A stretch of DNA of 64,000 nt, from the NCBI GenBank assembly GCA_945874665.1, contig CAMCHJ010000001.1, positions 248,001 through 312,000 on the forward strand, read 5' to 3'. Position 1 is the stretch's first letter. Each line of letters opens with the position of its first letter. Below, piece by piece: positions 1-64,000 of this stretch. Below the pieces are notes generated by a model that was not told the DNA's origin, made no database searches, and was given only the letters and a program-made list of their open reading frames with translations. Source of the stretch: Chitinophaga pinensis. Lineage in GTDB: Bacteria > Bacteroidota > Bacteroidia > UBA7662. Made by a program: the position numbers and the translations under genes.

Positions 1-2
1 AC

Positions 3-941
3 CAGCGGTATTTATTTATCCAAACCCGAAGCCAGCTGCCCGAAGGCCTCAACGAGCTAGCCAAAGTAAACACCCTCGAGGGCATGGCGCAGTTCAGCTA
101 TCCTTTTAACCGCTACCAAAGTATTCGTTTGGCGGCTATCTACCGCAGCGACAACAGCACCTACACGGCTACCGATCTCAGTCAGCTCGAACGGCCTGGT
201 CTTTTTGAGCATGTAGCCGGCATCAAAACCGAGTTTGTGCAAGACAACACCAAAGAACTCGCGCTCAATACCCTCCGCGGTACGCGCTGGAAAGTGTATT
301 TGGAGGGCTACAAGTTTTTAGACAACAACAATGATTACATGACGGTGGTGGGGCTCGATTACCGCACCTACTTACAGCTCTATAAAAACTTCATTTGGGC
401 CAACCGCGTAGCGACCAATGTGAGCTTGGGGGCGCGCAAAACGCTCTTTATGCTTGGTGGCGTTGACAATTGGTTGTTGCCGCGCATGGACAACAGTTTG
501 GCCCCGCCTGTGAATGAAAACTTTGCTTACCGCGCTGTGGCCACCAATATGCGCGGCTTTTTACAGAATGCCCGCAACGGTGCTAACTTTTTTCTGGTTA
601 ACACAGAATTACGCTTGCCCTTTGTACAAGTGTTGTCACGCTCGCCGGTATCGTCGGAGTTTTGGAGGAACCTTGCGCTTGTTGGCTTTGCTGATGTGGG
701 CACCGCTTGGAGCGGCCCCGACCCATTTAGTGTCGACAACCCCTTCAACGTAACCTATTTTGAAGATGGCCCCGTGCGCGTAAAGGTAGTGACCAACAAA
801 AACCCCATCATTGGCGGATACGGTGTAGGTGCCAGGATGCGGGTCTTTGGATATTTCTTACGCATCGACCGGGCTTGGGGCGTGGATGATGGCCAGATTT
901 TACGTCCCGTTTGGTATTTATCGCTGAACCTCGATTTTTAA
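3..941 (+). CDS. C-terminal part of an Omp85-type outer-membrane beta-barrel protein (5' end outside window)
   Basis: The reading frame is open at the left edge of the window, so only the last 312 residues are visible; the first internal ATG at 84 is not a convincing start because the frame continues upstream without a stop. The protein shows alternating polar and hydrophobic residues, many Asn, Tyr and Gly, aromatic girdle residues, and ends in a phenylalanine (SLNLDF), the usual C-terminal signal recognised by the BAM complex. Segments such as GLDYRTYLQLYKNFIWANR and GGVDNWLLPR resemble the surface-antigen (D15/Omp85) barrel that ends BamA-like and TolB-fusion proteins of Bacteroidota. The family is inferred from these features; the missing N-terminus would decide between BamA/TamA-like and WD40-fused forms. 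It converges with the gene at 961. Confidence 0.6.
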   Translation, partial: QRYLFIQTRSQLPEGLNELAKVNTLEGMAQFSYPFNRYQSIRLAAIYRSDNSTYTATDLSQLERPGLFEHVAGIKTEFVQDNTKELALNTLRGTRWKVYLEGYKFLDNNNDYMTVVGLDYRTYLQLYKNFIWANRVATNVSLGARKTLFMLGGVDNWLLPRMDNSLAPPVNENFAYRAVATNMRGFLQNARNGANFFLVNTELRLPFVQVLSRSPVSSEFWRNLALVGFADVGTAWSGPDPFSVDNPFNVTYFEDGPVRVKVVTNKNPIIGGYGVGARMRVFGYFLRIDRAWGVDDGQILRPVWYLSLNLDF

Positions 942-960
942 CGGCTGCCTTACCGCTGCT

Positions 961-1656
961 TCAAGCTACCTGCGCAGCCGCTCGTTGGTCTGCAAAATCC
1001 TTACTGCAACCTTTTACGATGAGGTATTGCGCGGTTATGTAGGTGAGCATGACCCAAAATCCAGCCATCGGAATTGGGGCTACAAATTTGTTTATAGCCA
1101 GCAGTGCGTCAGACAGTAAAAAGCTCATAGCGCCCAGCAACACCCAAGACCCTGCTTTTTCACCCGACCGATTCAGTCTGTTTACCGCACTCAGCACCAT
1201 ACTACTGATGGCCAACACATAAAACGATACCGGAATGCTCATCGCACCTAAATGGGGATAAAGGTAAAAATACACAGCGCCTGCTAAGGCCAATACGGGC
1301 AGCGCATACCACGGCTTGCTAACCACAAGGCCTTTTTTCTGCTCCCGTGATAAAGAAAAAGCAGCTGTATACGCCAGTTGGGCTATGAGAAAAGCTGCCA
1401 GTCCTGCTATAAAAAAGCCCGGTCGATCACCACCAATCAACAGCACATCTCCCAGCCACGAACCTGCCATGGCCGCCAGCATCCAGCGTTGTTCAACCCG
1501 GCGCACAGGACCCGTTTGTTGCAAGAAAAAGGCTACCAAAATCGGCATCAGCAGCACCTTAGTAAGCGCCATACCCAGCGGTATTTCGAGCAAATGAAAG
1601 CCCAAGTGCCCTGCGGCTACTTGTAAAAAGATGCGTTCAAACGATTTTTTGGACAT
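961..1656 (-). CDS. YhhN/TMEM86 family membrane protein, probable lysoplasmalogenase
   Basis: 231 residues, almost entirely hydrophobic, with about seven to eight membrane segments. It has the two conserved acidic spots of the YhhN family: Asp70 in WLGDVLL and Asp183 in FLLSDALLAINKF. Characterised members (human TMEM86A/B and some bacterial homologues) hydrolyse the vinyl-ether bond of lysoplasmalogens at the inner membrane. The start overlaps the end of the upstream hydroxylase gene by 20 bases, so the two are very likely cotranscribed and translationally coupled. The partner belongs to the family of alkylglycerol monooxygenase, which suggests a joint role in ether-lipid turnover. Family assignment is firm; substrate is inference. 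Confidence 0.8.
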   Translation of the reverse strand: MSKKSFERIFLQVAAGHLGFHLLEIPLGMALTKVLLMPILVAFFLQQTGPVRRVEQRWMLAAMAGSWLGDVLLIGGDRPGFFIAGLAAFLIAQLAYTAAFSLSREQKKGLVVSKPWYALPVLALAGAVYFYLYPHLGAMSIPVSFYVLAISSMVLSAVNRLNRSGEKAGSWVLLGAMSFLLSDALLAINKFVAPIPMAGFWVMLTYITAQYLIVKGCSKDFADQRAAAQVA

Positions 1657-2860
1657 GGAGAGGTGCTAGTGGCAGTTTCAAGGCCCAAAGTACAAACAAA
1701 ACGGGAAGCACCAGCAGGGGCAAAAAACTCAGCGACCACAGTTGTGGGAACAAGCCTATTAAAGCTGCCGTGGTAAACAGCAGGCGCAAGCTTTCGGTGC
1801 GCACTGCGGTGGCGCGGCCTTCGAGCAGCATGCCCAGGGTGGCCGAGCTAAAGAAGATGATGCTGCCAAAAGCCACTTTTTCGGTTAGGCTGAACTGGCT
1901 CAATTGAAACAAAAAGAAGCTCGTCACCGCCAAAAGCAAGGCATACTGCACCAACACATACACATTTACCAGCATCGGCACCTCGGTATCGAATTTCTTG
2001 TAATCAGCGGCTACGATTTGAGGCTTGCGCATGCCACCTAAGCTATCAGGCAACCAGCCGGGCTTTCCAAAAAGCACCATAAACTTGTTTTTAAAGCCCG
2101 AAACGCGGTTAAAATCCGCCCAAATATTGCCCAAATGCTGCACCTGGGCGTAAACCGGGTTCCAAGAAGCCAGCGGGCTCGTAATGCCGTAGTTTGGCCG
2201 CTCTTCCTCGACCTGAAAAGTCCCAAACAGCCGGTCCCAAATAATAAGTGAGCCCGCATGGTTGCGGTCTATGTACTTAGGGTCGCGGCCATGGTGCACC
2301 CGGTGGTGCGAAGGGGTATTGAACACATACTCCAGCCAACCCAGTTTGCCCACATACTGCGTATGAATCCAAAATTGATAGAGGGTATTGTAGGCTCCAA
2401 TGATCAAAAACCAGCCTGGATCGAAGCCGACCAGGGCAATGGGCAGGTAAATGATGGCGGTAAATAGCTTTTGAAAGGCTCCTTGGCGCAGCGCTACCGA
2501 CAAATTATACTCCTCACTTTGGTGGTGCACCACATGGCCGGCCCAAAAAAGGTTCACCTCGTGACTCCAGCGGTGGGCCCAGTAGTAGGCAAAATCAACC
2601 ACCAAAAAGAGCAACAACAGCCAATACCAATCGGTGGGAATGGTAAAAAACCTAAAATGCTCGTAGGTAAGATAAAAAAGTGTGACCGTAAAAACCTTGG
2701 CAAAAACCCCGCTCACTTGTTCGGTGATGCCGCAGCTGATGTTGGTAAGTGCGTCATTGAGCCTGTAAACGCCTTTTTTAGCAAAGCGGTCGTAAAACAC
2801 CTCGATGCCAATGAGCAAAAAGTAAATAGGTATCGATAGGATGATGGGGTTCAACGACAT
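1637..2860 (-). CDS. Sterol desaturase / fatty-acid hydroxylase superfamily protein, AGMO (TMEM195)-like
   Basis: 407 residues. The hydroxylase core occupies about residues 75-225 and carries the eight-histidine di-iron signature in three boxes: H96xxxH100, H109xxHH113 and H186xxHH190, with a further His at 201. Membrane helices lie before the core (about 5-20, 55-95) and a hydrophobic multi-helix tail follows (about 295-400). This tail and the total length fit alkylglycerol monooxygenase-type proteins better than short bacterial sterol desaturases. AGMO uses tetrahydrobiopterin and oxygen to cleave O-alkyl ether lipids; whether this protein does so is inferred. It is first in a two-gene unit with the YhhN protein and is divergent from tatA. 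Confidence 0.78.
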   Translation of the reverse strand: MSLNPIILSIPIYFLLIGIEVFYDRFAKKGVYRLNDALTNISCGITEQVSGVFAKVFTVTLFYLTYEHFRFFTIPTDWYWLLLLFLVVDFAYYWAHRWSHEVNLFWAGHVVHHQSEEYNLSVALRQGAFQKLFTAIIYLPIALVGFDPGWFLIIGAYNTLYQFWIHTQYVGKLGWLEYVFNTPSHHRVHHGRDPKYIDRNHAGSLIIWDRLFGTFQVEEERPNYGITSPLASWNPVYAQVQHLGNIWADFNRVSGFKNKFMVLFGKPGWLPDSLGGMRKPQIVAADYKKFDTEVPMLVNVYVLVQYALLLAVTSFFLFQLSQFSLTEKVAFGSIIFFSSATLGMLLEGRATAVRTESLRLLFTTAALIGLFPQLWSLSFLPLLVLPVLFVLWALKLPLAPLHVQKIV

Positions 2861-2912
2861 CTGAAAATTATTAAGTCCGACTGCAGGCTTTCGCTTACAA
2901 TGCTTTTTATGC

Positions 2913-2920
2913 TAAATTTG
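2913..2920 (+). promoter_or_regulatory. -7 promoter box upstream of tatA
   Basis: The octamer TAAATTTG fits the Bacteroidota -7 consensus TAnnTTTG. It lies inside the longest possible tatA frame (from 2900), which argues that translation starts downstream at 2942. No clear TTTG -33 element is seen at the right spacing. Confidence 0.55.
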
Positions 2921-2941
2921 CAGCTTAAATCTACAAAACGA

Positions 2942-3157
2942 ATGGCAAATCTCATGCTTTTCCTCGGAAATATTGGCGGTCCCGAACTCATTTTAATCAT
3001 GTTTGTGATTGTCATCTTCTTTGGCGCCAAGCGTATTCCCGAGTTAGCTCGTGGCTTAGGCAAAGGCATCCGCGAGTTTAAAGACGCCTCTGCTGGTATC
3101 CGCAAGGAGATTGAAGATGGCGCTTCTCCAAGCAAAGAGGACGAAAAAAAGGATTAA
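2942..3157 (+). CDS. tatA: TatA/TatE-type twin-arginine translocase subunit
   Basis: 71 residues from the chosen ATG. One N-terminal membrane helix (about 10-26, ILIMFVIVIFFGAKRIPELA) is followed by the FGxKRIPELARGLGKGIREFK hinge and amphipathic helix typical of TatA, then a short charged tail rich in Lys, Glu and Asp. TatA oligomers form the passage for folded proteins in the inner membrane together with TatC. A longer frame opens at 2900, but a -7 promoter box lies inside it, so the start at 2942 is preferred. gatA follows after 6 bases, so the two are probably one transcript. Confidence 0.88.
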   Translation: MANLMLFLGNIGGPELILIMFVIVIFFGAKRIPELARGLGKGIREFKDASAGIRKEIEDGASPSKEDEKKD

Positions 3158-3163
3158 TACGCT

Positions 3164-4579
3164 TTGAAGGCCTATACCCAACTAGCCGACATACAGGCTG
3201 ATTTGCGTGCTGGGGTGCTCCGTTGTGAGGACTTGGTGCGTAATTACCTGGCGGCCATCGCGGCCCGTCCCGAAATCAATGCTTTTTTAGAAGTTTTTGA
3301 AGCGGAGGTCATTGCCCAAGCGCAAGCCCAGGATGCGGCCATCGCACGGGGTGAGTGGCACAAGCTTACGGGTTTGGTGTTGGGTATCAAAGACAATATC
3401 GCTTACAAAGGCCATGTTTTTAGTGCTTCCTCCAAGATTTTGGACGGATTTGAGTCGCTTTTTTCGGCCACTGTGGTAGAGCGCTTGCTGGCTGAAGGCG
3501 CCATGATCATTGGTCGACTCAATTGTGATGAGTTTGCCATGGGTTCATCGAACGAAAACTCGGCTTTTGGTCGGGTGCTCAATCCCATCAACACCGAATA
3601 TGTACCAGGCGGCTCTTCGGGCGGCTCGGCAGCGGCGGTGGCGGCTGGTTTTTGTCACGCCAGCTTAGGCACCGACACCGGCGGCTCCATCCGTCAACCC
3701 GCGGCCTACTGTGGTTTAGTGGGCTTTAAGCCTTCTTACGGCCGCATTTCGCGCCACGGCATCATTGCTTTTGGCTCGAGCTTCGACCAAGTAGGGCCAT
3801 TTACCAAAAGTGTAGCAGACGCCGCCCTCTTAACCGAGGTGATGGCCGGTGCCGATGCCTTTGACACCACTTGTTCAGTACAGGAAGTGGGTAGTTATTT
3901 GCCCGTTGCCAGCGATAAAAAATACAAATTTGCTGTTATCAAGGAGCTTTTAAGCGGCGAAGGACTAGACCCTGAGATGCAAGCGGCTTTTCAAAAACGG
4001 GTAGCGGCTTTAACGGCAGCGGGGCATGAGATCATAGAGGTTTCATTTCCTTATTTGCCTTATACCATTCCTGCTTATTACATTTTAGCCACAGCCGAAG
4101 CCAGTTCCAATTTATCGCGCTACAGCGGCGTGCACTACGGTTACCGCAGCGGCAACGCTACCGATTTAGAAAGCACCTACAAAAAATCGCGCACCGAAGG
4201 CTTTGGCGAAGAGGTAAAGCGCCGCATCATGATGGGCACCTTTGTTTTAAGCGAAGGCTATTACGATGCTTATTATGGTCGCGGACAAAAAGTGCGCCGG
4301 TTGCTGCGCGATAAATCTTTAGAGATTTTGAAACAAGCCGATGCCATTTTAACACCCACCACTACGGGACCGGCCTTTAAATTCGGCGAAAAATCAGACG
4401 ATCCGATTCAAATGTACCTCGAAGACATTTACACGGTATTGGCTAATTTAACCGGTTTGCCCGCTATTTCGGTGCCTTTTGCCACCCACAGCAATGGCAT
4501 GCCGCTGGGTATACAGCTCATGGGCCGCCCTTTTGCGGAGGCAGAGGTTTTTGCGTTGGCGAAGGTTTTGCAGGACTAA
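3164..4579 (+). CDS. gatA: Asp-tRNA(Asn)/Glu-tRNA(Gln) amidotransferase subunit A
   Basis: 471 residues, normal for GatA. The amidase-signature catalytic triad is intact: Lys76 in GIKDN, cis-Ser151 in PGGSSGGS, and nucleophile Ser175 in TDTGGSIRQPA. GatA hydrolyses glutamine and passes ammonia to GatB, which amidates mischarged Glu-tRNA(Gln) or Asp-tRNA(Asn). The start is a TTG six bases after tatA; no better in-frame ATG precedes the conserved N-terminus. gatB and gatC are not in the window, as is usual for Bacteroidota where the subunits are scattered. Confidence 0.93.
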   Translation: MKAYTQLADIQADLRAGVLRCEDLVRNYLAAIAARPEINAFLEVFEAEVIAQAQAQDAAIARGEWHKLTGLVLGIKDNIAYKGHVFSASSKILDGFESLFSATVVERLLAEGAMIIGRLNCDEFAMGSSNENSAFGRVLNPINTEYVPGGSSGGSAAAVAAGFCHASLGTDTGGSIRQPAAYCGLVGFKPSYGRISRHGIIAFGSSFDQVGPFTKSVADAALLTEVMAGADAFDTTCSVQEVGSYLPVASDKKYKFAVIKELLSGEGLDPEMQAAFQKRVAALTAAGHEIIEVSFPYLPYTIPAYYILATAEASSNLSRYSGVHYGYRSGNATDLESTYKKSRTEGFGEEVKRRIMMGTFVLSEGYYDAYYGRGQKVRRLLRDKSLEILKQADAILTPTTTGPAFKFGEKSDDPIQMYLEDIYTVLANLTGLPAISVPFATHSNGMPLGIQLMGRPFAEAEVFALAKVLQD

Positions 4580-4628
4580 CAAACGCGCTTTTTAACAAGC
4601 TTTAAGGCAGTACGTTAGCTTCTCCACA

Positions 4629-4659
4629 TTGGAGGTGCATAATTTTTATCGTAACTTTG
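4629..4659 (+). promoter_or_regulatory. Bacteroidota-type promoter for the TPR-comA-DUF368-aroE run
   Basis: TTGG at 4629-4632 (-33-like) and TAACTTTG at 4652-4659 (-7 box) are separated by 19 bases, the canonical spacing for the Bacteroidota housekeeping sigma factor. This is the only two-box promoter clearly seen in the window. The start codon is 82 bases downstream of the box, so this transcript has a long leader compared with others here. Confidence 0.65.
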
Positions 4660-4741
4660 CAATAAGTTGACATTCATTTTGGTAATTTGAACCCATAAGC
4701 TACTGGCTTGGTGTAATTACGGTGTCAATTTAATTAAACGG

Positions 4742-6157
4742 ATGTTCAACGACGACGATTTCCTAAATAGCTTCGACCCCGACTTGCTACTGGCAGTGGG
4801 GCGGTTTGAAGAGATGGTGAAAAATAAAGGTCATTATTTTTTTGAGTCGGACGAACTAGAAGAGATATTTGATTACTACTATCACCAGGGACACATTGAG
4901 CAGGCTGCTCAAGTGGTGGAGTTTGGCATTGTGCAAAACCCTTATTCTGCCCTGTTTTACGTAAAACGTGCGCAAATCAGCATGGCGCATGGCCGGTTTG
5001 AAGAGGCCTTAGGGCATTTAAACCAAGCCGAAATTTTTGAGCCCACCAATTATGAACTCTATTTAATTCGTGGCAGCATTTACGACCTCACGGGCAACCC
5101 CAAAGAGGCGGTAAAACATTTGAAAACGGCTGAAGGCTATGCCGAAGACCAGGTGGAAGTGGTGTACAACGCCTTGGCAGGGGTATTTATCAATTGGAAG
5201 AAATACAATTCGGCCATTTATTACCTGCAGCTCGTGCTCAATTTGATTCCCGACCATACTGAGGCGCTTTACGACATTTGTTTTTGTTACCACCAGCTCG
5301 AGGACATCGACGCAGGGGTGGTCTTTTTTAAAGACTACATTGAAAAAGAGCCTTTTTCAGATGTGGCTTGGTACAATCTTGCTACGCTCCTTAACAAATC
5401 AGAGTTGTATGAGAAGGCGCTCGAAGCCTTTGACTATGCGTTGCTCATCAACGACAAAAACAGCTTGGCTTGGTTTAACAAGGCCAACACTTATATTAAC
5501 ATGGAGCAATACGTGGAGGCGCTCGACTGCATGTACCGCGCCCACGATGCCGAGCCCGAAAACCCTGTGCTGCGTTGCGGTGTAGGCGTTTGTCATGAAA
5601 AGATGGGCCGCATTCACGAAGCCCGCTCTTGGTACACCAAGGCCCTCGAGGCTGATCCTATTTTATCGGATGCTTGGTATGGTTTGGGCATTTGCGATGA
5701 GTTAGAGGCCAAATTCGACGATAGCGTGATGCACATCCGCAAGGCGTTGGAGTTTATGCCCGATTCGGAGGAATACTGGTGCAGTTTGGGTGAGGTGTAT
5801 GCCAAAATGGGCGAGTCGAAAGCGGCCATTGAAGCTTATCAGCATGCGTTGGATATTGACGAAGGCTATTACGAGGCGCGCATCGACATGGCTGTTTCGG
5901 AATTAGCGCTGGGCAATACCCAGCAGGCGTTCTCCCTGATCGATAAAGGCATTGCGTTGCACAAAGGCGAGTCGGATTTCCACTATCGCTTGGCAGCCTT
6001 TCATTACCGATTTAATTTAATACAAGAGGCTTTGGCGCAATTTCAGCAAGGCTTAACTTTGGACTTTGAAGAACACGCTACTTTTTTTGATATTGTACCA
6101 GATGCCTTGGCGGATGTGCGATTTGTAGCACTTATTAACAATACAAATACCAAATGA
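4742..6157 (+). CDS. Tetratricopeptide-repeat protein
   Basis: 471 residues built of roughly ten to eleven successive TPR units from about residue 45 to 455, with the usual small residue/aromatic pattern, for example AWYNLATLLNKSELYEKALE and AWYGLGICDELEAKFDDSV. There is no signal peptide or membrane helix, so it is likely cytoplasmic. The N-terminus is acidic and TPR-free. It opens a tightly packed run: its stop overlaps the comA start (ATGA). TPR proteins are scaffolds, so the partner cannot be read from sequence. Confidence 0.88.
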   Translation: MFNDDDFLNSFDPDLLLAVGRFEEMVKNKGHYFFESDELEEIFDYYYHQGHIEQAAQVVEFGIVQNPYSALFYVKRAQISMAHGRFEEALGHLNQAEIFEPTNYELYLIRGSIYDLTGNPKEAVKHLKTAEGYAEDQVEVVYNALAGVFINWKKYNSAIYYLQLVLNLIPDHTEALYDICFCYHQLEDIDAGVVFFKDYIEKEPFSDVAWYNLATLLNKSELYEKALEAFDYALLINDKNSLAWFNKANTYINMEQYVEALDCMYRAHDAEPENPVLRCGVGVCHEKMGRIHEARSWYTKALEADPILSDAWYGLGICDELEAKFDDSVMHIRKALEFMPDSEEYWCSLGEVYAKMGESKAAIEAYQHALDIDEGYYEARIDMAVSELALGNTQQAFSLIDKGIALHKGESDFHYRLAAFHYRFNLIQEALAQFQQGLTLDFEEHATFFDIVPDALADVRFVALINNTNTK

Positions 6158-6915
6158 ATTATCATTTATCACAAATACCTGACCGTGCAGCTAAGCCCCG
6201 CACGGAGGGCCTGACCATGGTCATGGACAAAGGATTGAGCACCCGTGAAGCTGAAGATTTTATAACGATGGGCGGTCCTTATGCCGACATCATTAAACTT
6301 GGCTGGGCCACATCTTATGTCAGTCCTAATTTAAACGAAAAACTAGCCCTTTACCGAGCTGCCAACATTCCTTGTTATTTCGGTGGCACCCTGTTTGAGG
6401 TATTTATTGCCCGTGGTATGTTTGAGGAGTATCGCAAAGTACTGGCGCAGTTTAAAATGGAATATGTGGAGGTTTCGGACGGTTCGTTGGAGATTCCGCA
6501 CGACCAAAAGTGTGAGTACATCCGCATTTTATCGAAAGATTTCAAGGTATTGTCGGAAGTAGGCTCTAAGGATGCCGAAAAAATCATTGCGCCGTATAAG
6601 TGGATTGCGATGATGAAAGGCGAGCTCGAAGCGGGTTCCGTAAAAGTGATTGCAGAGGCGCGCGAAGCCGGAAACGTCGGCATTTTTAGGGGCACAGGTG
6701 AAATACGTTCGGGTTTAATCGATGAAATTTTGACACAGGTACCTGCTGACATGATTTTGTGGGAAGCGCCGCAGAAGGCGCAGCAAACTTGGTTTGTGAA
6801 GCTGCTGGGGGCTAATGTAAACCTCGGCAACATTGCGCCAAACGACGTTATTCCCCTCGAAACCCTGCGTTTAGGCTTGCGCAGCGATACTTTTGATCAT
6901 TTTTTAAATGCGTAA
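6154..6915 (+). CDS. comA: Phosphosulfolactate synthase family protein (ComA-like)
   Basis: 253 residues, the normal size for ComA. Family landmarks include LTMVMDKGLS near the N-terminus, IKLGWATS, YVEVSDGSLEIP and GNIAPNDVIPLETLRLGLR. ComA adds sulfite to phosphoenolpyruvate to give (R)-phosphosulfolactate, the first step of coenzyme M synthesis in methanogens. Bacteroidota do not make coenzyme M, so the product is probably sulfolactate or another sulfonate; no comB or comC homologue lies nearby. The start overlaps the TPR gene stop and the end overlaps the DUF368 gene, pointing to one operon. Confidence 0.85.
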   Translation: MNYHLSQIPDRAAKPRTEGLTMVMDKGLSTREAEDFITMGGPYADIIKLGWATSYVSPNLNEKLALYRAANIPCYFGGTLFEVFIARGMFEEYRKVLAQFKMEYVEVSDGSLEIPHDQKCEYIRILSKDFKVLSEVGSKDAEKIIAPYKWIAMMKGELEAGSVKVIAEAREAGNVGIFRGTGEIRSGLIDEILTQVPADMILWEAPQKAQQTWFVKLLGANVNLGNIAPNDVIPLETLRLGLRSDTFDHFLNA

Positions 6916-7849
6916 TATGGACAAGCTCACCGCTAAATTCGTCCTCTTTTTCAAGGGCATCGCCATGGGTGCTGCCGATGTAGTGCCGGGTGTATCAGGC
7001 GGGACCATCGCTTTTATCACCGGTATTTACGAAGAGCTCATCAACAGCATTCGCTCGGTAAACCTGACGGCCATTCAGCTTTTAATACAAGGAAAAATCA
7101 AAGCCTTGTGGGCGCACGTCAACGGGAATTTTCTGTTGGTGTTGATCGCTGGCATCGGCACAAGTATTTTGAGCTTATCAAGACTCGTGTTGTGGCTGCT
7201 CGATACCCAACCTGTTTTGTTGTGGTCGTTTTTCTTTGGACTTATTTTGGCTTCGATTTGGAGTGTGGGCAAAAGCATCAAAGCCATCAAGCCAGGCTTG
7301 GTGAGCATGTTTGTGCTGGGTGCTGTGATCGCCTTTTGGATCACCCGCGTGGCACCCGCTAATACCCCTGAAACTTGGTGGTTTATTATGCTGAGCGGCG
7401 CTGTGGCCATTTGCGCCATGATTTTACCAGGCATCAGTGGCAGCTTTATTTTGTTGTTGATGGGCAAATACAAATTTATTTTGGGTGCCATCAAGTCACT
7501 CAACATCATGGTAATCAGTTTTTTTAGCGTGGGCATGGTGGCGGGTATCTTAGCCTTTTCGCATGTGCTCAACTGGATGTTGAAGCGGTATCACGACTTG
7601 ACCATTGCATTGCTCGCGGGCTTTATGTTGGGGTCGTTGAACAAAGTGTGGCCGTGGAAAATCCCAACGCTAGTGTATACCGACAGTCACGGGAAGGTAC
7701 AGCCGCTTGTAGAACGCAATCTTTTGCCAAACACCTACGCTGAGGTAACGGGTCATGCCTCAGAACTAGGCATTGCTGTTTTATTAATGCTGGTAGGCAT
7801 GGGCAGCGTGGTGCTGCTCGATCGCATGGGCCGTAAAAGCGCCGCATGA
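6908..7849 (+). CDS. DUF368 family membrane protein, probable undecaprenyl-phosphate flippase (PopT type)
   Basis: 313 residues with about eight to nine membrane helices. The N-terminal signature FKGIAMGAADVVPGVSGGT and the inverted second copy ILPGISGSFILLLMGKY (about residues 171-187) are diagnostic of DUF368. Members of this family were shown to recycle C55 lipid carrier phosphate across the cytoplasmic membrane for envelope glycan synthesis. The start at 6908 overlaps the comA stop; a second ATG at 6917 is equally possible. It is followed by aroE with a 4-base overlap. Confidence 0.87.
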   Translation: MRNMDKLTAKFVLFFKGIAMGAADVVPGVSGGTIAFITGIYEELINSIRSVNLTAIQLLIQGKIKALWAHVNGNFLLVLIAGIGTSILSLSRLVLWLLDTQPVLLWSFFFGLILASIWSVGKSIKAIKPGLVSMFVLGAVIAFWITRVAPANTPETWWFIMLSGAVAICAMILPGISGSFILLLMGKYKFILGAIKSLNIMVISFFSVGMVAGILAFSHVLNWMLKRYHDLTIALLAGFMLGSLNKVWPWKIPTLVYTDSHGKVQPLVERNLLPNTYAEVTGHASELGIAVLLMLVGMGSVVLLDRMGRKSAA

Positions 7850-8592
7850 AACGCTTCGGCCTCATCGGGTTTCCGCTTTTGGAGAGTTTTTCACCCCCGT
7901 ATTTTAGTCACAAGTTTGAGTTACTGGGTTTGCCGTATGTGTACCGCACCCATCCCATGGAAACGGTGGATGCTTTGCGCGGTTTTATTGATAGGCAGCC
8001 TGATTTGTCGGGTTTAAACGTCACCCTCCCCCACAAACAAGCCGTTATGGCCGAGTTAGATGTGCTAGATGCTACGGCGGAGGCGGTGGGGGCGGTAAAT
8101 ACCATCGTCATTAAGCGGCAGCCGCAGCTGCACTTAACGGGTTACAATACCGATGTAATTGGGTTTGAAAGAAGTTTGCGGGCTTTTATTGGAGATGCGC
8201 GACCTGCAGCCTTGGTACTGGGCACCGGCGGAGCGGCAAAAGCAGTGGTTTTTGTGTTGAAGCAGTTGGGCATCAGGTACCAACTGGTGGGGCGACAAGC
8301 AGCAGCTGCGGTGCTGGGCTATTCCCAAGTAGATCCTGCTTTGTTGATGGGACATCCTTTGGTTATTAATACCACACCTTTGGGCATGCCACCGGCTTAT
8401 GGGGACTTAAAACCAGAGTTGCCTTATGAAGCCATTGGTGCGGGTCATTTTTTATATGATTTGGTGTACCAAGTGGAAGTTACACCTTTTTTGGCCGAAG
8501 GACTGGCTCGGGGTGCACGGGTGAAAAACGGGCTTGAGATGCTGCATTTGCAGGCCGATGCGGCTTGGGAGTTGTGGCAGCTAACTAATTAA
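7846..8592 (+). CDS. aroE: Shikimate dehydrogenase
   Basis: 248 residues, slightly short for AroE. It has the substrate-binding N-terminal part (FGLIGFPLLESFSPPYF, LNVTLPHKQ with the catalytic Lys), NTDVIGFE with the conserved Asp, and the nucleotide-binding loop LGTGGAAKAV. It reduces 3-dehydroshikimate to shikimate with NADPH in the aromatic amino-acid route. The substrate motif reads SFSPPYF in place of the common SxSPxxH/N form, a variation common in Bacteroidota. Last gene of the overlapping run; it converges with uvrB. Confidence 0.92.
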   Translation: MKRFGLIGFPLLESFSPPYFSHKFELLGLPYVYRTHPMETVDALRGFIDRQPDLSGLNVTLPHKQAVMAELDVLDATAEAVGAVNTIVIKRQPQLHLTGYNTDVIGFERSLRAFIGDARPAALVLGTGGAAKAVVFVLKQLGIRYQLVGRQAAAAVLGYSQVDPALLMGHPLVINTTPLGMPPAYGDLKPELPYEAIGAGHFLYDLVYQVEVTPFLAEGLARGARVKNGLEMLHLQADAAWELWQLTN

Positions 8593-8624
8593 AAGGCTAA
8601 GGTACACTGCGCATCCTTGGAAAG

Positions 8625-10667
8625 TTAGGCCGACTGCAAATCTTTCAACCGGGTTTCGTACAAATACATTTCGTCGCGCAGGCGGGCGGCTTCCATGAAG
8701 TCGAGCTCCTTGGCAGCTTTTTCCATTTGTTTTTTGGTCGCTTGCAGCAGCTTGGCCAGCTTGTCGGCGCTGAGGTATTCTGTTACCGGGTCGGCGGCCA
8801 TGCTGTTGAATTCAGGCTCTGAGTAGTATTTCGGCTGGCTGTCTTTTTTAGGAGCGCGAATATCGAGTACAGCGGTTTGGCCCATAATTTCTTCCCTGGT
8901 TTTGAGGATCCCCTTGGGCGTGATGCCATGCTTTTCGTTGTAGGCAATCTGTTTTTCGCGGCGGCGGAGGGTTTCGTCCATGGTTTGGCGCATGGAGGCG
9001 GTGATTTTGTCGGCGTAGAAGATAACGGTGCCGTTTACGTTTCGGGCAGCGCGGCCCGCGGTCTGGGTGAGCGACCGACCACTGCGCAAAAAGCCTTCTT
9101 TGTCGGCATCGAGAATGGCCACAAGCGACACTTCGGGCAAATCGAGGCCTTCGCGCAATAAGTTCACACCTATGAGCACGTCGAAAATACCGAGGCGCAG
9201 GTCGCGCAGAATTTCAACGCGGTCGAGGGTGTCGACTTCGCTGTGGATGTAGCGGCATTTGATGCCCAAATTGGCCATGTACTTGGCGAGTTCCTCGGCC
9301 ATGCGCTTGGTGAGCGTAGTCACCAACACGCGGTCGCCTTGCTTCACGCGTTTTTCGGTTTCGTTGAGCAGGTCGTCGACCTGGGTGCCCACCGGCCGCA
9401 CTTCGATGGGTGGGTCGAGCAAGCCTGTTGGCCGAATCACCTGCTCTACCACCACGCCTTCGCTTTTGAGCAGCTCGTAATCGCCGGGTGTGGCGCTCAC
9501 ATAGACGGTTTGGTTGATCATCGACTCAAATTCCTCAAATTTCAACGGCCGGTTGTCCATCGCCGCCGGCAATCTAAACCCGTGCTCCACCAAGTTGAGC
9601 TTGCGCGAGCGGTCGCCGCCGTACATGGCCCTGATTTGGGGAATGGTTTGGTGACTTTCGTCTAGCACCAGCAAATAATCTTTCGGAAAATAATCGAGCA
9701 AGCAGAAAGGACGGTCGCCCGGATTCCGCTGGTCGAGGTAGCGCGAGTAGTTTTCGATGCCAGAGCAATAGCCGAGCTCGCGGATCATTTCGAGGTCAAA
9801 GGTTACCCGCTCCTCGAGGCGTTTGGCTTCGAGAAAACGGCCTACCGACTTAAAATAGTCGGCCTGCCGCACCATGTCTTCCTGTATCTGAAACAGCACG
9901 TCGGTGAGTCGGTCCTTCGGCGTAACATAGTTGTTAGCCGGAAAAATAGCGATGTCCGTGAATTTTTCTAGGGTGGTGCCGTTCACCGGGTCCACCGCCG
10001 ACATGTGGTCAATTTCATCCCCAAAAAACTCAATTCTATAGGCATAATCGGCATAAGCCAAGTAAATATCCACCGTATCACCCTTCACCCGAAAGGTGCC
10101 GCGGCGAAAATCGGCTGTGGTGCGCGAGTAGAGGTTGTCGACCAGCGCATGCAGCAAGGCGTTGCGAGCGATTTTATTGCCTACCGACAACCGAATCACC
10201 TTGTCGGTATAGTCTTTCGGATTGCCCATACCATAAATACAGCTCACCGACGCCACTACGATTACATCGCGCCGGCCGCTCATGAGTGAGGAGGTGGTGC
10301 GCAACCGCAGCTTTTCGATTTCCTCGTTGATGGCGAGGTCTTTTTCGATGTAGGTGTTGGTTGTCGGAATGAAGGCCTCGGGCTGGTAATAGTCGTAATA
10401 GCTCACAAAATATTCCACCGCGTTATCGGGAAAAAACTGCTTGAACTCGCCATACAGCTGCGCCACGAGGGTTTTGTTGTGGGTAAGTACCAAAGTGGGT
10501 TTTTGCACCTGCTGCACCACATTGGCCATGGTAAAGGTCTTGCCCGAGCCCGTCACCCCCAATAAAACCTGGTGCAATTCGCCATCATTTACGCCTTCCA
10601 CCAATTGGCGGATGGCTTCTGGCTGGTCGCCCGTAGGCACATATTCGGAGGTGAGCTTAAAATTCAT
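8625..10667 (-). CDS. uvrB: Excinuclease ABC subunit B
   Basis: 680 residues, full length. Walker A GVTGSGKTFT near residue 40, the beta-hairpin region with YYDYYQPEAFIP, DESHQTIPQI as the DEAD-like box, helicase motifs including GVNLLREGLDLPEV and QTAGRAARN, and a C-terminal UVR domain (about 635-675) for UvrC contact. It verifies DNA lesions delivered by UvrA and loads UvrC. The start codon overlaps the stop of the upstream GNAT gene, so it is probably the last gene of a three-gene minus-strand unit. Confidence 0.96.
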   Translation of the reverse strand: MNFKLTSEYVPTGDQPEAIRQLVEGVNDGELHQVLLGVTGSGKTFTMANVVQQVQKPTLVLTHNKTLVAQLYGEFKQFFPDNAVEYFVSYYDYYQPEAFIPTTNTYIEKDLAINEEIEKLRLRTTSSLMSGRRDVIVVASVSCIYGMGNPKDYTDKVIRLSVGNKIARNALLHALVDNLYSRTTADFRRGTFRVKGDTVDIYLAYADYAYRIEFFGDEIDHMSAVDPVNGTTLEKFTDIAIFPANNYVTPKDRLTDVLFQIQEDMVRQADYFKSVGRFLEAKRLEERVTFDLEMIRELGYCSGIENYSRYLDQRNPGDRPFCLLDYFPKDYLLVLDESHQTIPQIRAMYGGDRSRKLNLVEHGFRLPAAMDNRPLKFEEFESMINQTVYVSATPGDYELLKSEGVVVEQVIRPTGLLDPPIEVRPVGTQVDDLLNETEKRVKQGDRVLVTTLTKRMAEELAKYMANLGIKCRYIHSEVDTLDRVEILRDLRLGIFDVLIGVNLLREGLDLPEVSLVAILDADKEGFLRSGRSLTQTAGRAARNVNGTVIFYADKITASMRQTMDETLRRREKQIAYNEKHGITPKGILKTREEIMGQTAVLDIRAPKKDSQPKYYSEPEFNSMAADPVTEYLSADKLAKLLQATKKQMEKAAKELDFMEAARLRDEMYLYETRLKDLQSA

Positions 10668-11107
10668 CAGAGTTGTTTTTGCATGCTGCGGTGCGGAATG
10701 CTGACCTCGGTAAAGGGGTCGCCATACGTTTCGTATCCAAGTTGGAGGTAAAAAGGTACTGCGGTGTCGCGGGCATGCAGCTGCATGGTTGTAAACAGAT
10801 GTTCACGGGCAAAGGTTTCGGACCAGTCAACCAACATTTTACCAATGCCCTTGCCTTGCGCTTGCGGGGTAACGGCTACTTGCCGCATTTTTACCACATA
10901 CATATCTACAGGCTTGAGCACCAGGCAGCCCAGCAGCTCGTTGCCTTGCCAGGCGCTGAGGTGAAATTCGTTTTTTTCTTCCTCTAATTGCTCAGGGGTG
11001 AAGTACAAACCGAGCGGATGCCGCAAAACGCGGTCGCGCAGGGCGATGGTGAGCGCATATTCTACCGAACCATGGTGGATTTTGCGCAAGCGAATGTCTA
11101 AATCCAT
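10667..11107 (-). CDS. GNAT family N-acetyltransferase
   Basis: 146 residues. The acetyl-CoA pyrophosphate-binding motif A reads VTPQAQGKGIGKMLVDW (about residues 77-93), preceded by the usual V-shaped strand LLGCLVLKP; the C-terminal AVPFYLQLGYE is the typical GNAT ending. The substrate is unknown; the size and ending resemble ElaA/YjgM-like proteins. It overlaps the LiaF-like gene upstream by ten bases and abuts uvrB. Confidence 0.85.
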   Translation of the reverse strand: MDLDIRLRKIHHGSVEYALTIALRDRVLRHPLGLYFTPEQLEEEKNEFHLSAWQGNELLGCLVLKPVDMYVVKMRQVAVTPQAQGKGIGKMLVDWSETFAREHLFTTMQLHARDTAVPFYLQLGYETYGDPFTEVSIPHRSMQKQL

Positions 11108-11628
11108 TTGATTTTGAAGCTACCAAACAACACTTGTACGCGTATATCGACCACTGGCTCGCTGAGGCCTTTGAGGTCGCTGAAACTTTTCTCTCCGAAA
11201 TTGGCCTCTACCCCGTTGGGCAACTTGGCCTCGCCAAAAAAAGCGTTGGCGGTAATGCGCATGGGCATATCGCGGGGCAAGAGCAACTTTACTTCTGAAA
11301 AAGTGCTGCTGATGTATAAAATTTTAGTGCCACTTGAGAGGCCGTCGAGCTTGATGGTCTGCTCACCAAAAAGCGCGGTGAAGCTTTCAGGCGAGGTGTT
11401 ATCGCTTACGCGGTTGCGGGCGCTGCCAAAAAGCACATTTTGGGCGTTTTGAAGAGGGCCGCCGGAACCCAGTAGACCTCTGCCGCTGATTAACATACCG
11501 CCGAGGACGAGCAGGCCGAAGCCGAGCAGGAGCTTAAAAAGACTGACGTTTAAGTCTAGCAGGTTGTTAGCCAATAAAATACCGCCGACAATTAACAGCA
11601 GCAGGGCAAATACGCGTTGGCTATGCAT
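11098..11628 (-). CDS. LiaF/DUF5668-type membrane protein (cell-wall-active stress response family)
   Basis: 176 residues. Two N-terminal hydrophobic helices (about 5-22 and 30-48, the LiaF transmembrane domain) are followed by a soluble beta-rich domain that starts near residue 85 with FTALFGEQTIKL and ends with VLFGSFKIKW; this repeated FG pattern is the LiaF C-terminal domain. In Firmicutes LiaF restrains the LiaRS envelope-stress system; in Bacteroidota the role is unknown and no two-component genes lie nearby. It heads a unit with the GNAT and uvrB. Confidence 0.75.
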   Translation of the reverse strand: MHSQRVFALLLLIVGGILLANNLLDLNVSLFKLLLGFGLLVLGGMLISGRGLLGSGGPLQNAQNVLFGSARNRVSDNTSPESFTALFGEQTIKLDGLSSGTKILYISSTFSEVKLLLPRDMPMRITANAFFGEAKLPNGVEANFGEKSFSDLKGLSEPVVDIRVQVLFGSFKIKWI

Positions 11629-11697
11629 GGCGAGTTGGGATTTAGCGACAAGTTACGGAAAAGCCAGATAAAGCCGAAGTTCACTTATATTCGTTTC

Positions 11698-12447
11698 ATG
11701 AAAGTTGTTGCATTATTACCGGCTCGGCTTGGCTCGACCCGTTTTCCCGAAAAAATGTTGGCCGATTTGGGGGGAAAGCCCCTCATTGTGCGGACTTGGG
11801 AGGCGGTGCAGGCCACCCATTTGTTTGCAGAGGTGCTGGTGGTAACCGACCACGAGCGCATTTTGCAGGCGGTGGAAGCGCATGGCGGAAGTGCGGTGAT
11901 GAGCTCGCCCGAGCACCAAAGTGGTAGCGACCGCATTGCCGAAATAGCGTTGAAGCTCGATGCGGATGTGCTGGTGAATGTGCAGGGCGATGAGCCCTTT
12001 GTGCAGCGGGAGTCGCTGGCTGCCTTGCTGCGTTGTTTTGAAGATGCCCAAGTGCGGGTGGCTTCGCTGATGTGCCGCGTCGGCGATTATGCCGATTTTC
12101 ACAACCCGAATGTGGTGAAAGTGGTGTGCAACCAAGCCGGCGATGCGCTGTATTTTTCGCGGGCGGCGGTACCTTTTCCCCGCGATTTGGACCTTCCTGC
12201 ACAGGGACTTTTGCCAGAGGAAGCCGTTCCTGCAGGTGTTTTTCAGCACATTGGGGTGTATGGCTACCGGAAAGAGGCGCTGCTGGCTTTTACGGCCATG
12301 CCGCCATGTGCTTTGGAGCTCACTGAAAAGCTGGAGCAGCTGCGGTTGTTGTATCACGGCATTCCCATCAGGATGGCGGAAGTAGCTGAAAAGAGCATCG
12401 GCATCGATACTTTGGCAGATTTGGAGCGGGCGCGGCGGCTCCTGTAA
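11698..12447 (+). CDS. kdsB: 3-deoxy-manno-octulosonate cytidylyltransferase (CMP-Kdo synthetase)
   Basis: 249 residues from the ATG at 11698. The N-terminus LLPARLGSTRFPEKMLADLGGKP is the CTP-binding P-loop-like motif of KdsB; VNVQGDEPF and DYADFHNPNVVK follow in family order. It activates Kdo with CTP for lipid A-core synthesis. A longer frame opens at 11617, but the extra 27 residues overlap the divergent LiaF-like gene and precede the conserved start, so the shorter form is chosen. Its presence indicates a Kdo-containing LPS. Confidence 0.93.
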   Translation: MKVVALLPARLGSTRFPEKMLADLGGKPLIVRTWEAVQATHLFAEVLVVTDHERILQAVEAHGGSAVMSSPEHQSGSDRIAEIALKLDADVLVNVQGDEPFVQRESLAALLRCFEDAQVRVASLMCRVGDYADFHNPNVVKVVCNQAGDALYFSRAAVPFPRDLDLPAQGLLPEEAVPAGVFQHIGVYGYRKEALLAFTAMPPCALELTEKLEQLRLLYHGIPIRMAEVAEKSIGIDTLADLERARRLL

Positions 12448-12480
12448 CCCAGGTAACATGGCAGACCCCTGTTTTTTTGC

Positions 12481-12488
12481 TATCTTTG
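12481..12488 (+). promoter_or_regulatory. -7 promoter box upstream of adk
   Basis: TATCTTTG exactly fits TAnnTTTG and sits 19 bases before the adk ATG. A -33 element is not evident. Confidence 0.6.
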
Positions 12489-12507
12489 CGTTTTAATTGA
12501 ATTTTAC

Positions 12508-13077
12508 ATGCTTAACATTGTACTTTTTGGTCCTCCAGGCGCTGGTAAAGGCACCCAATCGCAAAAACTCATTGAGAAATACGGCCTCATGCACCTTTCT
12601 ACAGGCGATTTGTTGCGTTCCGAAATTAAAGGAGGCACTGCCTTGGGGTTAGAAGCTAAAAAGTTGATGGATGAGGGTTTGTTGGTGCCAGATGCAGTGG
12701 TAATTGGCATGATTGACAGCAAATTGAACGCGAACAAAACGGCGGCTGGTTTTATTTTCGATGGATTTCCACGTACAATCGCGCAAGCCGAGGCCCTCGA
12801 TCAGCTGTTGGCAGGTCATGGTGAAGCCATTAGTTGCATGTTGTCGCTTCGTGTGACTGAAGAAGAGCTCAGCAAGCGTTTGTTGTTGCGCGGTAAGGAT
12901 TCAGGCCGTCCCGACGACCAAGACGAAAGCATCATCCGCAAGCGCATTCACGAGTACGAAAGTAAAACCGCGGCAGTAGCTGGCTATTATGAAAAGCAAG
13001 ACAAGCTGCGTGAAATAGAAGGCATAGGCGCCATTGACAGCATTTTTGCTGCTTTGTGCACAGAAATAGAAGCATAA
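12508..13077 (+). CDS. adk: Adenylate kinase (short form)
   Basis: 189 residues. The P-loop [10 protein letters not shown], the AMP-binding segment [10 protein letters not shown], and [14 protein letters not shown] are all present; the LID is the short, zinc-free type. It interconverts ATP plus AMP and two ADP in the cytosol. obg follows after 10 bases, a usual pairing in Bacteroidota. Confidence 0.95.
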
Positions 13078-13087
13078 ATCCCCCATT

Positions 13088-14080
13088 TTGGCTGAAAGCA
13101 ATTTTGTTGATTACGTAAAAATCTGCTGCCGCTCGGGTGCGGGTGGCTCAGGTTCGGTGCATTTGCATCGCGATAAACACACAGCCAAAGGCGGTCCTGA
13201 TGGCGGCGACGGCGGTCGCGGAGGCCACATCATTTTACGCGGCAATTCCCAGTTGTGGACTTTGCTGCACCTTAAATTCCGCAAGCACATCATCGCTCAA
13301 AACGGCATTGCAGGTAGCTCGGGCTTAAAGTCTGGCGCCAATGGTCCAGATGAGTACCTCGAAGTACCGATTGGCACTGTGGCGCGCGATGCGGAGACCG
13401 GTCAGCAGATCTGCGAGATTACCGAGGACGGACAAGAAATTGTACTTACGCCTGGCGGCCGCGGCGGTCAGGGCAACCACCATTATAAGAGTCCTACCAA
13501 CCAAACCCCGCGTTATGCGCAACCGGGGGAGTCGGGACAAGAAATCTGGAACATCCTAGAGCTCAAATTGCTCGCAGATGTGGGCTTGGTAGGCTTCCCG
13601 AATGCGGGTAAGAGCACCTTGCTGGCCAGCATCACGGCTGCGAAGCCTGAAATTGCCGATTATCCCTTTACTACTTTGGTGCCCAACCTCGGCATTGTGC
13701 CTTACCGCGACTATCGGTCGTTTGTGATGGCCGATATTCCTGGTATCATCGAGGGGGCCCATGAAGGGCGCGGCCTCGGACATCGTTTTTTACGGCACAT
13801 TGAGCGCAACAGCTTGTTGTTGTTTATGATTCCTGCCGACGCCAAAGATTTGCGTGCCGAGTATGCCATTTTGGAGAACGAATTGGCGATGTACAATCCT
13901 GAATTGATGCATAAACGCCGTGTTTTAGCCGTGACCAAGAGCGATTTGCTCGATGAGGAGTTGATGGCTGAGTTGCGGTTAGAATTGCCGTTGGATATTC
14001 CCACCATCTTTATTTCGAGCATTACCAATTACAACTTGACGCAGCTGAAAGATTTGCTGTGGTCGGAGTTGCAGCGATAG
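13088..14080 (+). CDS. obg: Obg/CgtA ribosome-assembly GTPase
   Basis: 330 residues with a TTG start. The glycine-rich Obg fold covers about 1-155 ([13 protein letters not shown]), followed by the G domain: G1 [12 protein letters not shown]3 [10 protein letters not shown]4 TKSD. The C-terminal OCT domain is absent, as in most Bacteroidota. The protein acts in 50S assembly and stress response. A family A repeat begins immediately after the stop codon. Confidence 0.95.
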
Positions 14081-14243
14081 ACCGCCCTTCGACCGGTGGG
14101 TGAGCCTGTCGAACCCCAGGGACCGCCTTCGCCCGGCCCTTCGACTGTTCATTTCGCTGCGCTGCATGAACGCTCAGGGACCGTTGGCAGTTGTTTTGCG
14201 CACATCACCGGTCGCTGAGCGCTGCGCAGCAGCAGTCGAAGCG
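14081..14243. repeat. Family A repeat cluster downstream of obg
   Basis: Contains a variant unit with GTGAGCCTGTCGAACCCC (14081-14126), a long unit at 14136-14183 whose centre is a stem GTTCAT/ATGAAC, and, after a 20-base spacer, a reverse-oriented unit at 14207-14243 (GGTCGCTGAGCGCTGC then GCAGTCGAAGCG). Units share the ends CCTTCGA and CAGGGACC. The cluster starts directly at the obg stop and its last unit faces the unit at 14629 across the GIY-YIG gene. Confidence 0.85.
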
Positions 14244-14659
14244 TGGTGGATTCCATTCTCTCGTTTCGCGCAATTGTTTTCAATTTTTTCAGATAACGAA
14301 CGGCATCTCTCTAAAGGCCTTAAATTCGAATAAAGTTGAGGCCATGACCGGTTATACCTACATATTAAAATGTGTTGATGGCACCTATTATGTGGGGAGC
14401 ACTAATAACTTGACCTTGAGATTAGAACAGCATCATGCAGGGATAGGGGCTAATTATACACGAAAGCGACGGCCATTGGAGTTGATTTATTATGAACAGT
14501 ATGACCGCATTGATGATGCATTTTATAGGGAAAAGCAGTTACAAGGCTGGAGCAGGAAAAAGAAGGAAGCCTTAATGGAAGGGAGATTGGAGGAGTTGCC
14601 AATCTTGGCAGCCCGACGCATACGGTAGGCCCTTCGACTGCTGCGCGCTCAGGGACCGG
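14207..14659 (+). mobile_element. Candidate small mobile unit: GIY-YIG gene bracketed by inverted family A repeats
   Basis: The left unit (14207-14243) and the right unit (14629-14659) are inverted relative to each other, with the GGTC/GACC ends outward, and enclose a single small nuclease gene whose stop codon touches the right unit. No transposase gene or obvious target duplication is seen. The arrangement parallels the GxxExxY unit at 42213-42790. Mobility is an inference. Confidence 0.35.
14344..14628 (+). CDS. Small GIY-YIG domain nuclease-like protein (YhbQ/UvrC-N type)
   Basis: 94 residues, a single GIY-YIG domain: YTYILKCVDGTYYVGSTNN carries the paired YIL/YVG motif, followed by LRLEQHH with the conserved Arg, and YYEQYDRIDDAFYREKQLQGW with the catalytic-type Glu near the end. 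The ATG at 14344 directly precedes the domain; the longer frame from 14191 reads through repeat DNA and is not credible. Stand-alone proteins of this size are related to UvrC N-domains and to YhbQ, with DNA-cleavage activity shown for some. It lies inside family A repeats on both sides, and the right one begins at its stop codon. Confidence 0.85.
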   Translation: MTGYTYILKCVDGTYYVGSTNNLTLRLEQHHAGIGANYTRKRRPLELIYYEQYDRIDDAFYREKQLQGWSRKKKEALMEGRLEELPILAARRIR

Positions 14660-14780
14660 TTGTGGAGTGCTCAGGGACCGCCCTTCGACTATTCATTTCG
14701 CTGCGCTGCATGAACGCTCAGGGACCGGCCCTTCGGCTGCTGCGCGCTCAGGGACCGGTTGTGGAACCCCAGGGACCGGG
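14629..14780. repeat. Family A repeat cluster between the GIY-YIG gene and sprA
   Basis: Four to five tandem units: a short unit 14629-14659, a truncated unit, a long unit with the TTCAT/ATGAA stem at 14680-14728, another short unit, and a final partial unit ending in CAGGGACCGG. The cluster spans from the GIY-YIG stop codon to two bases from the sprA stop codon, so it fills the whole intergenic space. Confidence 0.88.
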
Positions 14781-14782
14781 AT

Positions 14783-17700
14783 TTAATTCGCGATTGTAAA
14801 CCGCACAATCAAACCGCCGCTCGTTTGACGGTTGGGAAAGGTGGTAGAGATGAAAGGCGTATTCAACACATAGTCGAAGAAAAAGCGCAGGTTCACCCGG
14901 TCGTTGAGCACATAATCGGCGCTGGGCTTGATGCTCACATTGCGACCGCCACCCGATGGCTGCGCCTCGGCACCGTCTAAATCACGCAAAATATTGGTGT
15001 TTTCGCGAATGTTGAGGTCGAAACGCACATTCAAATCGTTTTTGGTATTGCTCTGCTTCCCGTTAAACAAAAACGGCAGCTTGTCGGCGGTAATGCGGTA
15101 GCCAATGCCCACTGTAAATTCGTTGGTACGCATTTCGTTCATCCGGTTGTTGAGCAAAGTGAGCGTGAGGGTGCGCATTTGCTTGTATTCCAAACGTGCC
15201 GTAATGTTGTTTTTCAACGTGGCGTCTATCCCCAACAAAGGCGCTAGCTGCTCCGAAATGGTAATTTGGGTGATTTGGTATTTGGGGTGAAAGTCGTTGG
15301 TGATCACCGTATCGCGACTCGACACAAAGCCGTTGGCTTCTTGGTAGATGAGGTTGGTGGTGAAGTTGCCCACCGAGTACACCGAACGGTAACTGTGGTT
15401 TAATGTTAAACTTTGGAAGATGTTTTTGGCCCATGCCATGCGGGTTAAGCCGTTGTAGGTGATGCGCCAGTTCGGCATCGGAATGCGGGGGAAGATACCT
15501 AAATCCATGAGCGCAGGGTCCTGACCGGTATAGGCAGCTAAGAATGCTGGCACCAATACATCGAGTGAGCGGCGGCTGTAACCATCGGGAAAAAACGAAT
15601 CAACGGCACCCCGGCCAATCGAGTTGGGGTTCAGCTCTGCCAAACGCTCTGCAATGGTGAGGCGATGGGCTTCTAGCTGTCTAAAAGCCCCCGATTCGAG
15701 GTAGTTGCCGGCGTTTGGATCGGTTTCGATGCGCTCGAAGGCACTTTTCCACGAAATAATGGAAACACTGTAGTCGCCCGACTCGAGGCCATTGAATTGA
15801 AGGGGGTTTCCGAAACCGTCAGACCGGAAGTTTTCTTGGTAACGGAAGTTTTCGGTTTTGATGACGCTCAAAATGATGCGGAAGTCCTTGAACGGCTCAA
15901 TCGTGGCCTGCCCCTGCAAATTGATGTTGCGGGTGCTCATGTACATGGCATTCAAATTGGTGTCGGTTACCAACCAGCCACGGTTAATAACTGTTGGGCG
16001 CAGGTCGGCCTGACTGCCAAACACAAATGGTAAGCCTGGGGCATCGAGGTCGAAATCGTTGCCGAAGAACTGCGGACTCTGATTGAAGCCTGGTAAAATG
16101 GTGCCTTGCGTAACGCTGTAGTTGGCAGAGGCGTTTTTAACCAGCATCAGCATTTTCACTAAATGCCGTGGGATGTTCCAAGTGTAATCGGGCTTTTCGT
16201 CTTCGGGATCAGCCTTTTTTACAAGCTCTGTTTGGTTGGTATCATCGCCAAACTGGTCTTTTTTCTTCTCGGTTTTGGTTTTTTCTTCTGTCTTTTTCTT
16301 GGGCTCGTCGCGCAATGGCTGGTCGTTGGCAATTTTCTTCAGGATTTTGGACTTGTAGTACAAATTGGTGAAGTTGAGGTTGGCATTGGCCCGGTGGGTT
16401 TGCGAGTTTTGGATGATGTTGCCCAAGCTGTCGGCCGCCAAAGGCGCTGCCGTCCATTCAAAAGTGGTTTGGTACTGGTACGAACTGTTGATCCAATCGA
16501 GGGTGCGGAACTTGTTAAAAGGCAGCTGGTAATTGATGTTGGCACTTTGGTTGTAGCGCGTTGGCCTTCCCAGGTTCCGAAGATTGGTGATGATGGTATC
16601 GCGCTTGTCCTCGGTGTCGATGGCCCCAAATGGTTCATCCACGCGCGTCGTCATGCCAGCATCAAACTCCAGTTTCAACGAGCGCGTGAGGTCGTAGCGC
16701 ATGTTGTAAAAGCGGTTGAAGGTGAAGTTTTTGTTGAACGTAGGCTGGATGCCCATGCCCCCTTCGGCATTGTTGCGCAATTGGGTGGTTTGGAGTAGGC
16801 GGTCGAGGTCGGTACGCACGCTCAAACTTTGCGGCAGGTAAAAGAAGTTGAAATCGCGGATCCAAGTGGCGCCTTTGCCTTTGAACGCTCCTATTTTGGC
16901 AAAAGGACGCACGTTTTTGGGCTGGTGACTGAAGTTGTAGCCCAGGCTACTGCGGTAGGTTTTGACCGAATTGTAGGCGATGAAGGGACTGCGGTTGTAG
17001 TTTTCGGAGTAAGAGAGCGTTACGTTGAAGTTAGAGACATCCCAAGGCATGGGTTTTTTCTTACTCGTACGCATTTTTTGCACGTTGGTAAAGTTGATGG
17101 CCCGCCGCAGCATGTAAGTTTCGGCAGCGCGCACCACCGAGTCGCGGGCAACAGGGTCTTCTACCCCTTCTAGCAAGGTGCTGAGGAGGATGTCGCCATC
17201 GATGGGATTAAATTCTGGACGACTAAAGCCCTCCCCAAAACCAAAATACATGGGGATGCGCAACCCCATTTTTTCTGGGAAAAACTTGCCAAGTTCAAAG
17301 GTTGAGGCAATGTCGTACTGCAGGATGTCTTCCCGCGAGCGGTCGCTCACCTTGCTCTCAACACCACCAAAACCTACGGTTTTACGCAGGCCGGTAACGT
17401 TTACGGTGCCAAAATCTGCTAAACGCATGTTCACCATGCCGGTAGCGGCCCAGCCATCGCGGTTGTCGAATTCGGTGAGGCGGAGCTCGTTGAACCAAAC
17501 TTCACCGCATTTTTCGAGGCCGTCGTCGTTGCGGCCAGGAGCAGCTTTGGGATTGCGCACACCCAGCATGATGGTTTGGATGTTGCTCAAATTGGGGTTG
17601 CCAAGGATGGTGATGCGGTGGCCGTTCGCCAAATTAACGGTAAACGGTAAATTTAATGGCCAGGCAGCATCGTTACGCATTTGTTTGGCACGATTAAGCT

Positions 17701-20700
17701 CAGCAAAAGTAATGTTGATGCGGTTTTCAACGGGCCAAATGAGCTCGGGGTCTACGATGCTGGGTGGGGTGAGCACCAGCGGCTGCTCGTATTCGTAGTA
17801 GTTTTGCACGTAGTCGTTGCCCAAACGCATAAAGCCAGTTACATCTCCATCGCGCATTTCGCTGTTTTCGGCACTTTCGGCATGTATAAACATCTCAATG
17901 CGTTTGTAGGCGCGGATGTCGAAGCGGGTGTTTTTAAAAGCGGCCCGGGCATCCCCATCTCGCAAATTACAGTAGCGCAGCTGCAAGGCCTGCTCGTTGA
18001 GTTGCTGGAAATTGGTGGTGAATACGTTGGTTACGCGCAAAATGCCAGGAGGCACCACGTAAGGAATGGGCTGGCGGTTACCGTTTTCCTCAATGTTTAC
18101 GGTCGAAAGTAAGAAGAGGGTGTTTTGGTCGCGGTCAACGGGTACATACTCGCCGGGCATCTGCAAATCGCTGAGGTAACGGCGCCAGTCGGTACGCACG
18201 AGCTGCAAACTGGCAAAGCGGCACACGATGCTGTCGTCGAAACCGGTCATGTACATGCGGATGAAGCGCACGGATTTGTAGTCGAGCACGTTGCCAACAC
18301 GGCGGTCAGGACTCTGAATCGGCACCCGGAACTGGTACCATTTTACTTCGGCACTGGTGTTGTTGCGCAGCTGTACGGTGGAATTGAAGATGTCGTTGAT
18401 GTAATTGCGGCCAATCACCATGTCGACTGGCCGCATGCTGATGCGGTATTCGAAATAATCTTCGGCTTGGGTGAGGGTATTGTCGAAGTTGATGTCTTCG
18501 GTGTTGGGCAAGTTGGTGGCGGAGGTGGGGTAAGGCTCGGGCGACTGTTGGTCAGTGGGGGAATTGCCTTCTAGGCCGTTAAAAAGCTTGTAACGCTGCA
18601 ATACGCCTAATCTGGCTGCGTCAAAATCGCTGCCGCGGTAGTGGTGGTAATTGTCGTTGGCTGGGTCCTCTAAGGCGCGCTGGTAGGCTGCCGAACCGGC
18701 ACCAAAGGCTTGCTCGAGCTGCTGCAGGTAGTCGGCAAAGAAGAGGGCTTCATTGGCATCTCCTAAGCCATCTAGGCCCACATCTTGGGTTTCGCGCGAG
18801 GCTGGGTCGTTGTCGAAGGCGTTTACCAATGGAATGAGCCGCGGCACGATGCCCCAGGTAGTGGTATCTACTTGGCCAGTACCATCCGGCCGTGGTAAGC
18901 CGTTTTCAAACGAGCGGCGGCCGTCTTTCAGGACGTCTTCCGATACGTTGCCGAGGTTGATGAAGAGGTCGCCACCCGTGTGATTGGGTTTGTAAATGAA
19001 GGGATCGAGCATCCAAAACTCTAAAAACTCAATGTTAGCGGCTTCAAAGTCGTTGGTTTCGATTTTGCGCTGCACCCCGCCCCAGCGCGAACGCGGGTTG
19101 TTGAGGGAGCCATCGGCCGCCACACCTGCCGAATAGGCGCTGGGCAGCACGTCGAAGTTGTATTGTCCTTTTTGATCTGGGTAATAAGCCAAATCGAAGG
19201 TAGGGATGGTTTGCGGCTGGTTGTTGGCGAGCTGTTTGTTAGGAAACACCTCCTGCTCTAAAACCTCACGGGTGTAGTGGTTCGATTTAGCGTCTAAATC
19301 GGTTCGCAAATGCTCTGGTGTAATGGGGGCATTGCGGAAAAAGAGGGGGTCGATGTTGTACCAGTTGAGCTTGGCGCGGTTAAAGCCGTATGCGAGGTTG
19401 TTGCGCAGCGCGGCCTCCTGAAAGGTGCTCGGCGTACTGGCAATTTGCCATTGCGAAAAGCTTTTGAGCTCGAAATTGCTTTCTGCCGCTTCAAAATCGT
19501 CGATGTAGGAGATGCCGCCGCCTTCGCCGATGGCACGGGCGTTGCCAGGGAGCAAACGGGCATACTCAGCCGTCATTTGCACGGAGGATATTTCTTTGGT
19601 GCTTAAAAAAGGCAGCTTATCCACCAGTCGGGTGATGAATTTGCTTTCTTTTTGGGCGCTCATGTCTAAGCCAATCATGGTATTGCGGATGGGCTCGTCG
19701 CCTTGGTTGACCTTTGGCGTTATCGGGCGCTCGTTGAGGTGCAAGAGCGTGGCACCGAGGTTTACATCGCGGTTGAGGCGGTAATCGAAGCGGGTGGCAG
19801 AGAGGGTGCGGGCCGTGGCCTGGAAAAGCGGGTTGTTTTCGAACTGCACATTGATTTGCTCGCCGGAGCTGAGCAAACTGGGGTTGATGATTTTTACTCT
19901 TCCCAGGGTGTAATCTACCGTAAAATCGGTGCCTTCGGTGAGCTGCCGCGTGCCGGCCGTAACTTGCACCGAGTTGGGGGGAATGTTCATGGCGCCGAGG
20001 TTGATTTCGGAGCCGGAGGCCGACTGGTACTGTCCAATGAGCCGGAAGCGGTTGAGCTCAGGGAATTGCTGCGCCCAAGCTTTGGTGCTGTCGTAAAGCG
20101 GCTGAAAGACGTATTTACGCTTGATGGCTTCGGGCGTCGGGCCGGCCGCATCGAAGGCGATGTTTAAATCGCGACCAAAGGGCTCGATGGTCGGAAAGAT
20201 GACCCTGCCGCGCTGCATATCGATGGTGATGTTGGGCACAAAGTCGTATATGCCGTCGGGTTGTGGCTCGAGTTGGGTGTTGAGGCGGTCGAGACCAAGC
20301 ACCTGAATCAGCTGCTTGCCTGCTAAACTGCCTTCTGGCACAAAGTTTTTGTTGCCCGTAAGCACGTCGTTGTACACCACGTTGAGGATAAAATCCTGCT
20401 GACTCAACTGAAAAGCGTTCAGCGAGTAAATGTTTTTCATCATCAAATCCCAAATGGGCAAATCGGTGCGGATGGTGGTGCCTTTGAGGAGCTTGAGGAA
20501 AAGTACTGAAGGGGCGTCCTGCTGCGAAGGCACTTCTTGCGAAAATTCACCTACCCGGTACAAAACGCCGTTTACGGTGTATTCGTAGGCCACGGCAAGC
20601 ACCTCGTCGTTGTTGAGGGCCGCGTTTAACGATACATAGCCCAAAAGCGGATGGAAGGTGTACTGGTTTTGTTCGAGTTTGCGGGCAAATGTCACCTCGT

Positions 20701-21997
20701 AATCGGCCGCATTGCGCAGGTTGGAGAAGGGAAAATTGCCTTCTAAAACGTCTAGCAGGGAATTGGAGAGGCGGGCGTTGGCGTTGCCAGGACTGATTAA
20801 CGCGTTGTAGAGGTTGTTGGCTTCGTTGCGGGGAAAAGGACCGCCGCCGCTCGATTGCAGGTTGTTGTTGTTGGGATTGGTTTCGCCGAGGTCCATAAAG
20901 CCCACCACGTCGCGCACGTCGGCGCTGATTTGGTTGCGGTTGGTTACCCAAACTTCTACCCGGGTAATGACTACATTGGAGCGAATCACAGGCAAAGTGG
21001 CCATGGCGGCATTGTACTGGTCGCGGAAGTGCTGGGCGAGGAAGAAGTGGCGGTTGGCGTCGTATTGGTCTACCGGGATGTCGAAGCGCGTGGTTTGCGC
21101 ACCGCCTTGCACTGCCACGGATTGGGTTTGGCCGCGCTGCTGCGACATGACGGTGGTTACCCGCAAGCGCCCAAACTGCATTTCGGCTTTGATACCGAAC
21201 AAGCTTTGGCTGCCTTGGATGAGGGCCGAGCGTAGTGGCAGGTTTACGTTACCTACTTCTATTTTTTTGATGATTTCATCCTCAAAACCTGAGTACTCCA
21301 ACTTCATTTGGTTTTCGAAGTTGAAAACAGCTTGGGTGTTCTGACTGGCATTGAACTTTAGTTTCTCCCCAATGGCGCCTTGTACGGTCATTTGGATGTT
21401 CATGTCGAAGTCGAAATTGCCAATGCGCCGCTGCTGCACGGTGAGGTTGGGGTTGTCGATGTAGTTGGAGTTGCCAGCAAAACGCAATTCGGCCGAGCCC
21501 TGGGGCCGAATATCTACGAAACTGCCGCCAAAAATTTTATCGAATACCTTGGGGCCAACGTAAATTTTGGGGATGATGCCTTCGCGTTCAATGTTGCCGG
21601 ATGTTTGCCCGCCAGTACGCTCTTTCCAATAGGCTTTTTTGTTTTTTTCACGTTCCCAGCGCAGGTATTCTTCGTACGACAGCGGTGTGCCTTCGCCGAT
21701 AAATACGTCACCTATTTTTTCGCGCAGGATGTAGCGGCCCGAAATGGGGTCGTACTGCACCACTTGGGTGGTGGGCCGGTTGAGGTTTAGGGGATTGCGG
21801 GTGCGGTTGAGCGGGTTCTGACTGTCTTGCATCGGATACGGCAAGCCCGTAGAGGTACTGTCGCCGCCCGGAGTGGATTGTCCGTGCGCCCCGCCCTGCC
21901 CCAAAACGCAACAAGCTGCTATCAAAACCGATAGCAGCCTGAAGGTAGTCAGACTTGTTGGCCTGATTGTCAAGCCATATCCCCGCAATAATCTCAC
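14783..21997 (-). CDS. sprA: SprA/Sov, type IX secretion system outer-membrane translocon
   Basis: 2404 residues, the usual size of SprA. An N-terminal signal peptide (hydrophobic stretch about 20-36) is followed by the SprA N-terminal region (YDPISGRYILREKIGDVFIG, then LSYEEYLRWE) and a very long Asn/Arg/Tyr-rich body that forms the giant single-chain beta-barrel through which T9SS cargo passes. A Lys/Glu-rich low-complexity stretch (about residues 1885-1935) interrupts the barrel sequence. The end SGGLIVRFTIAN is typical. It follows ruvA by one base on the same strand, a conserved order in Bacteroidota. Presence implies T9SS and possibly gliding motility. Confidence 0.95.
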   Translation of the reverse strand: MRLLRGYGLTIRPTSLTTFRLLSVLIAACCVLGQGGAHGQSTPGGDSTSTGLPYPMQDSQNPLNRTRNPLNLNRPTTQVVQYDPISGRYILREKIGDVFIGEGTPLSYEEYLRWEREKNKKAYWKERTGGQTSGNIEREGIIPKIYVGPKVFDKIFGGSFVDIRPQGSAELRFAGNSNYIDNPNLTVQQRRIGNFDFDMNIQMTVQGAIGEKLKFNASQNTQAVFNFENQMKLEYSGFEDEIIKKIEVGNVNLPLRSALIQGSQSLFGIKAEMQFGRLRVTTVMSQQRGQTQSVAVQGGAQTTRFDIPVDQYDANRHFFLAQHFRDQYNAAMATLPVIRSNVVITRVEVWVTNRNQISADVRDVVGFMDLGETNPNNNNLQSSGGGPFPRNEANNLYNALISPGNANARLSNSLLDVLEGNFPFSNLRNAADYEVTFARKLEQNQYTFHPLLGYVSLNAALNNDEVLAVAYEYTVNGVLYRVGEFSQEVPSQQDAPSVLFLKLLKGTTIRTDLPIWDLMMKNIYSLNAFQLSQQDFILNVVYNDVLTGNKNFVPEGSLAGKQLIQVLGLDRLNTQLEPQPDGIYDFVPNITIDMQRGRVIFPTIEPFGRDLNIAFDAAGPTPEAIKRKYVFQPLYDSTKAWAQQFPELNRFRLIGQYQSASGSEINLGAMNIPPNSVQVTAGTRQLTEGTDFTVDYTLGRVKIINPSLLSSGEQINVQFENNPLFQATARTLSATRFDYRLNRDVNLGATLLHLNERPITPKVNQGDEPIRNTMIGLDMSAQKESKFITRLVDKLPFLSTKEISSVQMTAEYARLLPGNARAIGEGGGISYIDDFEAAESNFELKSFSQWQIASTPSTFQEAALRNNLAYGFNRAKLNWYNIDPLFFRNAPITPEHLRTDLDAKSNHYTREVLEQEVFPNKQLANNQPQTIPTFDLAYYPDQKGQYNFDVLPSAYSAGVAADGSLNNPRSRWGGVQRKIETNDFEAANIEFLEFWMLDPFIYKPNHTGGDLFINLGNVSEDVLKDGRRSFENGLPRPDGTGQVDTTTWGIVPRLIPLVNAFDNDPASRETQDVGLDGLGDANEALFFADYLQQLEQAFGAGSAAYQRALEDPANDNYHHYRGSDFDAARLGVLQRYKLFNGLEGNSPTDQQSPEPYPTSATNLPNTEDINFDNTLTQAEDYFEYRISMRPVDMVIGRNYINDIFNSTVQLRNNTSAEVKWYQFRVPIQSPDRRVGNVLDYKSVRFIRMYMTGFDDSIVCRFASLQLVRTDWRRYLSDLQMPGEYVPVDRDQNTLFLLSTVNIEENGNRQPIPYVVPPGILRVTNVFTTNFQQLNEQALQLRYCNLRDGDARAAFKNTRFDIRAYKRIEMFIHAESAENSEMRDGDVTGFMRLGNDYVQNYYEYEQPLVLTPPSIVDPELIWPVENRINITFAELNRAKQMRNDAAWPLNLPFTVNLANGHRITILGNPNLSNIQTIMLGVRNPKAAPGRNDDGLEKCGEVWFNELRLTEFDNRDGWAATGMVNMRLADFGTVNVTGLRKTVGFGGVESKVSDRSREDILQYDIASTFELGKFFPEKMGLRIPMYFGFGEGFSRPEFNPIDGDILLSTLLEGVEDPVARDSVVRAAETYMLRRAINFTNVQKMRTSKKKPMPWDVSNFNVTLSYSENYNRSPFIAYNSVKTYRSSLGYNFSHQPKNVRPFAKIGAFKGKGATWIRDFNFFYLPQSLSVRTDLDRLLQTTQLRNNAEGGMGIQPTFNKNFTFNRFYNMRYDLTRSLKLEFDAGMTTRVDEPFGAIDTEDKRDTIITNLRNLGRPTRYNQSANINYQLPFNKFRTLDWINSSYQYQTTFEWTAAPLAADSLGNIIQNSQTHRANANLNFTNLYYKSKILKKIANDQPLRDEPKKKTEEKTKTEKKKDQFGDDTNQTELVKKADPEDEKPDYTWNIPRHLVKMLMLVKNASANYSVTQGTILPGFNQSPQFFGNDFDLDAPGLPFVFGSQADLRPTVINRGWLVTDTNLNAMYMSTRNINLQGQATIEPFKDFRIILSVIKTENFRYQENFRSDGFGNPLQFNGLESGDYSVSIISWKSAFERIETDPNAGNYLESGAFRQLEAHRLTIAERLAELNPNSIGRGAVDSFFPDGYSRRSLDVLVPAFLAAYTGQDPALMDLGIFPRIPMPNWRITYNGLTRMAWAKNIFQSLTLNHSYRSVYSVGNFTTNLIYQEANGFVSSRDTVITNDFHPKYQITQITISEQLAPLLGIDATLKNNITARLEYKQMRTLTLTLLNNRMNEMRTNEFTVGIGYRITADKLPFLFNGKQSNTKNDLNVRFDLNIRENTNILRDLDGAEAQPSGGGRNVSIKPSADYVLNDRVNLRFFFDYVLNTPFISTTFPNRQTSGGLIVRFTIAN

Positions 21998-21998
21998 T

Positions 21999-22586
21999 TT
22001 ACACGCTTCTTAAGGCCTTCTTTATGAGCTCTTCCACGGTGAGGGGTCCAGCTGCTTGTTGCACCATTTGAGTTAGTATTTTTTCCATCTGTGGCCGCGG
22101 GAAACCCAGCGTAACCAAAGCCATTAACGCCTCTTCTTTGATATTATTGCCAACGCTCAGCACGGCACTGCCTTCTAATCCTGCCAATTTGTTGAATTTA
22201 TCGCGGAGTTCTAAAATCAAACGCTGGGCGGTTTTGGGGCCCACCCCTTTGATGCGGCGAATATCGGCTTCGTTGCCGCTGGCAATGGCGCGCTGCAGTT
22301 CGTCGGGGGTGGCGTAGCTGAGGATGGTGCGGGCGGTGTTCGGACCAATGCCTTGCACGCTGATCAGGAGCAAAAACACTTCCTTCTCTAACAAATTGGC
22401 GAAGCCATACAGCACCTGTGCATCTTCGCGCACGCTGAGGTAGGTATGTAGTTTTACCGCTTCACTGTCGCCGAGCTGGCCATAGGTGTACAGCGAAATG
22501 TTTACTTCATAGCCCACGCCTTGCACATCGACGATAAGTTGGGTCGGGTTTTTAAAGAGGATGCGGCCGCTGAGGAAGGCGATCAT
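21999..22586 (-). CDS. ruvA: Holliday junction branch-migration protein RuvA
   Basis: 195 residues. The OB-fold start MIAFLSGRI, the helix-hairpin-helix repeats (VQGIGPNTARTILS and IKGVGPKTAQRLILELRDK) and the C-terminal UBA-like domain III that contacts RuvB are present. RuvA binds four-way junctions and directs RuvB. Its start overlaps the maeB stop by four bases and its stop is adjacent to sprA, giving a maeB-ruvA-sprA unit. Confidence 0.95.
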   Translation of the reverse strand: MIAFLSGRILFKNPTQLIVDVQGVGYEVNISLYTYGQLGDSEAVKLHTYLSVREDAQVLYGFANLLEKEVFLLLISVQGIGPNTARTILSYATPDELQRAIASGNEADIRRIKGVGPKTAQRLILELRDKFNKLAGLEGSAVLSVGNNIKEEALMALVTLGFPRPQMEKILTQMVQQAAGPLTVEELIKKALRSV

Positions 22587-24859
22587 GTGGTTTGCTGCCC
22601 CCGGGTTTGGGCATCCACCACGGCGATGGTTACCATGTTCACAATTTCACGCACGCTGCTGCCGAGTTGGAGGATGTGGACGGGCTTTTTGAGGCCGATC
22701 AACACGGGACCAATGGCTTCGGCGGCACCAAAACTTTGCAGCATTTTGTACGACATATTGGCGGAGGCCAGGTCGGGGAAGATAAAAGTATTGACCTGAT
22801 GGCCTACCAGTTCGCTGAACGGGAAATTTTCGGCGAGTAATTCGTTCTTGATGGCAAAATTGGCCTGCATCTCTCCATCTACTAACAAACCAGGGTAGCG
22901 TTGTTTGAGGATGGCGGTGGCTTGGGCCATTTTTTTAGGCACTTCACCCTCTACCGAGCCAAAATTGGAGTAGCTGAGGAGGGCAACCACCGGTTTTTGA
23001 CCAAGGCGCTTTACGGCATTAGCCGTTGAAATGGTGATTTCCACGATGTCTTCGACCGTAGGATTCGGCGTTACCGAGGTGTCGGAGAAGAAATACTGGC
23101 CTTGTTTGGTAAGCATGATGTACATGCCTGAAACGCGACCAATGCCTGGCTCGGCGCCAATGACTTGTAGCGCCGGCGACATGGCGTGGGCGTATTTGCG
23201 GGTGATGCCCGATACAAAGGCGTCGGCTTCGCCGGCTTCTAGCATCATGCAGCCGTAATAACTGCGGTTCATGAGCAATTTGCGGGCGTCGTACAGGGTA
23301 ACGCCTTTGCGCTTGCGTTTTTCAAAAAGGCCTCTTGCATATTCTTCAAAGCGGGGGGTGGCTTTGAAGGGATCGATGATCGGCATGTGACTGATGTCGA
23401 GGCCGTTTTCTTCCGCAATTTTGAGGATGAGCTCTTCGTCTCCCAATAGAATAGGCTTGGCAATGCCTTCGTCGCTTACAATTTGAGCGGCTTTGAGCAC
23501 TTTGAAGCTGTCGGCATTGGCAAAAACCACCTTTTTAGGGTCACGCTTGGCTTTTTGCGTGAGCAGGTTCATGAACTTATCATCTAAACCCAAGCGTTTT
23601 TTGAGCTCTAGCTGGTAGGCATCCCAATTGGTGATGGGGTTTTTGGCCACGCCCGAGTCCATGGCGGCCTTGGCCACCGCCGGCGATACGGTGTAAATGA
23701 GGCGCGGGTCGAAGGGCTTGGGGATGATGTAATTTTTGCCGAATTGGATGTTTTTTTCGCCGTACACGAGGTTTACCACTTCGGGAACGGGGGTTTTGGC
23801 GAGTTGGGCCAGGGCTTTTACCGCCGCGAGCTTCATCTCTTCGTTGATGCGCGAGGCCCGTACGTCGAGGGCACCCCGGAAAATGTAAGGGAAACCGAGT
23901 ACGTTGTTTACTTGGTTAGGATGGTCGGAGCGACCGGTAGCCATGATGATGTCTTCGCGGGCGGCCATGGCCAGGTCGTAGGCGATTTCGGGGTCGGGAT
24001 TGGCGAGGGCGAAGACGATGGGATTCGGCGCCATGGAGCGAATCATGTCCTGACTCACCACATTGCCTTTACTCAGGCCAATAAATACATCGGCGCCCGC
24101 CATGGCCTCTTCCAAAGTGTGGAGGTCGGTGGTGGTAGCGAAATAGCGTTTGTTTTCTTCTAGGTTTTCGCGGTCGGCCCTGATCACGCCCTTAGAGTCG
24201 AGCATGATGATGTTTTTGCGGTCGGCACCCAAGGCTTCAAACAAACGGGTGCAGCTGATGGCCGAGGCGCCCGCGCCGTTGATCACGATGCGTACGTTTT
24301 TAAGCTCTTTTTCGGCCAGTTCCACGGCATTGAGCAGGGCGGCACTCGAAATAATGGCGGTGCCGTGCTGGTCGTCGTGCATCACCGGGATGTTCATCTC
24401 TTCTTTCAGTCGGCGCTCGATTTCAAAACACTCGGGTGCTTTGATGTCTTCGAGGTTAACGCCGCCAAATGTGGGTTCCATGGCCTTTACCGTGGCCACA
24501 AACTGATCCACGTCTTTTACGTTGAGCTCAATGTCGAATACGTCGATGTCGGCAAATATTTTGAAGAGAAGTCCTTTGCCTTCCATCACGGGTTTGGAGG
24601 CTTCGGGACCGATGTCACCAAGACCTAAAACCGCGGTACCGTTGCTGATTACGGCCACAAGGTTGCCTTTGGCAGTGTATTTATAGACGTCGTCGACGTT
24701 TTTTTCGATTTCGAGGCAAGGCTCGGCCACGCCAGGCGAATAGGCAATGGCGAGGTCGCGTTGTGAATTGGTGGGTTTGCTGGGAATGACCTCAATTTTC
24801 CCGGGGCGACCTTGACTGTGGTAGTCGAGGATCTCCTTAGTCCGTGCTTTATCTTTCAT
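22583..24859 (-). CDS. maeB: NADP-dependent malic enzyme with C-terminal phosphotransacetylase-like domain
   Basis: 758 residues, the two-domain MaeB form. The malic-enzyme half (about 1-420) includes [12 protein letters not shown], the metal/substrate segment [10 protein letters not shown] and the nucleotide loop [11 protein letters not shown]; the second half (about 430-758) is phosphotransacetylase-like ([17 protein letters not shown]). The first half decarboxylates malate to pyruvate; in MaeB proteins the second half acts as a regulatory, acetyl-CoA-sensing domain. A -7 box lies just upstream of the start. Confidence 0.94.
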
Positions 24860-24864
24860 TGCTG

Positions 24865-24872
24865 CAAATGTA
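24865..24872 (-). promoter_or_regulatory. -7 promoter box for maeB-ruvA-sprA
   Basis: On the minus strand TACATTTG fits TAnnTTTG and is followed only five bases later by the maeB ATG, implying a leaderless or nearly leaderless transcript. Confidence 0.55.
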
Positions 24873-24885
24873 AGAAAAGCGGGGG

Positions 24886-25146
24886 ATTAATGATTTATGA
24901 TTTGCGATGGCTTTAGCGCTACACCGGGCCGGTGGGGGGGGGTCGAAGGTGGTCCCTGAGCGCGAAGCAGTCGAAGGTGGTCCCTGAGCGCGAAGCAGTC
25001 GAAGGGCGGGATTTTTTTACCGCAGAGGACGCAGAGGACGCAGCAGCGGTCCCTGGGGTTCGACGGCCGGTCCCTGAGCGCGCAGCAGTCGAAGGTGGTC
25101 CCTGAGTTTATCGAAGGCGGTCCCTGAGCGCGAGGCAGTCGAAGGG
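24886..25146. repeat. Family A/B repeat cluster between maeB and the GT2 gene
   Basis: Begins with an ATGATTTATGATTTGCGAT motif related to the AATC-rich DNA at 37455-37505, then several reverse-oriented family A units (24929-25010 and 25055-25146: GGTCCCTGAGCGCG ... CAGTCGAAGG), and one family B unit at about 25012-25050 (TTTTTTTACCGCAGAGGACG). The last A unit ends four bases before the GT2 stop codon. No gene is seen in this 290-base stretch. Confidence 0.85.
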
Positions 25147-25150
25147 CAGT

Positions 25151-25879
25151 CTATTTAAACGGATACCGCAGCACGATATACAGGTGATTGATGATGTTGG
25201 TGAGCCAGCCATAGTGCTTTCTTAACACCAGGTACCGCTCTTTCCAGGCTTTTTTGTGGTGGGTGCTCGAAAGCCCATCGGCCAAGAACCTACAAACCAA
25301 ACCACCGGTATGTACGGTGTTGGGCGCCTGCTTCAAACAGCGAATCATCCAGTCGATGTCGGCACAAATGCGGTACTGCAAGTCGTAGGGCAAGGCCAAG
25401 CTGCGCTTGATTACAAAGGCTTGGTGGCAAACCGACATGCCCCACTGCAGACTCCGCCAATCGAGTTTTTCGGGCGGTAAGGGCTGCCGCAAGCCTAGTT
25501 CGCGGCCATCGAGGTTTACTACCATGGCGTGACCGTAATACACATCGGCATCAGGATGCTTCGCAAACATTTCCGATATCACATGTGCATCGGCCAGGGT
25601 ATCGCCGGCATTTAAAAACAGGATGTAGTCACCTGTAGCCATGGCCAAGCCCTTGTTCATAGCATCGTACAGCCCTTTGTCTGGCTCGCTCACAAAGCGC
25701 AAAGGCATGTGCTGCTGCTGTGCCTCTATCAAAGCCACCGTATGGTCGCGCGAGGCCCCATCTACCAAAACGTAATCGATGTAAGGATAATCTTGCGCCG
25801 CCACCGAATCCATGGTGCGTTGCAACACAGTTCCTGCATTAAAAGTAATGGTAACAATGCTGAGGCGGGGCTGAAACAT
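25151..25879 (-). CDS. Family 2 glycosyltransferase
   Basis: 242 residues. A GT-A fold starts at once: LSIVTITFNAGTVLQRTMDSV, then YVLVDGASRDHT (DGASxDxT), and GDYILFLNAGDTL as the DxD-equivalent (NAGD). The C-terminal third has KKAWKERYLVLRKHYG. Proteins of this WcaA/WcaE-like type add one sugar to lipid-linked oligosaccharides on the cytoplasmic face. It lies 233 bases downstream of the GT4 gene, and the gap contains two overlapping hairpins and a weak promoter, so it may be separately controlled. Confidence 0.86.
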   Translation of the reverse strand: MFQPRLSIVTITFNAGTVLQRTMDSVAAQDYPYIDYVLVDGASRDHTVALIEAQQQHMPLRFVSEPDKGLYDAMNKGLAMATGDYILFLNAGDTLADAHVISEMFAKHPDADVYYGHAMVVNLDGRELGLRQPLPPEKLDWRSLQWGMSVCHQAFVIKRSLALPYDLQYRICADIDWMIRCLKQAPNTVHTGGLVCRFLADGLSSTHHKKAWKERYLVLRKHYGWLTNIINHLYIVLRYPFK

Positions 25880-26112
25880 GTGGCAATATTACGAAAAAAG
25901 ACAGCCTATTAGGGGCAACAGGCGCTGCAATTTCTGAAGGTTGCGCGCAGTCATGGTAACTAACATGCCTGTTTTGGGCATGGATGGTCCATGTTGAAAA
26001 ACGCTGGCCTAGGAGCAGCTGTTGAATATCAAGAACAGCACAGCCTTTTTCATCACCAGGGTACCGAAAAAACAAGGGCATGCCATTTTGTTTCGGGAAG
26101 CGAATAACGGCG
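25880..26112. other. Intergenic gap between GT4 and GT2 genes with two overlapping hairpins
   Basis: Two alternative stems share the same central bases: CATGCC (25964-25969) with GGCATG (25977-25982), and CATGGA (25979-25984) with TCCATG (25988-25993). They cannot form together. On the minus strand a near-consensus -7 box TAATATTG sits shortly before the GT2 ATG. No gene is supported here. Confidence 0.4.
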
Positions 26113-27351
26113 CTAAGATTTTAACAACGCCTTAAAAAGACTAATGTATTGGGCGGCCACGCTGCTGAGTTGGTAGTTTAGAAGCAAATCATGCGGCCTT
26201 TTCCAGGTCTTGGCAAGGAGAAGCGCCTTTTCAATGGCTGTTGCCAAGCCTTGTACATCGCCTGTTGGCGCCAAATGCCCTGAAACCCCTTCTTGTACCA
26301 TTTCGGGTATGCCGCCAGTTTCGAAACCAGCCACTACTGTACCGCAGGCTAAACTTTCTAGGACCGTATTGGGCAAATTTTCTTCCAAACTTGGGATGAT
26401 AAATACGTCCGCCGCGCTGTAGGCTTGCTTCATTTGGGCGGCATTTAGTGAGCCAAGCAGCTGGACAGGAAACGGAAGGGCTGCCACCAAAGCACCATCG
26501 GCCTTGCCAGCCACGAGCAGTTCTACGCCGGCAGGAGCAGAAAGGGCAAGTAGCTTGAGGGCAGCTACCAGCTCCCCAAATCCTTTACGCGGATCACTGG
26601 CATTCATGGCGGCAAAAAGCAGGTATTTTTTATCGGGATTTAATTGGAGCGTCCTCCGCGCCACCAATCGGTCCTCGGCGGTGTAAAAATCAGTATCAAT
26701 AGGATTGGGGATGTGTACCGCTTTGGCCGCCGTGTTTGTGACCAAGGCCGATTTGGCCGCTGCTGCGGTCAGCCAAGCACTGGCGCCCACCAAAACAGGG
26801 GGATTGACATTATAAAGCGCTAATTTTTGCTTGAAAACCTGATTAGATACGTCTTCGGTGCCACTCCGCCGAAGGATGGGGCAACAGCCGCAAGCAGCTT
26901 CAAATCGGGTGCAGCTGCCAGGATAATGGCATCCACCCGTAAACGCCCAATAGTCGTGCATGTGCCACACCATCGGCTTGCCCAGGGCAAAAAGCTGTTC
27001 CAGGCCTTTCATCCCTAAAAACCCGTGATTTACCCAATGGAGATTGATCACGTCGGCATTTTGAACCGCAGGATGCGCGTGCACCTCATGGCCCCACCAA
27101 GGATTAGCCGAAAAACTGGCGCCTGCTTTAAAAAGAAAGCGCTTGTTCCACGCGTATTGTAAGTCTTTCAACAAAGCATCCAACTTTTTACGCTCGGGAG
27201 CAATTTCAACTACAAAAGCGCGCTCGCCTTTTTTTTCCATTACCAAAACGCGTACTTCATTTCCGGCTTGTAGCAAGGCTTCGGCCAATCGCAAACAGGC
27301 AATGGCAGCCCCACCGGCTTGGTCTGATGTGGATAGCAGCGTTATTTTCAT
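26113..27351 (-). CDS. Family 4 (GT-B) glycosyltransferase
   Basis: 412 residues. The N-terminal Rossmann domain begins ITLLSTSDQAGGAAIACLRLAEAL; the C-terminal donor domain includes KKYLLFAAMNASDPRKGFGELV, VELLVAGKADG and the EX7E motif PSLEENLPNTVLESLACGTVV. A cysteine-rich stretch lies between the domains (about residues 145-162: CHYPGSCTRFEAACGCCPIL), common in WcaC-like transferases that read HMHDYWAFTGGCHY. It overlaps the methyltransferase gene by four bases. Confidence 0.9.
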   Translation of the reverse strand: MKITLLSTSDQAGGAAIACLRLAEALLQAGNEVRVLVMEKKGERAFVVEIAPERKKLDALLKDLQYAWNKRFLFKAGASFSANPWWGHEVHAHPAVQNADVINLHWVNHGFLGMKGLEQLFALGKPMVWHMHDYWAFTGGCHYPGSCTRFEAACGCCPILRRSGTEDVSNQVFKQKLALYNVNPPVLVGASAWLTAAAAKSALVTNTAAKAVHIPNPIDTDFYTAEDRLVARRTLQLNPDKKYLLFAAMNASDPRKGFGELVAALKLLALSAPAGVELLVAGKADGALVAALPFPVQLLGSLNAAQMKQAYSAADVFIIPSLEENLPNTVLESLACGTVVAGFETGGIPEMVQEGVSGHLAPTGDVQGLATAIEKALLLAKTWKRPHDLLLNYQLSSVAAQYISLFKALLKS

Positions 27352-28076
27352 CCCTTTTTGCGAACGAGGGTAACGTTATTGAAATAAAGGGTGTCGATTT
27401 TAGGAAGTACTAAAAGCAACACGCTCCATAAGAGGGTAAAAGGGGCAATCACCACCATGCCGTACAGGAGGCGGAGGTATTTGTGGGTCGGACCAAGATT
27501 GAACAAATAAAGGTTCCATAGTTGGGCGATTACCACGGCAAAATGGGCGTCTTTTTTGCTTTCTAAGATTTCGAAGCCATGCTTTTCGAGCAGGTAGTGC
27601 AGGCCAAACGACGAATACCTGCCAAAGTCGTAGGGCACCTCATGCTCGTCCCAAACAAATGGAACCACAAAAAGGCCTTTTCCTCCAGGTTTTAATACCC
27701 GGTGTATTTCCTTGAGCGAGTCTTCGAGGTCAAAAACATGCTCAAAAACCTCACTGCTGAAACAAGCATCAAAAGTATGGTCTTCGAAAGGAATAACTTT
27801 CCCGTCGTAATACACATCCACTTCTTCGTTTTCGTGGCTGTGTCCGCTTTGCTCTACATCGAGACCAATGTACTCATCAACAGAAAAAAGGGACCGATAG
27901 GCCTTCGAACCGCATCCAAAGTCCAATAATTTGCCTTTTAGGGCTGGTGCGGAGCTTGCAATGGACTGGTAAATACGCTTTCTAATGAAATAAAAGGGAT
28001 TGAAAAAAATCCCAATCAGGCCAGGATTGAAACTTTGCTGCTTGTAAACGCGATTTAAGGATTGTAAGATGCTCAT
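27348..28076 (-). CDS. Class I SAM-dependent methyltransferase
   Basis: 242 residues. SAM motif I is LLDFGCGSKAY (about 52-62), the acidic loop is IGLDVEQSG, and the family 11-like middle FDACFSSEVFEHVFDLEDSLKEIHRVLKPGG is split by the usual motif spacing. The C-terminus carries a hydrophobic helix (about 208-228), suggesting membrane association. Placed between GT4 and FkbM genes with 4-base overlaps on both sides, it probably methylates a glycan or a lipid-linked intermediate. Confidence 0.87.
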   Translation of the reverse strand: MSILQSLNRVYKQQSFNPGLIGIFFNPFYFIRKRIYQSIASSAPALKGKLLDFGCGSKAYRSLFSVDEYIGLDVEQSGHSHENEEVDVYYDGKVIPFEDHTFDACFSSEVFEHVFDLEDSLKEIHRVLKPGGKGLFVVPFVWDEHEVPYDFGRYSSFGLHYLLEKHGFEILESKKDAHFAVVIAQLWNLYLFNLGPTHKYLRLLYGMVVIAPFTLLWSVLLLVLPKIDTLYFNNVTLVRKKG

Positions 28077-28882
28077 GCTCGGTAGGCGTAAATATTGGTT
28101 TGGTAGTCCATGTTTTTATCCAATTGGCGGTTCACCAAAGGCATCTTTCTGCGGTTTTGCGTCATTAAATAATACCTAAAGCCGGTTTTTTCGAGAATAC
28201 CAAGGATTTCACCCAAGTTTTGTGCCTCTTTTGGATAGCTGTGATACTCAATGAATAAGTGCTGTACATGGCCCAAAGCAGGCGCGATGTGCGGAAGCAA
28301 AGCACTTTCAGCGCCTTCGATATCGATTTTTAAAAAATCTATGTGTTTTTCTTGCTCGAGCACTTTGCGGAGGTCAATGGTTGGTACGTTCACTGAATGG
28401 CTGGCACCGCCGGCAAGTACGGAGCCGCCATCTACATCGTGCTGGTAAAAAGCCATGGTCCCATCGGTCGTCCATACCGCTTCCCTGCGCAAAAGCAAGC
28501 CAGGATGTTGCAGTTGTTCTAAATTGTTGGCCAATAATTGACCGATTTGTGGGTCTGGTTCGAACGCCACAATGCGCGCAGTTGGATAATGGATGTGATA
28601 ATACAAACAGCTCATGCCGATGTTGGAACCGCAGTCGTAAATAACGGGTGAAGGCGCGTTTGTTTCAAAATGGTAGCTGCGGTCTGTAAAAATCTCTTTG
28701 TACTGCCATATAAAGGAGGCGGCATCTGCGATTTGCCAAGCCTTGCCATGCAGTTTTGCTACAAAGCCTTTGTGCCGGGCCTTGTCGCCATAACGCAAAA
28801 CCAAGCCGATAAATCTGCGGTAGTATTTATCCGTGATAAAATAGAACAGTCCTCTAAAACTAATTTCAGCCAGCAGCCTCAT
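28073..28882 (-). CDS. FkbM family methyltransferase
   Basis: 269 residues from the ATG at 28882. The FkbM hallmarks are VIYDCGSNIGMSCLYYHIHYP (motif I), ARIVAFEPDPQIGQLLANN, and FLKIDIEGAESALLPH. Family members O-methylate sugars or other small hydroxylated compounds. A longer frame opens at 29065, but its extra 61 residues are unlike the family and run into the 3' end of the neighbouring gene; the shorter form starts with the usual hydrophobic-basic lead. Confidence 0.87.
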   Translation of the reverse strand: MRLLAEISFRGLFYFITDKYYRRFIGLVLRYGDKARHKGFVAKLHGKAWQIADAASFIWQYKEIFTDRSYHFETNAPSPVIYDCGSNIGMSCLYYHIHYPTARIVAFEPDPQIGQLLANNLEQLQHPGLLLRREAVWTTDGTMAFYQHDVDGGSVLAGGASHSVNVPTIDLRKVLEQEKHIDFLKIDIEGAESALLPHIAPALGHVQHLFIEYHSYPKEAQNLGEILGILEKTGFRYYLMTQNRRKMPLVNRQLDKNMDYQTNIYAYRA

Positions 28883-28988
28883 GCCAAATTTTGCGCATGA
28901 AGATACACAATTGTGTTTAATTACAGCCAAAACGCAGTTAATGCGTAATAAATGGCATTTGGCAAGCGCGTTGTAGTTTTGGGAATGC

Positions 28989-29903
28989 TTAAGTTGGTTT
29001 TTTGAATTTTGAAACCAACATGCGCCAAACTTTTCGCCCCTTGCTTGGGAACATATAATACGCAAAGGTATTGTAGTCTGCAGCCAGCTGAGGATGGCAT
29101 TCAGGGTTGTGCGCTATCTCCGCCAAGCCTGCAGTGGGCAAAGCGCTGAGCTTTGTGTAAACATCGTTGGCGGTATGGGTATTGTTGCCCCCAAACCCAA
29201 TGTTGCTCACCAAATTCACCTCTGGCAAAACCGTCAATTGCCGGTGCCACCAGCTGGCAAACAGCAGGGGGTAGTCCCAGGTGTTGTACTTACCTGCCAA
29301 ATAACGGGCAAAGGTGCGCTCCCAAACTTTGGCATAGCGCTTTTTGGGATAGATTTGCTGCACGCCGCCCGCAGCCAGAAAGGCTGGCCAGTGTTCCATT
29401 TCTAAATCAACCTTCTCCCAACTGCGTCGCCAGCTGGCCCAGCCCCAAATGTGGGTGAGCCACGAGTAGTAGTACGAATGGGGTGTCGTGGCTGCTCCGC
29501 GCTGAAAGTTGTTGCCGCTGATCATAAAAATACGCTCATCGTCTTTGAAGCGCTCCAAAAGCGTTTCGCAATAGGGAAAAAAGCTGAGGTCGGGCAAACA
29601 GTCGTCTTCTAAGATGATGCCCATTTCTTCCTGGGCAAAAAACCAGCTGATGGCGCCGCTAACGGCCATTTTGCAGCCGAGGTTTTGCTCGCGGTAGAGG
29701 GTGTGCAAATCGCAAGGCCAGTCTACCAGCTCGCTTACCAGGGCCCGCACTTCGGCTACCGCGGCAGTCTCTAGCGGCCTCCCGCTGCGGGCAGCGTCGC
29801 AGGCTACGTAGAGCCGCGGGGGGCGCGCTTGCCGGATGCGCTCGAGCACGCGGCGGGTGGTGTCGGGACGGTTAAACGCAAGTAGTAAAACGGCTGTTTG
29901 CAT
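28989..29903 (-). CDS. HlpA-like nucleotide-diphospho-sugar glycosyltransferase
   Basis: 304 residues from the ATG at 29903. The GT-A start AVLLLAFNRPDTTRRVLERI is followed by LYVACDAARSGR and by the metal-binding acidic cluster GIILEDDCLPDLSFFPYCE, then HIWGWASWRRSWEKVD and YNTWDYPLLFASWWHR. This pattern is that of the GNT-I-related proteins often named hemolytic protein HlpA-like in surface-glycan loci. The open frame extends to 30455, but that extension overlaps the flippase gene on the other strand and lacks family features. It heads the minus-strand glycan unit. Confidence 0.82.
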   Translation of the reverse strand: MQTAVLLLAFNRPDTTRRVLERIRQARPPRLYVACDAARSGRPLETAAVAEVRALVSELVDWPCDLHTLYREQNLGCKMAVSGAISWFFAQEEMGIILEDDCLPDLSFFPYCETLLERFKDDERIFMISGNNFQRGAATTPHSYYYSWLTHIWGWASWRRSWEKVDLEMEHWPAFLAAGGVQQIYPKKRYAKVWERTFARYLAGKYNTWDYPLLFASWWHRQLTVLPEVNLVSNIGFGGNNTHTANDVYTKLSALPTAGLAEIAHNPECHPQLAADYNTFAYYMFPSKGRKVWRMLVSKFKKPT

Positions 29904-30008
29904 GAGTAAAGCCTCGTGAGGCCACACAAAGCTAAAATTTATTGACCAAAAAGCGCATTGTAGGTCAGCAAAGTATAGCCCCAAAGCGCAAGCAGGCGAT
30001 TTTTCAAT

Positions 30009-30016
30009 TAGGTTTG
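30009..30016 (+). promoter_or_regulatory. -7 promoter box for the flippase gene
   Basis: TAGGTTTG fits TAnnTTTG and ends four bases before the ATG at 30021, so a leaderless transcript is expected. It has the same TTTGCAGCATG junction type as maeB and the 35543 gene. Confidence 0.5.
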
Positions 30017-30020
30017 CAGC

Positions 30021-31523
30021 ATGGGCGTCATCATCAGACAAGGCTTTAAGGCTACTGCCGTCACCTATTTTGGCGTGGCGTTGGGTGCCCTCAACCTGTT
30101 GTTTTTCTTTCCGAAATTTCTCAGCGCCGAAGAAATTGGCCTGCGCGAAATCATCATCAGCGTGGCCATGAGCTTGTCGATTTTTACGCAACTCGGTCTG
30201 CACAGCGCCATGGGAAGGTTTTTTCCTTATTTTAAGGACGAAGAAAGACAGCACAATGGTTTTCTGCTGTTTTGTTTGGTGGCCGCAGGGGGTGGTTTTT
30301 TGCTGTTTGGCGGACTTTTTTACCTGCTTCGCTACCAGGTCATGGCCCTTTTTGATGCCAACGCGGCCATGGTCAACGACTTTTTGTGGCTCGTGCTGCC
30401 GGTAACGGCCTTGATGATGCTGCAGAATATATTTGAAATTTGGGCGCGACTCCATTTCCGCATCGTGGTTAACGCGCTCATTAGAGAGGTTTTTTTACGC
30501 GTCAGCCTTACGCTGCTCATACTTTTTTACGCGTTTAGTTACATCACTTTCGACCAGTTTATGCTGCTTTTTGGGTGTACTTACCTGCTAGCAGTGGTTA
30601 TTTTGATTTTTTACTTGCGACACCTTGGGGTGTTGTACCTGCAGCCCAAATTTGTGCAGATCGACCCCAAGCTGCGCCCTCAGCTGCTTCGGTTTAGCCT
30701 CTGGATGATGATTGGCGGTGCCGGTGTGGTCATCAACGAGCGCATCGATGGCATCATGTTGGCGTGGCTGGCTGGCTTGTCGATGACGGGTATTTATGCC
30801 ATCAGTTTTTTCATCGGCACCATCATCGACATGCCGCGGCGGGCAGTAGGCCAAATCGCTAGCACCTTGGTGGCGCAGCAATGGAAAGATGGCGACTTTA
30901 AGGCCATGGGCAAGCTGTACAAGCAAGCCAGCCTGAACCAGCTGATCTTGGGCGGCTTGTTTTTTATCCTCGTTTGGGGTAACATCGACGCGCTTTTCAA
31001 CCTCATCCCTAACGGCGATGTTTTCAGGGCTGGCAAATGGGTGGTGTTTTTCATCGGCATGGCCCGCCTCGTCGACATGGCCAATGGCATCAACAGCGAA
31101 ATCATCCTCAATTCGCCGTATTACCGCTTTAATCTAGGATCCATCCTCTTCTTGGGGTTCATTTCTTTCGGCACCAATTATGTCATGATTCCACTTTACG
31201 GCTTAGTGGGTGCTGCGGCGGGCTCTACGCTGTCTATATTGCTGTTTAATGTGCTCAAAGGCGGCTTTATTTATGCTAAAGTAGGCATGCAGCCCTTCGA
31301 AAAACGCACCGCGCAGGTCGTTTTACTGCTGCTGCTTTGCTATGGAGCGGGCTATTTTTTACCGGCGCCACAAAGCGATTTTTGGTCGAGCGTGAGCAAC
31401 ATCGCCCTGCGCTCAACAGTGATGGGGATTTTGGTGGTTGCAGGCGTGTATAGATTCAGGCTTTCCGATGAGCTCCATGAGTTGCTCAGCAGACAACTGG
31501 CGCGTTTTGGCAAGGTGAAATAG
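30021..31523 (+). CDS. Oligosaccharide flippase (Wzx/MATE-type polysaccharide transporter)
   Basis: 500 residues with about 12-14 membrane helices. The N-terminus GFKATAVTYFGVALGALNLLFFFPKFLSAEEIGL and the mid-region NERIDGIMLAWLAGLSMTGIYAI match the polysaccharide synthesis/export family of MOP flippases. It would move undecaprenyl-PP-linked repeat units to the periplasm. It is the only Wzx-like protein seen in the window, so it may serve the minus-strand locus beside it or the later loci that lack one. Confidence 0.88.
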   Translation: MGVIIRQGFKATAVTYFGVALGALNLLFFFPKFLSAEEIGLREIIISVAMSLSIFTQLGLHSAMGRFFPYFKDEERQHNGFLLFCLVAAGGGFLLFGGLFYLLRYQVMALFDANAAMVNDFLWLVLPVTALMMLQNIFEIWARLHFRIVVNALIREVFLRVSLTLLILFYAFSYITFDQFMLLFGCTYLLAVVILIFYLRHLGVLYLQPKFVQIDPKLRPQLLRFSLWMMIGGAGVVINERIDGIMLAWLAGLSMTGIYAISFFIGTIIDMPRRAVGQIASTLVAQQWKDGDFKAMGKLYKQASLNQLILGGLFFILVWGNIDALFNLIPNGDVFRAGKWVVFFIGMARLVDMANGINSEIILNSPYYRFNLGSILFLGFISFGTNYVMIPLYGLVGAAAGSTLSILLFNVLKGGFIYAKVGMQPFEKRTAQVVLLLLLCYGAGYFLPAPQSDFWSSVSNIALRSTVMGILVVAGVYRFRLSDELHELLSRQLARFGKVK

Positions 31524-31592
31524 AGGGGTTTGCCTGGCCTTAATGACCATCAATACTGCCGATAAAGCCCTTTTGCAGCCGGGAATGGTGCA

Positions 31593-32657
31593 CTACTTCA
31601 CCAACTCCACCGAGCCAATGATGGCCTCCAGCTCCCGCAGTAACTCCCGCTTTTTTTCTTTGGGGTAGTACACAAAGCCTTCCAGCTCTATCAGCATGCC
31701 GCGCTTGGCGTCGTAGCCGGTGAGGTGCACAAAAGGCCCGCCCATAAAGTCGTTTTCTACCTTCCACAAACCGCGCTGCAACAGGGCGTACTCGCCAGCA
31801 AAACTGCTCGCAAAGGTGTCGGGCGGGGCAAGGTATTCGGTGGTGTACCAGGAGCCTTCGAGTGGACCGGGCACCTGGGCGCGGGTTAGGCTGTCTTTGT
31901 AAACCAGCACGGCTGCTGCACTGAAGTCGCTTTGTTGTACGTAGGGCCGGGTGCTGAGCAAAAGACTGAGGGTTTTGTCGGCGTCTTCACGACTCACCCA
32001 CACAAAATTGCTTTCGGCTACCCGCAGTTTGTAGGACTTAGGCAGGGTAAGCTGCAGGCCCAAGCTGTCGGCAATGAGCGCTTCCAAAGCGGTATGCCGG
32101 GGCTTGGCTTTGATGGCTGCGATCACGCGGTTGAGCTCTTTTTGGCGCAGATAAGCCAGCATTTCGGCGCGTTTGCGCACCACGGCGCGGGCTAAACTGG
32201 CGTCATCCTTGCCAATGAGGTACAGCACCTGCTGCCCGCGGGCCCAGCGATTGGCGCTTTCTACAAATACAAAGCTGCTGTCGTTGAGCTGGTCGGCTTG
32301 CCCCCGCTCCCCGAGCAAGTCGCGGATGTAGCGACTCGTTTTGGAGTCGTTTTCGAGGGTGGTTACCAGCAAAATGGTGCGGTATTTTCGGGTAATGGCG
32401 TTAAACTTGCTTTCATCGAAGCGGATGATGCGAAACCAAGGCTCGGCCTGCGGTAGGCCCACTTGCTCGCTGCCGTAGGTTTTACGGATTTCGAGGCCGG
32501 AGGCACCTGCCCAAACCTCGTCGTCGCAGACCACTATCAGCTCGCCCGGACTCCCAACTGCCTCGGGCAGCGATTCGGCGTTGAATTCGCCTGTGCCGCA
32601 ACCCGCCATTGCGGCTATTAAACCACAAACACTAACAAAGAGCCGCCATTGCTTCAT
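31593..32657 (-). CDS. DUF4837 family lipoprotein
   Basis: 354 residues. The signal peptide ends in a lipobox (AMAG then Cys20), so it is lipid-anchored. The mature part starts with SPGELIVVCDDEVWAG, a hallmark of DUF4837, and continues with ARGQQVLYLIGKDDASL and WVSREDADKTLSLLL. The family is restricted to Bacteroidota and has no known role. It overlaps the transglycosylase gene by four bases, pointing to a periplasmic envelope function. Confidence 0.88.
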   Translation of the reverse strand: MKQWRLFVSVCGLIAAMAGCGTGEFNAESLPEAVGSPGELIVVCDDEVWAGASGLEIRKTYGSEQVGLPQAEPWFRIIRFDESKFNAITRKYRTILLVTTLENDSKTSRYIRDLLGERGQADQLNDSSFVFVESANRWARGQQVLYLIGKDDASLARAVVRKRAEMLAYLRQKELNRVIAAIKAKPRHTALEALIADSLGLQLTLPKSYKLRVAESNFVWVSREDADKTLSLLLSTRPYVQQSDFSAAAVLVYKDSLTRAQVPGPLEGSWYTTEYLAPPDTFASSFAGEYALLQRGLWKVENDFMGGPFVHLTGYDAKRGMLIELEGFVYYPKEKKRELLRELEAIIGSVELVK

Positions 32658-34324
32658 CCCAGCAATATTTTGAGCTTTTGTCCGGGTTGAATTTTAGCGT
32701 TTTTATTCAGGTTGTTCGCCTTTAAAAGCTCGGTTACCGTTACCTCGTAACGCTGCGAAATCGACCACAAGGTGTCGCCTCGTTTAACGGTGTGCTCCGA
32801 GGTTTTGTTCTTTTGCAGCGTCTGTGTGTTCTTTTCTTCCTTGGCTTTGGCCTGCAGCTCGGCAGCAGTTTTGGCCTGTGGTTCAACGGTGGTTTGGCCA
32901 CCAATAACGCTATCGGCTGAGGCTAAAAGCACCGTGGTATCTTTCAAAGCGCTTGCAGGAAGGGAAGGCTTGGGCTTCGCTGGCTGCTGCACAATCATCG
33001 GTTTAGACTTCGGTGCGGCTACTTTCTTTTCAATTTTCAGGCTTTGGCCAATGCGGACCGTACTGCCTGAAATCTTATTCCATCGTTTCAGCTCATTCAC
33101 CGTAACCCCATATTTACTAGCAATTTTACTGAGGGTTTGGCCTTTGGTTACCTTGTGCCTTATCACCCTAACTTCGGGTGCCGCAACTTCATGCACTTGC
33201 GAAGAAGCCAGCAGCACAGGCAAGCTGTCGTGCTGGGCCAGCATGTTGCTGTCGAGTAAAGCCGGCGCCGGCTGCAAATAAGCTTCCATTATATCACGCC
33301 TGCGCTCATATTCTACAACTTTGCTGGCGGGAAGGCGCAAAGTGTAACGATCAAAACTTTTGGGAATAAATTGCTGCTTCAGTTGCGGATTGAGCAGGGC
33401 CATGGCCGCAGGCTCCATATCGAGTAAGCTGCCAAAATATTGGATGTTCACAGGGCCTTGTACTTGCACGGTGTCAACATCGTGCGGCAAACTGATCAGC
33501 GGTGTGGCGTACAAATTGTGCTCGGGCGCATACGTCATCACGTAGGTTACGGCAATAAAAGCAGGCACATAGCCCCGCGTTTCTTTGGGGAGATAAGGCA
33601 TCAGGTCCCAATAACTCGTTTTACCACCAGAGCGGCGAATGGCTTTGTTTACGTTGCCAGGACCACAATTGTAGGCCGCCAATACCAGTAACCAGTCTTT
33701 GTAAACCCGGTATAAGTCCTTTAAATACAGCGCGGCAGCATTGGATGCTAGCCAGGGGTCGCGGCGTTCGTCTACATAGAAATCTACGTCGAGACCGTAC
33801 ATTTTGCCTGTGCCGTACATAAACTGCCAAAGCCCAGTGGCACCGGCTTTGCTCACGGCGGTGGGGTTAAGGGCCGATTCTACGATGGCCAAATATTTTA
33901 ACTGATGGGGAAGCTGGTGGCGCTCCAAGGCCTCTTCAAAAATGGGGAAATAGTAGTTCGACAGCCCCATCGACCGCTCCAATAAAGTCCTGCGGCGGTT
34001 GGCATACAAGTCTATAAAGGCCTTTACATGCTCATTGTACGCCAAGTTCATGGGCGAGGGAAGGTGGGCAATGCGGTAAGCGATAACAGAATCGGGGTAT
34101 TGGGGCACTTCGTTGGCACGAAAGCCGTATTTGTTGTAACTACGAACCTCTTGGGTGCGTTTTTTTTGATCGAAGAAGGTGAGGTGCACCAGGCTGTCGA
34201 GAGCGCTGATAATTTGTTCGTTTTCTTCGTCGAAACTGGTGGTGGTGTTGGTTACGGGGGATTGCGCCAAAGCGGGCAGCCAGCCGATAAGCAACAACAG
34301 GACCAATTTGGGCTTATTCAACAT
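32654..34324 (-). CDS. MltD-like lytic transglycosylase with two LysM domains
   Basis: 556 residues. A signal peptide (1-20) leads into an SLT domain (about 120-265) with the catalytic Glu in AIVESALNPTAVS and the family motifs GATGLWQFM and VLAAYNCGPGNVNKAI. Two LysM domains follow (about 385-430 and 510-555: HKVTKGQTLSKIASKYGV and HTVKRGDTLWSISQRYEV), joined by a Lys/Pro/Ala-rich linker. It cleaves peptidoglycan glycan strands in the periplasm with anhydro ends. A near-consensus -7 box TATCTTTA lies on the minus strand at 34342-34349. Confidence 0.92.
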   Translation of the reverse strand: MLNKPKLVLLLLIGWLPALAQSPVTNTTTSFDEENEQIISALDSLVHLTFFDQKKRTQEVRSYNKYGFRANEVPQYPDSVIAYRIAHLPSPMNLAYNEHVKAFIDLYANRRRTLLERSMGLSNYYFPIFEEALERHQLPHQLKYLAIVESALNPTAVSKAGATGLWQFMYGTGKMYGLDVDFYVDERRDPWLASNAAALYLKDLYRVYKDWLLVLAAYNCGPGNVNKAIRRSGGKTSYWDLMPYLPKETRGYVPAFIAVTYVMTYAPEHNLYATPLISLPHDVDTVQVQGPVNIQYFGSLLDMEPAAMALLNPQLKQQFIPKSFDRYTLRLPASKVVEYERRRDIMEAYLQPAPALLDSNMLAQHDSLPVLLASSQVHEVAAPEVRVIRHKVTKGQTLSKIASKYGVTVNELKRWNKISGSTVRIGQSLKIEKKVAAPKSKPMIVQQPAKPKPSLPASALKDTTVLLASADSVIGGQTTVEPQAKTAAELQAKAKEEKNTQTLQKNKTSEHTVKRGDTLWSISQRYEVTVTELLKANNLNKNAKIQPGQKLKILLG

Positions 34325-34385
34325 GCTTGCAATTTAGTGGGTAAAGATAGGGGATAACGGGCATACAGACAAGAAATTGTCGTGC

Positions 34386-34665
34386 GCATCGGATGCAGCA
34401 GCCGAAGGCGGTCCCGGGTTCAACGGCCGCGGTCCCTGAGCGCGAAGCAGTCGAAGGGCTTTTTTTACCGCGGAGGACGCTGAGGACGCAGCAGAGGTTG
34501 CTGAGTTCATCGAAGCATCGAAGCCGGTCCCGGGTTCGACGGCCGGTCCCTGAGCGTTCATGCAGCGCAGCGGAATGAACAGTCGAAGGGCACCCACCGG
34601 GCGCAGCAGTCGAAGGGCAGCAGCGTTGCTGAGTTCATCGAAGCATCGAAGGGCCTGCTCGTTTG
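34386..34665. repeat. Family A/B repeat cluster upstream of the MltD-like gene
   Basis: Contains reverse-oriented family A units (including a long unit at 34543-34590 with the GTTCAT/ATGAAC stem), a family B unit at about 34460-34495 (TTTTTTTACCGCGGAGGACG), and two copies of the variant GCTGAGTTCATCGAAGCATCG (about 34499 and 34627). From 34666 to 34880 the DNA becomes AT-rich and holds only the promoter of the 34881 gene. Confidence 0.85.
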
Positions 34666-34849
34666 TTAAATCATGTGTTTTAATCACAACCAAATTAATT
34701 TATCGATAACATGCTGTTTTGATCATAATGGACTGGCTTTTAGACTAAACCACCAAAAAACTGAAAAACCATAATGCGGCTTAATCATTAAGTTTTGATT
34801 AAATATTGAAATAAGTGAAAAGCCATGCCGTTCTTAATGTGTGAAGTTT

Positions 34850-34857
34850 TATTTTTG
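34850..34857 (+). promoter_or_regulatory. -7 promoter box for the 34881 gene
   Basis: TATTTTTG fits TAnnTTTG and lies 24 bases before the TTG start at 34881. No convincing -33 box. Confidence 0.45.
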
Positions 34858-34880
34858 CGGCATATTACAAAACCTAACCA

Positions 34881-35309
34881 TTGAAAAGATTTCCGTTTTG
34901 GTCACGCTGTTGTAAGCAAACACTCCTCGCTTGGATGGTGCTTGTCAATTTGTCGTTTGTCAATGCCCAAGGCCCTGACACCTATGAGGCCTACGACGAA
35001 TACAAAAACTTGGTTTTTACTTTGGTGCTGCAGCCAGATAAAACCTACACTTTTAATGAAAATTTTTTGGATGGCAGCGTCTGGAAGGACGAGGGTACTT
35101 GGGTGCAAATCAGAGAGCAACGCTTGCTAACCTCCAGCAAAAAGACCAAAAGAGCGCACAACTACCTTACCTTTAAGTCAAGCTTCAAATTTAAAGGCGA
35201 TGCCTTTAAAGTGGTGGGAGATACCCTTGTTTATGCAGGCAAAGGCAACCAAAAAGCCAACGACTATTTCAAAAAACTCCAGATCGTTAAAGTCAAAAAG
35301 GACCTCTAA
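34881..35309 (+). CDS. Small secreted protein of unknown function (lipocalin-like size and pattern)
   Basis: 142 residues with a TTG start. A signal peptide (about 1-29, ending SFVNAQ) predicts export. The mature part has alternating strands such as LVFTLVLQPDKTYTFNEN, WKDEGTWVQIREQRLL and FKGDAFKVVGDTLVYAGKG, which resemble the small beta-barrel DUFs that measure resistance-like 'KTYTF..GTW' patterns in Bacteroidota. I do not recognise a specific family. The AT-rich upstream promoter suggests its own transcript. Confidence 0.6.
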   Translation: MKRFPFWSRCCKQTLLAWMVLVNLSFVNAQGPDTYEAYDEYKNLVFTLVLQPDKTYTFNENFLDGSVWKDEGTWVQIREQRLLTSSKKTKRAHNYLTFKSSFKFKGDAFKVVGDTLVYAGKGNQKANDYFKKLQIVKVKKDL

Positions 35310-35530
35310 ATGCTCTGGAAGGGGCTTTTTAAGGCCACACAGAACAGCCTAGCACACCATTTCCCATCTCCCAAGCCACTCCCGGCGCCCCCCTGCGGTT
35401 TAGGCGCTGCGTGAACAGACTTCGCTTGTTACGCCATCTAGCCGCAGCCACAATCAAAAATGCCTCCAACCAACTTTAGCTTATCTACACAGGATGCTGC
35501 CGAGGTAAACGCAGCAAGCTGTCTGTTGTC

Positions 35531-35538
35531 TATATTTG
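35531..35538 (+). promoter_or_regulatory. -7 promoter box for the 35543 acetyltransferase gene
   Basis: TATATTTG fits TAnnTTTG and ends four bases before the ATG, again implying a leaderless transcript. Confidence 0.55.
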
Positions 35539-35542
35539 CTGC

Positions 35543-36112
35543 ATGTACACTGCTCACCCCACCGCTGTAATTGATGCCGGCTGCCAAATTGGAGCAGGCA
35601 CTAAAATATGGCACTTCAGCCATGTAATGCCGGGCGCCACCATCGGCGACAATTGTAATATTGGTCAAAACGTGTTTATTGCTAGCAATGTGCAGGTAGG
35701 ACAAGCAGTTAAAATTCAAAACAACGTCAGCTTGTACGGCGGCCTGATCATTGAAGATGAGGTATTTTTAGGCCCAAGCTGTGTATTTACCAACGTTATC
35801 AATCCGCGTGCCGGGGTAAACCGCCGCAACGCGTATCAAACCACCCGCATCAAACGGGGCGCCACCATTGGGGCCAATGCCACCTTGGTTTGTGGCAACG
35901 ACATAGGCGAATATGCGTTTGTGGCCGCCGGCGCCGTGGTTACCAAACCGGTATTGCCGTATGCCTTGGTGATGGGCTGTCCTGCCGTGCAAACCGGCTG
36001 GATGAGCGCCCTCGGGCACAAGCTCCACTTTAACGAAAAGGGCGAGGCAACTTGCGACGAGTCAGGACAAACCTACCGTTTAACCAACGGACAAGTCTAC
36101 CCGGTTATATGA
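35543..36112 (+). CDS. wbpD: Left-handed beta-helix N-acetyltransferase, WbpD/WlbB-like
   Basis: 189 residues made of hexapeptide repeats from the start (AVIDAGCQIGAGTKIWHFSHV, IGDNCNIGQNVFIA). NVSLYGGLIIEDEVFLGPSCVF and TNVINPRAGVNRR are typical of WbpD/WlbB, which acetylates the 3-amino group of UDP-2-acetamido-3-amino-glucuronate with acetyl-CoA. The C-terminal KLHFNEKGEATCDESGQTYR is a short tail found in this subfamily. It overlaps the downstream oxidoreductase (ATGA), and with that gene, the aminotransferase at 37512 and the dehydrogenase at 39054 it can form a UDP-diacetamido-glucuronate route. Confidence 0.82.
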   Translation: MYTAHPTAVIDAGCQIGAGTKIWHFSHVMPGATIGDNCNIGQNVFIASNVQVGQAVKIQNNVSLYGGLIIEDEVFLGPSCVFTNVINPRAGVNRRNAYQTTRIKRGATIGANATLVCGNDIGEYAFVAAGAVVTKPVLPYALVMGCPAVQTGWMSALGHKLHFNEKGEATCDESGQTYRLTNGQVYPVI

Positions 36113-37173
36113 GCCTTCCCACTGCGCCCATCCGCTTTGCCATTGTAGGCCTCGGTCACATCGGCAAGCGCCATGCCTACATGGTGCAACAGCACCCAGA
36201 GGCCGAGTTGGTGGCAGTAATCGACCCTATCAACCCGCAATTCGACCCCAGTATCCCGTACTTTGAACGGCTTGACGACTACTTTTTAAACGGACCCACA
36301 GCCGATGTGCTCACCGTAGCCACCCCAAATGGCTTGCACGTGGCTCAAGCCCAACAGGCCATTGCGCAAGGGTTGCATGTGGTGGTAGAGAAGCCCATCG
36401 GACTGCGGAGCAGCGAGGTAGAGCTGCTCCTCCAGCAGGCACAAACGGCCGGCAAACAGCTTTTTCCAGTGATGCAAAACCGCTACTCGCCCCCCAGCCA
36501 GTGGATCAAAGGCGTGATGCAGGCGGGTTTGTTGGGAGAAATTTACCTCGTACAGCTCCATTGCTTTTGGAACCGCGACCAGCGTTATTACCTGCCCAAA
36601 GGCTGGCACGGCAGCGCGCAGCTCGACGGAGGCACGCTCTTTACCCAGTTTTCGCATTTCATCGACACCTTGTATTGGTTGTTGGGGGATGTGGAGGAGG
36701 TTTCTGGACAAATGCGCAGTTTCAACCATGCGGGCTTAACCGATTTTGAAGACAGCGGTCTGCTCCAATTTCAGCTGGCCGGTGGCGCACTCGGCAGTTT
36801 GGCCTTCAGCACCTCGGTGCACGACCAAAACTTTGAATCGAGTATCACCTTGATTGGCGAAAAAGGCACGGTGAAGTTGGGCGGGCAATACATGGACCAA
36901 GTGGTTTACTGCCACATCCAAGGGTATGAAATGCCGGTGTTGCCGCCTACCAATCCTGGCAACGACTACGGCCACTACAAAGGTTCGGCGGCCAATCATC
37001 AATACGTAATCGAAAATGTGGTAGATGTGTTGCGCGGCCGCGCGCCCATTACCGTAAAACCCGAAGAAGCCCTAGCCGTAGTTCGAATTATCGAACAGAT
37101 GTATGCCTCAGCTGCTGCGTCCTCCGCTGCGTCCTCTGCGCCCTCCGCGCCCTCCGCGGTAAAAAAACCCTAA
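36109..37173 (+). CDS. Gfo/Idh/MocA family oxidoreductase, WbpB/WlbA-like
   Basis: 354 residues from the ATG at 36109, which overlaps the stop of the acetyltransferase gene. The Rossmann start is IRFAIVGLGHIGKRHA; VVVEKPIGL carries the catalytic-type EKP motif; FTQFSHFIDTLYWLLG follows. In the Wbp route this enzyme oxidises C3 of UDP-GlcNAc-uronate. The last 20 or so codons (from about 37111) are not protein-family sequence but read through a family B repeat (Ala/Ser/Pro-rich, ending VKKP), so the original stop has been lost or replaced. The longer frame from 36052 is rejected because it overlaps the upstream gene. Confidence 0.8.
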   Translation: MSLPTAPIRFAIVGLGHIGKRHAYMVQQHPEAELVAVIDPINPQFDPSIPYFERLDDYFLNGPTADVLTVATPNGLHVAQAQQAIAQGLHVVVEKPIGLRSSEVELLLQQAQTAGKQLFPVMQNRYSPPSQWIKGVMQAGLLGEIYLVQLHCFWNRDQRYYLPKGWHGSAQLDGGTLFTQFSHFIDTLYWLLGDVEEVSGQMRSFNHAGLTDFEDSGLLQFQLAGGALGSLAFSTSVHDQNFESSITLIGEKGTVKLGGQYMDQVVYCHIQGYEMPVLPPTNPGNDYGHYKGSAANHQYVIENVVDVLRGRAPITVKPEEALAVVRIIEQMYASAAASSAASSAPSAPSAVKKP

Positions 37174-37505
37174 CTCCCGCCCCTTCGCTAAAGCGTCCTC
37201 CGCGTTCTCTGCGGTAAAAAAAACCTAACTCCCGCCCCTTCGACTGCTTCGCGCTCAGGGACCGCCTTCGATGCTTCGCCCGGTGGGTGAGCCCCGTCGA
37301 ACCCGGGACCGGCCGTGGGTGCTTCGATAAACTCAGCAACCGCTGCTTCGCCCGGCCCTTCGACTGTTCATTCCGCTGCGCTGCATGAACGCTCAGGGAC
37401 CGGCCATGGGTGCTTCGATGAACTCAGGGACCACCTTCGATGCTTCGATAATCGCCAATCGAAATCGCCAATCAAAATCATAAATCCAACTCAGAAATCA
37501 GAAAT
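37111..37505. repeat. Family A/B repeat cluster at the end of the Gfo/Idh gene
   Basis: Two family B units (37111-37168, which codes for the protein tail, and 37192-37224) are followed by several family A units, including a long one at 37355-37403 with the GTTCAT/ATGAAC stem and variants with CTTCGATAAACTCAGCAAC and CTTCGATGAACTCAGGGAC. The end (37455-37505) is a simple AATC-rich stretch (repeats of the AAATCAT type) before the convergent aminotransferase gene. No gene is seen from 37174 to 37511. Confidence 0.86.
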
Positions 37506-37511
37506 CATAAA

Positions 37512-38624
37512 TCAAAACGCTCTTACCCCCTCCACAATCCGCGCAAGCGTCTCCTCCCCCAACTCGCTATGCATCGGCAGCGACACCACGCTTTTGCACA
37601 GCGCCTCCGTTACCGGGTAGTGCCCGTGTTGCGCATAGGCCTTTTGTTCGTGCAAAGGCACTGGGTAGTAAATCATGCAGGGAATGCCCAGGGCCGTTAA
37701 ATGTGCACGGAAGGCTTCCCGGTCAACGCCTTCGCCCAATTGCAGGGTATATTGGTGAAAAACGTGGGTGCTGTTGGCCGCCAAGCGCGGTGTTGTTAAC
37801 CAGCTCACCTTGTTAAAAGCCTCTGTGTAATAAGCAGCTGCAGCAGCGCGTGAAGCATTGTAGCGATCGAGGTGCGGCAATTTAGCGCGTAAAATAGCGG
37901 CCTGTATGCTGTCGAGCCGGGAGTTAACCCCCACTTCGTCGTGGTAGTACTGCACACTTTGCCCGTGATTGGCAATCATGCGAATTTTATTAGCCAACAC
38001 GGCATCGCGGGTAAAAATGGCGCCACCATCTCCATAACAACCTAAGTTTTTGCTAGGAAAAAAGCTGGTGCAACCGATGGTGCCCATCGTACCGGCTTTT
38101 GCTACGCGGCCGTCGGGGAAGGTGTAATCGGCGCCAATGGCCTGCGCCGTATCTTCAATAACATACAGCTGGTGCTTTTCGGCCAACGCCAAAAGCGGGG
38201 CCATATCGGCACATTGACCGAACAAATGCACGGGCACAATGGCTTTGGTGCGGGGGGTGATGGCCTTTTCAACGGCGGCCACATCAATGTTAAAGGTATG
38301 CGGATCCACATCCACCAAAACGGGCTTGAGTTGCAGCAGGGCAATTACCTCGGCGGTGGCTACGTAGGTAAAGTTGGCGGTAATCACCTCGTCGCCGGGT
38401 TGCAGACCGAGGGCCATCATGGCAATTTGGAGCGCGTCGGTGCCGTTGGCGCAAGCAATTACCTCGGCCCCGCCCAAGTAGTGGCTCAGTTCGGTTTGGA
38501 AGGCCTTTACCGCAGGACCGTTGATAAAGGCCATGCTGTCCATCACTTCTTGGATGCCATTGTCGATTTCCGATTTAATCAAAGCGTACTGCGCCTTGAG
38601 GTCTACCATGGGAACTGCTTGCAT
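37512..38624 (-). CDS. wbpE: DegT/DnrJ/EryC1/StrS sugar aminotransferase, WbpE/WlbC-like
   Basis: 370 residues from the ATG at 38624. VIACANGTDALQIAMMALGL and the PLP lysine K192 in FFPSKNLGCYGDGG identify the fold; MVDLKAQY and FINGPAVKAF at the N-terminus match the WbpE/WlbC group, which aminates C3 of the UDP-3-keto-glucuronate with glutamate. A frame from a TTG at 38642 is possible, but that TTG is part of the promoter -7 box, so the ATG is chosen. It lies on the opposite strand from its presumed pathway partners and is separated from them by repeats. Confidence 0.87.
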   Translation of the reverse strand: MQAVPMVDLKAQYALIKSEIDNGIQEVMDSMAFINGPAVKAFQTELSHYLGGAEVIACANGTDALQIAMMALGLQPGDEVITANFTYVATAEVIALLQLKPVLVDVDPHTFNIDVAAVEKAITPRTKAIVPVHLFGQCADMAPLLALAEKHQLYVIEDTAQAIGADYTFPDGRVAKAGTMGTIGCTSFFPSKNLGCYGDGGAIFTRDAVLANKIRMIANHGQSVQYYHDEVGVNSRLDSIQAAILRAKLPHLDRYNASRAAAAAYYTEAFNKVSWLTTPRLAANSTHVFHQYTLQLGEGVDREAFRAHLTALGIPCMIYYPVPLHEQKAYAQHGHYPVTEALCKSVVSLPMHSELGEETLARIVEGVRAF

Positions 38625-38639
38625 TGAATGTTTTTTTTG

Positions 38640-38647
38640 CAAAGATA
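38640..38647 (-). promoter_or_regulatory. -7 promoter box for the aminotransferase gene
   Basis: Minus-strand TATCTTTG, a perfect TAnnTTTG. It contains the TTG that would otherwise be the upstream start codon, and it leaves a 15-base spacer to the ATG at 38624, which decides the start. Confidence 0.6.
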
Positions 38648-38710
38648 AGGGCCTGCGGCGATTTGAAATTTGTTATTCGAAATTCGCAAATCAGAAATAG
38701 CAACGCCGCT

Positions 38711-39029
38711 GCCCTTCGATGAACTCAGGGACCGCCTTCGATGAACTCAGGGAACACCTTCGACTGCTTCGCGCTCAGGGACCGCCTTCGATGAACTCAG
38801 GGACCGCCGCTGCGTTCTCCGCGTCCTCCGCGGTAAAAAACCGCCCCGCCCTTCGGCTGCTGCGCGCTCAGGGACCGCCTTCGACTGTTCATTCCGCTGC
38901 GCTGCATGAACGCTCAGGGACCGGTCTGGCGATGCTTCGATGAACTCAGGGACCGCCGCTGCGTTCTCCGCGTCCTCCGCGGTAAAAAACCCCTCCCGCG
39001 TTCTCCCCGTCCTCCGCGGTAAAAAAACA
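38711..39029. repeat. Family A/B repeat cluster between two divergent sugar-nucleotide genes
   Basis: Tandem family A units (short forms with CTTCGATGAACTCAGGGACC, a CTGCTTCGCGCTCAGGGACC form, and a long stem form at about 38877-38923) are interleaved with three family B units at about 38806-38840, 38956-38990 and 38996-39029 (each ending CCTCCGCGGTAAAAAA). A frame through this DNA from 38940 joins the dehydrogenase gene but is repeat-encoded. The stretch 38648-38710 shows only AT-rich AAATC-type DNA. Confidence 0.87.
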
Positions 39030-39041
39030 AATCTCGAACCC

Positions 39042-39049
39042 TATCTTTA
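39042..39049 (+). promoter_or_regulatory. Near-consensus -7 box for the dehydrogenase gene
   Basis: TATCTTTA differs from TAnnTTTG only at the last base and ends four bases before the ATG at 39054, directly after a family B unit. Confidence 0.4.
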
Positions 39050-39053
39050 CCCA

Positions 39054-40325
39054 ATGCAACAACCCACCCTCGCCATCATCGGCCTCGGCTACGTAGGACT
39101 CCCCCTGGCTGTGGCATTTAGCAAGTTATACAAAACCATCGGCTTCGATATCGACCAAAACAGGGTGTCAGACTTGCAGGCCGGTCGCGATAAAACCCGA
39201 CAAATCAGCCCCGAAGCACTGCAGGCGGCCTTCCAACAAACAACCCCTTTGCAGTTAACGGCCTCTCCCGCAGCCATACAAGAGGCGGATATATACATCG
39301 TAACCGTGCCAACCCCCGTTGATGCCCATAAAAAGCCAGATTTACGTGCCCTTTTAGCCGCCAGCAAGCAAGTAGGCGCCTGCTTGCAACGAGGCAACCT
39401 GGTGATCTACGAAAGCACCGTGTACCCCGGCTGTACCGAGGAAGACTGTGTGCCGGTACTGGAGTCGGCATCGGGCCTCAGCTTTAACCAGGACTTTTAC
39501 GTAGGCTACTCGCCCGAGCGCATCAACCCCGGCGATACTGTGAACACCCTCACCAAAATCAAGAAGGTCACCTCTGGCTCTACGCCGGCCATTGGCCAGC
39601 AGGTCGATCAACTTTACAAAAGCATCATCACCGCAGGCACGCATCTCGCGCCCAGCATTCGGGTTGCGGAAGCAGCAAAAGCCATCGAAAATGCGCAACG
39701 CGATGTGAACATCAGTTTTGTGAATGAGTTGGCGCTTATTTTTGACAGGATGGGCGTGGACACCACGGAGGTGCTGGCTGCTGCCGCCACCAAATGGAAT
39801 TTTTTGCCCTTTAAGCCAGGATTGGTGGGGGGGCATTGCATTGGCGTAGATCCGTATTATTTGGCCTACAAAGCCGAAAAGCTAGGTTATATTCCTGAGG
39901 TAATTCTCAGCGGCCGCCGTATCAACGACCAAATGGGCCTTTTTGTGGCGGGAAAGCTCATCAAACTCTTATCCAACAACAACGTGCGGCTAAAAGAGGC
40001 CCGGGTGCTCATTTTAGGCGTGGCTTTTAAGGAGAATTGTCCTGATATACGCAATACCAAAGTGGTCGACATTGTGCGGGAGCTCGAGTCGTATGGGGTA
40101 CAAGTCCTCGTTTGGGACCCTTGGGCCGATGCGGCAGAGGTGCACGAAGCCTACGGCATTCAAATCCATACCCAACAACCCGCTGGTCGTTTTGATGGGA
40201 TGGTGGTAGCCGTGGCGCACGACCAGTTTCTGCACCTCGACTATGCCGCCTACAAAGCCGCTGGCACCCTCCTCTACGATGTAAAAGGCATTGTACCGGC
40301 AGGAATTGCCGACGCAAGGCTGTAG
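39054..40325 (+). CDS. UDP-N-acetylhexosamine 6-dehydrogenase (WbpA/TviB-type)
   Basis: 423 residues from the ATG at 39054. The NAD fold is ALAIIGLGYVGLPLA-like (read LAIIGLGYVGLPLAVAF); IVTVPTPVD, YESTVYPGCTEEDC with the second Cys region, and the catalytic loop LVGGHCIGVDPYYLA (nucleophile Cys) follow, then FKENCPDIRNTKVVDI. It oxidises the C6 hydroxyl of UDP-GlcNAc or UDP-GalNAc to the uronate. The signature is closest to TviB/WbpO-like and WbpA-like enzymes, which cannot be separated by eye. It would supply the first intermediate for the WbpB/E/D enzymes nearby. A family A unit begins three bases after the stop. Confidence 0.9.
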   Translation: MQQPTLAIIGLGYVGLPLAVAFSKLYKTIGFDIDQNRVSDLQAGRDKTRQISPEALQAAFQQTTPLQLTASPAAIQEADIYIVTVPTPVDAHKKPDLRALLAASKQVGACLQRGNLVIYESTVYPGCTEEDCVPVLESASGLSFNQDFYVGYSPERINPGDTVNTLTKIKKVTSGSTPAIGQQVDQLYKSIITAGTHLAPSIRVAEAAKAIENAQRDVNISFVNELALIFDRMGVDTTEVLAAAATKWNFLPFKPGLVGGHCIGVDPYYLAYKAEKLGYIPEVILSGRRINDQMGLFVAGKLIKLLSNNNVRLKEARVLILGVAFKENCPDIRNTKVVDIVRELESYGVQVLVWDPWADAAEVHEAYGIQIHTQQPAGRFDGMVVAVAHDQFLHLDYAAYKAAGTLLYDVKGIVPAGIADARL

Positions 40326-40328
40326 GGG

Positions 40329-40451
40329 CCCTTCGACTGTTCATTTCGCTGCGCTGCATGAACGCTCAGGGACCGGCTTTGCCTGTAGCGTTCTCCGCGC
40401 ACTCTGCGGTAAAAAAACCTCCCGCGTTCTCCCCGTCCTCCGCGGTAAAAA
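40329..40451. repeat. Family A/B repeats after the dehydrogenase gene
   Basis: One long family A unit (40329-40376, with the TTCAT/ATGAA stem) followed by two family B units (about 40387-40417 and 40421-40451). The rest of the gap to 40623 holds no recognisable gene; a short ACTTTG-containing motif lies just before the galE start. Confidence 0.85.
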
Positions 40452-40623
40452 CCCCGATGTACAACCCCTTGTTATATCCCTTCACATAAATTTAATCCCC
40501 CCGCATTTGGCAATACCAAAACACTTTCCGTTCTTTGTTCGTGTAAAAAAACTACTCGTTATAGCTAAGCAGCTGTGACTGAGGAGGCGAAGCCGTGTCA
40601 GGCCCAGCAACACAAAGCATACT

Positions 40624-41682
40624 TTGCTAAAAAGCACCAAAAAAATATTAATAACCGGCGGATTGGGTTATTTGGGATCGCACACCACCGTGGTTTTGCA
40701 GCAAGCAGGCTATGAGGTGGTGAGTGCCGACAACCACAGCAATTCACAAGCCGACGTGGCCCACCGCATAGCGCGCATCACCGGCATCCAGCCCCGCAAC
40801 TACGAAATTGACGTATGCGACCGCCAAGCGCTTACCGACTTATTCGAAGCCGAAGGCCCTTTTGCCGGCGTGATCCACATGGCGGCCCACAAATCGGTAG
40901 GAGAATCGGTGGCCGAACCACTCAAGTACTACCACAACAACCTGCTCAGCTTGCTGCAAGTACTGCACTGCTGCGAGCAATTTGGCGTAGCACACCTCGT
41001 GTTTAGCAGCACCTGCACCGTATACGGCGAGCCAGCCGTGCTGCCCGTAACCGAAAACACCCCGGTAAACCCGCTGTCGCCCTACGGACAAACCAAGCTG
41101 CTGTGCGAGCAAATGCTGCAGGACTTTGTACGCACACACCCCATGCAAGCCCTCTCGCTCCGCTTTTTCAACCCAGTAGGCGCCCATCCCAGCGGCGAAA
41201 TTGGCGAGCTGCCCAACGGCGTGCCCTCCAACCTGCTGCCTTTTATGGCGCAAACCGCTGCGGGACTGCACCCCTATTTACGCATTTGGGGTGACGATTA
41301 CCCCACGCCCGACGGCAGCTGCATCCGCGATTACATACACGTATGCGACTTGGCCGAAGTGCACCTCAAAGCCCTCGAATGGCTTTTTGACCAAAACAGC
41401 AAGCAAGGCTTCGAAATACTCAACGTAGGCACCGGCCAAGGCATCAGCGTAAAACAAATGGTAACGGCTTTTGAGCAAACCCTCCAGGTTACCTTGCCCA
41501 AGCGCGTGCTGCACCGCAGGGCTGGCGACATTGTAACCATGTATGCCGATAGCCAAAAGGCGGCGGCCATGCTGCAGTGGGTACCTCGCTTTACCCTCGC
41601 CCAAATGGTGCAAACCACCTGGCTTTGGCAACAGAACCTGGAGCTCGCCGGCCTCGACACTAAACTGCACAGCGCAAACTAA
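40624..41682 (+). CDS. galE: UDP-glucose 4-epimerase
   Basis: 352 residues with a TTG start immediately before the conserved ILITGGLGYLGSHT nucleotide-binding motif; no ATG is available in frame near the start. The family motifs FSSTCTVYGEP, the active-site SPYGQTKLLCE (YxxxK), and RFFNPVGAHPSGEIGE are all present. It interconverts UDP-Glc/UDP-Gal or their N-acetyl forms and may supply the UDP-GalNAc needed by the dehydrogenase upstream. The winged-helix gene follows with two bases between. Confidence 0.9.
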   Translation: MLKSTKKILITGGLGYLGSHTTVVLQQAGYEVVSADNHSNSQADVAHRIARITGIQPRNYEIDVCDRQALTDLFEAEGPFAGVIHMAAHKSVGESVAEPLKYYHNNLLSLLQVLHCCEQFGVAHLVFSSTCTVYGEPAVLPVTENTPVNPLSPYGQTKLLCEQMLQDFVRTHPMQALSLRFFNPVGAHPSGEIGELPNGVPSNLLPFMAQTAAGLHPYLRIWGDDYPTPDGSCIRDYIHVCDLAEVHLKALEWLFDQNSKQGFEILNVGTGQGISVKQMVTAFEQTLQVTLPKRVLHRRAGDIVTMYADSQKAAAMLQWVPRFTLAQMVQTTWLWQQNLELAGLDTKLHSAN

Positions 41683-41684
41683 GC

Positions 41685-42212
41685 ATGCTTGAAACCTTAA
41701 TCACTTCCAAAACCCGCATCAAGCTCCTGCTGAAATTTTTCAGCAATCAGGGCAACCAAGCCTATTTGCGGGCTTTGGCCGACGAGTTTGGTGAAAGCAC
41801 CAACGCCGTGCGGGTAGAGCTCAACCGCTTGTCGGATGCCGGACTCTTGGAGTCGGAGCCAGCGGGCAACACCATCCTGTACAAAGCCAATAAAATGCAC
41901 CCTATTTATGGGGAAATCCGCAGTTTGGTATCGAAATATTTAGGGTTTGATCAAATTATTGAAACCGTTTTAGAGCGTTTAGGCGATCTAGAACAGGCCG
42001 TGGTGGTAGGCGATTATGCCAAAGGCCAAGACAGCGGCGTGATTGACCTCAGGCTCATCGGACACATAGACCTCCAGTATTTAAGTCAGCTCATCCTCAA
42101 AGCCGAAGGGCTCATCAACCGCAAAATCCGGTACAGTATTCAGCCATCCGATGTTTCGGGTTTGGGCTATGACTTTGAGGGGGAGGCGCATATTGTGCTG
42201 TGGACGAAGTAA
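41685..42212 (+). CDS. Winged-helix regulator with a degenerate nucleotidyltransferase-like domain
   Basis: 175 residues. An ArsR/MarR-like winged helix covers about 1-75 (LITSKTRIKLLLKFF, FGESTNAVRVELNRLSDAGLL). The second half has VVVGDYAKGQDSGVIDLRLIG, which resembles the MNT-type nucleotidyltransferase GSxAxGxxxxxSDIDL but with the glycine/serine loop and the DxD aspartates largely replaced, so it is probably catalytically dead and ligand-binding. Such proteins recur inside surface-polysaccharide loci of Bacteroidota and may control them. It is coupled to galE and a family B unit begins right after its stop codon. Confidence 0.78.
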   Translation: MLETLITSKTRIKLLLKFFSNQGNQAYLRALADEFGESTNAVRVELNRLSDAGLLESEPAGNTILYKANKMHPIYGEIRSLVSKYLGFDQIIETVLERLGDLEQAVVVGDYAKGQDSGVIDLRLIGHIDLQYLSQLILKAEGLINRKIRYSIQPSDVSGLGYDFEGEAHIVLWTK

Positions 42213-42245
42213 TTTTGCACCGCGGAGGACGCAGATGGCGCTGAG
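42213..42245. repeat. Family B repeat, left inverted end of the GxxExxY unit
   Basis: Starts with TTTTGCACCGCGGAGGACG immediately after the winged-helix stop codon and ends GGCGCTGAG. Its reverse complement lines up with the unit at 42756-42790 over about 33 positions with only a few mismatches. Confidence 0.8.
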
Positions 42246-42254
42246 CCTCAGCTT

Positions 42255-42653
42255 TCAGGCAGCACGATCAAAGTTATTAACCAAGCGCTGAAGACCAGCT
42301 AGCAGCTTTACCTCATGGAAATTGATCAGATATCCAAGTTGTAAATCTGTTAAACGCAGATAAGTAAGTAGTTGAGATTGCATTTTGGGATGAATTTCGC
42401 TTACGGCTTTCAGCTCAATGATTACCGCATCATCAACCAAAAGATCAACCCGGAGGTCATTGGCAATGATTTCGTCTTTATACACAACAGGAACCAATAC
42501 TTGTGTTTTAACGATGTGTTTTCGAGACTTCAGCTCAATCTCCATGGCCTTTTGATAAATGCTTTCGAGCAACCCAGGACCAAGTGTTTTATGCACCTCA
42601 ATAGCAGCGCCTACCACACTAAAGCCTATTTGATTTAGATCTTTGGAATTCAT
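42255..42653 (-). CDS. GxxExxY family protein (PD-(D/E)XK nuclease-like)
   Basis: 132 residues. The name-giving motif is GPGLLESIYQKAM (GxxExxY), followed by a PD-(D/E)XK-like core: LRVDLLVDDAVIIELKAV, where the Asp and the E-x-K pair are in nuclease-like positions, then QLLTYLRLTDLQLGYLINF. The family is widespread and often multicopy in environmental genomes; its role is unknown. The gene is flanked by an inverted pair of family B repeats. Confidence 0.88.
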   Translation of the reverse strand: MNSKDLNQIGFSVVGAAIEVHKTLGPGLLESIYQKAMEIELKSRKHIVKTQVLVPVVYKDEIIANDLRVDLLVDDAVIIELKAVSEIHPKMQSQLLTYLRLTDLQLGYLINFHEVKLLAGLQRLVNNFDRAA

Positions 42654-42755
42654 GAGCCTTCAATTTTTTGAAAAGTTAGCAGGCCCAAAACCCAAAAGCA
42701 AATGTTTACCCTATTTTTGAAAACACTTGCGCAGTTTGCGATAATTGACCCCCAA

Positions 42756-42790
42756 CTCAGCGCCCTCCGCGCCCTCCGCGGTAAAAAAAA
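42756..42790. repeat. Family B repeat, right inverted end of the GxxExxY unit
   Basis: Reads CTCAGCGCCCTCCGCGCCC and ends CCTCCGCGGTAAAAAAAA. It is the inverted partner of the unit at 42213-42245 and ends 20 bases before the rfbB -7 box. Confidence 0.82.
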
Positions 42791-42810
42791 CACTACTTCT
42801 AAAAAACCAG

Positions 42811-42818
42811 TAACTTTG
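42811..42818 (+). promoter_or_regulatory. -7 promoter box for rfbB
   Basis: TAACTTTG fits TAnnTTTG and lies eight bases before the ATG at 42827, just downstream of the family B unit. Confidence 0.55.
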
Positions 42819-42826
42819 CGTTTTAT

Positions 42827-43885
42827 ATGACCTTCGAAAGAAACATCCTACTTACCGGCGGCGCTGGTTTCATCGGCTGTCACGCTGTTAAGCATTTTGT
42901 AACAGCTTACCCAGATTACAGGATTGTTGTTTTAGACAAACTGACTTATGCTGGCAATCTTGACAACCTCAAGGAAGTTGCGGATAAGCCTAATTTTGTG
43001 TTTGTTGAAGGCGATATTTGCGATGCCAAGCTCATTGGCGACCTGTTTGCGAAGTATGAGATTAACGGGGTGATGCACCTCGCCGCCGAAAGCCACGTAG
43101 ATCGGAGCATCGAAAACCCCATGGAATTCGTGATGACCAACGTTGTAGGTACGGTGAACTTGCTTAACGCCGCCGTAAAGGCCTGGGGGGAACATCCGAA
43201 TGGCCCGGTGGCTGCGGTGGCTTCGGTGGCTGAGCCTGTCGAAGCCCCAGAAGCCCGAAAATACCTCTTCTACCACATTAGTACCGATGAGGTATACGGT
43301 AGTTTGGGAAAAGAAGGCTTGTTTAGAGAAGACACCCCCTACGACCCACGTTCGCCTTACTCGGCTTCGAAGGCCAGCAGCGACCACTTTGTAAGGGCTT
43401 ACCACGAAACTTACGGACTGCCTGTTGTGATCAGCAATTGCTCTAACAACTACGGCCCCAATCAATACCCCGAAAAGCTCATTCCGGTGGTGATAAACAG
43501 CATCCTCCACCGCAAACCCATACCGGTGTACGGCAAAGGCGAAAACATACGCGATTGGCTGTTTGTGGGCGACCATGTAAGCGCCATGGATGCCATTTGG
43601 CACCGCGGCGCCAGCGGCCGCACCTACAATGTAGGCGGCAACAACGAATGGCAGAACATTCAGTTGGTTAAAAAGCTTTGCCAAATCATGGATGATAAAC
43701 TCGGCCGTGCCACTGGCGAATCCGAAGGCCTCATCACCTACGTAACCGACCGCAAAGGCCACGACCTCCGCTATGCCATCGATGCTTCACGCCTCCGCGA
43801 CGAGCTCAACTGGGAACCCAAGCAAAAATTCGACGAATACCTCAGCACCACTGTAGATTATTACCTAGCTTTATTCAAGAGCTAA
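42827..43885 (+). CDS. rfbB: dTDP-glucose 4,6-dehydratase with a repeat-derived insertion
   Basis: 352 residues. ILLTGGAGFIGCHAVKHF binds NAD; HISTDEVYGSLG, the YSASKASSDHFVRAY catalytic YxxxK segment, and NCSNNYGPNQYPEKLIP are diagnostic of RmlB. It makes dTDP-4-keto-6-deoxyglucose for 6-deoxyhexoses. Between NLLNAAVKAWGEHPNGP and KYLFYHISTDEVYG there is an in-frame insertion of about 15-18 residues (VAAVASVAEPVEAPEA), encoded by three tandem 9-mers and a family A-like fragment (43206-43250). rmlA, rmlC and rmlD are not in the window. Confidence 0.93.
   Translation: MTFERNILLTGGAGFIGCHAVKHFVTAYPDYRIVVLDKLTYAGNLDNLKEVADKPNFVFVEGDICDAKLIGDLFAKYEINGVMHLAAESHVDRSIENPMEFVMTNVVGTVNLLNAAVKAWGEHPNGPVAAVASVAEPVEAPEARKYLFYHISTDEVYGSLGKEGLFREDTPYDPRSPYSASKASSDHFVRAYHETYGLPVVISNCSNNYGPNQYPEKLIPVVINSILHRKPIPVYGKGENIRDWLFVGDHVSAMDAIWHRGASGRTYNVGGNNEWQNIQLVKKLCQIMDDKLGRATGESEGLITYVTDRKGHDLRYAIDASRLRDELNWEPKQKFDEYLSTTVDYYLALFKS
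43206..43250 (+). repeat. Tandem 9-mer and family A fragment inside rfbB
   Basis: CGGTGGCT occurs three times at 9-base spacing (43206, 43215, 43224), and the last copy runs into GGTGGCTGAGCCTGTCGAAG, which matches the family A variant at 14095-14122 apart from a few bases. The length keeps the reading frame. Confidence 0.8.
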
Positions 43886-43910
43886 GCGAATTTAAAATAG
43901 CCATAAACCC

Positions 43911-43945
43911 ATCCGCGTCCTCCGCGTCCTCCGCGGTAAAATAAA
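43911..43945. repeat. Family B repeat before the Wza-like gene
   Basis: Two GCGTCCTCC units and a CCTCCGCGGTAAAATAAAA end; it finishes six bases before the start codon at 43951. Confidence 0.8.
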
Positions 43946-43950
43946 ACCAC

Positions 43951-46350
43951 ATGCGCAAATACCTCCTCCTCCTCCTCCTCACCGCCACCACCTCGCTGGC
44001 CTGGGCACAAATGCCTACCGACTTCAGCAGGGTAAAAGTGTCAGAGCTGAGCGACGAACAAATCCGCGACATCCTCAAACAAGGTGAAGCCAAAGGCCTC
44101 AGCATTACCGACGGCGAAAGCTTGGCGCTAAGCATGGGCCTGCCAGCCACCGAGGCAGCCGCCTTTAAAGCCCGGGTAGAAAGCCTCAACCAAAAAGGTT
44201 TGCCAAGCTTTACCCGCACCGTGGTGGACCCTGATACCACGCGCAACAAATTAAAACTAAGTTCGGTGGTGCCTAAGCCCGACAAAACCGACGACTCCAC
44301 CCTCGTAGACACGCTGCTGCGCGAAGTGTACGGCCGCAGGTTGTTTCGCACCTCCAAGGTAGAATTAACCCGCCAAGCCACCGAAAGCAAAGCCCCCGAC
44401 AACTACGTACTGGGCCCAGGCGATGAATTGGTGGTATCGGTTTTTGGCAGCTCTTATGCCAATGAGGTACTGCGCATCGACAACAAAGGCGTGGCCAAAG
44501 TAAGGGCCATGGGTAATTTATACCTCACCGGACTCAGCTTTGAAGCCGCACGCAAACTCATTCGTGCCAAGTTTTCGCAGTATTACGACCTCAACAACAA
44601 CCAGCTCGAAGTAACCTTGGTGCACAGCCGGGTAATCAGGGTAAATGTAGTGGGCGATGTGGTATCGCCAGGTACCTATGAGTTTTCGGCCCTCAACTCG
44701 GTATTCAATGCCTTGGTAGCCGCGGGCGGACCCGATACCACCGGTTCGGTGCGCCAAATTGAAGTGCAACGGGCAGGCAAAGTGGTGTACCGTTTTGATA
44801 CCTATGAGTTTTTAGCTGGCAAATTGAGCAACCAGCCTTTTAGTCTTACCGACCAAGATTACATTGTAGTAAAACCCCTTGGCAATGTGATTGACATACA
44901 AGGCGCCGTGCGCCGAACCGGCTTGTACGAAGTATTGCCCAACGAAAACATGACACAAGCCCTGGCTTGGGCAGGCGGCCTCAGCGGCCAGGCGTATGCC
45001 GGTAGCATCCAGCGCAATACCTTTGTGGGGGGCGCACGTACCGTTGTGGAATACGATTTACAGGCAGGCCAAGGCCTCACCGATAGCCTGCGCGATGGCG
45101 ATGAGATATTGGTACGCAGCATGCCCGCCGCAGTGCGTAATGCCCTCGAAGTGGTAGGAGAAGTAAACCAGCCAGGTAACTACACCTTTGAAGCCGGCAT
45201 GAAAGTAAGCAGCTTGCTGCAGCGCGCGGGCGGGTTGCCACCTACCGCTTACGGACAAAAAGCCTTTTTATCGCGGCAGCAGGCCGACTTGCGCCGCGAC
45301 TTGCTGCCCATTAACCTAACCGAAATTTTAGCGGATACCACGGCTGCTGCCAATTTGCTGCTGCAGGCCAACGACAAGCTCATAGTGGTGAGCAAAAGCG
45401 CGCTGGTTGACACCTTTGCCATTGAGGTGATTGGTGCCGTACGACAGCCCGGCACCATCGAATTTGCCAATGGCATCAAACTCGGCGACGTATTGCTACA
45501 AGCCGGCGGGGTAAAAGTAGAGGCCGACGTAAAGCGCATCGAAATCATTCGCTTGGCCCTGTTCGATACCCAGGTAAAAACGGGCGCCCGCTCTTTTGCA
45601 GTAAGCATCGAAGTAAACAACGGCGAACTCAGCGGCAAAGACTTAAACCTAGCGCTCATGCCCTACGACCGGGTGTACGTACGTACCCTGGCCGATTTTT
45701 TAGCACCCGCCACGGTAACGCTGAGCGGCGAGTTTAATTTTCCGGGGGTATATGCCCTGCTCAGCCGCGAGGAGCGCATTGCCGACCTCATCAGCCGGGC
45801 TGGCGGCCTCAAACCCTATGCCTTTGCCGAAGCCGCACGCTTTTACCGCGCAACGGCGCCGGGTGGACAGGTGCTTATGGACCTCGAAAAGGCCATCAAC
45901 ATCAAAAGCTCCCGGTATAACTACAAGCTCACCGATGGCGACAGCTTGGTAGTGCCCGAACTCATACCTTACGTAAGCATCCAAGGCCAAGGGGTACAAT
46001 ACCTCAACACCACCGGCTTAAATGCCGTAAATGCACCCTACCGACCAGGTTTACGCGCCCACCGCTATGTTAAAGGCTATGGCGATGGCTTCAGCCTGCA
46101 GGCCCATAAAAAACGCCTTTTTGTAGTGGCCGCCAACGACCGGGTAAGCCGTACCCGCAGCTTTTTGGGCATGCGCCTTTACCCCAGGGTAAGCCAAGGT
46201 GCGGTGATTTATGTGTTAGAAAAGCCAGTAGCTAAGGGTAGAGAAAAGGGCGAGCCCATAAACTGGAACAAGGTCATTGACAATACCACGGTGAAGCTAA
46301 CCGGTTTAGCCACCTTATACCTCATCTTTAGTCAAGTAGCAGCCAGATAG
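43951..46350 (+). CDS. Wza-like outer-membrane polysaccharide export protein with several SLBB domains
   Basis: 799 residues. Signal peptide 1-22 (ends SLAWAQ). The Poly_export domain (about 147-235) begins NYVLGPGDELVVSVFGS and is followed by five or so SLBB units, seen as repeats of the type VNVVGDVVSPGTYEF, IDIQGAVRRTGLYEV, VEVVGEVNQPGNYTF (read LEVVGEVNQPGNYTF), IEVIGAVRQPGTIEF and VTLSGEFNFPGVYAL. A C-terminal hydrophobic helix closes the protein. It is the long Bacteroidota form of the export channel. Two bases separate it from the Wzz-like gene. The start is placed six bases after a family B unit. Confidence 0.9.
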   Translation: MRKYLLLLLLTATTSLAWAQMPTDFSRVKVSELSDEQIRDILKQGEAKGLSITDGESLALSMGLPATEAAAFKARVESLNQKGLPSFTRTVVDPDTTRNKLKLSSVVPKPDKTDDSTLVDTLLREVYGRRLFRTSKVELTRQATESKAPDNYVLGPGDELVVSVFGSSYANEVLRIDNKGVAKVRAMGNLYLTGLSFEAARKLIRAKFSQYYDLNNNQLEVTLVHSRVIRVNVVGDVVSPGTYEFSALNSVFNALVAAGGPDTTGSVRQIEVQRAGKVVYRFDTYEFLAGKLSNQPFSLTDQDYIVVKPLGNVIDIQGAVRRTGLYEVLPNENMTQALAWAGGLSGQAYAGSIQRNTFVGGARTVVEYDLQAGQGLTDSLRDGDEILVRSMPAAVRNALEVVGEVNQPGNYTFEAGMKVSSLLQRAGGLPPTAYGQKAFLSRQQADLRRDLLPINLTEILADTTAAANLLLQANDKLIVVSKSALVDTFAIEVIGAVRQPGTIEFANGIKLGDVLLQAGGVKVEADVKRIEIIRLALFDTQVKTGARSFAVSIEVNNGELSGKDLNLALMPYDRVYVRTLADFLAPATVTLSGEFNFPGVYALLSREERIADLISRAGGLKPYAFAEAARFYRATAPGGQVLMDLEKAINIKSSRYNYKLTDGDSLVVPELIPYVSIQGQGVQYLNTTGLNAVNAPYRPGLRAHRYVKGYGDGFSLQAHKKRLFVVAANDRVSRTRSFLGMRLYPRVSQGAVIYVLEKPVAKGREKGEPINWNKVIDNTTVKLTGLATLYLIFSQVAAR

Positions 46351-46352
46351 CC

Positions 46353-47411
46353 ATGACAAATTTACCTGAAACTTCAACGGCGCCTTCCGATGAAATCTCC
46401 TTGAAGGAGCTCATCCAAAAGCTACAATCCACACTCGCGTATTTGTGGAGCCACAAAGGCAAGCTGGCCCTGATGGCGGTGCTGGGCGGTGCCTTGGGCT
46501 TTGGTTATGCGCACTTCTTTAAAAAAGTAACCTATACCAGCCGCTTAACCTTTGTGGTAGAAGAAAAATCGGCGGGTGGGGCAGGCAACCTCATGGGTTT
46601 AGCCTCACAATTTGGCCTTGATTTAGGCGGCGGTGGCGGCAGCATGTTCAGTTCCGATAATTTGATATTGCTGTTGCGCTCTCAAAAAATACTAGAAAGC
46701 GCTTTGTTGGAGCCCTTGCCGGCTTTAAACAACGATCATTTGCTGAATGCGTACATCCGGCAGCATTATGCCAAGGGGTTAAAGGAAGGCAAAGTAAAGT
46801 TGTTTGACCTTGCCAAGAACAGAGCCGATTTTAACCGCGCCGAAGACAGTGCCTTGGCCGTGGTAGTGGCGCACGTTCAAACAATAGTCACCGTGAGCAA
46901 GCTCGACAAAAAAGCTTCGATCATCGACTTGCAGCTCACCGATACAAATGAAGGTTGGGCCTATTTGATGAGTCAGCTCATCATTGAAAAGGCAACCGAT
47001 ATGTACCTCGACTTAAAAACGGGTAAAACCAGCAGAACGGTTGGCATGTTAGAAAACAAGGTTGATTCTGTGAAATCGGCCCTCGATGGCATGATGAGTG
47101 CGGCTGCCGTAGAAACCGACCAAAACCAAGCGCTGGTGCGCATGCAGGCGAGGGTGCCTGCTGCCAAAAAGCAAATGCAAATTCAAATGCTCACCGCCAT
47201 GTATGGGGAGCTCGTTAAAAACCTGGAGTTAACCCGCTTTACCCTCGACCGCGAAGAGCCGGTGATTCAAATCATCGATGCGCCCAGCATGCCTCTTAAA
47301 AAGGCAGGCCAAGGGCGCCTGCTTTCAGCAGTGTTAGGAAGCTTTTTATTAACGGTATTGCTAACGGGCTGGCTCCTAGCCAAGAGCTGGTGGCTGGGCT
47401 TGGTTGATTAG
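46353..47411 (+). CDS. Wzz/GNVR-type polysaccharide co-polymerase (chain-length determinant)
   Basis: 352 residues. One membrane helix near the N-terminus (about 36-54, LALMAVLGGALGFGYAHFF) and one near the C-terminus (about 324-345) flank a periplasmic domain with coiled-coil character. LTFVVEEKSAG after the first helix and EPVIQIIDAPSMPLKKAGQGR before the second are typical of the family. The cytoplasmic tyrosine-kinase domain is missing, as in LPS-type Wzz. It controls glycan length together with Wzy and the Wza-like protein. It is the last gene before the composition shift. Confidence 0.88.
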   Translation: MTNLPETSTAPSDEISLKELIQKLQSTLAYLWSHKGKLALMAVLGGALGFGYAHFFKKVTYTSRLTFVVEEKSAGGAGNLMGLASQFGLDLGGGGGSMFSSDNLILLLRSQKILESALLEPLPALNNDHLLNAYIRQHYAKGLKEGKVKLFDLAKNRADFNRAEDSALAVVVAHVQTIVTVSKLDKKASIIDLQLTDTNEGWAYLMSQLIIEKATDMYLDLKTGKTSRTVGMLENKVDSVKSALDGMMSAAAVETDQNQALVRMQARVPAAKKQMQIQMLTAMYGELVKNLELTRFTLDREEPVIQIIDAPSMPLKKAGQGRLLSAVLGSFLLTVLLTGWLLAKSWWLGLVD

Positions 47412-47496
47412 TGCGGTCCAGACGGCCAAATCGTATTTATACATAATTGTAAATCATTAATTCGTTGATTTACAGAGTTAACTAGTCGCATTTAAA
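47412..47496. other. Composition boundary at about 47.43 kb
   Basis: To the left the DNA has balanced GC (hand count of 45001-45060: 32 G/C of 60); to the right it is AT-rich (48301-48360: 17 G/C of 60). The change falls in this 85-base gap and persists to the window end. No repeat or integrase marks the junction. Confidence 0.8.
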
Positions 47497-48099
47497 ATGT
47501 CAGTTAAATGCAAATTATCAAAAATAAAAGGTTTTGGTATGCATTGTGGTGCGCAAATTAAAAAAATGGGGTATTTAGAAATTGATAATACTTGGACTTT
47601 ATTTCTCGACCGAGATGGTGTTATTAACGAGAAAAGAGAGAATGATTATGTGAAAAATTGGAATGAATTTTCTTTCTTAAATGGGGCATTACAAGCAATT
47701 TCAACATTGTCAAATATTTTCGGAAGAATAATAATTGTAACAAATCAAAGGGGGGTTGGAAAGGGTGTAATGAAGGAAGGTGACCTTGTTATCATTCACA
47801 ATAAAATGAGTCAAGAAATAAAGTTGAATTTCGGAAAGATAGATGCAATTTATTATTGCACTGAACTTTCAGATGATTCGGATTGCCGAAAGCCAAATAT
47901 TGGTATGGGTGAAAAAGCATTAATTGATTTTCCTGAAATTGAATTAACAAAATCCATAATTGTTGGTGACTCATGTAGTGATATGATATTTGGAGAACGA
48001 TTAAATATGAAAAAAGTCTTAATTGGGAACGGTGAGTATAAATTTGATTCTGATTGGCAATTTGAATCTTTATATGCGTTTTCATTAATGATTTTATAG
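47497..48099 (+). CDS. gmhB: HAD-IIIA phosphatase, GmhB-like (heptose bisphosphate phosphatase)
   Basis: 200 residues, or 176 if translation begins at the third ATG (47569), just before the conserved part. Motif I is FLDRDGVINEKREND, motif II VTNQRGVGKG, and CRKPNIGMG and VGDSCSDMIFGE complete the HAD set. GmhB removes the 7-phosphate of heptose 1,7-bisphosphate. The zinc loop is reduced: only two cysteines of the usual C-x-H...C-x-C remain (YYCTE, SDCRKP), as in zinc-free members. Its pathway partners HddA, GmhA and HddC lie 9-12 kb downstream. Confidence 0.8.
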   Translation: MSVKCKLSKIKGFGMHCGAQIKKMGYLEIDNTWTLFLDRDGVINEKRENDYVKNWNEFSFLNGALQAISTLSNIFGRIIIVTNQRGVGKGVMKEGDLVIIHNKMSQEIKLNFGKIDAIYYCTELSDDSDCRKPNIGMGEKALIDFPEIELTKSIIVGDSCSDMIFGERLNMKKVLIGNGEYKFDSDWQFESLYAFSLMIL

Positions 48100-48186
48100 T
48101 GAGACTTGGTGTCAGCCTAATTTGTTATGGATATTTTTAAACACTACTTAGTTTTAGAATTTTTTATAGTCGATATCATTTAATAT

Positions 48187-49185
48187 ATGTCCTTAAAATT
48201 TAAAAAAATACTTATTACGGGTGCTGACGGATTTATTGGTTCGCATCTAACTGAAGCATTAGTTAATCAAGGGTATGATGTCCGTGCATTTGTATTTTAC
48301 AACTCATTTAATTCGTATGGTTGGTTAGATTCAATTTCTGCTGAAACGAAAAATAAGATTGAGTTTTTTGCAGGAGATATTCGTGATCCTAATGGCGTAA
48401 GGGAGGCAATGAAAGGGGTTGATATTGTATTTCATTTAGCGGCATTGATTGCCATACCTTTTAGCTACCATTCTCCAGATTCATACATTGACACAAATGT
48501 CAAGGGGACCTTAAATGTAATTCAAGCAGCAAGAGATAATCAAGTAAGTCGTGTTCTGGTTACTTCAACATCAGAGGTGTATGGAACAGCTCAATTTGTT
48601 CCTATTACTGAGTTACATCCGAAGCAACCTCAGTCTCCCTATTCTGCATCTAAAATTGGTGCTGATGCTATTGCCGATTCATTCTATAGATCATTTGATT
48701 TGCCATTGACTATTGTAAGGCCATTTAACACTTTTGGTCCTAGACAATCTGCAAGAGCTGTAATTCCTACCATCATTTCTCAGTTATTAAATGGTGCTGA
48801 AGAGATAAAGCTTGGAGATATTACGCCTACCAGAGACTTGCTTTTTGTGAAAGATACCGTAAATGGATTTTTGAAAATTGCAGAATGCGATAAACTAATT
48901 GGTCATGAAGTTAACATTGCCACGCAATCAGAAATTACAATAGGTGAATTAGCTCAGACATTAATTAATCAATTAAATCCTAGTGCTAAAATAGTTTCGG
49001 ATTCAATCAGGCTTAGACCAGAAAAATCAGAAGTTTTTAGATTGTTTGGGTCACATGAGAAATTGAAATCCTTCACTGATTGGAAACAAAACTATAGCCT
49101 TGAAAAGGGCTTAGCAGAAACAGTAGAATGGTTCTCTAAAAAGGAAAATTTACTACAATATAAATCTGACATTTATAATGTCTAA
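48187..49185 (+). CDS. legB: LegB-type nucleotide-GlcNAc 4,6-dehydratase
   Basis: 332 residues. ILITGADGFIGSHLTEALV binds NAD; FHLAALIAIPFSYHSPDSYIDTNVKGT, TSTSEVYGTAQ and the catalytic SPYSASKIGADAIADSF (YxxxK) are characteristic of the LegB group. The reaction removes C6 hydroxyl from GDP-GlcNAc (C. jejuni route) or UDP-GlcNAc, the first committed step to legionaminic acid. Overlaps legC by eight bases. AT-rich codon use. Confidence 0.88.
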   Translation: MSLKFKKILITGADGFIGSHLTEALVNQGYDVRAFVFYNSFNSYGWLDSISAETKNKIEFFAGDIRDPNGVREAMKGVDIVFHLAALIAIPFSYHSPDSYIDTNVKGTLNVIQAARDNQVSRVLVTSTSEVYGTAQFVPITELHPKQPQSPYSASKIGADAIADSFYRSFDLPLTIVRPFNTFGPRQSARAVIPTIISQLLNGAEEIKLGDITPTRDLLFVKDTVNGFLKIAECDKLIGHEVNIATQSEITIGELAQTLINQLNPSAKIVSDSIRLRPEKSEVFRLFGSHEKLKSFTDWKQNYSLEKGLAETVEWFSKKENLLQYKSDIYNV

Positions 49186-50320
49186 TTATTCTGAAGTAAT
49201 TGGCTTCATTAAAAACCAATTTGATAGAAAAGCGTTTATTCCATTACATGAACCTCGATTTTTAGGAAACGAGAAGAAGTATGTTGTCGACACGTTAGAC
49301 TCTACATTTGTTTCGTCAGTTGGCGCCTATGTTGATAAGTTCGAGGTAATGATGTCTTCCATTTCTGGGACAAATAAGTCAATAGCTGTAGTAAATGGAA
49401 CATCAGCTTTACAAGTTGCTTTGAGACTTGCAGGGGTTAATTCTGGAGACGAAGTTATTACTCAAGCACTAACGTTCATAGCTACAGTTAATGCGATTAT
49501 TTATAATGGAGCAGCTCCCATTTTTATTGATGTTGATATAGACACTATGGGGCTTTCTCCAAATGCTGTCGAAGCTTTTTTAGAAGAATTTGGGGAGGTT
49601 CGTGATGGAATCTGTTATAATAAGAAAACCAATAAAAAAATTGCCGCGTGTATGCCTATGCATACGTTTGGATTTCCCGTGCACTTACATGAATTATTGA
49701 AAGTATGCTACAAATGGAATATTCCACTCGTGGAAGATGCAGCAGAAGCCATTGGAAGCGAATATGATTCGAAACCAATTGGTAGTTTTGGCAAATTGGG
49801 GGTATTTTCCTTTAATGGAAATAAAATTGTAACAAGTGGTGGTGGAGGTGCTATTGTAACGAATGATGTTGAGTTAGGAATTAAGGCAAAACATTTAACG
49901 ACTACTGCAAAAGTTCCTCATCCTTACGAATACGTTCATGATGAAATCGGGTACAATTTTAGAATGCCTAATTTAAATGCTGCGTTAGCCTGTGCTCAAT
50001 TAGAGCAGCTCCCAACATTTATTTATAGTAAAAGGACTCTCGCCAAGGAATATGACACTTTTTTCAAGTCTAAAGGAATTAATTTTCGAACAGAATTGCC
50101 GCAGACTAAAGCCAATTATTGGCTTATGTGCGTTGAATTAGAAAATAAACAAGAGAGAGAGTCTTTCTTAAAATCGACGAATGATAATGGAGTAATGACG
50201 AGGCCTATTTGGCAATTGATTTTTAAATCTTCTTTGTATTCTGGATTTCAAAAAGATGAGCAGATTAATGCTTTGTATTTGGAAGATAGAATTGTGAACA
50301 TTCCTAGTAGTGTGCGCTAG
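49178..50320 (+). CDS. legC: LegC family 4-aminotransferase
   Basis: 380 residues. FIPLHEPRFLGNEKKYVVD at the N-terminus and FVSSVGAYVDKFE are LegC signatures; the PLP lysine is in VFSFNGNKIVTSGGGGA; EDAAEAIGSEY is the PLP-ring motif. It aminates C4 of the 4-keto-6-deoxy sugar made by LegB using glutamate. It is 31 bases before a GT gene and not followed by the usual LegH/LegG genes. Confidence 0.9.
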   Translation: MSNYSEVIGFIKNQFDRKAFIPLHEPRFLGNEKKYVVDTLDSTFVSSVGAYVDKFEVMMSSISGTNKSIAVVNGTSALQVALRLAGVNSGDEVITQALTFIATVNAIIYNGAAPIFIDVDIDTMGLSPNAVEAFLEEFGEVRDGICYNKKTNKKIAACMPMHTFGFPVHLHELLKVCYKWNIPLVEDAAEAIGSEYDSKPIGSFGKLGVFSFNGNKIVTSGGGGAIVTNDVELGIKAKHLTTTAKVPHPYEYVHDEIGYNFRMPNLNAALACAQLEQLPTFIYSKRTLAKEYDTFFKSKGINFRTELPQTKANYWLMCVELENKQERESFLKSTNDNGVMTRPIWQLIFKSSLYSGFQKDEQINALYLEDRIVNIPSSVR

Positions 50321-50351
50321 TCAACTTAATTGTAAATAAATAATTATAAAC

Positions 50352-51248
50352 GTGGCCAAAAATAGTAACATAGATTTAACAATAGTTTTTGCGGTAATTT
50401 TTCCCAACAACTTATCATACTTTACAAGTTTTATCAAGTCTTTAGAGAATCAAACAAACAACCAATTTAAATTAGTGTTGATCAATGATGGAGTTAAAAA
50501 CATTAATAAGTATTTAAAAGAAACCTCTTTGATATATGATGTGATTAATGTGCACGGTTTAACTCCCTTTGAAATTAGGATACAAGGGTTAATAAGTATT
50601 TCTAAATTAAAACCAGCTTACATTATTTTTGCAGATACCGATGACACTTTTTCTGAAAACCGAATTGAAACTCAATTAAAATATTTAAAAATATATCCAA
50701 TTGTTTGTAATGATATTCATACAACAGATGAAAATGGGAATGTTTTAAAAAGGAATATTTGGGGTGAAAGGCTAGGAAATGAGTATAAATTTGACATTCA
50801 ATTTTTGAAAAATAAAAATATTGTAGGTTTAGGAAATACGGGAATTCAATTTTTTATTTTGGTTAAAATACTTGAAAAAATAAAAAACCTAAAAGAAGGG
50901 AATGATTGGATACTTTTTTCTTCAGTTGGTAATCATCTAAAAGGGTTATTTATTTCAACTTGTACTACAAATTATAGACAACACGATTTCAATATCATTG
51001 GAAAAAAAGCTATTGATAAATTGAAACTTTTACAAATTATAGAAACAAAAATTAACCATTATCAAACATTAATTAATTTAGGCGTTGATTGTTTTGATGT
51101 CCTAACAGAATTAAATAAAAATCAAAAAATTCGGAATTTACTTAATAATAATTTACAGAAATCCGAAGAAATTATAAAATATTTAGCGTCTTTAAATAGA
51201 AATTTTTTTTGGTGGGAAGAGCCTAATCTTTTAATAAATAACTTATGA
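50352..51248 (+). CDS. Family 2-like glycosyltransferase in the nonulosonate block
   Basis: 298 residues with a GTG start. IDLTIVFAVIFPNNLSYF opens a GT-A fold, NQFKLVLINDG follows, and IIFADTDDTFSENR contains the DxDD metal site. The C-terminal half is Asn/Lys-rich and not recognisable. It sits between legC and neuB where an acetyltransferase or epimerase might be expected, and overlaps neuB by four bases, so it probably acts on the same pathway product or transfers the nonulosonate. Confidence 0.7.
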   Translation: MAKNSNIDLTIVFAVIFPNNLSYFTSFIKSLENQTNNQFKLVLINDGVKNINKYLKETSLIYDVINVHGLTPFEIRIQGLISISKLKPAYIIFADTDDTFSENRIETQLKYLKIYPIVCNDIHTTDENGNVLKRNIWGERLGNEYKFDIQFLKNKNIVGLGNTGIQFFILVKILEKIKNLKEGNDWILFSSVGNHLKGLFISTCTTNYRQHDFNIIGKKAIDKLKLLQIIETKINHYQTLINLGVDCFDVLTELNKNQKIRNLLNNNLQKSEEIIKYLASLNRNFFWWEEPNLLINNL

Positions 51249-52309
51249 AAAAAATTCAATTAACTCCCAAATCTTTAGTTTATAATTATTCGGAACCATA
51301 TATCATAGCCGAAATTGGTGCCAACCATAATGGGGATATGGGAATTGCCAAAAAATTAATTGATAGTGCCAAGGCTTGTGGGGCGAATGCTGTAAAATTT
51401 CAATCGTGGAAACCGGGCTCAATTGAAGCGCAAGAAGTGTACGATAAAAACCAATCATACGATGATGGAGATGGAGGTAAAAAGCATTTCGGGTCTTTAA
51501 AAGAAATGGTAGACAAATATTATTTAAGAGATTCTCAGCATGTTGACTTGGCAAATTATTGTAAGTCTATTGATATTGATTTTTGTTCAACTCCTTTTTC
51601 AAATAATGAAGTTGATTTATTGAATCAGTTAGATGTTCCATTTTTCAAAACTGCTTCAATGGATATTAATAATTATCAATTGCTAAAGCATATTGCTAGA
51701 TACAATAAACCTATTATTTTGTCTACAGGTATGTCTACTTTGGGAGAAATAGAAAGGGCAATTAAAGTTATAGAAGAGGAATGTAATTCTCAAATTGTTA
51801 TTTTACATTGTATTTCAATTTATCCGCCTAAATACAAAGATATTAATCTGAATAATATTTTAATGCTACAAAAAGCATTTCCATATCCTATTGGTTTTTC
51901 TGATCATTCAATTGGCACTTCTATTCCATTGGCTTCAATTGCTCTTGGATCATGTTTAATAGAAAAACATTTTACTCTTGATAAAGATATGCCAGGCTGG
52001 GATCATCAAATTTCAGCTGATCCCAATGAACTTAAAGAAATTGTAAGTGAGGGAAAGAATATTCAAATAGCACTTGGTAGTTTTAATAGAACAATCTCAG
52101 TCGATGAGTCAAGTAAAAAGAGTAAATTTAGAAGAAGTGTAGTTACGGTTAAAGCATTAACTAAGGGGGATATCATTACTAGTGAAGATTTAACGGTTAA
52201 GAGGCCTGGTACAGGGATTCAACCGGAAGAATTGCCATATCTGGTTGGGCGTAAATTAAAAAGAGATATTCTAACCGATGAAGTATTAAAATGGACTGAT
52301 TTTGAATAA
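51245..52309 (+). CDS. neuB: NeuB/LegI-type nonulosonate synthase
   Basis: 354 residues. The TIM barrel begins IIAEIGANHNGDMGIAKKLI and has AVKFQSWKPGS, CSTPFSNNEVDLL, ILSTGMSTLGEIERAI and IGFSDHSIGTSIPLA. The C-terminal antifreeze-like SAF domain (about 285-350) has RRSVVTVKALTKGDIITSEDL. It condenses a 6-deoxy-mannosamine-type sugar with phosphoenolpyruvate to a nine-carbon acid. Followed by the PtmE-like and LegF genes, as in legionaminate loci. Confidence 0.93.
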   Translation: MKKIQLTPKSLVYNYSEPYIIAEIGANHNGDMGIAKKLIDSAKACGANAVKFQSWKPGSIEAQEVYDKNQSYDDGDGGKKHFGSLKEMVDKYYLRDSQHVDLANYCKSIDIDFCSTPFSNNEVDLLNQLDVPFFKTASMDINNYQLLKHIARYNKPIILSTGMSTLGEIERAIKVIEEECNSQIVILHCISIYPPKYKDINLNNILMLQKAFPYPIGFSDHSIGTSIPLASIALGSCLIEKHFTLDKDMPGWDHQISADPNELKEIVSEGKNIQIALGSFNRTISVDESSKKSKFRRSVVTVKALTKGDIITSEDLTVKRPGTGIQPEELPYLVGRKLKRDILTDEVLKWTDFE

Positions 52310-52362
52310 CGTCATCAAAATTTATTCTATTTATTGATATACAGAATTTAAAATCTAATAAT

Positions 52363-53430
52363 TTGGATATTTATATAACTTCTCAATTTAGTAAAATTAG
52401 AGATGCCATAAAAAAGCTTGATAAGAATGGGGAGGGATTTATTTTTATAGCTGATGATGAATGTATTAAGGGAATTTTAACAGATGGGGATTTTCGAAGA
52501 GCTATTTTAAACGGAATTTCTTTATCTGAGACCTGTGATAAAATTGCAAATTTTAATTTTAAATATATTGACGTTGAAAATTTTAGTGAACGAGAGCTCA
52601 TCAATATTTTTTTAGAAAATAAAATAAATCATATCCCTTTATTACAAAATGGAAAATTAAAGGAGATTTTTAAACGCAAGGATTTCAATTTAACAGGTAA
52701 AATAATAATTCCAAAACCGTTGAATGAAGTTCCTGTAGTTATTATGGCAGGAGGTAAGGGTACTAGAATGAAACCTTTTACAAATATTTTCCCAAAGCCA
52801 CTTATTCCAATTGGAAATAAATCTATGTTAGAAGTTATAATGGATGAGTATAATATTTACTTTAAAAGTACATTTTATATTTCTGTAAACTTTAAAGCAA
52901 ATTTAATTAAAGCTTATTTAGAAGAGTTTAATCAAATATATGATTTTTCATATATTCTTGAAAACATACCTTTAGGTACTGGAGGAGCTTTAAAATATTT
53001 GGAAGGTAATATATCATGTCCTTTTTTTGTTTCTAATTGTGACATTTTAATTAAAGCTAATTATTCTGAAATTTACAGTAAGCATATTGAAGATAACAAT
53101 GATATAACAATTGTCGCTTCTATGATTCACTATAAAGTACCATATGGAGTATGTGAAATTGAAAATGGAGGTTCTCTTGTTCAATTAATAGAAAAACCTG
53201 AATATGACTTTTTGGTTAATGCAGGCATGTACGTTATAAATCCAGAGATCATAAAATATATCCCCGAAGCCACGTTTTATAACATTACTGATTTAATTGA
53301 TATGGTGAAAAAAAATGGTGGTAAAGTTGGCGTTTACCCAGTTTCTGAAAATTCATATTATGATTCCGGGCAATGGAATGAATATAGCAATATGTTAGAA
53401 GCAATGAATAAGAACAATTCTAATATTTAG
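52363..53430 (+). CDS. PtmE-like sugar-phosphate nucleotidyltransferase with CBS domains
   Basis: 355 residues with a TTG start. Two CBS motifs occupy about 1-115 (GFIFIADDECIKGILTDGDFRRAI and NKINHIPLLQNGKLKEIF). The nucleotidyltransferase domain (about 124-345) begins VVIMAGGKGTRMKPFTNIFPKPL-like and includes NIPLGTGGALKYL. PtmE in C. jejuni makes GDP-glucosamine for the legionaminate route. The CBS pair probably binds a nucleotide effector. Located between neuB and legF. Confidence 0.82.
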   Translation: MDIYITSQFSKIRDAIKKLDKNGEGFIFIADDECIKGILTDGDFRRAILNGISLSETCDKIANFNFKYIDVENFSERELINIFLENKINHIPLLQNGKLKEIFKRKDFNLTGKIIIPKPLNEVPVVIMAGGKGTRMKPFTNIFPKPLIPIGNKSMLEVIMDEYNIYFKSTFYISVNFKANLIKAYLEEFNQIYDFSYILENIPLGTGGALKYLEGNISCPFFVSNCDILIKANYSEIYSKHIEDNNDITIVASMIHYKVPYGVCEIENGGSLVQLIEKPEYDFLVNAGMYVINPEIIKYIPEATFYNITDLIDMVKKNGGKVGVYPVSENSYYDSGQWNEYSNMLEAMNKNNSNI

Positions 53431-53457
53431 CAAAAGCATCGTTTTATTTACTCAATA

Positions 53458-54150
53458 ATGAAAGTGATAGCAGTTATTCCAGCTAGAGGTGGATCAAAGA
53501 GAATTCCTAAAAAGAATATTATTGATTTTATGGGAAAGCCAATTATAGCTTGGACTATAGAGGCTGCAAAGAAATCAAAACTATTTCATAGAATAGTTAT
53601 TAGTACTGATAGTTCTGAAATTGCAGATGTTGCACTTCAATATGGAATTGAAGTGCCTTTTTTGAGAGATGATAAAAGTGACGACACGTCGACTGTTACA
53701 GAAGCAACACTTGTAGCTATTAAACAGGCTGAGGCTCACTATAATGAAAAATACGATATAGTTATTCAATTAATGGCTAATGCACCACTACGTGATGAAA
53801 ATGACATAAACTCACATTTTGATTTTTTTCTAGCAACAAATAACACTTTTCAAGTTAGTTCGTTTAGGTTTGGTTGGATGAATCCTTGGTGGGCCTTTAG
53901 GATAAAAAGTGACGGAACCCATGAGTGGATGTTAAAGAAAGGATATGGAAAAAGGTCACAAGATTTAGATGAATTGTACTGCCCCACGGGTGTTATTTGG
54001 ATTGCAAATGTTGAGTCATTGAAAAAATCTAATACTTTTTATGGTCCTGGTTTTGGTTTTTGTGAAATAAATTGGAAGCGCGCAGTGGATATTGACAACT
54101 ATGAAGACCTTGAATTTGCAAAAGCATTATATTATACTTTGAATAAATGA
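53458..54150 (+). CDS. legF: CMP-nonulosonate synthetase (LegF/PtmB type)
   Basis: 230 residues. VIPARGGSKRIPKKNIIDFMG is the CTP-binding start; IVISTDSSEIADVA and KRAVDIDNYEDLEFAKAL are shared with NeuA/LegF. The usual QPTSPLR segment is replaced by LMANAPLRDENDI, and the acceptor region has GWMNPWWAF, so the acid it activates may differ from legionaminic acid. It closes the nonulosonate block. Confidence 0.87.
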   Translation: MKVIAVIPARGGSKRIPKKNIIDFMGKPIIAWTIEAAKKSKLFHRIVISTDSSEIADVALQYGIEVPFLRDDKSDDTSTVTEATLVAIKQAEAHYNEKYDIVIQLMANAPLRDENDINSHFDFFLATNNTFQVSSFRFGWMNPWWAFRIKSDGTHEWMLKKGYGKRSQDLDELYCPTGVIWIANVESLKKSNTFYGPGFGFCEINWKRAVDIDNYEDLEFAKALYYTLNK

Positions 54151-54249
54151 GTGCCGTTGAATCTTTTATTTTAATGGAAGATTAACATTTATCAATATTC
54201 ATCTAATTATCTATTACATTTTATTAATTTGTAAGCTTTTATTATTTAA

Positions 54250-55443
54250 ATGTTTAGTACAGCTAAATCACATTCGAAATATAATTTATATGAATATTAC
54301 TATTTAATATTTCTTTTCATTATCCTAATTCAGTTATTTTTCCTGCCTGGAATTAGATTAGGAGTTGTAACTGCGTGTTTAATTTTATTTGTCTTGTATA
54401 GAGGTATAAATAAGCATGATTTGCTTAGGAACACACTAATAAACAAATTAGTTTTAGCATACTTGTTCTATAATACTATTTCAATCGTATGGTTTGTTTT
54501 TTCAGGCATTCCGGTATCCGTATTTTTTGCAGAATGGTCAAATTCCATATTGCCAATTTTTTTCTTTTACCTTTCTCACAAGGCTGATAAATTTAACTAT
54601 AGTTTTTATAACAACACTTTATTTGTAATCATAGTTAGTTTCGTTTTGGGTTTTTATCTATGGATGAAAGAGCCCCCAATTTACAGAGTGTTTATGGACA
54701 CAACAGAAGGACCTGGGACGGATATGATGTTTTTTCAATCCCTTTATGGACTAACTGCAACTGCAGCAATGGCAGTGATTGGCTTTTTAATAAGTACACG
54801 TTTAGTTACTTTGAGTAAGGGAAAAAAGAATAAGATCGTAATGCTCATTTGCATTGTGGCAACCATTTTAACGTTTAGACGCGCTGCTATTTTGGTGCTA
54901 TTAATTGCAATCATAGTAATGCACTTTGTAGGATATATAAAATTTGGTTCTTTAAAAAAAAGATACTTTTTATTAGAATTGTTATTTCTTTATAGCATTT
55001 ATATATTTATAAATCAAAATTATGGAGATTTTTTTGAAAATCTTATTGAAAGGAGTTCTATGATTTCGGAAGCATTTGATGAAAGAAGTGGTACTTGGTC
55101 TTATGCTTTTCAAGATTTGTCTTTTATTTTTGGAAAGGGATTAGGATCCACTGGTCATAAAGCAATTGGCTATTCTACAACATTAATTGCAGACGGCAAT
55201 TATTTTAAAATGATTGCTGAAATTGGAATTGTTGGAGTACTTATTTTTTTTTTAATTATAGTAAATACTTTTGTATCCGGATTAAAAGACTTTAAAAACA
55301 AATATTTAGAACTTGGTATTGTTGCAAGTTTGTGTTTAATAGCAATTGGATCAAACATACTTACATATCAATCTATTGCACCCATATTTTGGTATTCGAT
55401 TGGAAGAATTTTATATAAAGAAAACAGAGTTAAACCCGGGTAA
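54250..55443 (+). CDS. O-antigen polymerase/ligase-like membrane protein (Wzy)
   Basis: 397 residues with about 10-11 membrane helices and a large periplasmic loop near the C-terminal third (RSGTWSYAFQDLSFIFGKGLGSTGHK, split by the RSGTW motif), the typical site in Wzy_C proteins. As usual for this family the sequence is poorly conserved. It is the only Wzy-like gene in the window, so it likely polymerises the repeat unit assembled by the AT-rich block. Confidence 0.78.
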   Translation: MFSTAKSHSKYNLYEYYYLIFLFIILIQLFFLPGIRLGVVTACLILFVLYRGINKHDLLRNTLINKLVLAYLFYNTISIVWFVFSGIPVSVFFAEWSNSILPIFFFYLSHKADKFNYSFYNNTLFVIIVSFVLGFYLWMKEPPIYRVFMDTTEGPGTDMMFFQSLYGLTATAAMAVIGFLISTRLVTLSKGKKNKIVMLICIVATILTFRRAAILVLLIAIIVMHFVGYIKFGSLKKRYFLLELLFLYSIYIFINQNYGDFFENLIERSSMISEAFDERSGTWSYAFQDLSFIFGKGLGSTGHKAIGYSTTLIADGNYFKMIAEIGIVGVLIFFLIIVNTFVSGLKDFKNKYLELGIVASLCLIAIGSNILTYQSIAPIFWYSIGRILYKENRVKPG

Positions 55444-55518
55444 AAATAAATTATAAATATGTACAACCAAATTGTAAATATTGAAATGTTAATTAATTGC
55501 TACTAATTTTAAAATAGA

Positions 55519-56634
55519 ATGAATATATTAATTACGGGTGGTGCAGGTTTCATAGGCTCGCATACTGCTGATGCCTTGTTACAAAAAGGGCATAATGTTA
55601 AGATATTAGATATTCTTAAAAAGCCTGTTCATATGAAAGGTTTTCCAGAATATTTAGATGAAAGTAAAATTGAGTTCATTTTTGGTGATGTTACTGATAA
55701 ACCAACTATGACATATGCACTTCGTAATGTGGATGTAGTATATCATCTTGCAGCATATCAGGATTATTTGCCTGACTATTCATCATTTTCATTAATAAAT
55801 GTTGCAAGTACCTCATTAATATATGAGATTATTGAAGAGAATAATTTTCCGGTTAAAAAAGTAATTCTTGCATCCTCTCAAGCAGTAATGGGAGAAGGTA
55901 AATATCATAATCAAGAAGGAAAAGTGTTATTCCCCTCTTTAAGATCATTTATGCAATTAAGTAATGCCCAATGGGATTTCATAGATCCTGTAACAAAATT
56001 ACCCCTAATTATGGATGTTTCTGATGAAAGTGTAATTAATCCAATGAATCCCTATGCAATGTCAAAGTACCAACAGGAAATGTTGGCTATTAACTTAGGT
56101 AATCGAATTAATGTACCCTCGGTTGCAATGAGATTCTCAATTGTACAAGGATCACGTCAAAGTTTTTATAATGCTTATTCTGGTGCGTGTAGAATTTTTT
56201 CACTTTCTTATTTTTTAAAAAAGCAGCCCACATTATATGAGGATGGTAACTCTATCAGAGACTTTGTAAATATTCATGACGTAGTAGATGCACTTGTTTT
56301 AGTGATGGAAAAGGAAGAAGCCAATGGACAGGTATATAATGTAGGTGGAGGAAATCCGTATACAGTTTTAGAGTTTGCTAAAGCAGTTGCGGAAGTTTTT
56401 GGTAGTGACTTGTCCCCCAATATTCCTAACGAATATAGATTTGGAGATACAAGGCATATTTTTTCAGATATCAGTAAATTAAAATCTATCGGCTGGCAAC
56501 CCAAAAGAACAATATATGATAGTATTAAGGAATACAAACAATATCTTGAACAACAAACAGACATTAAAGACATCTTAGAGTATTCAGAAAAACACATGAG
56601 AACCCTGGGAGTAATAAGGAGGATTAAGAAATGA
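55519..56634 (+). CDS. NAD-dependent epimerase/dehydratase, candidate heptose modification enzyme
   Basis: 371 residues. ILITGGAGFIGSHTADALLQ binds NAD(P), SSQAVMGEGKYH takes the place of the SSSxVYG strand, and the catalytic NPYAMSKYQQEML (YxxxK) is present. DGNSIRDFVNIHDVVDALV and GQVYNVGGGNPYTVLEF complete the extended SDR pattern. Its stop overlaps the start of hddA, so it probably modifies the GDP-heptose or its product (for example as a 4,6-dehydratase or epimerase). Confidence 0.75.
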   Translation: MNILITGGAGFIGSHTADALLQKGHNVKILDILKKPVHMKGFPEYLDESKIEFIFGDVTDKPTMTYALRNVDVVYHLAAYQDYLPDYSSFSLINVASTSLIYEIIEENNFPVKKVILASSQAVMGEGKYHNQEGKVLFPSLRSFMQLSNAQWDFIDPVTKLPLIMDVSDESVINPMNPYAMSKYQQEMLAINLGNRINVPSVAMRFSIVQGSRQSFYNAYSGACRIFSLSYFLKKQPTLYEDGNSIRDFVNIHDVVDALVLVMEKEEANGQVYNVGGGNPYTVLEFAKAVAEVFGSDLSPNIPNEYRFGDTRHIFSDISKLKSIGWQPKRTIYDSIKEYKQYLEQQTDIKDILEYSEKHMRTLGVIRRIKK

Positions 56635-57620
56635 TTATTTCACAAACACCTTTGCGTATTAGTTTTGTTGGAGGAGGTACTGATATGCCCTCATATTATG
56701 AAGGCAAACCCGGAATGGTTATAAGCACAACCATTGATAAGTACTTATTCGTTATTATCAATGAAAGATTTGATGATAAAATCTATATCAATTACATGAA
56801 AAAAGAAATTGTAAATGATGTAAACGAAATTGAACATGAGCTTGTTCGTGAAGCAATGAAAATGACTGGCGTTCATAAAGGAGTCGAAATAACTATGTTG
56901 GCTGATATTCCATCTACAGGCTCTGGCTTGGGTTCTTCATCAACATTAACAGTTGGTTTGTTAAACGCCCTATATAATTATTTGGGTAAACAAGTAACTG
57001 CCGAACAATTAGCTTCAGAAGCTTGTGAAATTGAAATTGATATTTTAAATAAACCAATTGGAAAACAAGATCAATATATTGCGGCTTATGGAGGAGTAAA
57101 TAAGTTTATTTTCAATGGAGATGGAACCGTAGAAACAAAGTCATTAGACTTTTCCAGAGAAAATAGAATCAAACTTGGGTCCAATTTACTTTTACACTTT
57201 ACTAATATTACAAGAAAGGCAGATTCAATTTTGACTGATCAAAAAAACAAAACACAAGATAATTTAACATTGTTAAATAGCTTAGTAGATCTAGTATCAA
57301 AATTAGAAAACCAATTTAATCTAGAAAACTGGGATGCTCTTGGCCTTTTATTAAAAGAAAATTGGGACATCAAAAAAAACCTTGCCAAAGGTATAACCAT
57401 GCCAGAAATTGACGAGATGGTAGATATTGCTTTAAACAATGGAGCCACAGGGGTAAAAATTGCTGGCGCAGGGGGAGGGGGATTTCTATTGTCATATGTT
57501 CCAAGAAATAATCAAGACAAATTCAGAACAGCAATGAATAAGTATGTTGAACTACCATTTATGTTAGATCCTTTTGGTTCCCGAATTGTATATAATATGA
57601 GAAGATATAATGCTCGTTAA
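56631..57620 (+). CDS. hddA: GHMP kinase, D-glycero-D-manno-heptose 7-phosphate kinase type
   Basis: 329 residues. PLRISFVGGGTDMPSYYEG is the HddA N-terminal motif, GSGLGSSSTLTVGLLNALYN the ATP-binding GHMP box, GKQDQYIAAYGG the second motif, and GVKIAGAGGGGFLLSY the third. It phosphorylates C1 of heptose 7-phosphate. Next to gmhA and hddC, it belongs to the GDP-heptose route; L-fucose kinase-like activity is the main alternative. Confidence 0.88.
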   Translation: MIISQTPLRISFVGGGTDMPSYYEGKPGMVISTTIDKYLFVIINERFDDKIYINYMKKEIVNDVNEIEHELVREAMKMTGVHKGVEITMLADIPSTGSGLGSSSTLTVGLLNALYNYLGKQVTAEQLASEACEIEIDILNKPIGKQDQYIAAYGGVNKFIFNGDGTVETKSLDFSRENRIKLGSNLLLHFTNITRKADSILTDQKNKTQDNLTLLNSLVDLVSKLENQFNLENWDALGLLLKENWDIKKNLAKGITMPEIDEMVDIALNNGATGVKIAGAGGGGFLLSYVPRNNQDKFRTAMNKYVELPFMLDPFGSRIVYNMRRYNAR

Positions 57621-57648
57621 TTTTTTAACCTAATTTAAACTATAAAGA

Positions 57649-58194
57649 ATGAAATCGTTTTTTGAAAATTATACACAAGACCTTATTAATGCTATTAACT
57701 CATTGGATTGGAATATTTTACAAGCCATTGCAGATAAGTTAATTGAATTGAAGAAAAACGGACATACTGTATATTTAATTGGGAATGGTGGTTCTTCCGC
57801 TACACCTTCACATAGTGCAGGTGATTGGACAAAAGAGCTAAGAATTAAAACAATTTGCCTTACAGATAACACACCCTCTGTAACAGCCTTTGCAAATGAT
57901 ACAGACTATGCTAATATATTCAAAGGACAATTAGAAACCTTTTTAGAAATGGGTGATATTGTAATAGGATATAGTGGCAGCGGAAACTCTCCTAACGTAA
58001 TCAATGCAATAGATTATGCAAAATCTAAAGGAAATTTCACTATTGGAATTTCAGGAGACTATAATAATAAGAAGGGGGGGAAATTAGTACAAATGACTAA
58101 TTTGTCAATTGTTGCAAATACTTCATCAATGGAAAGAATTGAAGACATACATTTAATTATTAATCATATTATAAAGGAATACATAAAAGCATAA
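57649..58194 (+). CDS. gmhA: SIS-domain phosphoheptose isomerase
   Basis: 181 residues. VYLIGNGGSSATPSHSAGD is the SIS phosphosugar-binding loop; TDNTPSVTAFANDTDY and IGYSGSGNSPNVINAI follow as in GmhA. It isomerises sedoheptulose 7-phosphate to D-glycero-D-manno-heptose 7-phosphate. It lies between the kinase and the SDR gene. Confidence 0.9.
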   Translation: MKSFFENYTQDLINAINSLDWNILQAIADKLIELKKNGHTVYLIGNGGSSATPSHSAGDWTKELRIKTICLTDNTPSVTAFANDTDYANIFKGQLETFLEMGDIVIGYSGSGNSPNVINAIDYAKSKGNFTIGISGDYNNKKGGKLVQMTNLSIVANTSSMERIEDIHLIINHIIKEYIKA

Positions 58195-58236
58195 TAAACA
58201 ACATATTATTTTAACTAACTAAAGCAAATATCATTT

Positions 58237-59082
58237 TTGTATACTGGAAAAACATTTTTGTTAACAGGAGCCACCAAAGGAATTGGTAGACAAATTGCTA
58301 TTAATTTAGCAACTAATAATGCTAAATTAATAGCGATTGCCAGAAATAATGATGATTTAATAAAATTGCAAGATGATTTGCAAAGTAAAGGTGGCCCACA
58401 TCTATATTATTCTTTAGATGTATCAAATGAATTATTAGTTAAACAAATATTTGAAAAAATCAATCAGCAAGTGAGCTTGCTTGATGGGATTATAAATTGT
58501 GCAGGTTCTTTTGGATCTATTGGTAAGTTTGAAGAGACTTCTCCCTCTCAATTTCTTGAGAGTATTCAGATAAATTTAATGGGATCTTATAATATTTGTT
58601 ACCATGGATTTAAATTATTAAGCAAAGCACCCAAAGGAAAGATTATCAATTTTGCAGGAGGTGGTGTTACAGGAACATTTCCGAATTATTCTGGCTATGC
58701 TTGCAGTAAAATTGCTTTAACAAAACTAACAGAAAATTTATCTGTAGAATATCCTAACCTAGACATTAATATTATTGCGCCAGGTTTTGTAAAAACCGAT
58801 TTAGCCAATCAAACAATTATGGCCGGAGACAGGGCGGGTTCCTTTTATCAAAAGACAAAGAAAATGCTTTTAGAAGGAGGAATTGATGTAAAGTTTACTG
58901 TTGATTTAATAAATTATTTATTAAGTGAGCAAGCCAATGGTATTAGTGGTAAATTGATTAGTGCTCCCTGGGATCAATGGAAAGAAGTACATTATCAAAA
59001 GGAAATTAAAGAAAACCATGACTTTTGTACCATTAGGAGAATTGACAATAAATATTTCACAAGTATGGAATCAGATATATGA
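58237..59082 (+). CDS. Short-chain dehydrogenase/reductase in the heptose block
   Basis: 281 residues with a TTG start. TFLLTGATKGIGRQIAINLA is the cofactor loop, IINCAGSFGS the NAG motif, and YSGYACSKIALTKLTENLS contains the catalytic YxxSK. Placed between gmhA and hddC and overlapping hddC by four bases, it may reduce a keto-heptose intermediate. It could instead act on the nonulosonate; only biochemistry would tell. Confidence 0.8.
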   Translation: MYTGKTFLLTGATKGIGRQIAINLATNNAKLIAIARNNDDLIKLQDDLQSKGGPHLYYSLDVSNELLVKQIFEKINQQVSLLDGIINCAGSFGSIGKFEETSPSQFLESIQINLMGSYNICYHGFKLLSKAPKGKIINFAGGGVTGTFPNYSGYACSKIALTKLTENLSVEYPNLDINIIAPGFVKTDLANQTIMAGDRAGSFYQKTKKMLLEGGIDVKFTVDLINYLLSEQANGISGKLISAPWDQWKEVHYQKEIKENHDFCTIRRIDNKYFTSMESDI

Positions 59083-59792
59083 AGGCCTTTTTATTAGCAG
59101 CTGGACTTGGAACTAGGTTGCAACCTATTACAAATACCATCCCCAAATGCTTAGTTCCTGTTTCAGGTAAGCCAATGTTAGCTTATTGGTTTGATTTATT
59201 TCGAAAACATGGAATTACAGAAGTATTAATTAATCTAAATCATTTTCCGGAACAAGTAAAGTCATATATCAATAATACAGTTACTGATTTAAAAGTGACA
59301 CTAGTTTATGAAGAGATACTTTTAGGAAGTTTGGGAACACTAGTGCAGAATAATAAATTTGTTGAGAACGAAGAAAGTTTTTTTATTTTTTATGCAGACA
59401 CACTTACAAATGTGAATTTGCAAGAAATGCTGGAAATTCATAAGCGATCATCAAAACCATTTACTATAGGCTTATTTCATTCGAGTGACCCGAAGTCATG
59501 TGGAATTGTTACTTTAGATCAAAGTGGATGTGTGGTTGATTTTGAGGAAAAACCAACTTCTCCAAAATCGGATTTAGCTAACGCTGGAATTTATATTATG
59601 AATGTAGATTTGTTCAATAAAATCAAATTAAAGGACAAAAAAATATTAGATATTGGATTTGATTTACTACCACAATTAGTAAATCAAATGCAAGGATATA
59701 AGATTAAAGACTTTGTATTAGATATGGGTACACATTCAAACCTTGCTTTAGCAACTGAATTTGTAAAGAATAATCCATCTTCTTTTAATTAA
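59079..59792 (+). CDS. hddC: Heptose 1-phosphate guanylyltransferase-like nucleotidyltransferase
   Basis: 237 residues. KAFLLAAGLGTRLQPITNT is the nucleotide-binding start, IPKCLVPVSGKPML follows, and VDFEEKPTSPKSDLANAGIY is the HddC-like middle. It would join GTP and heptose 1-phosphate to GDP-heptose. Nucleotide specificity cannot be read by eye; the neighbouring hddA and gmhA favour heptose. Confidence 0.84.
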   Translation: MKAFLLAAGLGTRLQPITNTIPKCLVPVSGKPMLAYWFDLFRKHGITEVLINLNHFPEQVKSYINNTVTDLKVTLVYEEILLGSLGTLVQNNKFVENEESFFIFYADTLTNVNLQEMLEIHKRSSKPFTIGLFHSSDPKSCGIVTLDQSGCVVDFEEKPTSPKSDLANAGIYIMNVDLFNKIKLKDKKILDIGFDLLPQLVNQMQGYKIKDFVLDMGTHSNLALATEFVKNNPSSFN

Positions 59793-59855
59793 AATGAACA
59801 TCATTTTAATTAATGTATTTTTAACAGAACAGTAAAAACAAAGGCTGCATTAAGT

Positions 59856-60851
59856 ATGAACCATAAAAAAGGACTTATAAGTATCATTGTACCTGTATAT
59901 AAAGCAGAAAAGTATTTAAGCAGATGTGTTGAGAGTTTACTTTTACAAACATATAAAAATATTGAGATTATATTAATTGATGATGATTCTCCAGACAATT
60001 GTCCCCAATTATGCGACAATTATGCAAGACAATACAAAAATATTAATGTAATTCATTTAAAAAATTCCGGAATAGGAGTTTCGGGTGCTAGAAATGCAGG
60101 TCTTGATAATACTAGTGGTGAGTATGTAGCATTTGTGGATAGTGATGACTTTGTACATAGTGATTTATTTTCTATTCTAAAAAATGTATTTGAAAAAAAT
60201 TCAACGGCAAATATGTCTATATGTTCCTATCAAAAAGTGAGTGAAAGCACAAAACAATTTGATCCTATTAATTCAAAGGATGAAATCATACTTGATGACA
60301 TGGGTGCTATGAACATGATAATTGATGATCAAAACATGTCTGCGGTATGGAGTAAACTATATAGGAAGTCAATTTTTGAAGACTTACGTTTCCCTGTAGG
60401 AAAACATAATGAGGATATGTTTTTGATGCCACTCATTTTTCAGAAAGCAAAAAACATAGTTTATACCCCACAACCTTTATATTACTATTTTCAAGATAAT
60501 GAAAGTTTGTGTAGAGCAGCGTTTAATTATAATATGTTAGATATGATATATGCGATAGAAGTTTGGGAAAAGCAAATAAAAATGCAATATCCAAGTTTAG
60601 TTTATAAAGTAATGTCACATTATTATACTTCTGTTTTTAATATTTCTCAATATTTGGCAAATAAAAATGATGCATACGGTAAGGATAAATTCTCCTACTT
60701 TCAACAAAAAATAAACGCTAATTTTTTTTACATACTTGGCTCAAAGTATATTTCACTAAACAACAAATTCAAATTGTTTTTATTTAAAACTAAATTATTT
60801 CGACCTTTTTTTCGATTGCTTCATGCACTGAATATTAAAAACTACCAATAA
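59856..60851 (+). CDS. Family 2 glycosyltransferase
   Basis: 331 residues. LISIIVPVYKAEKYLSRCV starts the GT-A fold; IILIDDDSPDNCPQLCD and YVAFVDSDDFVHSDLF give the acidic sites (DDDS, DSDD). The C-terminus has an arginine/phenylalanine-rich tail typical of CapH/EpsJ-type transferases. It probably adds one residue of the repeat unit. Confidence 0.9.
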   Translation: MNHKKGLISIIVPVYKAEKYLSRCVESLLLQTYKNIEIILIDDDSPDNCPQLCDNYARQYKNINVIHLKNSGIGVSGARNAGLDNTSGEYVAFVDSDDFVHSDLFSILKNVFEKNSTANMSICSYQKVSESTKQFDPINSKDEIILDDMGAMNMIIDDQNMSAVWSKLYRKSIFEDLRFPVGKHNEDMFLMPLIFQKAKNIVYTPQPLYYYFQDNESLCRAAFNYNMLDMIYAIEVWEKQIKMQYPSLVYKVMSHYYTSVFNISQYLANKNDAYGKDKFSYFQQKINANFFYILGSKYISLNNKFKLFLFKTKLFRPFFRLLHALNIKNYQ

Positions 60852-60913
60852 GGTTCATGATTTAATGTGTTATTTTATTTGATAATGCATTTTATAATTA
60901 TGAATAAATAATA

Positions 60914-61169
60914 TTGTTAAAAAATGAAAAATATATAAATAAAATGCCGTTATTCAATCCACAACTTAGTAAAAGAGGGTTATATCCGACACTTGATTCT
61001 CAAAATGGAACAGAAGACTTTGTAACAGCAATGATGTGGATTTGGAATTTAACTGATGGGCCTAACGACTTAATATATATCAGAAAAAAGCAAAACCCCA
61101 ATTAGTCAGTAAATACCTGTTATTGACAGACTCATTGAGAATGGAGTTTTAGAAAATGATACGGAATAA
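60914..61169 (+). pseudogene. Remnant of a DUF4910/winged-helix C-terminal region, frameshifted
   Basis: A 63-codon frame (60914-61105) reads MPLFNPQLSKRGLYPTLDS and FVTAMMWIWNLTDGPNDLI, which I recognise as the C-terminal part of DUF4910 (aminopeptidase-like) proteins. After its stop the next expected segment, PVIDRLIENGVLENDTE, appears in another frame at 61116-61169 and is preceded by a stop. The bulk of the gene (several hundred codons) is missing upstream. This is a decayed fragment. The 174 bases after it (61170-61343) hold no gene and nothing I recognise. Confidence 0.65.
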
Positions 61170-61343
61170 AAGGTCTAAATCAAAGAAACCCAGCCCGTAC
61201 AAAGTGTAGCAGCAATAAGGGTTTCAGTTCTAATTCAAGCATTTTGCCCCACTAAACTTTGTGGTAATTGGATGGTTTGGAATGCCCCTCCCGCCTAAAG
61301 TAACTTAATTAAAAAGAATTTAACGCGAATTTCTTTTACAATC

Positions 61344-62411
61344 ATGATAAAATATATATACAGATTTTTTAAAAATTTAGGAATACTTAATTTGCTAGAA
61401 AAGTTAAAAATCATCTCTGTCAAACTTGAAAAACATGAAATAATTCAACTTAAAAAGAAATCTTTTATTACAATATTTTTTGGAACATTTGGAGGCATTT
61501 CGTTTTTAATAAGTGATTTTTATATTAATTATAATGAGAGATTGTTTGTTTATCGTTTAAACAAAAACCTCAAGCAGTTCAGTCAATTTAACAACCTATT
61601 TGACAGTAATTTGAATCATGTTTTAGTTATTTCAATTTTAGAGTCCATTATATTGGAAAAAGATGAAGAAAAATATTCAACTATTGAATACAGAAATGTA
61701 TCCGTGGACGCAAAATATGTGGCTATTAAAAACACTAACGCAACCCAAAATATTATAATTAATAAAGCAGGTGGTTTTTTTCACTTTTACATAGAGGTAA
61801 TTCCTATTCTACTCAGACATCAAGATAAAGATTTCAATATATATTTCATTATTGAAGATAAACCATTTTATGATTCAATTTTGAAGTTTCATGATATAAA
61901 GTATGTCAATACTCCAATAAATACAAATGAAAAATTTAACACAATTAAGTTGAGTAAATTCTATCCGAGTGTCAAAGATATTCTATGGCTACAAAATTTT
62001 AATTCTAGGTTTGGTGTAATTAAGAGTACCCCAAAAAGAATATATATTACCAGAAAAAATGAAACGGCAAGAAGAATATCAAATGAGAAAGAATTATTTC
62101 ATTATTTATCGAAACTAGGCTTTGAAATGATCGAACCTGGGCAATTAAATTTTATTGACCAAGTTAATTATTTTAAAAATGCTGACTTTATTGTTTCTGC
62201 ACATGGAGCTGCCTTGAGTAATATAATCTGGTGTAATAATACAGTTAAAATCCTTGAATTAAATGGCGATCAAGATGTTAGATGGCATTTTGCAAAAATA
62301 GCTAACACTTTAAATTTTGATTATACGCTTTTATTGGGAAAGACAATCAATAACATGTATTTTGAAACGAACCTTCAATCACTAAAGAAAATAATTCAAA
62401 ATAAGTCATAG
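61344..62411 (+). CDS. Family 61-type glycosyltransferase (DUF563/EGT-like)
   Basis: 355 residues. The C-terminal core has KRIYITRKNETARRISNEKEL and FIVSAHGAALSNIIWCNNTVKILELNG, the diagnostic HGAAL motif of DUF563/GT61. The N-terminal half is Lys/Phe-rich with one hydrophobic helix (about 42-62). In bacteria such proteins sit in capsule or O-antigen loci and transfer xylose or other sugars. Confidence 0.82.
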   Translation: MIKYIYRFFKNLGILNLLEKLKIISVKLEKHEIIQLKKKSFITIFFGTFGGISFLISDFYINYNERLFVYRLNKNLKQFSQFNNLFDSNLNHVLVISILESIILEKDEEKYSTIEYRNVSVDAKYVAIKNTNATQNIIINKAGGFFHFYIEVIPILLRHQDKDFNIYFIIEDKPFYDSILKFHDIKYVNTPINTNEKFNTIKLSKFYPSVKDILWLQNFNSRFGVIKSTPKRIYITRKNETARRISNEKELFHYLSKLGFEMIEPGQLNFIDQVNYFKNADFIVSAHGAALSNIIWCNNTVKILELNGDQDVRWHFAKIANTLNFDYTLLLGKTINNMYFETNLQSLKKIIQNKS

Positions 62412-62454
62412 ATATGCTAGTCCAAAAACAGGTTATCCAAAATGAAGCAGTTTT

Positions 62455-64000
62455 ATGATTAGAAATAAGAGAATTCTTCTTATTTGCAGAGAAAGTTATT
62501 CTTTTCCTTTATTTTTTATAGCGCAAAAAATGCTTGATCAAAATAATGAAGTTGGAGCATTTTTTGTCTATCCAGAAGAAAGTGCATATAATAAATGTTA
62601 TTATAATGAGAATACATATTATGCTTTTAAAGAAAAATTACCAAAAGTTGATACATTTGGTCTCGAAGACTTTTGTAATGAATTCATTCAATTAAATAAA
62701 AGTTCTAAACAACTAGATTTGGATTTTTTATATAAAATAGAAGCAGAATTCACTTTTTATAAAAATTTAAATCAACAATTAATTTCTTCTCAATCTACTA
62801 CTCGACAGTTTCATACAAGACCTTATTATAAGTATAGCACACAATCCGAGAACCTAAATTATCTACAGTTAGGGTATAAAAAAGTATTAAGTGTCTTAGA
62901 TGAATTTAAACCTGACGTAATTTTAGATTCTGAGGATAGTGAATTACTTAGAACTATTCTTAATGAAATTGCTTACAGAAAACAAATTCCATATATAAAT
63001 ATTGACTATCCTAGGTATGAAAAGTATAAAATTCCTACTTTTAACTTGGGTCTAAAAGTTGGCTCTTTTTTCGAGAAAGAATACAATAAATTTCTAAAAA
63101 GTGACTACGCATTACTAGGTAATGAGATTGCTTATATAAATAATGCGAGAAATAAGAATGAAATAATGTCTTCTGAATTTAAAGGAACTATAACAAGTCA
63201 ATATAAACCTTCAAATTTATTAAAAGTCTTAAAATATATTATTATCAAAGCATTATATTTTTTCAATGTTTATGTTGTAAAGAAGAATTTTAAAGTTGTA
63301 AGTAACAAAAGCCCGATATTTACATCTCCGCTAAAGCATTTTTATTTTTACTTAAAAGTTGAGATTAAAAAACAAATATTATACAGAAAAAATAAATATT
63401 TTCAAATTCCAGTAAAGGATGAACAATATGTTTATATGCCACTACATTTAATTCCCGAATCAACTACCTTTGTAAAGGCACCTTTTTATGTGAATGAATT
63501 ATTTTTAATCGAACAAATATCAAAATCACTTCCTATTACTTGGAAATTATATGTTAAAGAACATCAAGCTATGATTGGGGAAAGAAGTTTGCAATTTTAT
63601 AAAAAAATCAAACAATTTCCTAATGTTAGATTAGTTCAGTTCAATTTTTATGATGATCCTAAACCCTGGATTGAGAATTCAAAAGGCGTAATTACTATCT
63701 CTGGCTCAACAGCTTACGAAGCTGCAATTCTGGGCAAAAAATCTGTTGTTTTTGCAGATGTTCCCTTTAAATTATTGGAAGGTGTAACTAAAGTAGATTC
63801 ATTTGAGAAATTAGCTTCTTCATTTGCAGAATTTGGGGAGATTGACAATATTAAGTCTTGTGCGGCATATATAGCAGCTGTCAAATCTGTAGGTACGGAA
63901 ATTGACATCAAATATTTAATTTCTGAAAGTGAGGCAATTATTAATGGAGATGCAAACGTGTCCGAAAAATTCGATAAGAATATTTCCTTATTAGTTTCAT
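62455..64000 (+). CDS. KpsC/KpsS-like capsule polysaccharide protein (3' end outside window)
   Basis: An open frame runs from the ATG at 62455 through the right edge (at least 515 codons). The visible C-terminal part has YVYMPLHLIPESTTFVKAP, WKLYVKEHQAMIGE and GVITISGSTAYEAAILGKK, the motifs of the Capsule_synth (KpsC/KpsS) domain, whose enzymes add Kdo linkers to lipid anchors. The N-terminal ~250 residues are unfamiliar. It is the last of the AT-rich run and the gene is cut by the window end. Confidence 0.75.
   Translation, partial: MIRNKRILLICRESYSFPLFFIAQKMLDQNNEVGAFFVYPEESAYNKCYYNENTYYAFKEKLPKVDTFGLEDFCNEFIQLNKSSKQLDLDFLYKIEAEFTFYKNLNQQLISSQSTTRQFHTRPYYKYSTQSENLNYLQLGYKKVLSVLDEFKPDVILDSEDSELLRTILNEIAYRKQIPYINIDYPRYEKYKIPTFNLGLKVGSFFEKEYNKFLKSDYALLGNEIAYINNARNKNEIMSSEFKGTITSQYKPSNLLKVLKYIIIKALYFFNVYVVKKNFKVVSNKSPIFTSPLKHFYFYLKVEIKKQILYRKNKYFQIPVKDEQYVYMPLHLIPESTTFVKAPFYVNELFLIEQISKSLPITWKLYVKEHQAMIGERSLQFYKKIKQFPNVRLVQFNFYDDPKPWIENSKGVITISGSTAYEAAILGKKSVVFADVPFKLLEGVTKVDSFEKLASSFAEFGEIDNIKSCAAYIAAVKSVGTEIDIKYLISESEAIINGDANVSEKFDKNISLLVS

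Follow-up and report, generated by a model that had tools for sequence, protein, structure and literature searches.

A GxxExxY gene between matched inverted arms as a candidate minimal mobile element of Bacteroidia

Closest described systems

REPIN-RAYT systems are the closest described elements in lifestyle (PMC8049555, PMC8266576), and the REP side of the comparison made here is described in the same papers (PMC8266576, PMC8049555). The unit that we analyzed resembles REP/RAYT systems in having a single nuclease-type gene, inverted repeat copies around this gene, scattered solo copies and covariation of repeat and enzyme, and it is likewise mostly intergenic and chromosomal. However, RAYTs are HuH (Y1) enzymes whose substrates are hairpin-forming REP palindromes bearing a GTAG-type motif, whereas the gene enclosed here encodes a predicted PD-(D/E)XK nuclease (PDDEXK_3 is its only Pfam match). 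Most of the GxxExxY arms tested were tandem and non-palindromic, in contrast to the REP hairpin (cf. PMC8266576). The unit also shares terminal inverted arrays, discrete insertion and paralogs in unrelated flanks with IS/TIR transposons, but it lacks a DDE, HuH, serine or tyrosine recombinase, encodes just a nuclease of 125-150 aa, and shows no clear target-site duplication. It is as short and inverted-ended as a MITE and has solo and empty derivatives, but unlike a MITE it has coding capacity, namely its own conserved gene under purifying selection. Cas4, lambda exonuclease and LHK-Exo have a similar fold and share the motifs (a helical E, then D, ExK and QxxxY); the GxxExxY protein, on the other hand, is free-standing, smaller, arm-flanked and part of a mobile unit that holds no CRISPR or recombinase partner. 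Rpn (YhgA-like) proteins have a PD-(D/E)XK fold. They too are a nuclease family tied to DNA mobilization (PMC5350276), but belong to a different Pfam family, PF04754.

GxxExxY proteins have so far been unknowns in databases. We found no published account of the unit in the open-access literature searched, where GxxExxY is named only in passing. TIGR04256 and the repeat strings searched were not found mentioned in that literature; PF13366 does occur there. The unit could represent a new kind of minimal mobile element.

The unit in the window and its protein

The window is the whole stretch of DNA analyzed, 64,000 nt long (C1:248001-312000 of assembly G000, which has 2.29 Mb in 35 contigs). The unit, composed of an arm, the GxxExxY gene and a second arm, occupies 42213..42788 (about 576 bp). 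It is inserted between two co-directional genes, as judged from an empty site in a related genus and from a congener with the unit at the same place. The upstream neighbor (41685..42212, + strand) encodes an HTH protein, PaaX/GntR-like, and was used in the empty-site search; the downstream one (42827..43885, + strand) encodes an rfbB-like NAD-dependent sugar-nucleotide epimerase/dehydratase. The left arm (42213..42245, + strand; TTTTGCACCGCGGAGGACGCAGATGGCGCTGAG) follows immediately on the upstream gene's stop codon and consists of a T-run, ACC and the tandem CRCNRAK-type units CGCGGAG, CGCAGAT and CGCTGAG. The right arm (42756..42788, - strand; CTCAGCGCCCTCCGCGCCCTCCGCGGTAAAAAA) is an inverted copy of the left one. 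An earlier note on this DNA had described near-perfect inverted repeats of about 33 bases; the inversion and the length were borne out (33 nt each, with 510 nt between them), while at 85% complementarity the wording was slightly generous. The same note was right that both arms have an identical inner end, CTCAGCGCC, and that they enclose a single PD-(D/E)XK-like gene, which is one ORF of 132 aa at 42255..42653 (- strand) matching both PF13366 and TIGR04256. A Pfam search detected no recombinase or transposase domain inside the unit, and GxxExxY was its sole ORF with a family match. The assembly has one GxxExxY gene, and among its 17 matches to the family-B repeat pattern no two others besides those flanking this gene form an inward-facing pair with a single gene in between.

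The window protein matched TIGR04256 (GxxExxY) with an E-value of 1.6e-39 and 134.9 bits (cut-off 35) and PF13366 (PDDEXK_3) with an E-value of 3e-39 and 134.4 bits (cut-off 22). When 33 sequences were compared, E30, D70 and K82 were invariant and E80, Q94 and Y98 were conserved in at least 90%; all six residues are present in the window protein. This set of E, D, ExK and QxxxY is characteristic of the RecB/lambda-exonuclease/Cas4 group. The AlphaFold model of GxxExxY had a pLDDT of 93, and the nearest solved folds were 3syy (LHK-Exo), 4ic1 (SSO0001, a Cas4 protein) and 6m9k (lambda exonuclease). These matches were moderate, with a probability of up to 1.00 but an E-value of 5e-3 and TM scores of 0.45-0.56; Cas4 sequence models matched GxxExxY weakly, and the sequence search returned no solved homolog. 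GxxExxY is predicted from motifs and model to be a RecB/lambda-exonuclease/Cas4-like PD-(D/E)XK nuclease with an intact active site. Between the window gene and its ortholog in the congener G001 we obtained a dS of 1.19, a dN of 0.03 and an omega of 0.025. Judging from the coding sequence, GxxExxY is an intact protein under strong purifying selection.

Inverted arms around GxxExxY genes and their match to the protein

GxxExxY genes were gathered from 40 relatives and other Bacteroidia, many of them represented by MAGs, and we aligned the left flank of each gene to its reverse-complemented right flank, taking a score of at least 14 as an inverted match. A first sample gave an inverted pair at 46/64 GxxExxY genes as compared to 5/113 further ORFs located at these loci, and at 3.5% of mispaired flanks. 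In a larger sample the pair was found at 84 of the 112 GxxExxY genes and at 13 of the 209 control ORFs (Fisher p about 3e-38). Over both samples the rates were 72-75% for GxxExxY genes and 4-6% for controls, at loci taken mostly from high-scoring matches, which may favor canonical members. Eleven of the 13 control ORFs with a pair came from orthologous loci within a single genus, where a different palindromic repeat occurs. Another of the 13, L038:5710-6063, was recognized by eye from its sequence as a RAYT-like Y1 gene with its own inverted repeats and is a natural positive control for the method. The window region is rich in family-B copies, which would favor a chance pairing of abundant dispersed repeats; this explanation is refuted by the difference between GxxExxY genes and controls, seen across many genomes whose repeats differ, and its probability is negligible. 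Inverted units are not as common around random genes (84/112 versus 13/209), which was the comparison on which the earlier note had staked its claim that GxxExxY and inverted family-B repeats form one unit. This claim is supported, as the enrichment, the empty sites, the copy number and the protein-repeat comparison agree.

No arm pair was detected at the threshold at 28 of the 112 GxxExxY genes. Some of these have diverged arms (L168, for example) and some have arms in direct order; a subset perhaps represents subfamilies that lack arms. The subfamily with a long N-terminus was considered as the armless group and rejected, as 11 of its 12 members had arms. At L013, L098, L102, L053 and L123, arm clusters were seen as long direct repeats on both sides of the gene, several of the clusters with head-to-head arms.

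An arm is made up of two to four imperfect units of 7-10 bp in tandem with the core CRCNRAK, with RCC or ACC and a T-run on the outer side. Where a CRCNRA core was found, the outer end, preceded by a T-rich stretch, reads [ACG]CC, AAC, CTC or the like, and the outer letters are usually common to both ends of one unit. The repeat varies by gene and includes CGCGGAGG, CGCAAAG, CACAGAG, CACAGAT, CACGGAG, ACGAAT, ACAGGATT and others, so that arm sequence differs from unit to unit while the two arms of a unit match each other. Eight arms folded as ssDNA gave z-scores of -1.6 to +0.6, most of them folding no better than shuffles and having no stable structure; an Rfam search for known RNA elements gave no match near threshold.

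We found that arm similarity rises with protein similarity at loci of different host families (Spearman -0.34 against distance; 0/2000 permutations in a Mantel test, which only partly removes shared ancestry). Arm type hence tracks protein type; a comparison of GxxExxY proteins with the repeats had been proposed by the earlier note. Proteins of the CAYKVH...LLESTYE type, for example, have ACCACAGATTACACAGAT-like arms in families f4, f10, f22, f47 and f56. In the paralogs L032 and L080, whose genes are 92% identical, both arms differ together (CACAAAG versus CGCAAAG). Concerted change of both arms over 17 pairs is only suggestive (p 0.005), own arms having been picked by best own alignment. The many enzyme variants paired with many arm variants are a natural data set for a recognition code.

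Insertion sites, solo arms and the putative mobilizing enzyme

The units had a median length of 512 bp, and 59/84 lay between two genes that were both co-directional with GxxExxY. Only 7/84 lay between two opposite genes, and the window unit is one of these seven. The distance from the outer arm to the stop codon of the neighbor had a median of 9.5 bp, and in some units the arm's own TTTAA provides this stop. Since 59 of the 84 units are co-directional with both neighbors, GxxExxY is probably expressed by read-through. The bias itself could result from either selection or directed insertion. GxxExxY was carried by 60% of the sampled Bacteroidia genomes, and units were found in other phyla as well, in Gemmatimonadota and Alphaproteobacteria and, weakly, in Spirochaetota (Treponema). 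We rejected phage or plasmid cargo as an explanation: there were 0 matches in 50,697 phage records, one of 2.9 million viral contigs matched, and 5-8 plasmid records, mostly large replicons, had a GxxExxY match.

The congener G001 has the window unit at the same place. In G005, which belongs to the same family and another genus, the orthologs of the window neighbors are 5 bp apart (TAA TGCAT ATG), and in G003 they are about 50 bp apart without the unit. In the majority of about 25 species of genus g25, a junction between two aldehyde-dehydrogenase-family genes is short and carries no unit. At this junction G207 has a unit with CGCAAAG/CGCTAAG arms, G380 and G362 have a different unit with GCCACAGATTCACAGAT arms, G282 has a third unit type and G411 has a lone arm. 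The three units are considered separate arrivals because their proteins are only 27-43% identical between types. Palindromic CCCTGTCAGGGTTTCAAACCCTGACAGGG-type repeats also occur at the g25 junction in L151, L153, L155-L157, L163, L165 and L172. In Bacteroides finegoldii a unit separates radA from the following gene; the corresponding junction of Parabacteroides distasonis measures 13 bp. Sphingomonas parapaucimobilis (L211, NZ_CP155749.1) has a unit between fabD and fabG, inside the fatty-acid operon, in which the ORF takes its C-terminus from the right arm; the corresponding spacing in S. paeninsulae is about 30 bp. Within the genome G027, three pairs of paralogous units are alike only from arm to arm and have unrelated flanks on both sides: L079/L083 (483 bp at 90%), L080/L032 (about 510 bp at 85%) and L008/L091 (about 446 bp at 83%). 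Taken together, the empty sites, the separate arrivals at one junction and the paralogs alike only from arm to arm show, by comparison, that the arm-gene-arm unit moves as a discrete piece between genes. The empty sites and multiple copies that the earlier note had proposed to look for were thus found (the 5-bp site in G005, the G027 paralogs and the G207 arm copies described below), while for the target duplication it also named we saw no clear or convincing case at the units compared, the flanks of which are T/A-rich.

Clean empty sites, a nuclease-only unit and the repeated use of one g25 junction would also be consistent with a homing-type endonuclease that cuts a conserved empty-site target, after which repair copies the unit in and the arms are incidental or protective. 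PD-(D/E)XK homing enzymes exist, for example I-SspI. However, target sites vary widely between units, the paralogs in unrelated flanks of one genome do not share a single conserved cleavage site, and homing needs neither matched arms nor scattered solo arms, which makes this explanation improbable. Alternatively, GxxExxY could be a host-selected gene for a repair, defense or toxin-like nuclease at repeat-rich spots, the arms being regulatory or recombination-prone repeats. Strong purifying selection and the co-directional placement in operons fit such a gene, and other repeat families gather at such junctions too. The empty sites, however, are junctions of 5-43 bp entirely without arms, and because they carry none, the arms come with the gene; moreover, homology between paralogs stops at the arms, and arms match within a unit and not by locus. 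We consider a host-selected gene very improbable.

Arms also occur without a gene. The arm ACCGCAAAGGGCGCTAAG of G207, allowing up to two mismatches, had 23 matches in that genome over about 20 contigs. In 35 congeners the same arm had 0-9 matches per genome, with none at all in 23 of them, and a reversed control pattern reached a maximum of 1 per genome. The solo arms of G207 are about 42 bp long with a sharp start and unrelated surroundings. When we compared empty sites for a solo arm at G207:C36, the intergenic space was filled by unrelated repeats that turn over in each species. Of family B, the 17 matches in G000 compare with five in G001, on the contig of its GxxExxY gene, and few in other relatives. 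Across 395 Bacteroidia genomes, matches to a generic arm pattern averaged 8.6 in genomes with GxxExxY and 1.7 in those without. At least 10 arm sites were present in 58/238 genomes with the gene versus 6/157 without (p 8e-9), and a control pattern showed no difference.

The highest density of generic arm matches, 185 in a 2.4-Mb genome, was seen in G346, which has two GxxExxY matches. G243, G344, G215, G047, G080 and G214 have 13-55 arm-pattern matches and no GxxExxY match; a lost gene, a divergent gene or another driver are conceivable there. A further repeat, AAGTTTAAAGTTCAAAGTTTGCTGTGTG, lies beside many solo arms of G207 (L176-L195). L177 (G207:C36) has a geneless MITE-like inverted pair, ACCACATAAGGCACAAAAGG...CCTTATGTGGT, at about 720-890 of the 1702-bp query, with several copies in G207.

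These solo arms bear on the possibility that the arms are MITE-like ends for another transposase acting in trans, GxxExxY being a passenger or helper. Inverted ends, short length and the lack of a recombinase in the unit are in agreement with it, as are solo arms, hairpin-like empty pairs and ten genomes with at least 5 arm matches but no GxxExxY match. On the other hand, the enclosed gene is repeatedly GxxExxY and evolves at an omega of 0.025, and solo arms match the resident GxxExxY unit. In addition, arm type tracks GxxExxY sequence across host families, and a transposase acting in trans would need to diversify in step. A transposase in trans is therefore an unlikely explanation.

The 576-bp segment likely constitutes a minimal mobile element, a selfish nuclease-repeat pair of GxxExxY (125-150 aa) and its matched inverted arms, with the nuclease as the putative mobilizing enzyme. 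GxxExxY is preferred in this role because of the protein-arm covariation and the gene-dependent dispersal of arms; the main doubt arises because no strand-transfer domain is present. We know of no lambda-exonuclease/Cas4-type nuclease that moves DNA alone. The nuclease would recognize the tandem units of its cognate arms and cut there; the unit, or a bare arm, would then be inserted or copied into T/A-rich intergenic sites by host repair or recombination. More tentatively, it is quite possible that the units are a new class of autonomous element, in which one Cas4/lambda-exonuclease-like nuclease of 125-150 aa, without a strand-transfer enzyme, reads an end code of tandem heptamers that co-evolves with it and propagates itself as well as bare ends via host repair; such a class would explain why intergenic repeats of the ACCGCAGAG/CACAGAT type are so common in environmental bacteria. 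Should the unit move by means of its own nuclease, it would rank among the smallest of autonomous mobile elements and would bring in a nuclease fold that is not known to act alone in such a role, and a widespread class of intergenic repeats would be explained.

Several solo family-B arms lie in the window. Pattern matches were found at 25013..25046 and 34461..34494 on the + strand and at 37188..37215 on the - strand. The remaining solo arms are all on the - strand: an extended tandem at 37112..37161, two arms adjoining family-A repeats at 38807..38840 and 38956..38989, a partial arm at 39002..39019, two arms in tandem at 40388..40450 and one arm downstream of rfbB at 43910..43943. The extended tandem overlaps the 3' end of ORF 36052-37173 and may supply the end of its reading frame. 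Within G000:C1:262-361 kb, which covers the window and beyond, the 13 family-A and 17 family-B matches of the genome are clustered near the GIY-YIG and GxxExxY genes, in contrast to G207, where solo arms are genome-wide. The GIY-YIG gene (14191-14628; PF01541, E-value 1.7e-18) lies between two family-A copies at 14127-14183 and 14671-14727, which are in direct orientation, the repeat itself being partly palindromic. The GIY-YIG gene and the family-A repeats are possibly a parallel nuclease-repeat unit.
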